39,761 nucleotides of DNA, taken from positions 1 to 39,761 of the forward strand of contig JAJRSX010000062.1 of the NCBI GenBank assembly GCA_024278555.1, in the 5' to 3' direction. This stretch comes from a bacterium. Lineage in GTDB: Bacteria > CG2-30-53-67 > CG2-30-70-394. Below are positions 1-39,761 of this stretch, one piece after another (within the stretch, counting starts at the first letter, position 1; each line of letters opens with the position of its first letter). The notes under the pieces were generated by a model. The model was not told where the DNA came from, searched no databases, and was given only the letters and a program-made list of their open reading frames with translations. The position numbers and the translations under genes are program-made.

Positions 1-5
1 CCGGC

Positions 6-45
6 CGCGCCAGCGGCGCGGATCGCGGGTACAACCCGCTCCTAC
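6..45. repeat. REP-like double hairpin, copy A
   Basis: Two perfect short stems are joined by GATC and followed by TCCTAC: cgcgcc/ggcgcg (6-20), gatc (21-24), gcgggt/acccgc (25-39), tcctac (40-45). The same layout recurs at 847-889, where the stem sequences differ but the GATC spacer and TCCTAC end are kept. Compensated stems with fixed joints are typical of extragenic palindromic repeats. No transposase is nearby. Confidence 0.6.
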
Positions 46-74
46 CCCCCTCCCCGGCGCGCCCTCTCCGCGCC

Positions 75-93
75 CTTCTGTGGATTCCGTGGC
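75..93 (+). repeat. Dispersed repeat cttcNgtggattccgtggc, copy 1
   Basis: Reads cttctgtggattccgtggc; see 4269-4287 and 23255-23273 for near-identical copies. Confidence 0.7.
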
Positions 94-408
94 GGATGTC
101 GCCTTCAACGACGCCGCCCAGGTCAACGTGGCTTGGTGGTCTTCTTGCGAGCCTGATTTCAGAGCGTTTTGCGTAATCTTGCAAGTTTGCAAGCCTGACC
201 CCAAGGTCCCACGGAGCCCACGGAATCGCACGGAAAGGGGGTGACGTTGCGCGTCGCCTCGATGAGCCCGCTACGCCCTCCGTGCCCTCGACGCCCTTAT
301 TGCTGCTGACCCTCTTCGTGCCCTTCGTGGTTTGCCCCCCCTTGTCGGTTTGTCACCACCGCCCCCCTCCCCTACTCTCAAAGTGGTCCCATTTCTTGGA
401 GGTGCGTC

Positions 409-753
409 ATGGGTGAGTGTCTCTTTTGCAAGATCGCCGAGGGGGTCATCCCGGCGGAGCACGTCTACGAGGACGCGGACTACGTCGCCTTCGAGGACAT
501 CAACCCGAAGTCGCCGACCCACGTCCTGGTGATCCCGCGCCGCCACATCGCCACCCTCAACGACCTGACCGCGGAGGATCGCGCCCTCGCCGGCGGCCTG
601 ATCGAGGTGGGCGCCAAGGTGGCCAAACGGCTCGGCCACGAGGAGAACGGCTACCGCCTGGTCCTCAACTGCAACGCCGACGCCGGCCAGACCGTCTTCC
701 ACATCCACCTCCACCTGATGGCCGGCCGAACCTTCGCCTGGCCCCCGGGGTGA
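409..753 (+). CDS. hinT: HIT family nucleotide hydrolase (HinT-like)
   Basis: A 114-residue protein, normal for a bacterial HinT-type purine-nucleoside phosphoramidate/AMP-lysine hydrolase. It opens with the family's CLFCKI zinc-site-like segment (residues 4-9), has the central region ending in IPRRHIATL, and carries the catalytic histidine triad HIHLHL near residue 100. The ATG follows ggaggtg at 8 bp. It stands alone on this strand; the next gene converges on it. The ending (RTFAWPPG) matches the short family tail. Confident in the family; the physiological substrate is unknown. Confidence 0.93.
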   Translation: MGECLFCKIAEGVIPAEHVYEDADYVAFEDINPKSPTHVLVIPRRHIATLNDLTAEDRALAGGLIEVGAKVAKRLGHEENGYRLVLNCNADAGQTVFHIHLHLMAGRTFAWPPG

Positions 754-798
754 GGTGGCGGAGGGGCACCCCTCCACCCCTCCGGCCCCACGGCGAAG

Positions 799-889
799 GC
801 CGGCTCCCGCCGGCGATCAGCCCCCGTCTTGAGATCGGGGGGCCTGCCGCGGTCGCAGACCGCGGATCGCGAGGGGGAGCTCGCTCCTA
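799..889. repeat. Four-hairpin REP-like cluster, with copy B
   Basis: Lies between two convergent genes. The stems are gccggc/gccggc (799-814), cccccg/cggggg (821-841), ccgcggtc/gaccgcgg (847-865) and gcgag/ctcgc (869-884), then tcctac (884-889). The last two stems with the GATC at 866-869 repeat the design of 6-45. The TAG stop of the downstream minus-strand helicase is inside the terminal tcctac. No T-run follows a stem, so REP-like is preferred to a terminator. Confidence 0.6.
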
Positions 890-3800
890 CTCCACTCCCG
901 GGGCATCGGCGTGCGCCTCCGGCCACGCCGCCTCCTGCCAGCCGCCGAGGAGGGGGTGGTAGAGGGCGATGCGGATGGGGCGGTCGTCGAGGTGGGCCAT
1001 GAGGGTGGCGTACCGGTCGAGCTGCGGTAGGTAGCGCTCCCACTCGGCCGCGAGGAAGGCGTCGCGGTCGCCCCCCTCGTGGGTCGCCACCTTGTAGTCG
1101 ACGATCCACCGCACGCCGCCGGCGACAAAGGTACGGTCGAGGGTGCAGTGGACGATGCGGCCACCGACCCTGCCGGCGAGGGCCACCTCCGACGCCGCTG
1201 CCTCGTGGTCGGTGAGGAGCCACCGTCCGCGGTCGTCGCCTACCGCCGCCGCCACCGCCGCCACCGCCCGCGCCACTGCCCCCTCCAGCTCCGCCCCGGC
1301 CACCCCCTCGCCGGCGAGGGCCGCGCCCAGGGCGGAGCGCATCGTTGCCGCCCGCGCCGTATCCCACCCCTCCACCCCGACCTCGGCGATGTGGGCGAGG
1401 GCTGCGTGGACCACCGTGCCGGTGTGGCGGGCCGCCTCCCCGGCCCAGCGGAAGGGGGGCACCGACCCCGCCTCCAAGCGCTCCGCCGCCTCCGGCGCCA
1501 GGGCAGACGCCGGGGTGGGGATGCGGAAGGTTGCCGGGAGCCGCCGCAGGGTTGGGGCCGCCGGCCCGTCCGACGCCGCCGCCGCCACCGGCTCAAGGGC
1601 CGCGAGGGCCTCGGCTTCGACCTGCGGCCAGAGGAGGCCGAGGAGGGAGCGGCCACTCGGCCGCACCGTGGAGTCTGCCCGGCTCTCTACCTCCCCCAGG
1701 AGGTAGAGGCGGGTGCGCGCGCGGGTGGCGGCGACGTAGAGGAGGCGGCGGGTCTCCTGCGCCTCCTGCGCCTGCTCCAGGGCCCCCACGTAGTCGTAGA
1801 TCGGATCGCGGTCGCGGCGCGGGCGGGCAGCGAGGAGCGGCCCCTCCGGGAGGTGGAGCCAGCGCAGGAGCGGCCTCTGCGGCCCGCGCGGCCCGCGGCC
1901 GAGGCCCGGCAGGATGACCGTGTCGAACTCCAGCCCCTTGGCCTTGTGGATGGTCATCACCGCGAGGGTGTCGTCCGCCTCCGGGTCGGGGGGGGCAAAG
2001 AGGCCCTCCAGGCGGCTCTCCACGGCCGCCACCGATACCTCCCCCTCCGCCTCCACCTCGCGCAGGAGGCGGAGGTAGGCACGACCCGCGGCCAGCTCCC
2101 CCGCCCCCACGGTCGCCGGCCCGCCAAGGGCGACCCACGCCCCCTCCACCCGCGCCGCCAGGGGTCGCCGTCCCACCTCCCCCTCCGCCTGCGCCACCAC
2201 CGCCGCGAGGCGCGCGCCGCGGCCGGCCGCCTCCGGCGCGAGTCCGTCGAGATGCGCCGGGTCGGCGAGGAGGGTGGTGACCGGCACTTCCGGATCCGTA
2301 CCGTCCACCAGACGATAGAGGTCGGCGGCGTCGAGACCGCAAAACGGCGCGCGCAGGAGGGCCAGCCAGGCGGTGCGGTCGAGCGGCGACAGGAGCGCCC
2401 GGGTGAGGGCGACGAGGTCGAGGACGACCGGCCGCTCGGTGAGCTTCAACACCCCGTGCGCCTGGTAGCGCAGCCCCGCCCGGTGGAGCGCCGCGAGGAT
2501 CGCCGGCAGGTGGGAGCGCGCCCGCACCAGGATCGCGCACGACTCGCCCCTTCCGGCCGCCGCCTCTACCAGCGCCACCACCTGTCGCGCCTCGGCCGCC
2601 TCCGCCGCCACCCCCTCGCCATGGGCGGCGAGGAGGGGAACGAGGCGCACCTCGCCGCCGGCCGCCGGCCGGGCGGCCCGCGAGGGGCTATACGGGACCG
2701 CCCCGGCCGCCTCGTCCTCCTCGATCGGGAAGAGGGGGCCGAGGTGGCTGTTCACCCACCCCACCACCGCCGGGTCGGAGCGGAAGTTGGCGGTGAGCTT
2801 CAGGGGGGTGAGGGGGACCGTGCCGATCCCATTGCGACGGGCACGGAGAAAGAGGGCCACCTCCGCCTGGCGGAAGCGGTAGATCGACTGCATGGGATCG
2901 CCCACCACGAAGAGGGTGCGGCCGTCGCCCTGCTCCCAGCCGGCGGTGAGCCGCTCCAACAGGTCGAACTGGCGACGTGAGGTGTCCTGGAACTCGTCCA
3001 CCAGGAGGTGGCGGACCTCGCGATCGATGGCCAGGAGCAGCTCCCCCGGCGCCTCCGCCTCGCCCAGGGCGGCGGTCGCCTCCATGGCGATGGCGGGGAA
3101 GTCGGCCACCCCGCGCTCCCCGAACAGCAACCAGAGGTGGGCGGCGGCGAGATAGAGGACCTCCACCACCGCCCCCACCACCGCCCACTGGCCATCCGAG
3201 TAGACCGGGTCCGGGATGATGCGGCAGGCGGCGAGCCGCTCGGCCCAGGCGGGGTGGCGCGCCACCGCCTCCACCAGGGACTGCATCCGCGCCTTCGCCG
3301 CTGCCTCCGGGGTGCCCTTCTCGCCCTTGGGAAAGCCGTTGCGCACGGTGATCCCGGCGGGCTTGCGCACCTCCCCCCTGTCGGTGAGCAGGAGGGCGGC
3401 GATCCCGCGCCACAGCGGGAGCGCATCGACCCCCTCCCCGGGCAGCGTCCCGAGCCCCGCCAGGGCGACCACCGGCGAATCGCTCCCACCGGCCACGAGG
3501 TTGGCCGCCGCCAGGCGGCCGCAGGCGACGATCTCCGCGGCCAGCGGCTCCGGCACGGTGGCGGCCAGCCGCGCCAGCTCCACCCCCGCCGCCCCCGCCA
3601 GGGTCCGCTCCAGCCCCTGCCGTGCCCGCGGGGTGCGCGCCGCCTCGATGACCTCCGCTGCCTGGTCCCGCCAGGCGAGGAGGTCGCTCACCAGCTCCAC
3701 GAACCGCTCCGGCCGCCCCTCCAGGTGGAGGAGGAGCCGCTCCACCGCCCCCCCCCGCTCCCCCCCGAGCTCCGCCAGGGTCCGCCGCGCCGCCTCCCGG

Positions 3801-4255
3801 TAGAGGGGCTTGGCCTCCTCGATGGGGGTGGCGGCGGTACCGAGGCGGGCGAGGAGCGGCAGGCGGTGGACCAGCTCCAGACAGAGGGCGTCGATGGTGT
3901 CGATGCGCATCCGGCTCGGGTGGCGCAGGAGCTCCCACCCCCGCTCCCGGTCCCGCGCCAGGGCCGCCTCGGCCAGCTCCCGGGTGCGCGCGTGGTGGTC
4001 GCCGGCCGGCGGCGGCCCGCCGGCGGCGGCCTCGGTGAGGGCGTCGGTGACCCGCGCCGCCATCTCCGTCGCCGCCTTGCGGGTGAAGGTGATGGCGACG
4101 ATCTCCTCCGGCCGGTCCACCGTCGCCAGGAGCCGCAGGTAGCGCTGGATCAACAGCTCCGTCTTGCCGGAGCCCGCCGGCGCCTGGACGCAAAACGAGG
4201 TGGTCGGGTCGAGGGCGCGCTCGCGCGCCGCGTGGTCGGGCGGGGGGGAGGACAT
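887..4255 (-). CDS. addA: AddA/RecB-type UvrD-family helicase-nuclease
   Basis: A protein of 1122 residues combining a superfamily 1 helicase with a C-terminal PD-(D/E)XK nuclease, the plan of AddA, which with AddB processes double-strand DNA ends for recombination. Walker A is APAGSGKT (residues 25-32). Later motifs in order are DEFQDTS, GDPMQSIYRFR, an NFRS motif, HKAKGLEFD and the LLYVAATRAR motif VI. Near the C-terminus, WIVDYK followed by QLDRYA matches the AddA/RecB nuclease core. The start was placed at 4255 because the 48 upstream in-frame residues are encoded by the dispersed repeat at 4269-4295. The stop is TAG. No addB is adjacent: upstream DNA is intergenic and then holds an opposite-strand gene. 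It could be an unpaired AddA-like exonuclease. Confidence 0.88.
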   Translation of the reverse strand: MSSPPPDHAARERALDPTTSFCVQAPAGSGKTELLIQRYLRLLATVDRPEEIVAITFTRKAATEMAARVTDALTEAAAGGPPPAGDHHARTRELAEAALARDRERGWELLRHPSRMRIDTIDALCLELVHRLPLLARLGTAATPIEEAKPLYREAARRTLAELGGERGGAVERLLLHLEGRPERFVELVSDLLAWRDQAAEVIEAARTPRARQGLERTLAGAAGVELARLAATVPEPLAAEIVACGRLAAANLVAGGSDSPVVALAGLGTLPGEGVDALPLWRGIAALLLTDRGEVRKPAGITVRNGFPKGEKGTPEAAAKARMQSLVEAVARHPAWAERLAACRIIPDPVYSDGQWAVVGAVVEVLYLAAAHLWLLFGERGVADFPAIAMEATAALGEAEAPGELLLAIDREVRHLLVDEFQDTSRRQFDLLERLTAGWEQGDGRTLFVVGDPMQSIYRFRQAEVALFLRARRNGIGTVPLTPLKLTANFRSDPAVVGWVNSHLGPLFPIEEDEAAGAVPYSPSRAARPAAGGEVRLVPLLAAHGEGVAAEAAEARQVVALVEAAAGRGESCAILVRARSHLPAILAALHRAGLRYQAHGVLKLTERPVVLDLVALTRALLSPLDRTAWLALLRAPFCGLDAADLYRLVDGTDPEVPVTTLLADPAHLDGLAPEAAGRGARLAAVVAQAEGEVGRRPLAARVEGAWVALGGPATVGAGELAAGRAYLRLLREVEAEGEVSVAAVESRLEGLFAPPDPEADDTLAVMTIHKAKGLEFDTVILPGLGRGPRGPQRPLLRWLHLPEGPLLAARPRRDRDPIYDYVGALEQAQEAQETRRLLYVAATRARTRLYLLGEVESRADSTVRPSGRSLLGLLWPQVEAEALAALEPVAAAASDGPAAPTLRRLPATFRIPTPASALAPEAAERLEAGSVPPFRWAGEAARHTGTVVHAALAHIAEVGVEGWDTARAATMRSALGAALAGEGVAGAELEGAVARAVAAVAAAVGDDRGRWLLTDHEAAASEVALAGRVGGRIVHCTLDRTFVAGGVRWIVDYKVATHEGGDRDAFLAAEWERYLPQLDRYATLMAHLDDRPIRIALYHPLLGGWQEAAWPEAHADAPGVE

Positions 4256-4622
4256 GGGCGGAGAATTTGCCACGGAATCCACGGAAGGACACGGGAGGCG
4301 GACGGCCGGGGCGCGGGCGTCGCCGGCGGCCCGAGGGAGGTCCGGGTGGGCGCCTGGAAGGCGATTTCCACGCAAAGGCGCAAAGACACAGGGAGGCAAC
4401 GGGGGAGATACTCGGGAGGCGGGTGTTCAATGCAACATGCGGGAGGTTCTCGGCGGGTGGGGGTTAGCCAGCAGAAATGGCCCTGAGCCCGCCGCCGCCC
4501 CACGCCCCAACCAGTGTGCCTTCGCATCTTTGCGCCTTTGCGTTCGGGAGTTTTCCGGACGCCCGTCCGGCCGACGGCGCCACCCGCGCCTTCGCGGTCG
4601 CCTGGGGTACACTTCCGCCCCC
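4256..4622. other. Divergent intergenic region with inverted dispersed repeats
   Basis: A 367 bp gap between divergent genes. It contains gccacggaatccacggaag (4269-4287), a perfect 16 bp inverted pair cgcaaaggcgcaaaga (4371-4386) and its complement (4527-4542) flanking about 140 bp, and a 7 bp hairpin ccggacg/cgtccgg (4555-4570). These 'caaaggcgcaaag' and 'ccacggaatccacgg' strings recur as intergenic repeats elsewhere in the window. I could not pick out convincing promoters for either gene. Confidence 0.6.
4269..4287 (-). repeat. Dispersed repeat cttcNgtggattccgtggc, inverted copy
   Basis: The complement reads cttccgtggattccgtggc. The same 19-mer with one base changed is at 75-93 (cttctg...) and 23255-23273 (cttcag...). 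It is intergenic in all three places; two are on the plus strand, this one on the minus. Confidence 0.75.
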
Positions 4623-5405
4623 ATGACCCACCCCCCCTCCCTCCGTCTCGACGTGCGCCGGCCGACGCCGTGGCGCAAGGCGCCGATCCTCCTCTTCGGG
4701 GACCGGCGGCGGCGGTGGCGCGAGTGGGCCCTGGCGGGCGGCGCCACCACCCTCGGGGTCGCCGCCACCCTCTGCCTCGCGGTCGGCCTGATCCACGACG
4801 GGAAGCTGACCGGCGACCCGACGGTGGTGGCGGCGGCCGGGCCGCCGCCGCGCGCCAGCGACTTTCCCCTGATCGAGACGCGGCCCACCCGCCACACCCC
4901 GCCCCTCCCCCGGCCCGACCTGAGGCCGCCGGCACCACCGGCGGCCTCTTCCGCGGCCGCCCCCCCTGCCGCGAATGCTCCAGAGAGCGCCGCCCGCGAG
5001 GGAGGGGCAGCGGCCCCGGACATCCCGGCGCCCGGCCGCACAGCCCTGCCCGCACCGCCGTCGCCCCCACCCACCCACGAGGCCGCCGCCCCAACACCCG
5101 TGGCGCCCGCCCCGCCGGTGGCCCCACCGCCGACAGCGGTGCCCCCGGCGGTGGGGCCGGCCGCGCCGGCGCCGCCGGCGCCCCCTCCCCACTACCTCCA
5201 GGTCGGCACCTACCGCCAGCGGCCGAACGCAGTGGCGGACCAGGCCCACTTCGCCGCGCAGGGGATCGAGACGGTCATCCTCCGGCGCGGCGACTACTAC
5301 GTCCTGCGGCTGCCCCCCTTCGCCAGCCGCCAGGCGGCCGAGGCAGAGGAGGCGCGGCTGCGCGGCCTCGGCGTCGACTGCCTCTACATCGGGCCGCCGC
5401 GGTAG
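4623..5405 (+). CDS. SPOR-domain inner-membrane protein
   Basis: A 260-residue bitopic protein. An N-terminal cytoplasmic stretch rich in Arg/Trp (to about 37) is followed by one transmembrane segment (WALAGGATTLGVAATLCLAV, about 37-57), a periplasmic linker very rich in Pro/Ala (about 65-185), and a C-terminal SPOR domain from about 189 (HYLQVGTY ... YYVLRLPPFASRQAAEAEEARLR). SPOR domains bind denuded peptidoglycan at division sites, so a role in cell division or wall remodelling is likely. The ATG at 4623 was chosen because further upstream lies repeat DNA. It ends with TAG, 3 bp from the convergent cheB stop. The closest named relatives would be FtsN/DedD-like, but I see nothing that assigns one. 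Confidence 0.8.
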   Translation: MTHPPSLRLDVRRPTPWRKAPILLFGDRRRRWREWALAGGATTLGVAATLCLAVGLIHDGKLTGDPTVVAAAGPPPRASDFPLIETRPTRHTPPLPRPDLRPPAPPAASSAAAPPAANAPESAAREGGAAAPDIPAPGRTALPAPPSPPPTHEAAAPTPVAPAPPVAPPPTAVPPAVGPAAPAPPAPPPHYLQVGTYRQRPNAVADQAHFAAQGIETVILRRGDYYVLRLPPFASRQAAEAEEARLRGLGVDCLYIGPPR

Positions 5406-5408
5406 CGG

Positions 5409-6476
5409 CTACGCCACCGCCGCCCGGGCCGCGGCCTGGAGGAGGGCGTGGGGGAGGCGGTTGAGGGGCAGCTCGTGCTCCACCGCGCCACGCTCGTTGG
5501 CGGCCCGGGCCATGCCGTAGACGACGCTGCTCGCCTCATCCTGGCCGAGGGTGGTGGCGCCTCCGTCGCGCAGGGCGGCCATGCCGGCGGCGCCGTCGTC
5601 GCCCATCCCCGAGAGCAGCAGCGCCACACACCGCCCCTTCAGGACCCGCGCGGCGGCGAGAAAGAGGCGATCCACCGAGGGCCGGTAGTTGCGCTCGTGG
5701 GGTCCGGGGGCGACGGCGACGTGGGGGGTGGCGGCCGGACCGGTGATCTCCATGTGGCCGCTCCCCGGGGCGATGAGGGCGAGCCCGGGGACGAGGCGGT
5801 CGCCGTCGACCGCCTCGCGCACCTCGATGGCGCACTCGTCGTTCAGGTGGCGGGCGAAGGCGTTGGTGAAGCCGGCGGGCATGTGCTGGGCGATGGCGAT
5901 GGGCGGCGCGGTCGCGGGCAGGCGGGTGAGGAGCGCCCGCAAGGCCTCGGTGCCGCCGGTGGAGGAGCCGATGACCACCACGCGACACGTGGCGGCGCCA
6001 CACGGGGCGACGCCCGACAGGCGGCGCGAAGCGCCGGCCTTCGGCGGCGCGGGTCGGAGGCGTGCCACCCGGCACTGGGCGGCGCCGCGCACCTCGTTCA
6101 CCAGGTCCGTGGCGAAGACGTCGCTGTCGCGCAGCACGTCGGCGCTCGGCTTCCCCACCACCCCCACGGCACCGAGCTGGAGCGCCCGGATCGTCGCGTC
6201 GCTACCCTTCTGGGTGTAGGTCGAGACCATCACCACCGGCAGGGGGTGGGCGGCCATCAGCTTCTTCAAGAAGGTGAGGCCGTTCATCCTCGGCATCTCG
6301 ATGTCGAGGGTGATCACATCGGGGGTGACGCTCTGGAGGAGCTTGGCGGCCACCATCGGGTCCTGGGCGGTGGCCACCACCTCGATCCCGCCGGCGCGCT
6401 CGAGGATCGCCCCCACCTGGGCACGAACCGCCGCCGAGTCGTCAACGACCATGACGGTAGTGTTGGTAGTCGACAC
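5409..6476 (-). CDS. cheB: CheB protein-glutamate methylesterase response regulator
   Basis: A 355-residue CheB, which removes methyl groups from (or deamidates) chemoreceptors when phosphorylated by CheA. The N-terminal receiver has the acidic pair DD (12-13), phosphoacceptor D58 (TLDIEMPRMNG) and the later Lys. The C-terminal esterase keeps the three catalytic regions: Ser in VIGSSTGG, His in AIAQHMPAG, Asp in SGMGDDGA. The start is GTG at 6476 with aggagg about 7 bp upstream. No cheA, cheR, cheW or receptor gene is in the window. The upstream 195 bp is unusually AT-rich for this genome. Confidence 0.95.
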   Translation of the reverse strand: MSTTNTTVMVVDDSAAVRAQVGAILERAGGIEVVATAQDPMVAAKLLQSVTPDVITLDIEMPRMNGLTFLKKLMAAHPLPVVMVSTYTQKGSDATIRALQLGAVGVVGKPSADVLRDSDVFATDLVNEVRGAAQCRVARLRPAPPKAGASRRLSGVAPCGAATCRVVVIGSSTGGTEALRALLTRLPATAPPIAIAQHMPAGFTNAFARHLNDECAIEVREAVDGDRLVPGLALIAPGSGHMEITGPAATPHVAVAPGPHERNYRPSVDRLFLAAARVLKGRCVALLLSGMGDDGAAGMAALRDGGATTLGQDEASSVVYGMARAANERGAVEHELPLNRLPHALLQAAARAAVA

Positions 6477-6671
6477 CTCTTTCCTCCTGGCGTTCGGGTG
6501 ACAGTTGAAATACGGATACCATCCTTAGCGTCACATTGCATACCCGAGTAGAGACAATAAAGACATAACCGTAATAACTAGCCAGAAACAGACCATATGT
6601 ATTCGCCACGCGAACGACGAGCTATCCCTCTCCCGGCGCGATGGGACCCCGTAGAGGGGTGGTCTGTATCG
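6477..6671. other. AT-rich upstream region of cheB
   Basis: A 195 bp gap between the regulator gene's end and cheB, markedly richer in A/T than its surroundings (about 6520-6600). It probably holds the cheB promoter, reading leftward. I find no good σ54 or FliA match and no clean -35/-10 pair. A small hairpin accccgtagaggggt lies at 6648-6662, just past the regulator's stop, and may limit read-through. Confidence 0.4.
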
Positions 6672-8021
6672 CTACCGCCCCTTGCCGTAACGGCGCACCT
6701 TGCGCCGCAGGGTGGTGGGGTCGATGCCGAGCAGCCGCGCCGCCTCCTGCTTGTTGCCGTTGCACCGGGCCAGGGCGACCGTGATGGCACGCCGCTCCAG
6801 CTCCGCCAGGGGGAGGAGGGGCTCCGCCGCGGCCGCCGTGGTGGGCGGCGCTGCCCCGGCCTCCTCCAACCCCGCCGCCACCTCGTCCACATCGCCGAGG
6901 ATGGTGGCGCGCTCCAGGAGGTTGGCGAGCTCGCGAACGTTGCCCGGCCAGTCGTACGCCTCGAGGCGGCGGACCACCTCCGGTGTCAGGGCCAGGGGCG
7001 GCCGGTCGAGCCGTTGCGCGTGAGCGGCGAGGAAGTGGCGCGCCAGGGGGAGGATGTCTTCGCGCCGGGTGCGCAGGGGGGGCAGGTCGATGGTCACGAC
7101 GTTGAGGCGGTAGTAGAGGTCGGCGCGGAAGCAGCCGGCGTCGACCGCCGCCCGCAGGTCCTCGTTGGTGGCGGCGACGATACGCGCCCGCACCGCCACC
7201 TCCGGGCCACCGCCGATGCGACGCACCGTCCGCTCCTCCAGGAGGCGGAGGAAGCGGGCCTGCATCGCCGGGGTGAGGTTCTGCACCTCGTCGAGAAAGA
7301 CCGTGCCCTCCCCCGCCTCCTCGAAGAGGCCCGCGCGAGCGCCGGCGGCGCCGGTGAAGGCGCCGGGGAGGTGGCCAAAGAGGGCATCGGCCAGCAGCTC
7401 CTCGGTGTAGACGCCGCAGTCGAGCGGCAGGAAGGGGGCACGGGCACGCCCCCCGGCGAAGTGGAGGGTGCGGGCCACCAGCTCCTTGCCGGTGCCAGTC
7501 TCGCCGGTGATCAGGCAGGTGGTCTCCACGTCGAGGAGCCGCTCCAGACGCCGCCGGAGGGCGACCATGGCCGGGCTCTCTCCGATGAGCCGCTCGAAGC
7601 GCAACCGTTCGTCCAGGGCCCGGTGGAGGCGGCGGTTCTCCTCGGCGAGGCGGTGGTGAGAGAGGGCGCGGCGCACCCGCACCACCACCTCCTCCGGCTC
7701 CACCGGCTTGGCGAGGTAGTCGGCGGCCCCCGCCCGCATCGCCACCACCGCGGAATCGATGGAGGCGTAGCCGGTGATCACCACCACGGGGATCCCTCGC
7801 CGTTGCAGACGGGGGAGCAGGCCGAGGCCGTCGAGGGCGCCCGGGAGGTGGAGGTCGAGGAGGCAGAGGTCGCACACCTCGCCGGTGTCGAGGCGGGCCG
7901 CCGCGTCGTCGCCGCTGGCGACGCCGGTGGCCCGCCACCCCTCCCGCTCCACCGTGGCGGTGAGGAGACGGCGCATGGGCGCCTCGTCCTCCACCACCCA
8001 GATGTGCAGGACGCCGCTCAC
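6672..8021 (-). CDS. NtrC-family σ54-dependent response regulator
   Basis: A 449-residue activator of σ54 promoters in standard three-domain form. The receiver is at 1-120 with phosphoacceptor D56 (CLLDLHLPG) and an AKP Lys motif near 105. The AAA+ domain has Walker A GETGTGKE (173-180), the σ54-contacting GAFTGA loop (220-225) and Walker B VFLDE (241-245). The C-terminus is a Fis-type helix-turn-helix (ARCNGNKQEAARLLGIDPTT). It starts at GTG 8021, overlapping the kinase stop by 4 bp (GTGA), so the two are cotranslated partners. It may act on the σ54-like promoters suggested at 12059, 32951 or 36961, but nothing here shows which. Confidence 0.95.
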   Translation of the reverse strand: MSGVLHIWVVEDEAPMRRLLTATVEREGWRATGVASGDDAAARLDTGEVCDLCLLDLHLPGALDGLGLLPRLQRRGIPVVVITGYASIDSAVVAMRAGAADYLAKPVEPEEVVVRVRRALSHHRLAEENRRLHRALDERLRFERLIGESPAMVALRRRLERLLDVETTCLITGETGTGKELVARTLHFAGGRARAPFLPLDCGVYTEELLADALFGHLPGAFTGAAGARAGLFEEAGEGTVFLDEVQNLTPAMQARFLRLLEERTVRRIGGGPEVAVRARIVAATNEDLRAAVDAGCFRADLYYRLNVVTIDLPPLRTRREDILPLARHFLAAHAQRLDRPPLALTPEVVRRLEAYDWPGNVRELANLLERATILGDVDEVAAGLEEAGAAPPTTAAAAEPLLPLAELERRAITVALARCNGNKQEAARLLGIDPTTLRRKVRRYGKGR

Positions 8022-9742
8022 CCGTCCCCCTCCGCCGCCGGCAGTCCGAGGGTGAATCGCACACCGCGCCCCTCCAGCCCGCCGTCGAGGGCTACCTCGC
8101 CGCCGTGGGCGGCGGCGATCGCCGCCACCACCGCCAGCCCCAGACCGCTACCCCCCTCCCCCTTGCGGGTGGTGAAGAAGGGGTCGAAGACGTGCTCGGC
8201 GATCGGGTCGGGGACCCCGGGGCCGCTGTCCGCCACCGCCACCACCGCGCCTCGCCCCTCCCCCCGCACCGCCACCTCCACCCGCTCCCCCGGCCGGCAT
8301 GCCTGGATGGCGTTGCGCACCAGGTTGGTGACCGCCTCCTCCACCTGCACCCGGTCCACCGGGACCTCCACCCCCTCACCGACCACGGTGAGCGCCACCC
8401 CCCGGCCCGCCGCCTCGGCCGCGAGCCCTTCTGCCACCCCGCGGGCGAGGGCGGCCAGGTCGGTGGTCTGGCGGCGGGGCGCCGGGAGATCGGCGAAGCC
8501 GAGGAGCCGCCTGACCACCTCGCTGCCGCGGCGGGCCTGGCGGACGATCTCCACCACCGACTCCCGCGCTTCGGGGGGCAGGGCCGGCGCCCCCTCGACC
8601 GCCCGGGCGAGGCCGAGGATGTTCGCCAGGGGGTTGTTGATCTGGTGGGCGACGCCGGCGGCGAGCTGGCCGACCGCCGCGAGCCGCTGGGCGCGTGCCG
8701 CCCGGCGCTCGGCACGGCACCGCTCTTCGGTGGCGGCGGCGAGGTCGGCGGCCATCCGGTTGAAGGCGGCGGCCACCGCTGCCAGCTCCTGGCTCCCCCC
8801 CTCGTCGAGGTGGACGTCGAAGTCGCCACGGCCGAGGCGCTGCGCCGCCGCCTCCATCTCCCGCAGGGGGCGGGCGAGGTGGTGCGCCGCCCCCCAGGCG
8901 AGGGAGACGGCCAGGACGATGAAGGGGACCAGGGTGGGGAGGACCACCGGCAGGGAGCGGCGCACGAAGGCGGCAAAGAGGTCGGGCCGGAGGATCCCCA
9001 GGCGGGCGACCACCCTGCCGGCGCCGTCCTCCACCGGCACGGTCAGGGGGAGGAGGCGGCCCGCCCCCGTGTCGATCCAGCGACCCGCCACGGCCCGGCT
9101 GGCCGGCGGCAGGTCGGCACCGCGGGTGAGGAGGATACGCCCCGACGGGGCGGCCAGGAGGGCGGGGAAGCCGGTGAGGCCGGCGAGGTGGTCGAGGAAG
9201 GGGGCGCCGAGGCGCTCCTCGCTCGCCACCGCGGCAATGGGCAGCTCGTTGTGGACCACCGGCACGGTGCCCGCCCAGTGGATCCCGTCCTCGGCGAGGA
9301 AGGTGGCCGAGGCGGGCCGCCCGCCGGCGATCGCCGGCCCCAGGCGGGCCGCCGCCTGCGGCCCGAGGGCGGCCCCGGCCGGCCAGCGCGCGAAGGGGCG
9401 GCCGGTGCGCTCGGTGAGGATCAGCGGCGTCGGACCGAGCTGGCGGCCGAGGTTGGCCAGCGCCGCCTGCGGGTGGTCCACCTCCCCCTGGAGGACGAGG
9501 TGGTAGAAGGTGTCGTTCACCACGTCCGGCGTGTGGGCCACCAGACGCAACCGCTCCTCGGCGCGGCGGGCGCGGGAGGCCACCGCCTCGCGCAGGTCTT
9601 CGGCGAGGGCGGGAGAGAGGAGCTCGCCGGGGACGAGCTGCTGGTGGACCAGGGAGAGCCAGAGGGCGGTGAGGGCCGCCACCGCCAAGACAACCAGGCC
9701 GGTGGTCGCCGCCAACAGGCGGGTGCGGTAGCGCAGCCTCAC
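8018..9742 (-). CDS. Membrane sensor histidine kinase
   Basis: A 574-residue kinase. Transmembrane helix 1 (about 8-30) and a second (about 265-288) enclose a sensor region of roughly 230 residues. Then come a HAMP linker, a HisKA domain with the phosphorylated His in AAGVAHQINNPLAN, and an HATPase domain with N box NLVRNAIQAC, G1 DSGPGVP, F box FDPFFTTRKG and G2 GSGLGLAV. The NtrB-like HQINNPLAN box fits a σ54 regulator partner. It starts at GTG 9742, overlapping the upstream binding-protein stop (GTGA). The gene order suggests that the periplasmic binding protein presents a ligand to this sensor. The ligand is unknown. Confidence 0.92.
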   Translation of the reverse strand: MRLRYRTRLLAATTGLVVLAVAALTALWLSLVHQQLVPGELLSPALAEDLREAVASRARRAEERLRLVAHTPDVVNDTFYHLVLQGEVDHPQAALANLGRQLGPTPLILTERTGRPFARWPAGAALGPQAAARLGPAIAGGRPASATFLAEDGIHWAGTVPVVHNELPIAAVASEERLGAPFLDHLAGLTGFPALLAAPSGRILLTRGADLPPASRAVAGRWIDTGAGRLLPLTVPVEDGAGRVVARLGILRPDLFAAFVRRSLPVVLPTLVPFIVLAVSLAWGAAHHLARPLREMEAAAQRLGRGDFDVHLDEGGSQELAAVAAAFNRMAADLAAATEERCRAERRAARAQRLAAVGQLAAGVAHQINNPLANILGLARAVEGAPALPPEARESVVEIVRQARRGSEVVRRLLGFADLPAPRRQTTDLAALARGVAEGLAAEAAGRGVALTVVGEGVEVPVDRVQVEEAVTNLVRNAIQACRPGERVEVAVRGEGRGAVVAVADSGPGVPDPIAEHVFDPFFTTRKGEGGSGLGLAVVAAIAAAHGGEVALDGGLEGRGVRFTLGLPAAEGDG

Positions 9743-10581
9743 TCGCCCGCCTCCAGGGGCAGGGGGATAAAGTGGCGGCCGAGGATGGTGCGCGCCCAGG
9801 TGGTGCGGAGGAAGCGGAGGAAGGCGGCCGCCTCCTCGCCGGTCGGGGTGGCGACCACCAGGGAGAGGGGGCCGGTGAGGGGGTAGCGGCCGGCGGCGGC
9901 CGCCGCCACCGTGGGGGCGACGCCGTCGACGCGGATCGTCTTCACGTTCGCCCGCCCGGCGAAGAGGCGGCTCACCACCCCGATCGCCTGGCGGTAGCGC
10001 GCCACCGCATCCACCAGGTCCTGGCTGGTGAAGACGCGAATCCCCCGGGTGGTGTAACGACGGTCCGCCACCGCCCCCTCCAGGACCGGCTCCGGCCGCT
10101 GGGGACAGTGGTTGCGGTAGACCACCGCGATGGGGTGGTCGGGGCCGCCGAGGGCGGCCCAGGTGTCGATCTCGCCGCCCTGGACCCGGCGAAGCTGGTC
10201 GAGGCTGATCGACTCGATCGGGTTGCTCGGATGGACCACCACCACCTTGATGTCGCGAGCAATGGGAACCACCCGCCCCGGCAACCCGGCAAGGTCCTTG
10301 CGGCTCGGCGGGCAGCACATGCCCCCGAGGGCGTGGGTGTGGTCGCGGACACCTTTGAGGGCGCCGTCACAGCTCCCCCCCACCACCTCCATCTCGATCC
10401 CGGTCTCGGCGGTGAAGGCGCGGCCGAGGTCTCCCATCGCCCCGAGGGTGAGGATGTGGGTGCCCTGGTAGCGGAGGGTGGCGGCGGCGGGTGCGGCGAG
10501 GCACAGGGCGGCGGTGAAGGCCACCCCGGCGACACGCCATCCGGCGCGGCGATGACGAGAGGCGGTCGGCGCACGATCCAT
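9739..10581 (-). CDS. PstS-like periplasmic binding protein
   Basis: A 280-residue exported protein with an Ala-rich signal peptide (cut probably after APAAA, near residue 34). The mature part resembles the PstS/PBP-like family: GAMGDLGRAFTAETGIEMEVVGG at the front, VVVHPSNPIESISLDQLRRVQGGEIDTWAALGG in the middle and a C-terminal RYPLTGPLSLVV segment. The family binds phosphate or other oxyanions. No ABC permease or ATPase genes are nearby, and the stop codon overlaps the kinase start, so a sensing role for the downstream kinase is more likely than transport. A Cys-Cys pair (GGMCCPP) and another Cys (GGSCDG) are notable for a periplasmic protein. Confidence 0.8.
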   Translation of the reverse strand: MDRAPTASRHRRAGWRVAGVAFTAALCLAAPAAATLRYQGTHILTLGAMGDLGRAFTAETGIEMEVVGGSCDGALKGVRDHTHALGGMCCPPSRKDLAGLPGRVVPIARDIKVVVVHPSNPIESISLDQLRRVQGGEIDTWAALGGPDHPIAVVYRNHCPQRPEPVLEGAVADRRYTTRGIRVFTSQDLVDAVARYRQAIGVVSRLFAGRANVKTIRVDGVAPTVAAAAAGRYPLTGPLSLVVATPTGEEAAAFLRFLRTTWARTILGRHFIPLPLEAGE

Positions 10582-10634
10582 CGCCCAAGGATGCCAGAGT
10601 GGGGTGGCGGCCGCCTCTCGCTCGGCGCGGGCGT

Positions 10635-10663
10635 TGTCAGGAGGGGGGAGCCCCCTCCTGACA
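10635..10663. repeat. Long GC hairpin between propeller and binding-protein genes
   Basis: A perfect 13 bp stem tgtcaggaggggg/ccccctcctgaca with a 3 nt loop, 16 bp beyond the end of the β-propeller gene. No T-run follows on either strand. It may attenuate or protect mRNA 3' ends, separating the propeller message from the downstream two-component genes; a canonical terminator is not supported. Confidence 0.55.
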
Positions 10664-10678
10664 TGGCGCGACCCGAGG

Positions 10679-11956
10679 CTACTTGGTGAATGCTTTCACC
10701 TTCTGGGTGTAGGTGCCCGGGACCTCGAAGATCGAGGTGTAGGTGTTGAGGATCTGGCCCGGACCGGCGGCGACCGGGATGGTGTCCACCACCTTCAGGT
10801 TCTTCATCTTCACCACATACACGGCGCCGTCGGTCGAGTTGGTGAAGAAGGCCTCGCCGTGGCGGAAGGCGACGTGGCCGACGTGGGCGCCGGTGCCGAT
10901 CCCCATCTCTTTGACCACCGTGAGGGCCTTGGCGTCGAGGAAGCTCACCGTGTTGTCGCCGTAGACGGTGGTGACGATGTACTTGCCCTCCGGGTCGAGA
11001 TAGGCGTGGCCCTCACCGTTGCCTCCGAGCTTCAGGCTCTTCACCAGGCTGTAGGTGTCGGGATCGTAGACGTTCACCGTGTAGCCGCCGAAGCCGAGGG
11101 AGCCGGGGCCGCGGTTGAGGAGCAGGAAGGCGGAGCCGTCGAGGGTGAAGTTGCCGTGGTGCGCCTCGACGTTCTCGGTCGGATCCACCGGGTTGTCGTT
11201 GTGGACGATGATGTGGGCGGTGCACTGGAGGGTGTCCATGTCCACCACGTCGATGGAGCCGGGGATGCCGGCGGCCATGTCGCCCTCGTTCACCAGCCAC
11301 ACCTCGGAGTTGTCCGGCCGCACCACCTGGTAGTGGTTGTGCGAGTCCACCGGGATGGTGGCGACGACGGCGAAGTCGTTGAAGGCGTCGAGCGCGTAGA
11401 CCAGGTCGTCTTTACGGTTCTGGCAAAAGAGGTAGCGCGAGTCCCACGACCACGCCGAGTGCATCATGAAGACGCCGGGCGCCGACGGGTTGGCCACCGG
11501 GAAGTCGATCTGTTTGGCGACGGTGTCGGTGGCGGTGTCGATGATCGTCATGCGCGCCTGGCCGAAGTGGTTGACCGCGCACCAGCGGCCGTCGGGGGAG
11601 ACGATGGGGTGCTTCGGTCGCATCCCGGTGGTGATGTGGCCGGTGACCGTGAGGGCGTGGGTGTCGATGACGGTGACGTCGGTCTGGCCCACGGCGGCGG
11701 CGCCCACGTAGAGTTTGGCGCCGTCCGGGGTCGTGCCGCCGAGGGTGCCGCCGCTGCCGGTGGGCAGGGTGGCGAGGACGTGGTGGGAGCGGGCGTCGAT
11801 CACCGTGGCGACCCCGCCACCGCCGCCGGAGAGGGCGTAGATCTGGTCGGCGTGGCGCGGCCCGTGGTGGTGGTCATGGTCGGCGCGGGCGGGGGTGGCG
11901 GTCATCGCGAGGGCGAGGGCGCCGGTGGCGAGGAGTAGCGTCTGGGTCCACTTCAT
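10679..11956 (-). CDS. Secreted YVTN-type β-propeller protein
   Basis: A 425-residue exported protein. The signal peptide (about 1-25, ending TPARA) is followed by a His-rich stretch DHDHHH and then roughly seven blades of the YVTN/YncE type: VATVIDARSHHVLATLPTG, VTVIDTHALTVTGHITTG, MTIIDTATDTVAKQIDF, VSFLDAKALTVVKEMGIG and others. Family members act as periplasmic binding or scaffold proteins, some with metal or haem ligands, and the His cluster may bind metal. The ATG at 11956 was chosen for the signal peptide and a gaagga ribosome site. It is upstream of, and co-oriented with, the binding-protein/kinase/regulator genes, but a strong hairpin separates them. Function not assigned. Confidence 0.8.
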   Translation of the reverse strand: MKWTQTLLLATGALALAMTATPARADHDHHHGPRHADQIYALSGGGGGVATVIDARSHHVLATLPTGSGGTLGGTTPDGAKLYVGAAAVGQTDVTVIDTHALTVTGHITTGMRPKHPIVSPDGRWCAVNHFGQARMTIIDTATDTVAKQIDFPVANPSAPGVFMMHSAWSWDSRYLFCQNRKDDLVYALDAFNDFAVVATIPVDSHNHYQVVRPDNSEVWLVNEGDMAAGIPGSIDVVDMDTLQCTAHIIVHNDNPVDPTENVEAHHGNFTLDGSAFLLLNRGPGSLGFGGYTVNVYDPDTYSLVKSLKLGGNGEGHAYLDPEGKYIVTTVYGDNTVSFLDAKALTVVKEMGIGTGAHVGHVAFRHGEAFFTNSTDGAVYVVKMKNLKVVDTIPVAAGPGQILNTYTSIFEVPGTYTQKVKAFTK

Positions 11957-12058
11957 GGTGTCCCTCCTTCGTGGCCGGAGAGGGTGCGGGAGGCGACGGA
12001 CCGGCCTCTCCGCCGCCGCCGGCGCCCCGGTTTCCCCCTCGGGGCGTACCCGCCTCCC

Positions 12059-12074
12059 TGCACGGGGCGTGCCA
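12059..12074 (-). promoter_or_regulatory. Possible σ54 promoter for the β-propeller gene
   Basis: On the minus strand, TGGCAC-gcccc-GTGC matches the -24 element exactly and the -12 element with one change from TTGC, at the correct spacing. Transcription would start about 92 nt before the ATG at 11956. In DNA this GC-rich a chance match is possible; the nearby NtrC-type regulator makes it more plausible. Confidence 0.35.
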
Positions 12075-12138
12075 CGGTGCCGGCGGCGCAACCGTCCGTG
12101 GCAGCGTGGAGAGTGGCGACCACGGTCCCCCGGCGGCT

Positions 12139-12175
12139 CGGGCATAATGCCCGCGGCCGGGCAAGTTGCCCGGCC
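12139..12175. repeat. Tandem hairpins after the aminopeptidase gene
   Basis: Two adjacent palindromes: cgggcat-a-atgcccg (12139-12153) and ggccgggcaa-g-ttgcccggcc (12155-12175). The second abuts the TAG stop at 12176-12178. The trailing ccctacccc resembles the end of the REP-like units at 45 and 889. No T-run, so probably REP-like 3' end protection rather than intrinsic termination. Confidence 0.5.
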
Positions 12176-13228
12176 CTACCCCTCCCTGAGCCAGGTGCGG
12201 ATCCGCGCCAACGGCGCCTCCTTGAGCTCTCCCTTGTGGGCGGCGAGGCGGGCGAGCATCGGCTTGATCCCCCCCTCGCGGGCCAGCAGGGCGGCGAGCT
12301 CGGCAGCGCCGGCGTGGTAGCGGTGGTAGGCCAGCAGCCGGGCGTTGTTCAGGGGTGGGTCGGCGAACCGTTGGTAGCCGGGAGAGGTGATGCCGCTCGC
12401 CGGGTCGTGGAGGCGGGCGCGGAAGTCGGCGTAGATCTGCTCGCGCCGGGCGGCCACGTCCGCGGCGGCGTCGCGGTAGAGGGTGTCGAGCTGTCCGTAG
12501 AGCTGGTGGACGAGGTCCTCGAACCGGTGCGCCTCGGCGTAGCCGCGCTCCAGGCGCGCCACCGTGGGCGAGTCGGGCGCGGTCCGGGCGGCGGCGAAGG
12601 CGAGGGTGGCGCGCTCGGCGACGAAGGTGGCGAGGGTCTCGTCGAAGGGGACCTGCCCCTTGATGAAGCAGGTGGCGTGGGTGAGCTCGTGGAAGAGGGT
12701 GTCGGCGAGGTCGAACGGGTCGGCGCCGACCATGGTGGAAAGCAGCGGGTCGGCGAGCCAGCCGAGGGTGGAGTAGGCGGGGACGCCGCGCAGGTAGGTC
12801 TCGTAGCCGGCGTCACGCAGGCGTTGCTCCTCGCGCCGCGCCCAGGTCAACCGGAAGTATCCCTTGTAGGGGACCGCGCCGACGAAGGGGAAGCGCCAGG
12901 TGTACGGCTGGAAGCGGTCCGGCGGGCAGGCGGAGAGGTTGTGGGTGACGTACTCCCGACCGACGTCGACGTAGGCGGCGTAGTTGTCGTCGACCCTCAT
13001 GCCGAGGGTGCGGGCGAAGGCGCGCACCTCCTCGACCGACCGGAGCTGTTCGCGCAGAGGAGCCGGGGTCGCCGGGTCGGCGATGACCTCGGCGAGGGGC
13101 CGCCGGTGGGCGAGGAGCGCCAGGTGGTGGGCCGCGGTGTCGGCGAGATACGGCAGGCTGCAGCCGGTGGAGACGACCCCCAAGGCGACCGCGAGGAGGA
13201 GGGGGTGGACCCGGATGCGGCGCAACAC
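12176..13228 (-). CDS. Predicted lipoprotein zinc aminopeptidase (COG4324-like)
   Basis: A 350-residue protein with a lipoprotein signal (VVSTGC, Cys 23), so likely anchored in the periplasm. The metal-binding signature HELTH is at 180-184 within DTLFHELTHATCFIKG, preceded by PAYSTLGWLADPLLSTM, the pattern of the 'predicted aminopeptidase' family. No substrate is established for the family as far as I know. It starts at GTG 13228, 24 bp after the rnfE stop, and so sits at the end of the rnf operon; nothing in its motifs explains a link to electron transport. Two hairpins follow its stop. Confidence 0.78.
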   Translation of the reverse strand: MLRRIRVHPLLLAVALGVVSTGCSLPYLADTAAHHLALLAHRRPLAEVIADPATPAPLREQLRSVEEVRAFARTLGMRVDDNYAAYVDVGREYVTHNLSACPPDRFQPYTWRFPFVGAVPYKGYFRLTWARREEQRLRDAGYETYLRGVPAYSTLGWLADPLLSTMVGADPFDLADTLFHELTHATCFIKGQVPFDETLATFVAERATLAFAAARTAPDSPTVARLERGYAEAHRFEDLVHQLYGQLDTLYRDAAADVAARREQIYADFRARLHDPASGITSPGYQRFADPPLNNARLLAYHRYHAGAAELAALLAREGGIKPMLARLAAHKGELKEAPLARIRTWLREG

Positions 13229-13252
13229 GGCGGCGCGGCCGATCGGCGGGGG

Positions 13253-13939
13253 CTACTCGAAGCCCGGCGGCACCGGCAACGGCGCGCCGCCGGTGGCGAG
13301 ATCCAGGGCCCGCTTGCGCCGTACCTCCGCCGCCGCGCGCGACCGCGCCTCCAGGGTCATGTCGACCCGCCGCATGCCGGCGGCGAGGAAGCCGAGCATG
13401 AGGAAGGCGCCCGGCGGCAGGACCATGAGGAGCATCGGCTTGAAGTCGGCGCCGACGAGCGACAGGCCGAAGATGGAACCGTTGCCGAGGAGCTCACGGC
13501 AGCAGCCGAGGGTGGTGATCGCGAGGGTGAAGCCGACCCCCATGCCCAGCCCGTCGATGATCGACGAAAACACGGAGTTCTTCGCCGCGAACCCCTCGGC
13601 GCGACCGAGGATGATGCAGTTCACCACGATCAGCGGGATGAACAGGCCGAGGGTCTTGTGGAGCTCGAAGAACCAGGCGGCCATCGACATGTCGACGGCG
13701 GTCACCAGGGTGGCGATGACCAGGATGTAGGCGGGGATACGCACCTGGGCGGGGATGAAGTCTTTGACCAGGGAGACCACCAGGTTGGAGGCGACGAGGA
13801 CGGAGAGGGTGGCGACCCCCATGCCGAAGGCGTCGGAGCCGGAGGTAGAGACCCCGAGGACCGGGCACATGCCGAGGGTCATGCGGAGGACCGGGTTCTC
13901 CTTCCACAGCCCCTGGGTGAGGACTTGGGATAGCTTCAT
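13253..13939 (-). CDS. rnfE: Rnf electron transport complex subunit E
   Basis: A 228-residue polytopic membrane protein (about six helices). It opens KENPVLRMTLGMCPVLGVSTS, diagnostic of RnfE/NqrD. C25 and C108 (VVNCIILGRAEG) correspond to the Cys pair that RnfE shares with RnfA to hold an intramembrane [2Fe-2S] cluster. Rnf couples ferredoxin:NAD oxidoreduction to H+ or Na+ movement. Its ATG overlaps the rnfG stop (ATGA). The normal partner RnfA, needed for a paired cluster site, is not in the window. Confidence 0.95.
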   Translation of the reverse strand: MKLSQVLTQGLWKENPVLRMTLGMCPVLGVSTSGSDAFGMGVATLSVLVASNLVVSLVKDFIPAQVRIPAYILVIATLVTAVDMSMAAWFFELHKTLGLFIPLIVVNCIILGRAEGFAAKNSVFSSIIDGLGMGVGFTLAITTLGCCRELLGNGSIFGLSLVGADFKPMLLMVLPPGAFLMLGFLAAGMRRVDMTLEARSRAAAEVRRKRALDLATGGAPLPVPPGFE

Positions 13940-14613
13940 GAGTGGGCTCCTTGGGCGGCGGCGGTGGTCGTGGGGGCGGCCGGCGGGGTGGCGGGGAGCT
14001 TGCCCTTGAGGGCCTGGTTGTACGCCTCGAGACCCGCCTTCACCGCCCCGCACACGGCACGCGGGGAGATGGTGGCGCCGGCGATCGCGTCGATCTCACC
14101 GCCATCTTTCTTCACCGTGAGGGAGTCGGAAAGGGTGCGGCCGACAAACTCCGCCTTCCCCTTCCACGACGTCTCGGAGACGATCTTCGCCCCCAGCCCG
14201 GGGGTCTCGGCGTGGGTGATGATCTCCACCCCGGTGACCCTCCCTTCGGGGCTCACCCCGAGGAGGATCTCGATGTCGCCGGAGAAGCCCTGGTGGCTGA
14301 CCACCGAATAGGCCTCCCCCACCAGCTTGCCCTCGTGGTAGGCGGGGTAGACCACCACCCCCTCCTTGCCGAGCTCGTCGTCCACCTCCACCTTCGCCTC
14401 GGCGGGGCCGCCGCCGGTGACCGGAATCACCCGGCGGTCCGCGGCCGGCTGGTTGTCGTAGGGAGGCAGGACCTTCTTCACCGCCTTGAGCTTGTAGGCG
14501 GTCTGGCTCGCCTTGATCTTCGGCGCGGTGATGCCGTTGAGCTCCGCCAAAAGGACGGCGGAGGCCATCGCGACGACCACCAGGGCGAAGACGAGTCGGT
14601 TGATGCTGACCAT
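13936..14613 (-). CDS. rnfG: Rnf electron transport complex subunit G (FMN-binding)
   Basis: A 225-residue protein with an N-terminal membrane anchor (about 5-24) and a periplasmic FMN-binding domain. The covalent FMN site is GATIS around T181 (IDAIAGATISPRAV); the family motif is usually (S/T)GAT, so the Ala before GAT is a slight variant. ETPGLGAKI (136-144) is the other conserved segment. The ATG at 14613 has aggagg upstream. It sits 13 bp after the rnfD stop and overlaps rnfE by 4 bp, so the genes are cotranscribed. Confidence 0.95.
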   Translation of the reverse strand: MVSINRLVFALVVVAMASAVLLAELNGITAPKIKASQTAYKLKAVKKVLPPYDNQPAADRRVIPVTGGGPAEAKVEVDDELGKEGVVVYPAYHEGKLVGEAYSVVSHQGFSGDIEILLGVSPEGRVTGVEIITHAETPGLGAKIVSETSWKGKAEFVGRTLSDSLTVKKDGGEIDAIAGATISPRAVCGAVKAGLEAYNQALKGKLPATPPAAPTTTAAAQGAHS

Positions 14614-14626
14614 GGTGCGCGCCTCC

Positions 14627-15859
14627 TTACGATGCCGCGGAGAGGTTGTGGCCGTAGGTACGCGGCCGGACCCACCGCTCGATGAGCGGCACCGCGCCGT
14701 TAATGATGACGATGGCGAAGGAGACCCCCTCCGGGTAGGAGCCGAAGGTCCGGATGAAATAGGTGAGGATGCCGCAGCCGATCCCGAAGATGAGCATGCC
14801 GCGGTTGGTCACCGGGCAGGTGACCATGTCGGTGGCCATGTAGATGGCGCCGAGGAAGAGGCCGCCGGTCATCAGGTGGTACGCGGGGGGGGCGAAGCGG
14901 CTGGGGTCGATCCCCCAGAAGAGGGCGGCGACCGCCCCCACCGCGGTGACGTAGCCGACCGGGATGTGCCAGGTGATGTAGCCGCGGTAGAAGAGGAAGA
15001 TGCCGCCGACAAGCAGGGCGATCACCGAGGTCTCACCCAGGGAGCCGAGCTGGTTGAGGCCGAAAAGGCCGTCCATCAGGTGGAACTGGGAGACCACGTG
15101 GATGGAGCCCTTCTGGATCAGCTCCTCCTTCATCAGCCCGAGAGGCGTGGCGGCGGTGACCACATCGACCCCGAGGTTGGCGAATCCCTGGCCCGGCTTC
15201 ATCCAGGTGGTGAGCTCCACCGGCCAGGAGATGAGGAGGATGACCCGGGAGATGAGGGCCGGGTTGAAGGGGTTGTGGGCGAGCCCCCCGAAGAGCTGCT
15301 TGCCGACGCCAATGGCGAGCATCCCGCCGATGGTGCAGATCCACCACGGCGCCGAGGGGGGCAGGGTCATGGCGAGCAGCAGGCCGGTGACCAGGGCGGA
15401 GCCGTCGATGACGGTGATCTTGCGCCCCATGAGCCGCTGCAACCCCGCCTCGGTGGCGATGCAGGCGGCGGCGGTGAGCAGCAGGACCTTCACCGCCTGG
15501 AGGCCGAAGCAGTAGATGCCCACGAGGATCGCCGGCGCCAGGGCGATACAGACGGCGTACATGATCCTGGGGATGGTCTCGTCGCTCACCACGTGGGGCG
15601 AGGAGGAGCCGACCAGGACGAGCTCCTTTTCCGGCAGCCCCTTCTTCTTTTTCTTCTTCTCCGGCTTCGCCTTCTTCGCCGGCTTGTCGGCCGCATCGCC
15701 CGCCGGCTTCGCCGTTGCCGACCTCTCCGCCGGCGCCGTCTCCGCGCTCTCCGCCTTGGCCGGCGGCGCCGGCGCGGCCGACCCTTCGACGACGGGCGGC
15801 GTGGAGGCCCCCTCCGGGGGCGGCTCAGGGGCGGGGGTCGGGGTCTGCTCGTCGGCCAT
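14627..15859 (-). CDS. rnfD: Rnf electron transport complex subunit D, extended N-terminus
   Basis: A 410-residue membrane subunit carrying a covalent FMN. The flavinylation motif SALVTGLLLAMTLPP places the FMN-bearing Thr at T158. From about residue 80 on it aligns with normal RnfD (SSSPHVVSDETIPRIMYAV). Residues 1-78 are extra: Pro/Ala/Glu-rich, then a Lys run (EKKKKKK), probably a disordered cytosolic tail before the first helix. It lies between rnfC and rnfG with short gaps. The ATG at 15859 is the first upstream of the core and gives the long tail; a shorter in-frame start is possible but none is obvious. Confidence 0.93.
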   Translation of the reverse strand: MADEQTPTPAPEPPPEGASTPPVVEGSAAPAPPAKAESAETAPAERSATAKPAGDAADKPAKKAKPEKKKKKKGLPEKELVLVGSSSPHVVSDETIPRIMYAVCIALAPAILVGIYCFGLQAVKVLLLTAAACIATEAGLQRLMGRKITVIDGSALVTGLLLAMTLPPSAPWWICTIGGMLAIGVGKQLFGGLAHNPFNPALISRVILLISWPVELTTWMKPGQGFANLGVDVVTAATPLGLMKEELIQKGSIHVVSQFHLMDGLFGLNQLGSLGETSVIALLVGGIFLFYRGYITWHIPVGYVTAVGAVAALFWGIDPSRFAPPAYHLMTGGLFLGAIYMATDMVTCPVTNRGMLIFGIGCGILTYFIRTFGSYPEGVSFAIVIINGAVPLIERWVRPRTYGHNLSAAS

Positions 15860-15889
15860 GGTCTCTTCGTGGGGAGGGGGGTGGGGAGG

Positions 15890-17281
15890 CTACGCGGCAA
15901 CCTCGGCAGTCTTCGCCATTGCCTCGCGGGCCGCCTGGCGGTCACGCTGCTTCTGCCGTTCGGCGAGGATCTCCCGCTTGCCGTAGCGGATGAACTGGAC
16001 GATGGGCCGCTTCGAGGGGCAGACGTAGGAGCACGAGCCGCACTCGATGCAGTCGAAGATGTTGTAGCCCTCCAGCTCGTCGAGCATCCGCGTCTCGCCG
16101 TAGTCGGAGAGGGCGGAGGGGACGAGCTGCACCGGGCAGCCGCGCACGCACATGCCGCAGCGGATACACGGCTCGTACTCGCGCGGCGGCAGCTCCTCCT
16201 TCGCCAAGACGAGGATGCCGGAGGTGCCCTTGATGACCGGCACGTCGAGGGACGGCACCGCGATGCCCATCATCGGGCCGCCGTTGATCACCGTCCCCAT
16301 GGCGCCGTTGAAGCCGCCGCACAGCTCGGTGAGCTCGCCGAAGGGGGTGCCGATACGGGTGAGAAAGTTACGCGGGGTGACGATGCCGGCGCCGGTCACC
16401 GTGGTCACCCGCTCGGTGAGCGGCTCGCCATAGCGGCAGGCGCGGAACATCGCCACCGCCGTGCCGACGTTGTTCATCACGATCCCCAGGTCCATGGGCA
16501 GGCCGCCGCTGGGGACCTCCTTTTTCGTGACCGCGTAGATGAGCTGCTTCTCGCCCCCCTGCGGGTATTTCACCTGCAGCGTGGCGACACGGATGTTGGG
16601 GTCACCCTTGGTGAGCTCCTTGAGGTGGCGGATGGCGTCGGGCTTGTTCGCCTCGATGCCGATCACCCCCTCTTTCGCCCCCACCACCCGCATGATCAGG
16701 CGCAGGCCGGCAACGACCTCCTCGCCGCGCTCGAGCATCAACAGATGGTCGGCGGTGAGGTACGGCTCACACTCGACACCGTTGAGGATCACCGTGTGGA
16801 TCGGCTTCTCCGCCGGCGGCGCGAGCTTCACATGCGACGGGAAGGTGGCACCGCCGAGGCCGACGATACCGGCATTGTGGATGATCTCCCGCAGCTCCTC
16901 CGGGGGCAGCTCCATGTAATCGGGACGATCCGTGAGGAGCCCCTCGAGCCACGCATCCTCACCGTCGGACTCGATGGTGACGCACTCGACCCGCTGGCCG
17001 GTGGCGGAGTAGGCGGGGCCGACCTCCTTCACCGTCCCGGAGATGGAGGCGTGGATCGGCGCCGACACGAACCCCTTGGCCGCGGCGATCACCTGGCCGC
17101 GCTTCACCTTCTCCTTCTTCTTCACCACCACGTCGGCTGGCGCCCCGATGTGCTGCGCCACCGGGATGATCACCCGGCTCGGCGGCGGCGCCACCTCGAT
17201 ACGGCCGTGGTTGGTGCGCTCCTTGCACGTGGGCGGATGGATGCCGCCACGGAAGGTGAGGAGGTTGGAGAAGAGACCCAT
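15890..17281 (-). CDS. rnfC: Rnf electron transport complex subunit C
   Basis: A 463-residue peripheral subunit that accepts electrons near the NADH/ferredoxin side. The N-terminus FRGGIHPP ... CKERT and the barrel-sandwich region are followed by the FMN/NADH-binding Rossmann-like core (GLGGATFPSHVK; LNGVECEPYLTADH) and two [4Fe-4S] sites: CIRCGMCVRGCP from 372 and CIECGSCSYVCP from 411. It lacks the long Ala/Lys repeat tail seen in enterobacterial RnfC. The ATG at 17281 has ggag about 6 bp upstream; the longer frame adds only a basic stretch. First gene of the rnf operon, divergent from tatA. Confidence 0.96.
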   Translation of the reverse strand: MGLFSNLLTFRGGIHPPTCKERTNHGRIEVAPPPSRVIIPVAQHIGAPADVVVKKKEKVKRGQVIAAAKGFVSAPIHASISGTVKEVGPAYSATGQRVECVTIESDGEDAWLEGLLTDRPDYMELPPEELREIIHNAGIVGLGGATFPSHVKLAPPAEKPIHTVILNGVECEPYLTADHLLMLERGEEVVAGLRLIMRVVGAKEGVIGIEANKPDAIRHLKELTKGDPNIRVATLQVKYPQGGEKQLIYAVTKKEVPSGGLPMDLGIVMNNVGTAVAMFRACRYGEPLTERVTTVTGAGIVTPRNFLTRIGTPFGELTELCGGFNGAMGTVINGGPMMGIAVPSLDVPVIKGTSGILVLAKEELPPREYEPCIRCGMCVRGCPVQLVPSALSDYGETRMLDELEGYNIFDCIECGSCSYVCPSKRPIVQFIRYGKREILAERQKQRDRQAAREAMAKTAEVAA

Positions 17282-17397
17282 AAGCGCTCCGACGACAAGA
17301 GACCCGCGCCGGCGGCCAGACCTGGGCCGCAGCACAGAAAAGGGCTGCGGATGCTACCGATCAAAGCCGATCTCGGCAAGAAAACAGACGCGATTTC

Positions 17398-17427
17398 TTG
17401 ACCGGTGGCCGTGGCCACGGCTCTAAT
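17398..17427 (+). promoter_or_regulatory. σ70-like promoter for the tat genes
   Basis: ttgacc (17398-17403), an 18 bp spacer containing the palindrome gtggcc/ggccac, and tctaat (17422-17427). It lies 47 bp before the tatA/B start, whose ribosome site is ggagag. The composition is less GC-rich than its surroundings. Confidence 0.5.
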
Positions 17428-17474
17428 GGTCGCTCCCCGGCGCCGCACAAACAGGACCGTGGGCGGAGAGATCC

Positions 17475-17903
17475 ATGTTTGGTATTGGCATGCCTGAGCT
17501 TCTGGTGATCCTGGTGGTCGCCCTCTTGGTCCTGGGGCCGAAGCGGCTGCCGGAGATCGCCAAATCCCTCGGCCGGGGGATCGCCGAGTTCCGCAAGGCG
17601 AGCAACGAGATGCGCTCCGCCGTCTCCACCGAGCCGCCGCCCGCGCCGGCGCCGCGGCCGGTGCAGCTCCCTCCGGCCCCGGCGCCGCAGACCCCCGAGC
17701 TCTTTACCGCCGACGCCTCCGCCGATGCGACGGTGGCGACCCAGGCGGCGGACGCCCTCGACACCGAAGGCCAGAAAACGGACGACCCTGCAAACGCAGT
17801 GGCTGAGGTTGACTCGACGGTCGCGGCCGACGGCGAGGCCGCGGCAGGTGAAGCACTCGCCGCCGAGGCGCGGCGCAAAGAGGACGATCCCCACCATGGC
17901 TGA
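17475..17903 (+). CDS. tatA: TatA/TatB-family twin-arginine translocase subunit
   Basis: A 142-residue single-helix protein of the Tat system, which exports folded proteins. The transmembrane helix (about 3-22, [20 protein letters not shown]) is followed by the amphipathic helix [21 protein letters not shown] and a long Ala/Pro/Asp-rich tail (60-142). Glu 8 and the GPKRLPE hinge are as expected for TatB or a bifunctional TatA. Only one such gene precedes tatC, so it may serve both roles, or another is encoded elsewhere. Its end overlaps the tatC start by 8 bp. The symbol is tentative (tatA versus tatB). Confidence 0.88.
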
Positions 17904-18651
17904 CGTGGAGATGCCCCTCACCGGGCATCTCGAGGAGCTCCGCTCGCGGCTCCTCCGCGCGGTGGCGGCGCTCTTCATAGGATTTGGCGCCTCCTACGCC
18001 TTCTCCGAGCGGATCGTCACCTTCATGGAGATCCCCCTCAACCGGGGGGCTCCGGGTGCGGCGCTGAACTACTTCAGCCTCATGGAGCCGTTCATCACCC
18101 ACCTGAAGGCGGCCTTCTTCACCGGCCTGCTCCTCGCCCTACCGGTGATCTTCTACCAGCTCTACCGCTTCGCGGCGCCCGGGCTGCTGGAGAGGGAGCG
18201 GCGCTACGTCATCCCCTTTGTCCTCTTCGCCACCCTCTTCTTTCTCGCCGGCGCCGCCCTCGCCTTCACCATCGTCCTGCCCTACGCGGTGGAGTTCTTC
18301 CTCCACTTCGACCCGACCCTGGTCGCCACCCTCAACGTCTCCAAGTACCTCGGCTTCTCGATCCGCATGATGATCGCCTTCGGGCTGATCTTTCAGCTTC
18401 CGGTGGTGGTCTTCGTCCTCACCCGCCTCGGCCTCCTGCCGCCGGAGCTCCTGGCCCGCAACCGGCGCTACGCCCTCCTGGCCGCCTTCGTCTTCGGCGC
18501 CGTCCTCACCCCGCCGGACCCGGTGACCCAGTCGCTCATGGCGGTGCCCCTGCTGGTGATGTACGAGCTCTCCGTGTGGATCGCGCGCCTCTTCCATCGC
18601 GGCCGCGCAACCGAGACCCCCGAGGAGGAGGGCGGGGCGACACCGCAATAG
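17896..18651 (+). CDS. tatC: Twin-arginine translocase subunit TatC
   Basis: A 251-residue protein with six predicted helices, the signal-peptide receptor of the Tat system. The N-terminal [15 protein letters not shown] contains the family signature HLEELR with the Glu that contacts the twin-arginine motif. The first periplasmic loop ([15 protein letters not shown]) and the later [21 protein letters not shown] segment also match. The ATG at 17896 was chosen so that the protein begins just before HLEELR; it overlaps the preceding gene, implying translational coupling. Confidence 0.96.
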
Positions 18652-18718
18652 CCGCGGTGACGTGACAGACGCCCCCGCTTGCCGCAACATGCCCTTTTTT
18701 GGATCCTTTTAGTTGTAC

Positions 18719-18888
18719 ATGGCTCTGAGAAGGCCATGCGGGGGTCGTCTCCCCCCCGCCGAGGTCAGGAAATACCCCTGGTTTTAGAAGGGGTTGGAAG
18801 AATGTTTGGCGACCTGGATGGCCTTGACACCGGTTTTGGCTCATCCGTAAGGTCGCCAGTTCTGTCCCTTCCGGCCGCGCGTGTTCCG
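18719..18888 (+). ncRNA. Densely structured leader upstream of repeat-protein cassette
   Basis: A run of stems in the 267 bp gap after tatC: catggc/gccatg (18719-18737), gcggggg/ccccccgc (about 18737-18757), cccct/agggg (about 18775-18793), and a long interrupted stem made of ggcgacct/aggtcgcc, ggatg/catcc and gcc/ggc (18808-18857). A ccgg/ccgg pair follows (18870-18888). It does not match tRNA, SRP RNA, 6S RNA, TPP, cobalamin or c-di-GMP aptamer signatures that I know. It may be a 5' leader, an sRNA or an operator region. Confidence 0.35.
18824..18853 (+). promoter_or_regulatory. Possible promoter inside the long stem
   Basis: A perfect -35 hexamer ttgaca (18824-18829), an 18 bp spacer and a weak -10 taaggt (18848-18853). 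It sits within the ggcgacct...aggtcgcc inverted repeat (18808-18857), so a protein bound to that repeat would block it. Transcription would begin about 75 bp before the gene at 18934. Confidence 0.3.
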
Positions 18889-18933
18889 GAGGCGTACAAC
18901 CGGTGACGGGAGAAGGGTATGAGGAGGGACAAA

Positions 18934-20178
18934 ATGCGATTGGGATGGCAGGCGGTGAAGCGAGGCGAGGAGATCTTCCGGGCGGCCTGTGGTATCGCGG
19001 CGGCGCTGCTGTTGGCGGCCCCGGCGGGGGCCGATGTGCGCGGCCTGATCGAGGGGCAGGCGGCCGCCTGCAACTACACCGCCGAGGACGTCGAGGTCCT
19101 GGTCTCCGCGGCGGAGGTCTACGCCGCTGGCGGTAACGAGGTGGAGCCCCTGGTGGCGGAGAACGTCGCCAAGTGCAAGCCGGCGGACCAGCTCGCCCAG
19201 GTCCTGATCATGGGGGCGGGAGAGCCGCGGCCGTCGGCCAGCCCGACCGCCGCCGCCAGCGACCGGATCGAGCCCGACCTCACCACCCCCGAGCTGCCAC
19301 CGGAAAAAGGGACACGGCCGGCGCCGCAGTTCGCCACCCTGCTCGATCCGGGTGAGGCGCTCGTCGACGCCGCGGATAACCCGAGCGCCGACTACCGCCT
19401 GACCCCGGCCGCCTACGCCGACATCGACACCCGGCTGCCGAGGGTCAACCCCTTCCCCGAGCTGCCGGACCTACCGTTCGCCGATCTCGTCCTCATCGAC
19501 GGCTTCCCCCTGCTGCTGCCCGACCTCCCCTTCATCCGCATCCTGCCGGTCAACCACCAGGAGATCACCGTCCCGGGTGAGCTGATCGTCGCCGGCGCCA
19601 TCCCCACCGGCACCCTGGCGGCACGGGTGGGCATCGCCGCCCACTTCCTCACCGGCGCCGCCCTGGTCGGGATCACCGGCAACGTCTTCGACCGGCCCAA
19701 GCTCCCCCTGGAGGCCCTCGGCCTGGTCGAGGTGAAAAACTTCCTCGGCCTGCCGGTGGTGATCCCCCAGTTCCCCCTGTGGAAGGCCCTGCCGAAGCGC
19801 CCGGACGTCCCCTTCGTGAAGGTGGCGAAGATCGGCCTCCACGACTCACCCATCGGCATCCGCCTCCTCACCCCGGACTTCCCCTTCGGCGACATCGACA
19901 TCCCACTGGTCAACAAGCGCGGGAGCTTCCACGGTATCCCGATCCTCGAGCCCGACATCCCCTTCATCTCCATCGACCTCCCCTTCGTGGATGAGGTCGC
20001 GGACGTCGGCGGCTTCCCGCTGCTCGCGCCCACCGTCCCGCCCTTCCCGCCCCTGTTGTGGCCCTTCGTCGACAAGGTCGGCGAGTTCGGCGGCCTGCCG
20101 ATCTACGTCCCCAACCTGCCGCTCCTGCCCGCGGATCGCATCGTCTCCATCGCCGAGCGCATCGCCCATTCGTTGTAA
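18934..20178 (+). CDS. Secreted PDIPF-repeat protein, first of cassette
   Basis: Not a family I recognise. A 414-residue protein. The second ATG (18934) is preferred to 18919 because aggaggg sits 5 bp before it. The signal peptide ends near APAGA (about residue 33). The mature N-terminus is helical with two Cys (AACNYT, AKCKPA), perhaps a disulfide, then a Pro/Ala linker. From about 170 on it repeats a Pro-rich unit of about 26 residues: P-(D/N)-(I/L/F/V)-P-(F/L), then (I/D)-D-(I/L)-P-(F/L)-V-(D/N), then G-x-F-x-G-(I/L)-P. Clear cases are TPDFPFGDIDIPLVNK, EPDIPFISIDLPFVDE and WPFVDKVGEFGGLPIYVPNLP. The middle (about 205-260) breaks the pattern with a Gly/Ala-rich hydrophobic stretch. Likely periplasmic or surface, possibly a β-solenoid. 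The next gene encodes a relative. Confidence 0.7.
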   Translation: MRLGWQAVKRGEEIFRAACGIAAALLLAAPAGADVRGLIEGQAAACNYTAEDVEVLVSAAEVYAAGGNEVEPLVAENVAKCKPADQLAQVLIMGAGEPRPSASPTAAASDRIEPDLTTPELPPEKGTRPAPQFATLLDPGEALVDAADNPSADYRLTPAAYADIDTRLPRVNPFPELPDLPFADLVLIDGFPLLLPDLPFIRILPVNHQEITVPGELIVAGAIPTGTLAARVGIAAHFLTGAALVGITGNVFDRPKLPLEALGLVEVKNFLGLPVVIPQFPLWKALPKRPDVPFVKVAKIGLHDSPIGIRLLTPDFPFGDIDIPLVNKRGSFHGIPILEPDIPFISIDLPFVDEVADVGGFPLLAPTVPPFPPLLWPFVDKVGEFGGLPIYVPNLPLLPADRIVSIAERIAHSL

Positions 20179-20235
20179 CGCACCCTCGGTCACCCTGCTC
20201 TCCCCGGCAGATCGCCCCCACCCACCCACCGATCT

Positions 20236-21135
20236 ATGCCCATCCTCCACCCCCTCCTCCGGCGCCTCATCGCCCTCCTCGTCCTGTGGCTCGCCGCCTG
20301 GCCGGCCGCGGCGGCCCTCGACTACGACCAGCTCCTCGCCCCGAGCAACGCCAGCGACGCCCAGCACGCCTTCGTGCGGGCGACCGGCGAGTCGCTCATC
20401 GCCAAGGGGCTCGCCGAGGCACAGGTGGAGGAGATCATCCGCAAGGGGGTGACCCGCCACCTGCCGGTGCGCTCCATCGTGCGCATGCTCTTCGTCGCCG
20501 CCGACCTCGACATCCCCGGCAAGGTGCCGGCACGGGTCGAGGTCGACCTCCTGCCACCCTTTCAGCTGACCGCCGAGGACGCGAAACGGATGATGCCGGC
20601 CCTGGAGCCGCCGACGCCGTTCCTCACCACCGCCCACCTCGACCCGGACACGGTCCCCGGCCACGACTTCAAACAGGGGTACTTCACCACCCCCTTCGGC
20701 AACCACCACGAGTCCGGCATCCGCAACCGTTTCCAGGACCTCCCCTTCATCGACATCCACTGGGGGTGGGCGCCGGCCCTACCGCACCTGCCGATCATCA
20801 CCCCGGACATCCCCTTTATCCGAACCCCCGCCTACTCAATCGCCTCCTTCATCTTCAGCGGCCTGCCGGACGTGCCCCTGGTCGACCTGAAGATGGGCCG
20901 CGTCCTCACCCCGGACATCCCGTACGTCGACGTCGACATCCCCCTGGCCGACAAGGGCGGCGAATTTCTCGGGATCCCGTGGCCGCGCCCCGACATCCCC
21001 TTCTTCAAATTCGACCCGCCCCTGGTGGAGCTCAACACCTGGCTCTTCGGCCGGCCGATCCTCACCCCGGACATCCCGCTCATCGACCTGAAGACCCCGT
21101 TGGACCCGATCATCGGCTTCATCAAGCGCCTGTGA
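20236..21135 (+). CDS. Secreted PDIPF-repeat protein, second of cassette
   Basis: A 299-residue paralogue of the previous gene product, 57 bp downstream. The signal peptide (LIALLVLWLAAWPAAA) ends near residue 30. An α-helical region follows (about 35-95). The C-terminal half has at least six P-D-(I/V/L)-P-(F/L/Y) units: TPDIPFIR, LPDVPLVD, TPDIPYVDVDIPLADK, RPDIPFFK and TPDIPLIDLK. Three of them share an identical 15-mer in the DNA (20799-20813, 20907-20921, 21063-21077), suggesting recent unit duplication. The ATG has no strong ribosome site, so translation may be coupled to the gene before it. Function unknown; a secreted partner of the TPR/β-barrel protein downstream is the simplest reading. 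Confidence 0.7.
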   Translation: MPILHPLLRRLIALLVLWLAAWPAAAALDYDQLLAPSNASDAQHAFVRATGESLIAKGLAEAQVEEIIRKGVTRHLPVRSIVRMLFVAADLDIPGKVPARVEVDLLPPFQLTAEDAKRMMPALEPPTPFLTTAHLDPDTVPGHDFKQGYFTTPFGNHHESGIRNRFQDLPFIDIHWGWAPALPHLPIITPDIPFIRTPAYSIASFIFSGLPDVPLVDLKMGRVLTPDIPYVDVDIPLADKGGEFLGIPWPRPDIPFFKFDPPLVELNTWLFGRPILTPDIPLIDLKTPLDPIIGFIKRL

Positions 21136-21208
21136 GGATCCCCACGTGACCACCCCTGTGCCGAACCGTAACCACCCGCCCCTGGAGGCGGCCGCCCAGA
21201 GAAAGCCT

Positions 21209-22729
21209 ATGCGACATCTCGCCTTGATTCCCGCCCTCGCCGCGTGGCTCCTCCTCCTCCCCCTCGCCCCCACGGCCCACGCACAAGAGGCGGCGGATGA
21301 GGGCGAGAGCCTCACCGCCATGGTCTCGGACCTCGAAGGGGAGCACGCCACCCGGCGTGACGACCTCAAGGCCCCCCACTACCTGAAGGGGGTCTACCAC
21401 TTCATGAACGGGGAGTACGACCCGGCCCTGAAGGAGTTCCTCGCCGGCCTCGAAGAGAACCCCAAGAACCCCTACCTCCACTACTCCCTCGGCTATACCT
21501 ACTACAAGATGGGCAAGCCGGCGCTCGCCGCCCAGTACTTCGACTCGGCGGTCCAGCTCAAGGACAACGAGGCGATCTTCCACTACATGGCCGGGGTGGC
21601 AAAGTACGACAACAACGACCTGGACGGCTCAGAGCACGCCTTCAACGAGGCGATCCGTGTTGCCGGCCCCTCCAAGTACGCCGAGTCGGCGAAGAGCTAC
21701 CTGCAGATCATCGAGCGGCAGCGGCAGAACCGGGCGGTCAAGCAGGAGCGCGCCAAGAAGTGGCGGCTGAAGACCTACGTCTCGGTGGAGTACGACGACA
21801 ACATCCTCCTCACCAACGAGAACCTGGTGGTCAACGGCGAGGAGCTCGACGACACCGACACCCTGGTCAACCTCTTCCTCTCCGGTGAGTACGACCTGTG
21901 GAGCAAGACGGATCGCCGTCTCACCGCCCGCTACGCCTTCTTCCAGTCCCTCCACGACTCGGTCGACCAGTTCGACTTCCAGCGCCACGACTTCGAGCTC
22001 GGCTATCAGCAGTACTGGCAGAGCCCGTGGGCGCCGATGGTCTTCGGGCTGCGCTACGCCTACTACTGGGACCTCCTCGACAGCGACGACTTCCAGTCGA
22101 GCCACAACGTCTTCGCCAACGCCAAGGCGTTCGAGGCGCACAACCTCGCCACCGCCTTCGAGTACCACTACCAGAACATCAACTCCGAGGACGACCAGTA
22201 CGACTACCTCGCCGGCGAGACCCACCGCACCGACCTCAGCCAGCTCTGGTTCTTCCACAACAAGAAGGGATTCCTGCAGCTCGGCCTGCGCTTCGGCAAG
22301 GAGGACCGCGACGACCAGGACGGCGAGCAGATCTTCTTCGGCCGCACCCGCTTCCTGAAGCTGGTCAAGGTGGAGCGGCGCCGCTTCTTCCGCTCCTACT
22401 CCTTTGACCAGAAGGGGGTCTACCTCAACGCCCACGTGCCGATCTACGACGAGGCGACCGCCGTCGACCTCGGCCTCGAGTACCTCACCAAGGACTACGA
22501 CGACGACGACATCCTCTACCTGAAGGCGGACAAGCGGTTCCGCGACACCCGCAACGACGACCAGCAGCGCTACACCGCCGCCGTCACCCGCCAGCTCAAC
22601 GACCACTTCCAGCTCGGCCTCCAGTACCGCCACGTGAAGAACGACTCCAACTTCGACGGCTCCGACGGCGAGCCGGACCGCGAGTACAACCAGAACGTCT
22701 ACGGCCTCAACGTCACCGGGACCTTCTAG
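21209..22729 (+). CDS. TPR plus outer-membrane β-barrel protein
   Basis: A 506-residue protein. The start at 21209 gives a clean signal peptide (MRHLALIPALAAWLLLLPLAP...AHAQ). Residues about 50-165 form TPR units (YLKGVYHFMNGEYDPALKEF; LHYSLGYTYYKMGKPALAAQYF; HYMAGVAKYDNNDLDGSEHAF). From about 190 to the end are alternating amphipathic strands rich in Tyr/Phe/Asp (VSVEYDDNILL; RRLTARYAFFQSL; LGLQYRHVKNDS), ending in the aromatic residue Phe (VTGTF) expected of a BAM-inserted barrel. The TPR-then-barrel order recalls Slam (surface lipoprotein assembly modifier) and PgaA-like exporters, but I see no specific signature. Last gene of the cassette, followed by a strong terminator. Confidence 0.75.
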   Translation: MRHLALIPALAAWLLLLPLAPTAHAQEAADEGESLTAMVSDLEGEHATRRDDLKAPHYLKGVYHFMNGEYDPALKEFLAGLEENPKNPYLHYSLGYTYYKMGKPALAAQYFDSAVQLKDNEAIFHYMAGVAKYDNNDLDGSEHAFNEAIRVAGPSKYAESAKSYLQIIERQRQNRAVKQERAKKWRLKTYVSVEYDDNILLTNENLVVNGEELDDTDTLVNLFLSGEYDLWSKTDRRLTARYAFFQSLHDSVDQFDFQRHDFELGYQQYWQSPWAPMVFGLRYAYYWDLLDSDDFQSSHNVFANAKAFEAHNLATAFEYHYQNINSEDDQYDYLAGETHRTDLSQLWFFHNKKGFLQLGLRFGKEDRDDQDGEQIFFGRTRFLKLVKVERRRFFRSYSFDQKGVYLNAHVPIYDEATAVDLGLEYLTKDYDDDDILYLKADKRFRDTRNDDQQRYTAAVTRQLNDHFQLGLQYRHVKNDSNFDGSDGEPDREYNQNVYGLNVTGTF

Positions 22730-22754
22730 GCCGGCCACGACGGCCAGCACCTCC

Positions 22755-22791
22755 GAGGCCCCGTGGGGAGACCCGCGGGGCCTCTCTTTTT
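22755..22791 (+). terminator. Intrinsic terminator of the repeat/TPR-barrel cassette
   Basis: The stem gaggccccg/cggggcctc (22755-22763 with 22776-22784) is followed directly by tcttttt. It is 25 bp after the last stop of the cassette and closes transcription on the plus strand. Confidence 0.85.
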
Positions 22792-23095
22792 GCCTGCGTG
22801 GTTCACCACGGGGGACACGGGGAGGGGTGGGGGCAAGGGAGCGCGGGGACTTTCCGTGACACCCACGCGCGGCGAAATTGGCCACGGAAGGACACGGAAT
22901 CGGAATGGCCCCCGCTCAAAATCGGAGGGCTGGCAGGTCGGTTACGCAAGGGATCGTCAAGGAGGGACGACCACCGCGGACGCTGCAAACATCATGCTGT
23001 TTTCTGATGGAGTCCTCTGTGCCCTCTGTGTCTCCGTGGTGAATATCCCCTTCGAGGGGTTGTCCATTTTCCCGATCGAGGAAAAGTGAGATGTC

Positions 23096-23177
23096 GTACT
23101 TGAAAACGCCTCCCCCTTACGCGAGTGGATGCCATGCCACTCGCCATGCTCAACCTGGCGTTATCAGAAGGAAGTAC
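23096..23177. repeat. Nested hairpin of 82 bp
   Basis: The outer stem gtactt/aagtac (23096-23101 with 23172-23177) encloses aacgcc/ggcgtt (23105-23110 with 23157-23162), which encloses gcgagtgg/ccactcgc (23121-23128 with 23137-23144). All three are perfect and correctly nested. It could be a small RNA, a transposon end or a single-strand origin-like structure. No coding frame or T-run is linked to it. Confidence 0.45.
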
Positions 23178-23254
23178 GCCGTCCGTCATGAGCGAAGGGG
23201 ATAGGCAGCTCCAGAGAAGGCGTGCTGCCCTCCTTCCACGTCCCCTTCCGTGCC

Positions 23255-23273
23255 CTTCAGTGGATTCCGTGGC
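23255..23273 (+). repeat. Dispersed repeat cttcNgtggattccgtggc, copy 3
   Basis: Reads cttcagtggattccgtggc. It lies 14 bp outside the 3' end of the lipoprotein gene, in the long repeat-rich gap, and is preceded by another cccttccgtg block. Confidence 0.7.
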
Positions 23274-23287
23274 GAATCCCTGTCCGG

Positions 23288-24016
23288 CTACCGGGAGCCG
23301 GAGAAATACGTGAGCACGTTCGTCACCTCCGGGGCGGGGGCGCCGTCGCGGCCGCCGCGGAGGGTGAAGTCGAGGAGCACCCCCACGTCGAGGCCGGCGT
23401 CGCCCATCACTTGCACCACGTCCGCCACCAGCCCCGAGTCCGCGGTCGCCTCGCGCGCCGCCACCACCCCCTCGGGGGTGAAGTAGAGCTCCAGGGGGGC
23501 CCCAAGCTCCTCCACCAGATCGTCCACCACCACCGGCGCGCCCGGCGACGGCACCACCGCCCGGCTCGTCTCGGTGTCGCCCCCCTCGGTGGCCAGCTCG
23601 ATCAAGACCTCGCCGCCCGCCACCGTCACCACCGCCCGCCTTCCTGTCTGGCGGCAGACCACGGTGGTGGTGTCGTCGCCGTCCTGGCTCGCCTCCCACT
23701 CATCGCAGTGGGGATCGAGAAGCTCCGCCGCCGACTCCACGTCGGCGATCCGCCCCACCGCCTCGGCGCACCCGGGGGAGAAGAAGCAGGCGAGCTCCGT
23801 GTTCGAACGTAGTCGGTCGACGAAGGAGCCGGTGGAGCGCAGCCGCAGGGTCGACTCGAGGGTTATCGAGTAGGTGCCGGCGATCTCCCCGGCGCCGGTC
23901 ACCTCCCGCGCCAGGACGCCGTCCGCCTCGCTGGCCAGCGGTGCGTCGCCGCTGGTGGACGAGGAGAAGCCGCAGCCGGCAACGACAACAAGGATGAGAG
24001 GGGCAAGGAGGCGCAT
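23288..24016 (-). CDS. Putative lipoprotein of unknown function
   Basis: A 242-residue protein. The start at 24016 gives a short lipoprotein signal MRLLAPLILVVVAGC with the lipidated Cys at 15 and Gly at +2, so an outer-membrane lipoprotein is likely. The mature region is acidic and rich in Val/Thr/Asp, with further Cys in ELACFFSPGC and in DPHCDE/VVCRQT. TYSITLESTLRLRSTGSF and later strand-like segments suggest a β-rich fold. I do not recognise the family. It is divergent from prmA over a 93 bp gap and stands alone on its strand. Confidence 0.65.
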   Translation of the reverse strand: MRLLAPLILVVVAGCGFSSSTSGDAPLASEADGVLAREVTGAGEIAGTYSITLESTLRLRSTGSFVDRLRSNTELACFFSPGCAEAVGRIADVESAAELLDPHCDEWEASQDGDDTTTVVCRQTGRRAVVTVAGGEVLIELATEGGDTETSRAVVPSPGAPVVVDDLVEELGAPLELYFTPEGVVAAREATADSGLVADVVQVMGDAGLDVGVLLDFTLRGGRDGAPAPEVTNVLTYFSGSR

Positions 24017-24109
24017 GGACGACCCGGGCTCCCCCCTTTGTCGGTGTCGCCCCACCATTCGGCAAGGGAAACGGCGACATGCTCCCCACCGCCGACGTAC
24101 CCTGCGTCC

Positions 24110-24982
24110 ATGGAGAGCCCCGTCCAGGTCCACCTCCGCCTCCCTGCCGTGGCCGCCGGTGCGGTCGAGGAGCTCCTCTGGTCCCTCGACGCGGGGGCGG
24201 TGTCGCTCTCCGAGATTGGGGAGGAGATGGAGCTCACCGCGATCCTCCCGGCCGCCGTGGCCGCCGGCCTGGAGGCGCAGGTCGCCGCCTTCCTCGACGC
24301 CTCCGGGATCGATGTCTCCTTCACCCTGACGCGCGAGCCGTATGCCGAGCGCGACTGGCAGGCCGCCTTCCGCCAGGAGTTTCTGCCGGTGGTGGTCGGC
24401 GAGCGGCTGGTGGTGGCGCCCACCTGGTGGGAGGCGCCCCTGCCGTCGGTCCCGATCTGCCTGCGCATCGACCCGCAGATGGCCTTCGGCACCGGCCACC
24501 ACGCCACCACCCATGCCTGCCTCGCCTGGCTCGTGGAGCGGGCCGCCGAAGGCGGCGCCCACCCCGGCGGACTCATCGACGCCGGCTGCGGCTCGGGGGT
24601 CCTGGCCATCGCCGCCCACCACCTCGGCTTCACCCCGGTGGTGGCGATCGACAACGATCCCATCGCCTGCACCACCGCCCGCTGCAACGCCGCGGCCAAT
24701 GGTGCCGCCACCATCCAGGTCATCGATGGCGACCTCGCCACCACGCCCCTTGGGGCCGCCCCGACGGTGGTCGCCAACCTCACCGCCGCGACGATCCTCG
24801 CCCTCCTCCCCACCCTCCTGGCGATGGTCGCCCCCGGTGGCCGCCTGATCCTCGCCGGCATCCTCACCGAACGCGAAGCAGAGGTGGCCGCCGCCCTCAC
24901 AGCGGTGGGCCAACAGATAGTGACGCGGTACGAGGCGGACGGCTGGATCGCCGTCGTCAGCGAGGGGGGTCCCACACGGTAG
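24110..24982 (+). CDS. prmA: Ribosomal protein L11 methyltransferase
   Basis: A 290-residue SAM-dependent methyltransferase that methylates ribosomal protein L11. The N-terminal substrate domain has the typical opening (VQVHLRLPAVAAGAVEELLWSLDAGAVSLSE). The linker motif MAFGTGHHATTHACL is at about 124-138, SAM motif I LIDAGCGSGVLAIAA at 155-169, and the NLTAATILALLP motif follows near 224. The size is normal for the family. The ATG at 24110 was chosen because it begins just before the conserved front; upstream frame residues are not family-like. No obvious operon partner. Confidence 0.95.
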   Translation: MESPVQVHLRLPAVAAGAVEELLWSLDAGAVSLSEIGEEMELTAILPAAVAAGLEAQVAAFLDASGIDVSFTLTREPYAERDWQAAFRQEFLPVVVGERLVVAPTWWEAPLPSVPICLRIDPQMAFGTGHHATTHACLAWLVERAAEGGAHPGGLIDAGCGSGVLAIAAHHLGFTPVVAIDNDPIACTTARCNAAANGAATIQVIDGDLATTPLGAAPTVVANLTAATILALLPTLLAMVAPGGRLILAGILTEREAEVAAALTAVGQQIVTRYEADGWIAVVSEGGPTR

Positions 24983-25035
24983 ACACGAACTCCCTCTCGG
25001 AGCCTGCGGCGCGGAAGGGTCGACCCCGCACGGTC

Positions 25036-25150
25036 GCGGGAATGTCCCGCCATGCGGTTGCCCGTGGTCCCCAGGAGGGGAGTCTCCTGGCCCCACCCTC
25101 ACGAGGCGGCCGACTTCTCCGAGGGGGAGAGGAGGAGTCGGCGCGCCTCG
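25036..25150. repeat. Cluster of three GC-rich hairpins
   Basis: gcggga/tcccgc (25036-25050), ccaggag/ctcctgg (25071-25090) and a long interrupted stem cgaggcg-gccgact-tctcc pairing with its complement (25102-25150). They lie beyond the prmA stop. There is no T-run, so a REP-like or mRNA 3'-end role is more likely than termination. Confidence 0.5.
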
Positions 25151-25274
25151 CGTTCTAAGGGGGATACCTCGGCTAATGCAGGTGGCGTGCCAGGTCGGCG
25201 AAAAGCTGAGAAAAGGGTCATACACCCTTATTCTTCAGTCCTTTGCACAAAATCCGGCACCACGGAACGACCCC

Positions 25275-25334
25275 GAAAAGGAAACTCGAGTTTCCATTTC
25301 TACCCCCGGAAATGGAAACTCGAGTTTCCTTTTC
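25275..25334. repeat. Perfect 26 bp inverted repeat with 8 nt spacer
   Basis: Two arms (25275-25300 and 25309-25334) are exact complements. Each arm also contains the self-palindrome ggaaactcgagtttcc (25280-25295 and 25314-25329), so cruciform or dimeric binding forms are possible. The AT-rich composition differs from the genome. It is next to, but distinct from, the second palindrome. Confidence 0.8.
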
Positions 25335-25352
25335 CCGGCTCCTTTACGGCTA

Positions 25353-25512
25353 CAGTTTCGGGGTCACAGTTTCGGGGTCAGGTCTTGCAGTTTCCGGGGT
25401 CACGGGGTCAGGTCTTGCATTGCAACATTTCTTCCAGAAATGTTGCAATGCAAGACCTGACCCCGTGACCCCGAAACTGCCGAAACTGCTGCGACCCCGA
25501 AACTGCTGACCC
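25353..25512. mobile_element. Palindromic REP/RAYT-like repeat block
   Basis: Direct copies of cagtttcggggtca (25353-25366, 25367-25380, and 25389-25402 with one insertion) lead into a 45 bp inverted repeat with a single bulge and a 3 nt loop (25387-25432 with 25436-25480) built on ggggtcaggtcttgca. Inverted and partial copies continue to about 25512. From memory, ggggtcaggtcttgca-type strings occur beside REP-associated tyrosine transposases in many bacteria. No transposase is present here, so this would be a non-autonomous unit. A degenerate piece is at 188-202. Confidence 0.55.
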
Positions 25513-25523
25513 CAAAACCGCGG

Positions 25524-26291
25524 TCACGCCTCCACGGCGACGCCGGCGGTCTCCAGCTTGCCCTTGAGGCGCAACAGGGCCTTGGTGTGGATCTGGGAGA
25601 TGCGCGACTCGGTGACCCCGAGGACGACGCCGATCTCCTTCATGGTGAGCTCATCGAAGTAGTAGAGGGAGACGACGGTGCGCTCGCGTGGCGGGATGAG
25701 GTCGAGCTCGTGCTCGATCACCTCCTTGACCCACTGCTCATCGAAGGCGTCGGCAGCGTCGCGTGCCTCCGGGTCGGTGATCGAGTCCTGCAGGCAGCGG
25801 TCGTCGTCGTCGTCGCGGTCGAAGGAGTCGTTGAGGGAGATGAGGGGCAGCCCCTGCGCCTTCGATTCGAGGATGGTGAGCTCGCCGACGGTGAGGCCGA
25901 GCTCCGCCGCCACCTCCTCGTGGGTGGCCGGCCGGCCGTAGACCTGCTCCAGGCGGGCGTAGGCCCGCGCCAGGGTGTTGATCTTCTGGCGCACCGAGCG
26001 GGGCACCCAGTCCTGGGCCCGCAGCTCGTCGAGCATGGCGCCACGGACGCGAATCTCGGCGTAGGTCTTGAACTGGATGTTGCGCGACAGGTCGAACTTC
26101 TCGATCGCGTCGATCAGCCCCAGGACCCCGGCGTTGATCAGCTCCTCCAGCTCGATGTGCGACGGCAGCCGCGCCGCCACCCGGTGGGCGATGTACTTGA
26201 TCTGCGGCGCGTAGAGAAGGATGAGCTCGTTGCGCAGGGCCACGGGGCGGCCACTGCCCTCGGCCAGGTACGCTTTGATTGTGTCCATCAT
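25524..26291 (-). CDS. fliA: Flagellar sigma factor FliA (σ28)
   Basis: A 255-residue σ70-family factor for late flagellar genes. Region 2 (LILLYAPQIKYIAHRVAARLPSHIELEELINAGVLGLIDAIEKFD) and the FKTYAEIRVRGAMLDELRAQDW segment are diagnostic of FliA/WhiG. The region 4 helix-turn-helix is TMKEIGVVLGVTESRISQIHTKAL near the end. Two adjacent ATGs (26291 and 26288) are possible. Last gene of the flagellar operon, 38 bp after flhG. A matching promoter is found at 33211-33237 for the winged-helix/HDOD pair. Confidence 0.95.
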   Translation of the reverse strand: MMDTIKAYLAEGSGRPVALRNELILLYAPQIKYIAHRVAARLPSHIELEELINAGVLGLIDAIEKFDLSRNIQFKTYAEIRVRGAMLDELRAQDWVPRSVRQKINTLARAYARLEQVYGRPATHEEVAAELGLTVGELTILESKAQGLPLISLNDSFDRDDDDDRCLQDSITDPEARDAADAFDEQWVKEVIEHELDLIPPRERTVVSLYYFDELTMKEIGVVLGVTESRISQIHTKALLRLKGKLETAGVAVEA

Positions 26292-26329
26292 GGTCTTGTC
26301 TCCCGGGTGGGTGCCTTTCTTTGCGAGGC

Positions 26330-27190
26330 CTACAGGGCGGGGCCGGCGGCCTCGGGGGTCCAGAGGCGGCGCCAGAAGAACTGGATGTTTCCCTTCGGGA
26401 ACATCGACGCGGGCGAGCGGTCGATCTCCTTGGCGAGCTCGCGGAAGTGGCGGCTGGAGATCGCCTCGGGGTAGCGCTCGGTGACGAGCTGCTGGTCGCG
26501 CACCGCCCGCGCCAGCTTGTCGTCGTGGGGGACGAAGCCGGCGAGCTCGAGGCGGATGGTGAGGAAGCGGTCGCACACCGTGGTGAGGTGGCGGAAGACC
26601 GACAGGGCCTCACGCTCGCCGCTCGCCTGGTTGACGATGAGCTTGAACTCCTTCTCGCCGTACTGGCGGCTCATCACCTTGATGAAGGCGTAGGCGTCGG
26701 TGAGCGAGGTGGGCTCGGGGGTCGCGACGACGCAGATCTCCTGGGCGGCCATGGAGAAGAAGCAGACGTTGGCGGCGATCCCTGCTCCCGTGTCGATGAT
26801 GAAGACGTCCACCGGCTCGTCGAGCTCGTCGAGCCCGGCGAGGAAGCGGAGGCGGTCCGCCTCGGAGAGGTGGGTCAGCTCGGCAAGCCCCGACGGCGCC
26901 GGCAGGATGCGCATGCCGCCGGGGCCGGTGATGAGGATCTCCTGCAGGGTCGCGTCGCCGCGCAGACAGTCCTGCAGGGTGAGGGCCGGGTTGAGGCCGA
27001 GCAGCACGTCGATGTTCCCGAGGCCGAGGTCGGCGTCGAGGACGAGGACATTGAGGCCGCGCTCGCACAGGGCGTAGGCGAGGTTGGCGACGATGTTGGT
27101 CTTGCCGACGCCCCCTTTACCGGAGGTGACGGAGAGGACCTTGACGTGGGTATCCCGGCGACTGGAACCGGCGAGGTTGAGTGGGCTCAT
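26330..27190 (-). CDS. flhG: Flagellar number regulator FlhG (FleN), MinD-like ATPase
   Basis: A 286-residue MinD/ParA-type ATPase that limits flagellar number and works with FlhF. The deviant Walker A is SGKGGVGKTN (near 24-33), with DADLGLGNIDVLLG and VFIIDTGAGI following as switch and Walker B regions. The start at 27190 overlaps the flhF stop by 4 bp (ATGA), supporting it over the in-frame ATG 24 bp upstream. Its C-terminus reads FWRRLWTPEAAGPAL. Confidence 0.94.
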   Translation of the reverse strand: MSPLNLAGSSRRDTHVKVLSVTSGKGGVGKTNIVANLAYALCERGLNVLVLDADLGLGNIDVLLGLNPALTLQDCLRGDATLQEILITGPGGMRILPAPSGLAELTHLSEADRLRFLAGLDELDEPVDVFIIDTGAGIAANVCFFSMAAQEICVVATPEPTSLTDAYAFIKVMSRQYGEKEFKLIVNQASGEREALSVFRHLTTVCDRFLTIRLELAGFVPHDDKLARAVRDQQLVTERYPEAISSRHFRELAKEIDRSPASMFPKGNIQFFWRRLWTPEAAGPAL

Positions 27191-28671
27191 CTTTGTTCCT
27201 TGTCGGACAGGCAAGTAGCGACTAGAGGCCTCTTTGAGACGGCGGCTTGATTCGTTGACACGGACCCTTCGGCGCCGCCTCCGGCCGTCCCCCGGCGAGT
27301 CACCAGGGCACGCAGGAGGTCGCGGTTGGCGTCGGCGAGGTCCTCGGGGAGCTGCCGGCCGGTGGTCAGCCAGCTCACCGGCAGGGCCGTCTCCGCGGCG
27401 ATCGCCGCCACCTGGCCGAAGGAGGCGGCCTCGTCGACCTTGGTGAAGGCGAGGCGGTCGATGCCGAGGGTGCGGTGGGCGGCGACCTGGCGGCGCATCT
27501 CGGGAAGCGCGGTGGCCGCCGGCAGGAGGAGGTGACAGACGGCGCGCCGCGCCAGGCCACGCAGGAGCACGGCGAGGTCGGGCTGCTGCTCCACGTCGAC
27601 GCTGGTGGCCGGGCAGTCGACGAGACCGAGGCAGTGGGGGGGGAGACGGTCGAGGGCCTTGTCGAGGGCGGCCCCGTCGCTCACCCGGGTCAGGGGCAGG
27701 CCGAAGACCTCGGCGTAGCGGCCCAACAGGGCGGCCCCCTCTGGGCGGGCGAAATCGAGGGTGATGAGGTGGACCGGGATCTGGTGGAGCTGCTTGGCGC
27801 GCAGGGCGAGCTTCACCACCAGGGTCGACTTGCCGGCGCCGCTGGAGCCGAGCAGGGCGTGGACCTCGCCCGCCCCCGCCTCGGGGGTGCAGTTGATCGC
27901 CGTGCCCATCGCCTCGGCGAGGCGCATGAGCGGGGTCTCCCCGGGGGTGGCGGGCTGCGAACCGTAGGAGGCCTGGAGCCGCCCGCCCCAGTGGCGTGCG
28001 GCCACGGAGTCGAGGCCGGCAACGGAGAGCTCGGCGAGCAGCCGCGGGTCGACCTCGCCCGCCGCCATCGGCTGCGGCGCCTGGATCGCGGCGACCAGGG
28101 TGTCGACCTTGCGATCCAGGGCGATGAGGGCGGTGGTGAGCGCGATGAGTTCGCTCGACTCCGGCGCGGGGGAAACCACCGTGGCCGGAGGGGACGCCTC
28201 GGCGTGGGCCGCACCGATCTGCCGCACCGCCTCCGCCACGGAGTCGAGGCGCCGCTCCAGATCGGCGACGGCCGACGGCGCCGGGTGGAGGTCGGCGGAT
28301 GGGGGCTGGGGGGAAGGCCCCTGCCCTCCGGACAGGGCCGATTTCTCGGAGGAGGCGGCATCATGCGCCTCGGGTCGGCCGCGCCGACCCGCCAACCCCC
28401 CATCCCCCACCCGCCGATCTCCACCGCGACGGGGCGCCTCGGCGCGCGCCAGGACGGTGTCGAAGCTCGCCCGCACCGGCGGGATGACCCGTCGGCGCCG
28501 GCCCGGGTTGCGATCCACCGCCGCCACCACCTCCACCAGCTCGCCGGCGGCGCGCCGCCCGGCATCCTTGATCCGGCGGGTCTCCAAGAGGACCGCGTCG
28601 GGGCCGAGGCTCTTCTTCACCGCGGCCATGGCCTCGGGGACGGTGCGGGCGGCGAAACGTTGGATACGCAT
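27187..28671 (-). CDS. flhF: Flagellar biosynthesis GTPase FlhF with element-derived linker
   Basis: A 494-residue SRP-type GTPase that sets the site of polar flagella. The N-terminus MRIQRFAARTVPEAMAAVKKSLGPDAVLLETR is the FlhF B domain. The G domain has the P-loop GSSGAGKST (275-283), LITLDFARPEG, and FTKVDEAASFGQ near the end. Residues 83-129 are encoded by a 140 bp G-rich inverted-repeat element (28285-28424) lying in the normally variable linker; the frame stays open. The classical DTAG motif is replaced by LVDCPATS, an unusual change in the switch II/G3 region that could affect GTP hydrolysis. The gene is 3 bp from flhA and overlaps flhG. Confidence 0.92.
   Translation of the reverse strand: MRIQRFAARTVPEAMAAVKKSLGPDAVLLETRRIKDAGRRAAGELVEVVAAVDRNPGRRRRVIPPVRASFDTVLARAEAPRRGGDRRVGDGGLAGRRGRPEAHDAASSEKSALSGGQGPSPQPPSADLHPAPSAVADLERRLDSVAEAVRQIGAAHAEASPPATVVSPAPESSELIALTTALIALDRKVDTLVAAIQAPQPMAAGEVDPRLLAELSVAGLDSVAARHWGGRLQASYGSQPATPGETPLMRLAEAMGTAINCTPEAGAGEVHALLGSSGAGKSTLVVKLALRAKQLHQIPVHLITLDFARPEGAALLGRYAEVFGLPLTRVSDGAALDKALDRLPPHCLGLVDCPATSVDVEQQPDLAVLLRGLARRAVCHLLLPAATALPEMRRQVAAHRTLGIDRLAFTKVDEAASFGQVAAIAAETALPVSWLTTGRQLPEDLADANRDLLRALVTRRGTAGGGAEGSVSTNQAAVSKRPLVATCLSDKEQR
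28285..28424. mobile_element. G-rich inverted-repeat element, copy 1 (inside flhF)
   Basis: The 33 bp ends (28285-28317 and 28392-28424) are inverted copies matching at 28 of 33 positions, built on gtggag(g/a)tcggcgg(a/g)tggggg. Inside are a hairpin gccct/agggc (28323-28338) and a perfect 8 bp hairpin gggtcggc/gccgaccc (28372-28390) separated by 33 nt. The same order of parts and nearly the same length recur at 35266-35401. No coding capacity of its own; a MITE-like insertion tolerated by the FlhF linker is the likely reading. Confidence 0.55.
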
Positions 28672-28674
28672 TGC

Positions 28675-30774
28675 CTACTCGACGGTGGCGACCGACTGGA
28701 CCCGCACGTCGGGCTCGATCTCGTTGAAGGAGAGGACCGCCAACCCCTTGATGAAGCGGTCGGTGAGGCGGCGCAGGTGGCGGCGCAGGGACGGCTGGAC
28801 CAGGAGGACCGGGGTGATCGACGCCGCCTGGAGGTCGCGGGTGGTGTCGGCGAGCTTGTCGATGATCTGCTGGGCCCGCGCCGGCTCCATGGAGAGCTGC
28901 TGACCGCGCTCCCCCTCGGCGATGGCCCGCGCCAGCTCCTCCTCGATCGCCCCGCCGAGGGTGAAGACCTGAAGCTCGCCGCCGTCGCCGAGATACTTGT
29001 TGGTGATCGTCCGCGAAAGGGCGGCGCGCACCTGCTCGGTGAGCAGCTCCGGGTCGGTGGTGAGCGGTGCGTGGTCGGCGAGGACCTCGAGGATGGTCTG
29101 GAGGTTGCGCACCGAGATGTCCTCGGCGAGGAGGTTCTGGAGGACCTTCTGCACCTGGCCGAGGGTGAGGAGGCCGGGGACCAGCTCCTCCACTACCTTT
29201 GGGCGCCGCTTGCCAAGGTGGTCGAGAAGATCCTGGACCTCCTGCCGGCCGACGAGCTCGTGGGCGTGAGAGCGGACCACCTCGGTGATGTGGGTGGCGA
29301 GCACCGTCGGCAGGTCGACCACCGTGTAGCCGGCGAACTGCGCCTTCTCCCGGTCGCGCTCGGTGATCCACATGGCCGGCAGGCCAAAGGCGGGCTCGGT
29401 GGTCGCCACCCCGTCGATGGGCTGCTCGACGGTCCCGGGATCCATCGCCAGGAGGTGGTGGAGCATCACCTCGCCGTCGGCGACCGCCACCCCACGGATA
29501 TAGATGCGGTAGGCGCCCTGCTTGAGCTGCAGGTTGTCGCGGATGTGGATCGGCGGGACGATGATCCCGAGGTCGGTGGCCGCCTGGCGGCGGATCGCCT
29601 TGATGCGCGACAGCAGATCGCCGCTCTTGCCCGCGTCCACCAGGGAGATGAGGCCGAAGCCGACCTCCAGCTCCAGGACGTCGAGGTCCAGCAGCTCGGC
29701 CATTGCCTCGGGCGAGGTGTCGGGCGACGCCTCCGGCTCGATCGCCTCCTCTACCTCGTCCACCGCCGCCGGCGGCTCCGCCACCGCCGAGCGGTGGGAG
29801 ATGAAGGCGGTCAGCCCGGCCAGCGCCAAGAAGGGCAGGGTCGGCAGGCCGGGGACCAGGCCGAGGAGCGCCAGGACACCGGAGGCCAGGTACATCGCCC
29901 GCGGATAGGCGGAGAGCTCCTTGGCGAGGGTGTTGCCGAGGTTGTCGCTGGTCGCCGAGTTGGTGACCACGATGCCCGCGGCGGTGGAGATGATCAGCGC
30001 GGGGATCTGCGACACGAGGCCGTCGCCGACGGTGAGGATGGTGTAGTTGTGGGCCGCGGCCGCCAGGGTCATCCCCTGTTGCAGGGTGCCGATGATCAGG
30101 CCGCCGACGATGTTGATGCTGGTGATGATGATGCCGGCGATGGCGTCGCCGCGGACAAACTTGGAGGCGCCGTCCATCGCCCCGAAGAAGTCGGCCTCCT
30201 GCTCGATCTCCTCCCGCCGCGCGCGCGCCTGGTTCTCGTCGATGAGGCCGGCGTTGAGGTCGGCGTCGATCGACATCTGCTTGCCGGGCATCGCGTCGAG
30301 GGTGAAGCGGGCGGAGACCTCCGCTACCCGCCCGGCGCCCTTGGTGATGACGATGAAGTTGATGAGGACGAGGATCAGAAAGACGATGATCCCGATGACG
30401 TAGTTGCCGCCGACGACGAACTGCCCAAACGCCTGGATCACGTGGCCGGCGGCGCCCGGCCCCTCGTTGCCGTGGGAGAGGATGAGGCGGGTGGAGGCGA
30501 CGTTGAGCGACAGGCGCAGCAACGTGGTGACCAGCAGCAGGGGCGGGAAGACGGAGAAGTCGAGCGGCGAGGTGGTCGAGGTGGCGACGAAGAGGATGAG
30601 GACCGCGCTGGTGACCGAGATGGCGAGCAGGAGGTCCATCACCGGCGCCGGCAGGGGCACCGTCATCACCATCAAGATCCCCACCACCCCGGCGGCGAGG
30701 TAGAGCTCACCGCGGTGGCCACCGCCGGTGAGGGCGGCTGGGGATGGGGCGGTGGCGGAGAGGGCAGCGGCCAT
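28675..30774 (-). CDS. flhA: Flagellar export apparatus protein FlhA
   Basis: A 699-residue core of the flagellar type III secretion gate. The N-terminal half has about eight helices with family blocks PPLLLVTTLLRLSLNVASTRLIL, FVVGGNYVIGIIVFLILVLINFIVITKGAGRVAEVSARFTLDAMPGKQ (the FHIPEP signature region) and DFFGAMDGASKFVRGDA. The cytosolic C-terminal half binds export substrates (LLLVQPSLRRHLRRLTDRF near the end). The ATG at 30774 is 5 bp after the flhB stop. Length is normal. Confidence 0.97.
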   Translation of the reverse strand: MAAALSATAPSPAALTGGGHRGELYLAAGVVGILMVMTVPLPAPVMDLLLAISVTSAVLILFVATSTTSPLDFSVFPPLLLVTTLLRLSLNVASTRLILSHGNEGPGAAGHVIQAFGQFVVGGNYVIGIIVFLILVLINFIVITKGAGRVAEVSARFTLDAMPGKQMSIDADLNAGLIDENQARARREEIEQEADFFGAMDGASKFVRGDAIAGIIITSINIVGGLIIGTLQQGMTLAAAAHNYTILTVGDGLVSQIPALIISTAAGIVVTNSATSDNLGNTLAKELSAYPRAMYLASGVLALLGLVPGLPTLPFLALAGLTAFISHRSAVAEPPAAVDEVEEAIEPEASPDTSPEAMAELLDLDVLELEVGFGLISLVDAGKSGDLLSRIKAIRRQAATDLGIIVPPIHIRDNLQLKQGAYRIYIRGVAVADGEVMLHHLLAMDPGTVEQPIDGVATTEPAFGLPAMWITERDREKAQFAGYTVVDLPTVLATHITEVVRSHAHELVGRQEVQDLLDHLGKRRPKVVEELVPGLLTLGQVQKVLQNLLAEDISVRNLQTILEVLADHAPLTTDPELLTEQVRAALSRTITNKYLGDGGELQVFTLGGAIEEELARAIAEGERGQQLSMEPARAQQIIDKLADTTRDLQAASITPVLLVQPSLRRHLRRLTDRFIKGLAVLSFNEIEPDVRVQSVATVE

Positions 30775-30779
30775 GGCGA

Positions 30780-31844
30780 TTACCTCGAGGTAGCGGTCGC
30801 CTCACGGCGGGCGCGATAGACGTAGGCGAGGAGCTCGGCGACGGCGCGGTAGAGGTGCTCGGGGACGAACTGTCCCACCTCCACGGTGCGGTAGAGGGTG
30901 CGGGCCAGGGGCCGGTCCTCGCGCACCATCACCCCGGCGTCGCGGGCGATCTGCTTGATCCGCTGGGCGACAAAGCCGGCCCCCTTGGCGACCACCCGGG
31001 GCGCTGCGTCCTCGCCGCGCTGGTAACGCAGGGCCACGGCAAAGTGGGTCGGGTTGGTGACCACCACGTCGGCGGTGGGCACCTCGGCCATCATCCGCTT
31101 GCTCGCCATCTCGCGCTGCAGCGCCCGGATGCGGGAGCGGATAAGGGGGTCGCCCTCGGACTCCTTCATCTCCTCCTTCACCTCCTGGGTGGTCATCCGT
31201 AGGTCCTGGGTGAACTTCCACCGCTGGTAGGCGAAGTCGGCGAGCGCCAGGAGGCAGATGAAGATCAGGCAGTTACGCATCACCGCGAAGCAGAGGAGGC
31301 CGGTCTGCGGCAGGATGGTGGCGACGCCGCCGCCCCCCACCGCGACGATGTCTGCCACCCGGTGGCGGAGGGAGAGCCACACCACCACCGACAGGGCGAT
31401 GATCTTCGCCACACCGCGCAGGAGCTCCATCACCGCATTGAGGGAGAAGAGGCGCTTGAAGCCGGCCGTCGGGCTGACCCGCTCAAGCTTCGGGGCGACC
31501 GCCTCCGGGCTCATCACCATCCCCACCTGGCCGAAGCCGCCGATGAGGGCGGCGGCGGTGGAGGCGAGGAGGACCGGCGCCAGCACCCCCAACCCGGCAC
31601 GGGTCCAGCCGGCGGCGAGGCCCGGCAGGGACTCCAGGTCAATATCAAAGCCGCCCGCGAGGCAACCACGGGTAATCGCCTCCAGCCCCGCCCACATGTG
31701 GCTTCCGCCGAGGGTGAGGGCGAGGACCCCGCCGCCGAGGACCATCGCCGAGGTCACCTCGCGGCTCTTCGGCACCTGCCCCTTACGCCGCGCCTCGTCG
31801 CGCTTGTGTTGGGTAGGCTGCTGGGTCTTGTCCTGATCCGACAC
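30780..31844 (-). CDS. flhB: Flagellar export switch protein FlhB
   Basis: A 354-residue export apparatus component that switches substrate specificity by self-cleavage at NPTH (264-267, in VVTNPTHFAVALRY). It opens with the usual charged DKTQQPTQHKRDEARRKGQVPKSREV, has four helices, and ends with a cytosolic domain. It starts at GTG 31844 with ggag upstream. It lies 15 bp after fliR and 5 bp before flhA. Confidence 0.96.
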   Translation of the reverse strand: MSDQDKTQQPTQHKRDEARRKGQVPKSREVTSAMVLGGGVLALTLGGSHMWAGLEAITRGCLAGGFDIDLESLPGLAAGWTRAGLGVLAPVLLASTAAALIGGFGQVGMVMSPEAVAPKLERVSPTAGFKRLFSLNAVMELLRGVAKIIALSVVVWLSLRHRVADIVAVGGGGVATILPQTGLLCFAVMRNCLIFICLLALADFAYQRWKFTQDLRMTTQEVKEEMKESEGDPLIRSRIRALQREMASKRMMAEVPTADVVVTNPTHFAVALRYQRGEDAAPRVVAKGAGFVAQRIKQIARDAGVMVREDRPLARTLYRTVEVGQFVPEHLYRAVAELLAYVYRARREATATSR

Positions 31845-31859
31845 GGGAGGCTCCGGCGG

Positions 31860-32636
31860 CTACGACAGGGAGGTGAGGATGTGGGTGAAGTGGCCGCCCA
31901 TGCCGTCGACGCCCCGCTCCATCCACCACGCCAACAGCGGCAGGGTGAGGCCGAGGGAGACCAGGCCGATGGCGATCTGCAGGGGAAAGGCGACAAGGAA
32001 GACGTTCATCTGCGGCAGGGTCCGCGCCAGGATCCCGAGGCCGAGTTGGGTGAGGAGCATGGCGGCGATCACCGGCGCGGCGATCGACAGGCCGGCGACG
32101 AAGACCGCGGAGGTGAGCTCGTAGATCACCTCCATGGCGCCGCCGCCGAAGTGGGCCCCGGCGAGCCCCACCCGGCCGAAGCTGAGGGCGAGGGCCTCGA
32201 TCACCCGCAGGTGGCCGCCAAGGGCGAAGAAGATCAGGCCGGCGAGGATGAACTGGAACTGCCCCACCACCATCGAGTTGGCGTGGGTCATCGGGTCGAA
32301 CTGGCTGGCGGCGGCGAAGCCCATCTGGGCGGCGATCGTCTGGCCGGCGAGCTGGATACCGGCAAACAGCGCCGCCACCACGAAGCCGATCAGCGCCCCG
32401 ATGACGATCTCCCCGGCGACCCCGAGCGCCAGGGCCGTGAGGCTCGTGGGGGCGGCGACCGCGGCGACGCGCGGCAACAGCAGCCCGGCGATCGCCACGG
32501 CGAGTCCCACCTTCACCGGCCGCGGCACCACGCTGCCCCCGAGGACCGGGGTGAGGCCGATCACCGCCGCCACCCGCGCCAGCACCAGGGCGAAGCGGGC
32601 CGCCAGACCGAGGTCGATGGACAGGGCCGCGCTCAT
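31860..32636 (-). CDS. fliR: Flagellar export protein FliR
   Basis: A 258-residue polytopic subunit of the export gate (FliPQR). Conserved segments are ARVAAVIGLTPVLGG at the front, GEIVIGALIGFVVAALFAGIQLAGQTIAAQMGFAAASQFDP in the middle and LTQLGLGILARTLPQMNVFLVAFPLQIAIG near the end. The ATG at 32636 overlaps the fliQ stop by 4 bp, fixing the start. Confidence 0.95.
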   Translation of the reverse strand: MSAALSIDLGLAARFALVLARVAAVIGLTPVLGGSVVPRPVKVGLAVAIAGLLLPRVAAVAAPTSLTALALGVAGEIVIGALIGFVVAALFAGIQLAGQTIAAQMGFAAASQFDPMTHANSMVVGQFQFILAGLIFFALGGHLRVIEALALSFGRVGLAGAHFGGGAMEVIYELTSAVFVAGLSIAAPVIAAMLLTQLGLGILARTLPQMNVFLVAFPLQIAIGLVSLGLTLPLLAWWMERGVDGMGGHFTHILTSLS

Positions 32637-32905
32637 CCGTGGACCAGCTCCGGCATCGAGGTGTAGAGGCGGGTGGTGTAGTCGATCATCACCTGCGCCA
32701 TCCACGGCATCATGGCGACCATCACCAGGCACATGGCCAGGAGCTTGGGGACGAAGGTGAGGGTCATCTCCTGCACCTGGGTGAGCGCCTGCAGGAGGCT
32801 CACCACCACGCCCACCACCAGCCCCACGAGGAGCAGGGGGCCGGCGAGCAACAGCGCCACCTCTACCGCCTCTCGTCCCAGACCCACCACGGTGTCGATG
32901 TTCAT
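32633..32905 (-). CDS. fliQ: Flagellar export protein FliQ
   Basis: A 90-residue two-helix gate subunit; length and sequence (GPLLLVGLVVGVVVSLLQALTQVQEMTLTFVPKLLAM) are typical. First gene of this operon, with a σ54-type promoter 46 bp upstream. Its usual upstream neighbour fliP is not present; the DNA before it is intergenic and then an opposite-direction gene. Confidence 0.95.
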   Translation of the reverse strand: MNIDTVVGLGREAVEVALLLAGPLLLVGLVVGVVVSLLQALTQVQEMTLTFVPKLLAMCLVMVAMMPWMAQVMIDYTTRLYTSMPELVHG

Positions 32906-32950
32906 CGGTTCGCTCCTCGCACCGGGGATCGGCGCGCCTGCGGGGGACAG

Positions 32951-32966
32951 AGCAAGACGGATGCCA
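32951..32966 (-). promoter_or_regulatory. σ54 promoter of the fliQ-fliA operon
   Basis: On the minus strand: TGGCAT-ccgtc-TTGCT, with the -24 GG and -12 GC dinucleotides at correct spacing, preceded by C as in the consensus. The predicted start point is about 35 nt before the fliQ ATG. σ54 control of flagellar export genes is well known in polar flagellates. Confidence 0.7.
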
Positions 32967-33210
32967 GCCCCTGCAAGGCCGCAACGAGAACGCGAACCAC
33001 GCCGCTAAACCGTTGCAACAACGGCGCTAACCCACCGTTTCACCCTCCCGGCCGGTGCGCCGCTCGGTGCCGGAGACGTCAACGACGTCGGCGTGTGCAG
33101 TCACCGGTTTGACGACTCCGCACGCGCCCCGTCGGCGTCCGCACCCCTCTTCCTACCACCCTCTTCCGTCGCCCCACCGCGAGTTCCACCACACACCCGA
33201 AGAATCGTGT

Positions 33211-33237
33211 TCAGGTTTCCCAATCCAACGCCGATAC
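33211..33237 (+). promoter_or_regulatory. FliA (σ28) promoter for the winged-helix/HDOD pair
   Basis: tcaggttt, 11 bp, gccgatac. The enterobacterial FliA consensus is TAAAGTTT-N11-GCCGATAA: the -10 matches at 7 of 8 positions, the -35 at 6 of 8, and the spacing is exact. It lies 50 bp before the start at 33287. fliA itself is in the divergent operon, so this pair is likely a late flagellar unit. Confidence 0.65.
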
Positions 33238-33286
33238 GGTTTTGCAGGAGGAGCAACCAACGTTCCCAACAAACGCGAGGTTGCCG

Positions 33287-33583
33287 GTGAAGCCGCTAAC
33301 AGAAGAGCAGGTCATCAACCCGATCCTGAACTGCAATTCGAAGATCGATATCCTCCGTGTATTGGCACGGGCGGAGGATCCCCTCACGGGTCGTCGTATC
33401 GCACTCTTGGGGGGCATCAGCGGCCGCTCGTGTCAGCTCTCCCTCCAGGCGCTGACCGAGGCCGGGATCCTCATCCGCAAGGTGGTGGGCCGGGCCCATA
33501 CGTACACGTTGAACCGCGATCACAGGCTGGTGCGGGAGGTGGTCATCCCGCTCTTCCAGACCGAAGACGCTCTGGTCTCCTGA
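33287..33583 (+). CDS. Small winged-helix DNA-binding protein
   Basis: A 98-residue protein from GTG 33287, chosen because gagg lies 6 bp before it; a TTG at 33242 would add 15 residues. The sequence SKIDILRVLARAEDPLTGRRIALLGGISGRSCQLSLQALTEAGILIRKVVGRAHTYTLNRDH is a winged helix of the kind often found N-terminal to nucleotidyltransferase domains, but here it ends after LVREVVIPLF with no enzyme domain. It is probably a transcription regulator. It is 14 bp from the HDOD gene and behind a FliA-type promoter, suggesting a role late in flagellar or motility control. Confidence 0.7.
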   Translation: MKPLTEEQVINPILNCNSKIDILRVLARAEDPLTGRRIALLGGISGRSCQLSLQALTEAGILIRKVVGRAHTYTLNRDHRLVREVVIPLFQTEDALVS

Positions 33584-33597
33584 GGACCGGGTTCCGT

Positions 33598-34503
33598 ATG
33601 GGCCGGCCCACCGCCGCACCTCCCACCGGGGGTGACGCCACCACCCTCGACCACGCGCGGGTGGCGGCGCTGATGGCGTCGGTGACCGAGCTACCGACGC
33701 TGCCGGCGATCGCCACCCGGGTGAGCTCGGTGGCCCGTGACCCCGACTCCACCGTCGGCGACATGGCGGCGGTGATCAGCCAGGACCAGGCGCTCACCGC
33801 CAACCTCCTGCGGGTGGTCAACTCCGCCTACTTCGGCTTCATCCGCCGGATCTCCTCGGTCTTCGAGGCGATCAACCTCCTCGGCTACAACGAGGTGGTG
33901 AAGATGGCCTTCACCGTGGCGGTCATCCACGAGCTCGACTACGACTCGGCCAACCGCTTCGACCGCAACGCCTTCTGGACCCACGCCGTGTGCACCGCAA
34001 ACGCCAGCCAGGCACTCGCCGAGCAGCTCCACTGCGCACCACGCGACGACGCCTTCACCGCCGGCCTGCTGCACGACATGGGCAAGCTGATCCTCGACCA
34101 GTTCTTCCCCGATGCCTTCGGCGAGATCCTCGCCCTGATCCGCGAAGAGGGGTTGACGAGCTGCGAGGCGGAGATGGGCCGCCTCGGCACCACCCACGCG
34201 CAAATCGGCGAGTGGGTCGCCCGAAGCTGGCTCCTGCCCGAGGCCGCCATCGCCTCGATCCGCCACCACCACGAGCCGCCGGAGGAGCGGTGCGGCCTGC
34301 CCAACTCCGCCGACCCGATCGTCGACGTGGTGCAGTTCGCCGACCTCCTGTGCCGCGCCGAGGGGCTCGGCCACAGCGGCGACCCGGCACGACCCGAGCT
34401 CCCCGAGGCCCCCCTGGCGAACCTCGGCCTCGACCCCAACTCCCTCGACCTCCTGCGCGAGCGGCTGGCGGAGGTGGCGGCGGAGATCTCCGCGTTTTTT
34501 TGA
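33598..34503 (+). CDS. HDOD-domain signalling protein
   Basis: A 301-residue single-domain protein. The HDOD fold covers about 25-230: LPTLPAIATRVSSVARDPDSTVGDMAAVISQDQALTANLLRVVNSAYFG and SSVFEAINLLGYNEVVKMAF at the front, AGLLHDMGKLILDQFFP in the middle (keeping the HD pair), and SIRHHHEPP near 225. HDOD proteins act in signalling, often with motility or c-di-GMP circuits, and most lack enzyme activity. The ATG at 33598 is preferred; an open frame runs much further upstream but is unlike protein and crosses the preceding gene. Likely cotranscribed with the winged-helix gene. Confidence 0.88.
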   Translation: MGRPTAAPPTGGDATTLDHARVAALMASVTELPTLPAIATRVSSVARDPDSTVGDMAAVISQDQALTANLLRVVNSAYFGFIRRISSVFEAINLLGYNEVVKMAFTVAVIHELDYDSANRFDRNAFWTHAVCTANASQALAEQLHCAPRDDAFTAGLLHDMGKLILDQFFPDAFGEILALIREEGLTSCEAEMGRLGTTHAQIGEWVARSWLLPEAAIASIRHHHEPPEERCGLPNSADPIVDVVQFADLLCRAEGLGHSGDPARPELPEAPLANLGLDPNSLDLLRERLAEVAAEISAFF

Positions 34504-34519
34504 CCGGCGGTCAAAAAAA
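34495..34519. repeat. T7-gacc-ggc-ggtc-A7 palindrome over the HDOD stop
   Basis: An 11 bp perfect inverted repeat with a 3 nt loop: seven T, gacc, loop, ggtc, seven A. The HDOD stop codon is within it. The T-run is before the stem, not after, on both strands, so it is not a standard intrinsic terminator, though the structure separates two convergent genes. Confidence 0.6.
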
Positions 34520-34554
34520 CGGTGTCGGGAGATTGCCGACGCTCTTGCGACCGT

Positions 34555-35352
34555 CTAACGACACCGCGACGACCCGGAATCTGTGCCCTTCGGAGTCGGG
34601 GGAAGGAGGAGGGAGAGGGAGGGGACCGCGGGCACGTCGGTCACCCTTCGTTCCGGCTGGTGGGTGTCGGGGCGCGTAACCGCCACCACGAAGCCGATCC
34701 CCGCCGCCTGCGCCGCCTTCAGTACCGGCACGCTGTCGTCCACGAGGAGGGCACGGGAGGGGTCGTAGGGGAGAACGCCGCGGAGCCGCGCCCAGAAGCG
34801 CGGATCTTCCTTCGGGGCGCCGAGGTCGTGGGAGACCACGAGCTCGTCCAGGAGCGCCCCGAGGCCGGTAAGCCTCAACTTCAGGGCGACGCTCTTGGTG
34901 TGGGCGTTGGTCACCAAGACGCGCCGCTTGCCCGCCGCCCCCACGGCGCGGAGGAAGTCGAAGGCGTGGGGCAGGGGGCGGATGTAGTGGCTCACCTCCT
35001 CCTTGAGCTCGGCGATCGGCAGGGAGAGCTCGCGGCTCCAGTGGTCGACACAGTACTACTCGAGCCTCCCGGCCACCTTCCGGTACTCACCGCGGAGCCA
35101 CTCCAGGGCCGTCTCCGGGTCGGTCCCGTCCCGCCGGGCAATCTGCTCCGGCACGTGGTGGAGCCAGAAGTGGGTGTCGAAGTGGAGGTCGAGCAGGGTG
35201 CCGTCCATATCCAGGAGGACGGTGTCGATCTCGGACCAGGGGAGGTGGGGCGCGCTGCGCGCGCCGGGATGGGGGGTGGGGGATGGGGGGTGGGGGATGG
35301 TGCCGGCCTGCGGCCGGCGGGCGTTACTTTCAGAGGTAGCTTTCATCTTCAT
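34555..35352 (-). pseudogene. yrfG: HAD-family nucleotidase (YrfG-like), interrupted by amber codon
   Basis: Related to the GMP/IMP nucleotidase YrfG. The front reads PWSEIDTVLLDMDGTLLDLHFDTHFW (catalytic DMDGT), and the back VLVTNAHTKSVALKL...PKEDPRFW...ALLVDDSVPVLKAA carries the remaining HAD motifs. Both halves are in the same frame, split by a TAG at 35056-35058 where E. coli YrfG has Trp (LNWYCLDYW against LE-stop-YCVDHW). One G-to-A change of TGG explains it. TAG is an ordinary stop here (addA, SPOR gene), so read-through is not expected. The N-terminal 40 residues from the ATG at 35352 are coded by the inserted G-rich element, so the native start may be lost too. A sequencing error is the main alternative. 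Confidence 0.8.
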
Positions 35353-35401
35353 CGCCAGCCCGCAGGGCTGTCCTCCCCCCTCATCCCTCATCCCCCACCC
35401 C
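35266..35401. mobile_element. G-rich inverted-repeat element, copy 2 (cinA/HAD boundary)
   Basis: A G-rich arm (35266-35300, gggat/ggggggt repeats), hairpin gccggcc/ggccggc with 3 nt loop (35302-35318), 38 nt middle, hairpin agccc/gggct with 3 nt loop (35357-35369), then a C-rich arm (35370-35401) complementary in style to the first. Length (136 bp) and order of parts match 28285-28424, though the inner sequences differ. The G-rich arm could form a G-quadruplex. The cinA stop and the apparent HAD start both lie inside it. Confidence 0.5.
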
Positions 35402-36151
35402 TGGGGCCGAAGGCCCCTCCACCACCGCCTCGTCCGGCAACCTGGCCCGCACCGCGTCCCGCGCCGCCACCACCGCCTCGGGGTCGCGGCCGGCAAAGGT
35501 GATCCGCACCCGGTAGTCGTCGCGCCCCACCGCCGGGTAACTGCCGATCTCCACCTCCGGGCACTGCTCCGCCGCCTGTCGTAGATCCTCGGCGATCCGC
35601 CCCTCGCCGAGGGTGGTGTGGAGGCACAGGTAGGTGAAGGGGGTCCCCCGGAGGGTCGTCCGCAGGGAGGCGAACCGCTCGCGAAAATAGGGGGGGATGC
35701 CGGGAAAGAGGTAGATGTTCTCCATCCGCACCGTCGGCCACACCCCGTCACCCCCCCCCACCAGCTCCCCCCCCTCGGGGATTCGCGCCATACGGAGCTG
35801 GCTCTCGCTCGGCCTCCCCTCCGGAAGGCTGTCGCGCAGGATCGTCTCCAGCACCGGGGCGACCACCAGGCCGACGCCGAAGGCGTGGGCCACCGCGTCG
35901 ACGGTGACGTCGTCGTGAGTGGGGCCGATGCCACCGGTGGTAAAGAGATAGGTGTAGCGCGGAGAGAGCTCGCGCAGGGCCGCGGCGATGGTCTCCACCT
36001 CGTCACGCAGGATCCGTACCTCGCGCAGGCTGATCCCCAGCTGCCACAGCTCACGAGCGAGGACCGGCAAGTTCTCATCGACCACCTTGCCCGCGAGGAG
36101 CTCGTTGCCGATGAGCAGCGCCGCCGCCGTGGTTTGTCCCGCCGACCTCAT
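35381..36151 (-). CDS. Stand-alone CinA/MoCF-type domain protein
   Basis: A 256-residue protein of the CinA N-terminal (COG1058, MoCF_biosynth) family, related to nucleotide-utilising enzymes near molybdopterin biosynthesis; some CinA proteins are pyrophosphatases. Key parts are ALLIGNELLAGKVVDENLPVLARELWQLGI at the front, TTGGIGPTHDDVTVDAVAHAF, and FPGIPPYFRERFASL. The C-terminal deamidase domain of full-length CinA is absent, as in other stand-alone versions. The start at 36151 was chosen to begin just before the conserved strand; an ATG at 36193 would add a basic tail. The last residues (PGVGDEG) are encoded by the G-rich element, so the native C-terminus was probably altered. Confidence 0.85.
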   Translation of the reverse strand: MRSAGQTTAAALLIGNELLAGKVVDENLPVLARELWQLGISLREVRILRDEVETIAAALRELSPRYTYLFTTGGIGPTHDDVTVDAVAHAFGVGLVVAPVLETILRDSLPEGRPSESQLRMARIPEGGELVGGGDGVWPTVRMENIYLFPGIPPYFRERFASLRTTLRGTPFTYLCLHTTLGEGRIAEDLRQAAEQCPEVEIGSYPAVGRDDYRVRITFAGRDPEAVVAARDAVRARLPDEAVVEGPSAPGVGDEG

Positions 36152-36308
36152 CCGCCGAGGATGCGATGGAGGCCGCACCCGCCGCAACCGCACCCATCAA
36201 ACCCGTAAACGTCGGTCGAGGTGCTCGCGCCGGGGCGCAGAGGTGCAGCAAAAAGAGTGACGGTCGAAAAAGCTGCTGTTTCCAGGTCCCTGCGTGGGAG
36301 GGAACACG

Positions 36309-36346
36309 AAAAAAACGCGGCCCGCCTGCCGGTGGCAGACGGGCCG
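36309..36346 (-). terminator. Intrinsic terminator of the Rrf2 gene
   Basis: On the minus strand the long stem cggcccg/cgggccg, with inner ctgcc/ggcag, is followed by cg and seven T. It is 32 bp after the Rrf2-family stop and also insulates cinA. Confidence 0.85.
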
Positions 36347-36377
36347 TGATCGTGGTGGAACGGGTGAGGCGATGCGA

Positions 36378-36839
36378 CTACGCCGCGTGGGTCTCACTCG
36401 CAAGACCGCTGTCCCCCGCCTTCTGGCGGCAGTCGTCGATGATCTCCTGCAGAGTCCGGCTGCCGAGGTAGTCACGGATGTAGTCACGGAACTCGTGCCA
36501 CATGCGGCCGGTGCCGCGGATGCACGACCGGTCGCTCGGCGCCTCCGTCTCCTCACCCTCGGCGAGGTTGGAGAAGACCTCGATGCCCAAGACGTTGATG
36601 ATGTCGTCGATGGAGATCTCGGTGGCCGGACGGGCAAGGAGGAAGCCCCCCTTGGGACCGCGGACACTGGCGACGATGCCGCCCCGCCGCAGCTTATTGA
36701 AAAGCTGCTCCAGGTAGTGGAGGGAGATCCCCTCTACCTCGGCAATCTCGGAGAGCGGGATCGGCCGCTGGCCACTGGTGTAGTTGGCGATATACGCCAA
36801 CGAGCGGACGGAGTAGGTGATCTTGGTGGAAAGAAGCAT
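36378..36839 (-). CDS. Rrf2-family regulator lacking the IscR cysteine triad
   Basis: A 153-residue winged-helix regulator. The N-terminus KITYSVRSLAYIANYTSGQRPIPLSEIAEVEGISLHYLEQLFNKLRRGGIVASVRGPKGGFLLARP is clear Rrf2/IscR. IscR ligates [2Fe-2S] by three closely spaced Cys in its second half; here that stretch (APSDRSCIRGTGRMWHEFRDYI) keeps only C106, and the other Cys is C137. Binding a cluster in the IscR way looks unlikely, unless a dimer or different ligands are used. Divergent from iscA-hscB-hscA, so it likely controls them. Terminated by a strong hairpin. Confidence 0.88.
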   Translation of the reverse strand: MLLSTKITYSVRSLAYIANYTSGQRPIPLSEIAEVEGISLHYLEQLFNKLRRGGIVASVRGPKGGFLLARPATEISIDDIINVLGIEVFSNLAEGEETEAPSDRSCIRGTGRMWHEFRDYIRDYLGSRTLQEIIDDCRQKAGDSGLASETHAA

Positions 36840-36948
36840 GGGTGTGTTCCCTTCACGGGTGTGCGGTGGGTGGCCGCAAGGTCATGCCGCGGCTGTACCT
36901 GGCGCGGCTTGTCAGGTAGGAGCCCCCCCCTCAAGAAACGGTTCGACA

Positions 36949-36964
36949 GCCAACCCTGGTTGGC
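36949..36964 (+). promoter_or_regulatory. Palindromic operator candidate over the σ54 site
   Basis: gccaacc-ct-ggttggc, 7 bp perfect arms. Its right arm covers the -24 element of the σ54-type promoter, so a bound dimer, for example the divergent Rrf2 protein, would block it. The sequence is not close to the IscR type 1 consensus as I recall it. Confidence 0.35.
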
Positions 36965-36976
36965 CCAAGGCTTGCA
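36961..36976 (+). promoter_or_regulatory. σ54-type promoter upstream of iscA-hscB-hscA
   Basis: TGGCCC-aaggc-TTGCA, preceded by T, with the -24 GG and -12 GC at the required spacing; close to nif-type promoters. The leader to the iscA ATG would be about 128 nt. I find no clear NifA TGT-N10-ACA site upstream. Confidence 0.5.
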
Positions 36977-37114
36977 TATAGCCCCTCTCGCCCCCAGATT
37001 GAGGCATGCAGATTGGATCCTTCCATGGGCTCATCACATGGGCGACAGCGTGGCACCAAAGGGCCATTCTACTGCACTCGACTCAAGTTTACACACCCCC
37101 CGTAGGAGCACCCC

Positions 37115-37438
37115 ATGATCACCGTCACCGAGTCCGCCGCTGAAAAGGTCAAGGAGGTTCTGGCCCGCCAGGGGAAGGCGGAGGGCGCCATCCGTGTCCA
37201 GGTCAAGGGCGGCGGCTGCTCCGGGATGCAGTACACCTTCTCGCTGGTAGACGGGCCGCGCCCGGACGACCAGGTGGTCACCGACAAGGGGGTGCGGGTG
37301 TGCGTCGATCCGAAGAGCGCCGTCTTCCTTCAAGGTGCGGAGGTTGACTTCGTGGAGGCCTTCATCAACGGCGGCTTCAAGGTGCGCAACCCAAACGCCA
37401 GCGGGAGCTGCTCCTGCGGTGAGTCATTCAGCGCCTGA
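37115..37438 (+). CDS. iscA: A-type iron-sulfur carrier (IscA/HesB family)
   Basis: A 107-residue A-type carrier that delivers Fe-S clusters to apoproteins. The three ligand Cys are C35 (GGGCSGMQY), C99 and C101 (GSCSCGESF), with the conserved FINGGFKVRNPNASGSCSCG tail. Length fits IscA/ErpA. It is followed 14 bp later by hscB, so an Isc rather than Suf context; iscS and iscU are not in the window. Confidence 0.93.
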   Translation: MITVTESAAEKVKEVLARQGKAEGAIRVQVKGGGCSGMQYTFSLVDGPRPDDQVVTDKGVRVCVDPKSAVFLQGAEVDFVEAFINGGFKVRNPNASGSCSCGESFSA

Positions 37439-37452
37439 GCCGTTTCGCCCCG

Positions 37453-38184
37453 ATGGAAACGCTGCAGGTCAAGTGTCAGAGCTGTAACCGCCAGCTCTCC
37501 AGCTTCTTCTGCCGGGAGTGCCGGACGGTGGTGCCGGTGCCGCGCGGGGTCGACTACTTCCGCTACCTCGGCCTGCCGCAACGGCCGCAAATCGACGCAG
37601 ATCGCCTGGAGCAGACCTACCTCCGCCTGAGCCAGGAGTACCACCCGGACCGCCACCCGGACCTCGACCCCGAGCAACACGCGGCGATCCTCCAGCGCTC
37701 GGCGCTGCTCAACCAGGCCTACGCCTGTCTGAAGGAGCCGAAGCAGCGGGTCCAGTATTTGGTCGAGCTCCTCACCCAGGGAGAGCGGTCGGCCAGCCAC
37801 GCCATCCCGCCGGCGGTGGCGACCCTCTTTCGCCAGGTGCAGACCGCCCTCTCGGAGGCGGACGGCTACCTGTGCGAGGCGGAGCGGCCGAAGTCCACCC
37901 TGGAGGCGGCCGCCTTCGCCCTGGGCAGCGGCGAGCGCGAGCGCCACGCCAAAGCCCTCGCCCACTGCCACGAGGCAACCCACGCCCAGCAGGACGAGGC
38001 CCTCGCCCAGCTTGCGGAGATCGACGCCCTCTGGGATCAGCCCGGCGAGCAGTCGGAGGAGGCGTTTCACCGCCTCGCGGCACTGGCCGACACCCTCTCC
38101 TATCTCGACCGGCTGGAGGCACAGGTCCACGAGCGGCTGGTGAAGCTCCGGATGGTCACCCTGCCGAACCTCGCCCGTCCCTAA
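37453..38184 (+). CDS. hscB: Fe-S co-chaperone HscB with N-terminal zinc-finger motif
   Basis: A 243-residue J-domain co-chaperone that hands IscU to HscA. The J domain runs from about 33 (VDYFRYLGLPQRPQIDADRLEQTYLRLSQEYHPDRHPD) with HPD at 64-66, followed by the HscB C-terminal helical bundle. Unlike E. coli HscB it starts with two CxxC pairs, C8-C11 and C20-C23 (KCQSCNR...FFCRECR), as in eukaryotic HSC20. This probably binds zinc. It is longer than the usual 170-180 residues, partly through this front and partly through a longer C-terminal region. Confidence 0.92.
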   Translation: METLQVKCQSCNRQLSSFFCRECRTVVPVPRGVDYFRYLGLPQRPQIDADRLEQTYLRLSQEYHPDRHPDLDPEQHAAILQRSALLNQAYACLKEPKQRVQYLVELLTQGERSASHAIPPAVATLFRQVQTALSEADGYLCEAERPKSTLEAAAFALGSGERERHAKALAHCHEATHAQQDEALAQLAEIDALWDQPGEQSEEAFHRLAALADTLSYLDRLEAQVHERLVKLRMVTLPNLARP

Positions 38185-38211
38185 CCCACCTGCCCCTCAC
38201 TCGGATTGCCC

Positions 38212-39761
38212 ATGAGTTGCATCATCGGTATCGACCTCGGCACCACCAACTCGGTGGTGGCGGCACTGGACAGCGGCATGGCCATGGTCATTCCCGACGG
38301 CTCAGGCCGGCGGATTACCCCGTCGGTGGTCCACTACCCGGCCGACGGCGAGCCGGTGGTGGGCGAGGCGGCCAGGCGCCAGCGGATGGTGGCGCCGGAG
38401 CGGACCCTCTACTCGGTGAAGCGGTTCATGGGGAGGCGCGGTAATGAGATCGGCGACGACGCGACCGCGGTGAGCTACCCGGTGACCGGCGAGGGTGACG
38501 GCCCCGCCACCTTTCCGATCGACGGTCGCGACTTCGCCCCGGAGGCGGTCGCCGCCGAGATCCTCAAGAAGCTCAAGAACGATGCCGCCGCCTTCCTCGG
38601 GGAGGAGGTCAGCCGGGCGGTGATCACCGTCCCTGCCTACTTCAACGACGCCCAGCGCAACGCCACCAAGCGGGCCGGTGAGCTCGCCGGCCTCACCGTG
38701 GAGCGGATCATCAACGAACCTACCGCCGCGGCGCTGGCCTACGGCCTGGGGCAGGAGACGGAGAGGCGTATCGCCGTCTTCGACCTCGGCGGCGGCACCT
38801 TCGACGTCTCGATCCTCGAGGTGAAGGAGGGGGTCTTCAAGGTCCTGGCCACCTGCGGCAACACCCACCTCGGCGGCGACGACATCGACACCGCCCTACT
38901 CACCCACCTCCGGCAGGTGGTCGGGGCCGACGGCCATGGGGAGCTCCTCGACCAACCGCCGGTCATCGCCCGCCTGCGCGACGCCGCCGAACAGGCGAAG
39001 ATCGCCCTGTCGGACGGGGAGGAGACCAGCATCACCCTCCCCTTCCTCGGCCCCGGCTACAACTTCGACTGCCCCCTCACCCGCGCCGAGCTGGAGCGGC
39101 TCATGGAGTCGGTGGTCGAGCAGACACGACGGCCGTGCATCCAAGCCCTCGGCGACGCCCGCCTCACCCCCGCCGACCTCGACGCGGTCCTCCTGGTGGG
39201 CGGCTCCACCCGCATTCCCATGGTCCGCCGTCTGGTCGGGGAGCTCTTCGAGCGCACCCCGGACACCTCGATCAACCCGGACGAGGCGGTGGCGGTGGGG
39301 GCGGCCACCCAGGGGGCGATCCTCGAAGGCCACCACGACGACCTCCTGCTCCTCGACGTCACCCCCCTGTCGCTCGGCATCGAGACCTACGGCGGGTTGA
39401 TGAACACCATCATCCCGCGTAACACCACCATCCCCACCAAGGCGGGGGAGTCGTTCACCACCGCGGTGGACAACCAGCGCTCGGTCTCCATCCGGGTGTT
39501 GCAGGGCGAGCGGGAGATGGCCGACGACAACTGGGAGCTCGGCCGCTTCATGCTCGAAGGGATCGAGCCGGCCGCCGCCGGGGTGCCGCGCATCGGTGTC
39601 CAGTTCACCATCGATGCGGACGGCATCCTCCACGTCCTCGCCCGCGACCAGCTCACCGGCAAGGAGCAGGTGGTGCGGATGCGATCCACCGTCGACCTCC
39701 CGGAAGAGGAGGTGAATGAGATGGTGGAGGCGTCGATCCAGCGCGCCCGGGAGGACATGGC
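38212..39761 (+). CDS. hscA: Hsp70-type chaperone HscA, truncated by window end
   Basis: The first 516 residues of an Hsp70; the 3' end is beyond the window. Signatures are IGIDLGTTNSVVA (5-17), ITVPAYFNDAQRNATK, INEPTAAALAYGLG, FDLGGGTFDVSILEV and LLVGGSTRIPMVRRLV. The substrate-binding domain begins LLLLDVTPLSLGIETYGG. Placement straight after hscB identifies it as HscA, which drives cluster transfer from IscU, rather than DnaK. The ATG at 38212 is the natural start; gap to hscB 27 bp. Confidence 0.92.
   Translation, partial: MSCIIGIDLGTTNSVVAALDSGMAMVIPDGSGRRITPSVVHYPADGEPVVGEAARRQRMVAPERTLYSVKRFMGRRGNEIGDDATAVSYPVTGEGDGPATFPIDGRDFAPEAVAAEILKKLKNDAAAFLGEEVSRAVITVPAYFNDAQRNATKRAGELAGLTVERIINEPTAAALAYGLGQETERRIAVFDLGGGTFDVSILEVKEGVFKVLATCGNTHLGGDDIDTALLTHLRQVVGADGHGELLDQPPVIARLRDAAEQAKIALSDGEETSITLPFLGPGYNFDCPLTRAELERLMESVVEQTRRPCIQALGDARLTPADLDAVLLVGGSTRIPMVRRLVGELFERTPDTSINPDEAVAVGAATQGAILEGHHDDLLLLDVTPLSLGIETYGGLMNTIIPRNTTIPTKAGESFTTAVDNQRSVSIRVLQGEREMADDNWELGRFMLEGIEPAAAGVPRIGVQFTIDADGILHVLARDQLTGKEQVVRMRSTVDLPEEEVNEMVEASIQRAREDM

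Follow-up and report, generated by a model that had tools for sequence, protein, structure and literature searches.

Two exported PDIPF-repeat proteins and a predicted TPR-barrel protein are encoded by a conserved, genus-specific envelope operon in a groundwater bacterium

What might two exported proteins sharing a proline-rich repeat do in the envelope of a little-known groundwater bacterium, and what is the meaning of the gene for a putative outer-membrane barrel that follows them? The window analysed herein is a stretch of 39,761 nucleotides, contig C31 of a 3.06-Mb genome in 211 contigs, and three co-oriented open reading frames on its plus strand raise this question. Gene A (18934..20178) encodes an exported protein of 414 residues (419 from an in-frame ATG at 18919), gene B (20236..21135) an exported protein of 299 residues, and gene C (21209..22729) a protein of 506 residues, in which a signal peptide, TPRs matched in Pfam and, from the family alignment, a predicted outer-membrane barrel were recognised. 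For C, a GTG at 21146 is also a possible start, which would add the stretch 21146-21208; the ATG at 21209 gives the better signal-peptide fit. The flanking genes are tatA, tatC and prmA (Pfam). Among the genomes searched, a sister genome, G001 (public record 'Nitrospirae bacterium CG2_30_70_394', MNYW01), is the sole close relative, and six further genomes of the same class and a different family were also compared. In the sister locus (L014), the order A-B-C is kept at about 84% DNA identity, with tatA-tatC again upstream, and the orthologues of A, B and C are 79%, 84% and 88% identical, respectively. The dN/dS values lie at 0.24-0.31 (0.31 for A, 0.26 for B and 0.24 for C). Between the window and the sister, the best-conserved parts of A and B are the repeat regions, at 87-88% amino acid identity compared with 42-63% for the signal peptides. 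The orthologues, the kept order, the dN/dS values and the conserved repeats indicate that A, B and C are real genes, and together they are a real, conserved, genus-specific envelope operon. Sec-type signal peptides were recognised by inspection on all three products, as the first-pass annotation had stated, and a lipobox was absent from all three. A convergent gene for a putative lipoprotein (MRLLAPLILVVVAGCGFSSS...) lies 3' of C on the minus strand (23288 to about 24040), and a similar gene occupies the matching place in the sister locus.

The set had been described as bounded by a structured leader and a terminator, and only the latter is clear in the window. An intrinsic terminator (22755..22784, plus strand), consisting of a 13-bp stem followed by TCTTTTT, lies after C, and the terminator scan gave none between A, B and C on this strand; in the sister genome, none was reported at the place matching the terminator of C. 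The leader or promoter region between tatC and A (18652..18918, plus strand) is 84% identical in DNA to that of the sister, but its RNA fold is only modestly better than that of shuffled sequences (z=-1.86), and no Rfam family matched it. A TTGACA-like box, seen by eye, and a weak -10 element (TAAGGT) are located at about 18825-18855; a promoter scan of the leader gave no site above threshold.

A and B are built on a similar plan. The signal peptide of A (18934..19032), with cleavage near the AGA/DV boundary (AGA|DV) by inspection, is the least conserved segment of the protein, at 42%, and is followed by a short N-terminal domain (19033..19233) that is likely helical by analogy with the model of B. 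In B, the N-terminal helical domain (20317..20511) comprises helices 41-56, 61-73 and 78-90 in an AlphaFold model computed from a two-row alignment; this domain is moderately modelled (block pLDDT about 57-80), and the repeats stand at pLDDT 20-40. The N-terminal domains of A and B gave no alignment with each other in BLASTP, so that homology between them was not detected by this search. The repeat region of A spans 19465..20133, with regular units of 26-27 residues starting at 19873, 19951, 20029 and 20110, and the repeats of B span 20911..21132, with units starting at 20911, 20989 and 21067, all on the plus strand and located by motif and period analysis. Typical units are PDFPFGDIDIPLVNKRGSFHGIPILE, PDIPFISIDLPFVDEVADVGGFPLLA and PDIPYVDVDIPLADKGGEFLGIPWPR.

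Several results confirm the earlier proposal that A and B share a proline-rich repeat of about 26 residues. In the last 249 residues of A (166-414) the motif P-x-[LIFV]-P-[LFYV] was counted eight times, and in the last 139 residues of B (161-299) five times; 2000 shuffles gave means of 0.7 and 0.34, respectively, and never more than 4. In the cores of A (p 0.001) and B (p 0.009), a self-period of 26 scores highest, with correction over periods 10-39; it also ranks first when the repeat regions are taken in full, yet its score there falls inside the shuffle range. The repeats of A and B are 46% identical to each other (BLASTP, E=1e-14), contain 15-16% proline and have a positive GRAVY value. 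In searches of Pfam, NCBIfam, PHROGs and PDB, the repeat gave sub-threshold chance matches only, consistent with the earlier view that it fits no known family, and a literature search for the repeat found no description.

The distribution of this repeat is narrow. When 386 genomes were searched with the repeat profile, it was found in this genus alone, in two genomes; the sole outside match above threshold, a LytTR response regulator, was judged a chance match. Relatives of A and B were not found in viral contigs, plasmids or 60 related genomes, and the search of genome contigs gave only the sister. A weak match in another genome (G018) was rejected since no sensible protein is located there, as was a match to A on contig C39 of the source genome, which belongs to a chemoreceptor-like protein. 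Thus, as far as these sequence searches reach, the PDIPF repeat appears to be an undescribed family restricted to one genus. A third protein of the source genome, D (L035 6632-7117, contig C6), carries a single copy of the repeat at its C-terminus and is kept at 77% in the sister (L049, G001:C143, minus strand). The gene for D lies near fmt, is unlinked to A-B-C, and has no TPR-barrel gene detected nearby. The expectation that such repeat proteins accompany a TPR-barrel gene therefore holds for A and B, found nowhere away from the barrel gene, and fails for D. Because A and B occur in only two species of one genus, their linkage to C rests on one clade.

For C, the plan put forward earlier, a TPR domain followed by an outer-membrane barrel with a terminal Phe, was borne out for the TPRs and the terminal residue, and the barrel is predicted. 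The TPRs are certain (TPR_2, E=2e-11 in Pfam), and the periplasmic TPR region lies at 21371..21718 on the basis of Pfam matches and AlphaFold. The barrel domain (21761..22726), delimited with the family profile and alignment, begins with the family motif YDDN[IV]xL and ends in Phe; it is predicted to form an outer-membrane barrel from the family alignment and the C-terminal aromatic residue. AlphaFold with two sequences reached a pLDDT of only about 30 in the barrel, too low for a usable model, and the barrel profile found no match in PDB. Relatives of C were recovered by a barrel-only search (G094, G120, G194 and G064) and a full-length search (G003), and these, together with the window and sister proteins, were used to build a family profile (A8), which matched in 34 of 386 genomes. 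C itself was recovered as a full-length TPR-barrel homologue, with a profile that includes the window protein. The relatives share a signal peptide, TPRs, a D-x-N motif where the barrel begins and a terminal F or Y (27 of 29).

The first-pass annotation had likened C to Slam and PgaA, and the resemblance to both is one of plan. Slam/type XI systems (PF04575, PF24575), whose own barrel has 14 strands, likewise combine a TPR arm with an outer-membrane barrel and lie beside secreted proteins (PMC8406197), and the exopolysaccharide exporter PgaA/HmsH has the TPR-plus-barrel plan. Against the family libraries, C gave the TPRs and otherwise only sub-threshold matches, to TPR_Slam (E=0.021; 15.7 bits against a cut-off of 35.2, the N-terminal periplasmic TPR domain itself being present) and to barrel families. 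PF04575 (SlipAM/DUF560) did not match C and was found in one distant relative only (E=0.0038), and neither Pfam nor NCBIfam gave a PgaA family match. A Slam-type cargo domain, the eight-stranded TbpBBD/lipoprotein C barrel, was not found in A or B with Pfam; their C-termini consist of the proline repeat. By these family tests, C is neither a Slam nor a PgaA protein. The profile relatives and the missing Slam and PgaA matches show that C has a TPR-barrel family of its own, and by sequence comparison this family appears diverse, widespread across many bacterial families, and so far unnamed and uncharacterised.

The neighbourhoods of this family suggest the usual context of C. In 21 of the 30 fetched loci, which corresponds to 21 of 28 outside the genus, an ORF with a FecR domain was found no more than about 1.5 kb from the C homologue; FecR assignments were made with our own profile, built from five Pfam-confirmed FecR proteins. 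In 17 of the 28 relatives outside the genus the FecR gene is directly 3' of the C homologue on the same strand, a fraction that is somewhat biased because five of the 17 came from profile-building loci; among later-found relatives it is 12 of 22. In other words, a recurring cassette was observed (L036, L059, L060, L061, L062, L116-L140), in which the TPR-barrel gene is followed by a gene for a FecR secreted protein with a Pro/Gly-rich tail and often, as the third gene, by one for a large secreted protein or a CHASE2 cyclase. Nine third genes, chosen by length, were scanned: eight encode secreted-protein domains or C11 peptidase/DUF11, and one a CHASE2 cyclase; the large products include C11 peptidase, Ig/CarboxypepD_reg, beta-helix/MopE and PQQ propeller proteins. 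A second cyclase was found at the C-family locus L062. At the C-termini of several FecR partners (L117, L118, L140, L036, L119, L134), short strand-like motifs were observed (KGKIIIKF, KGKIIIRF, PVTVIIQYP, PVTVIVKFP, DVVVEFPE), possibly a targeting sequence or a donor strand. Literature searches for the TPR-barrel/FecR cassette found no description and no proven export function for the cassette itself; a LysM-FecR/CHASE2 operon without a TPR-barrel gene has been reported in Burkholderia (PMC5192318).

C resembles the TPR-barrel proteins of this cassette as a full-length homologue, with the signal peptide, the TPRs and a barrel domain that opens with the YDDN motif and ends in an aromatic residue. 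The present locus differs in that A and B precede C, and FecR is absent both beside C and genome-wide: no FecR domain was found in either genome of this genus, and the positive-control genomes gave matches. Conversely, PDIPF genes of the A/B type were not found in the fetched C-family loci outside the genus. Since FecR is the usual partner elsewhere and is found in neither genome here, A and B occupy the usual partner's place beside C and may have replaced FecR functionally.

Herein, we propose that the TPR arm of C binds A and B and that C thereby displays them on the cell surface or anchors them there, such that A-B-C would be a rewired TPR-barrel/FecR cassette. We hold this reading tentatively, at a probability of roughly 0.4. 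A and B would be hydrophobic proteins whose proline-spaced repeats follow a small N-terminal helical domain, and Sec would carry them to the periplasm. There, the periplasmic TPR arm of C might bind them, probably contacting either their repeat or their helical domain, and the barrel might then display or anchor them at the cell surface. The set would thereby represent a modified version of a widespread cassette, in which a secreted FecR-domain protein is the usual partner. The order and linkage of the genes in both species, the Sec signals, the position of the C family beside exported proteins, the absence of FecR from both genomes, and the lack of PDIPF genes in C loci outside the genus favour this proposal. 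D without a barrel neighbour, the low-confidence barrel model, the lack of a known secretion-targeting domain in A and B, a FecR cassette for which no proven export function was found, and the restriction to one clade count against it. Of the secretion or display pair with its exporter that had been suggested earlier, the conserved unit and the regular occurrence of the C family beside exported proteins are upheld, and export or anchoring of A and B by C is plausible from these sequence comparisons.

The same TPRs are also binding modules, and C might be an outer-membrane scaffold or channel, with A and B forming a periplasmic structural or adaptor bridge between the cell wall and the TPR arm, without surface export. 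The FecR domain of the usual partner is typically periplasmic, some C loci hold a CHASE2 cyclase instead of a large secreted protein, and the related protein D has no barrel partner, all of which suit such a bridge; many C loci, however, continue with large secreted proteins, and we consider this explanation rather unlikely. The unlinked position of D, and a linkage known from two genomes only, would also agree with A, B and C being mere neighbours with unrelated envelope functions. Given the tight spacing, the single terminator found after C and none between the genes, and an order kept at about 84% DNA identity, this is improbable.

Sulfur metabolism suggests another role, in which A, B and D would be sulfur globule coat proteins, functional analogues of SgpA-D, and C would be a route to extracellular globules or merely co-transcribed. 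Sgp proteins are Sec-exported and extremely hydrophobic, with regularly spaced prolines in P-X2-P units (PMC10386293), and A and B share these general traits with SgpA-D of Allochromatium (Sec export, hydrophobicity and regular prolines), as well as the dsr sulfur context. The source genome carries on one contig dsrA (twice), dsrB, a DsrL-like gene, dsrC, dsrEFH and dsrMKJ, the DsrL-like gene being named by resemblance (subfamily match PRK12771); DsrL-1B of the sister has been noted (PMC7596348). In this dsr cluster (L144 3370-15647, contig C162), the second dsrA has no obvious dsrB beside it; two dsrA loci are present in most of G002-G006, and in G002-G004 both loci have dsrB and a dsrL-like gene. 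Unlike the Sgp proteins, A and B have a helical N-domain, are larger than SgpA-C, and are linked to an outer-membrane barrel rather than to dsr genes. They gave no family match, and the sister-family genomes G002-G004 hold dsrAB, dsrL-like and dsrEFH genes, yet A, B and D were not found in them at the thresholds applied. We consider a coat function an improbable alternative.

Returning to surface display by C, a broader possibility is that the TPR-barrel family makes up a so far unrecognised system for export or display at the outer membrane, one that differs from Slam and can exchange its partners. These would be FecR proteins in the majority of bacteria; in the present genus, the new hydrophobic 26-residue PDIPF repeat would be the module that exports or assembles a coat of the surface or of sulfur globules. 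We regard this extension as speculative and unlikely. A repeat that is unclassified and genus-restricted as far as searched has now been tied to a widespread outer-membrane TPR-barrel family. If the members of this family export or anchor the products of their neighbours, they would add to Slam/type XI a further route of display at the outer membrane, for which a clear set of partner genes is at hand.
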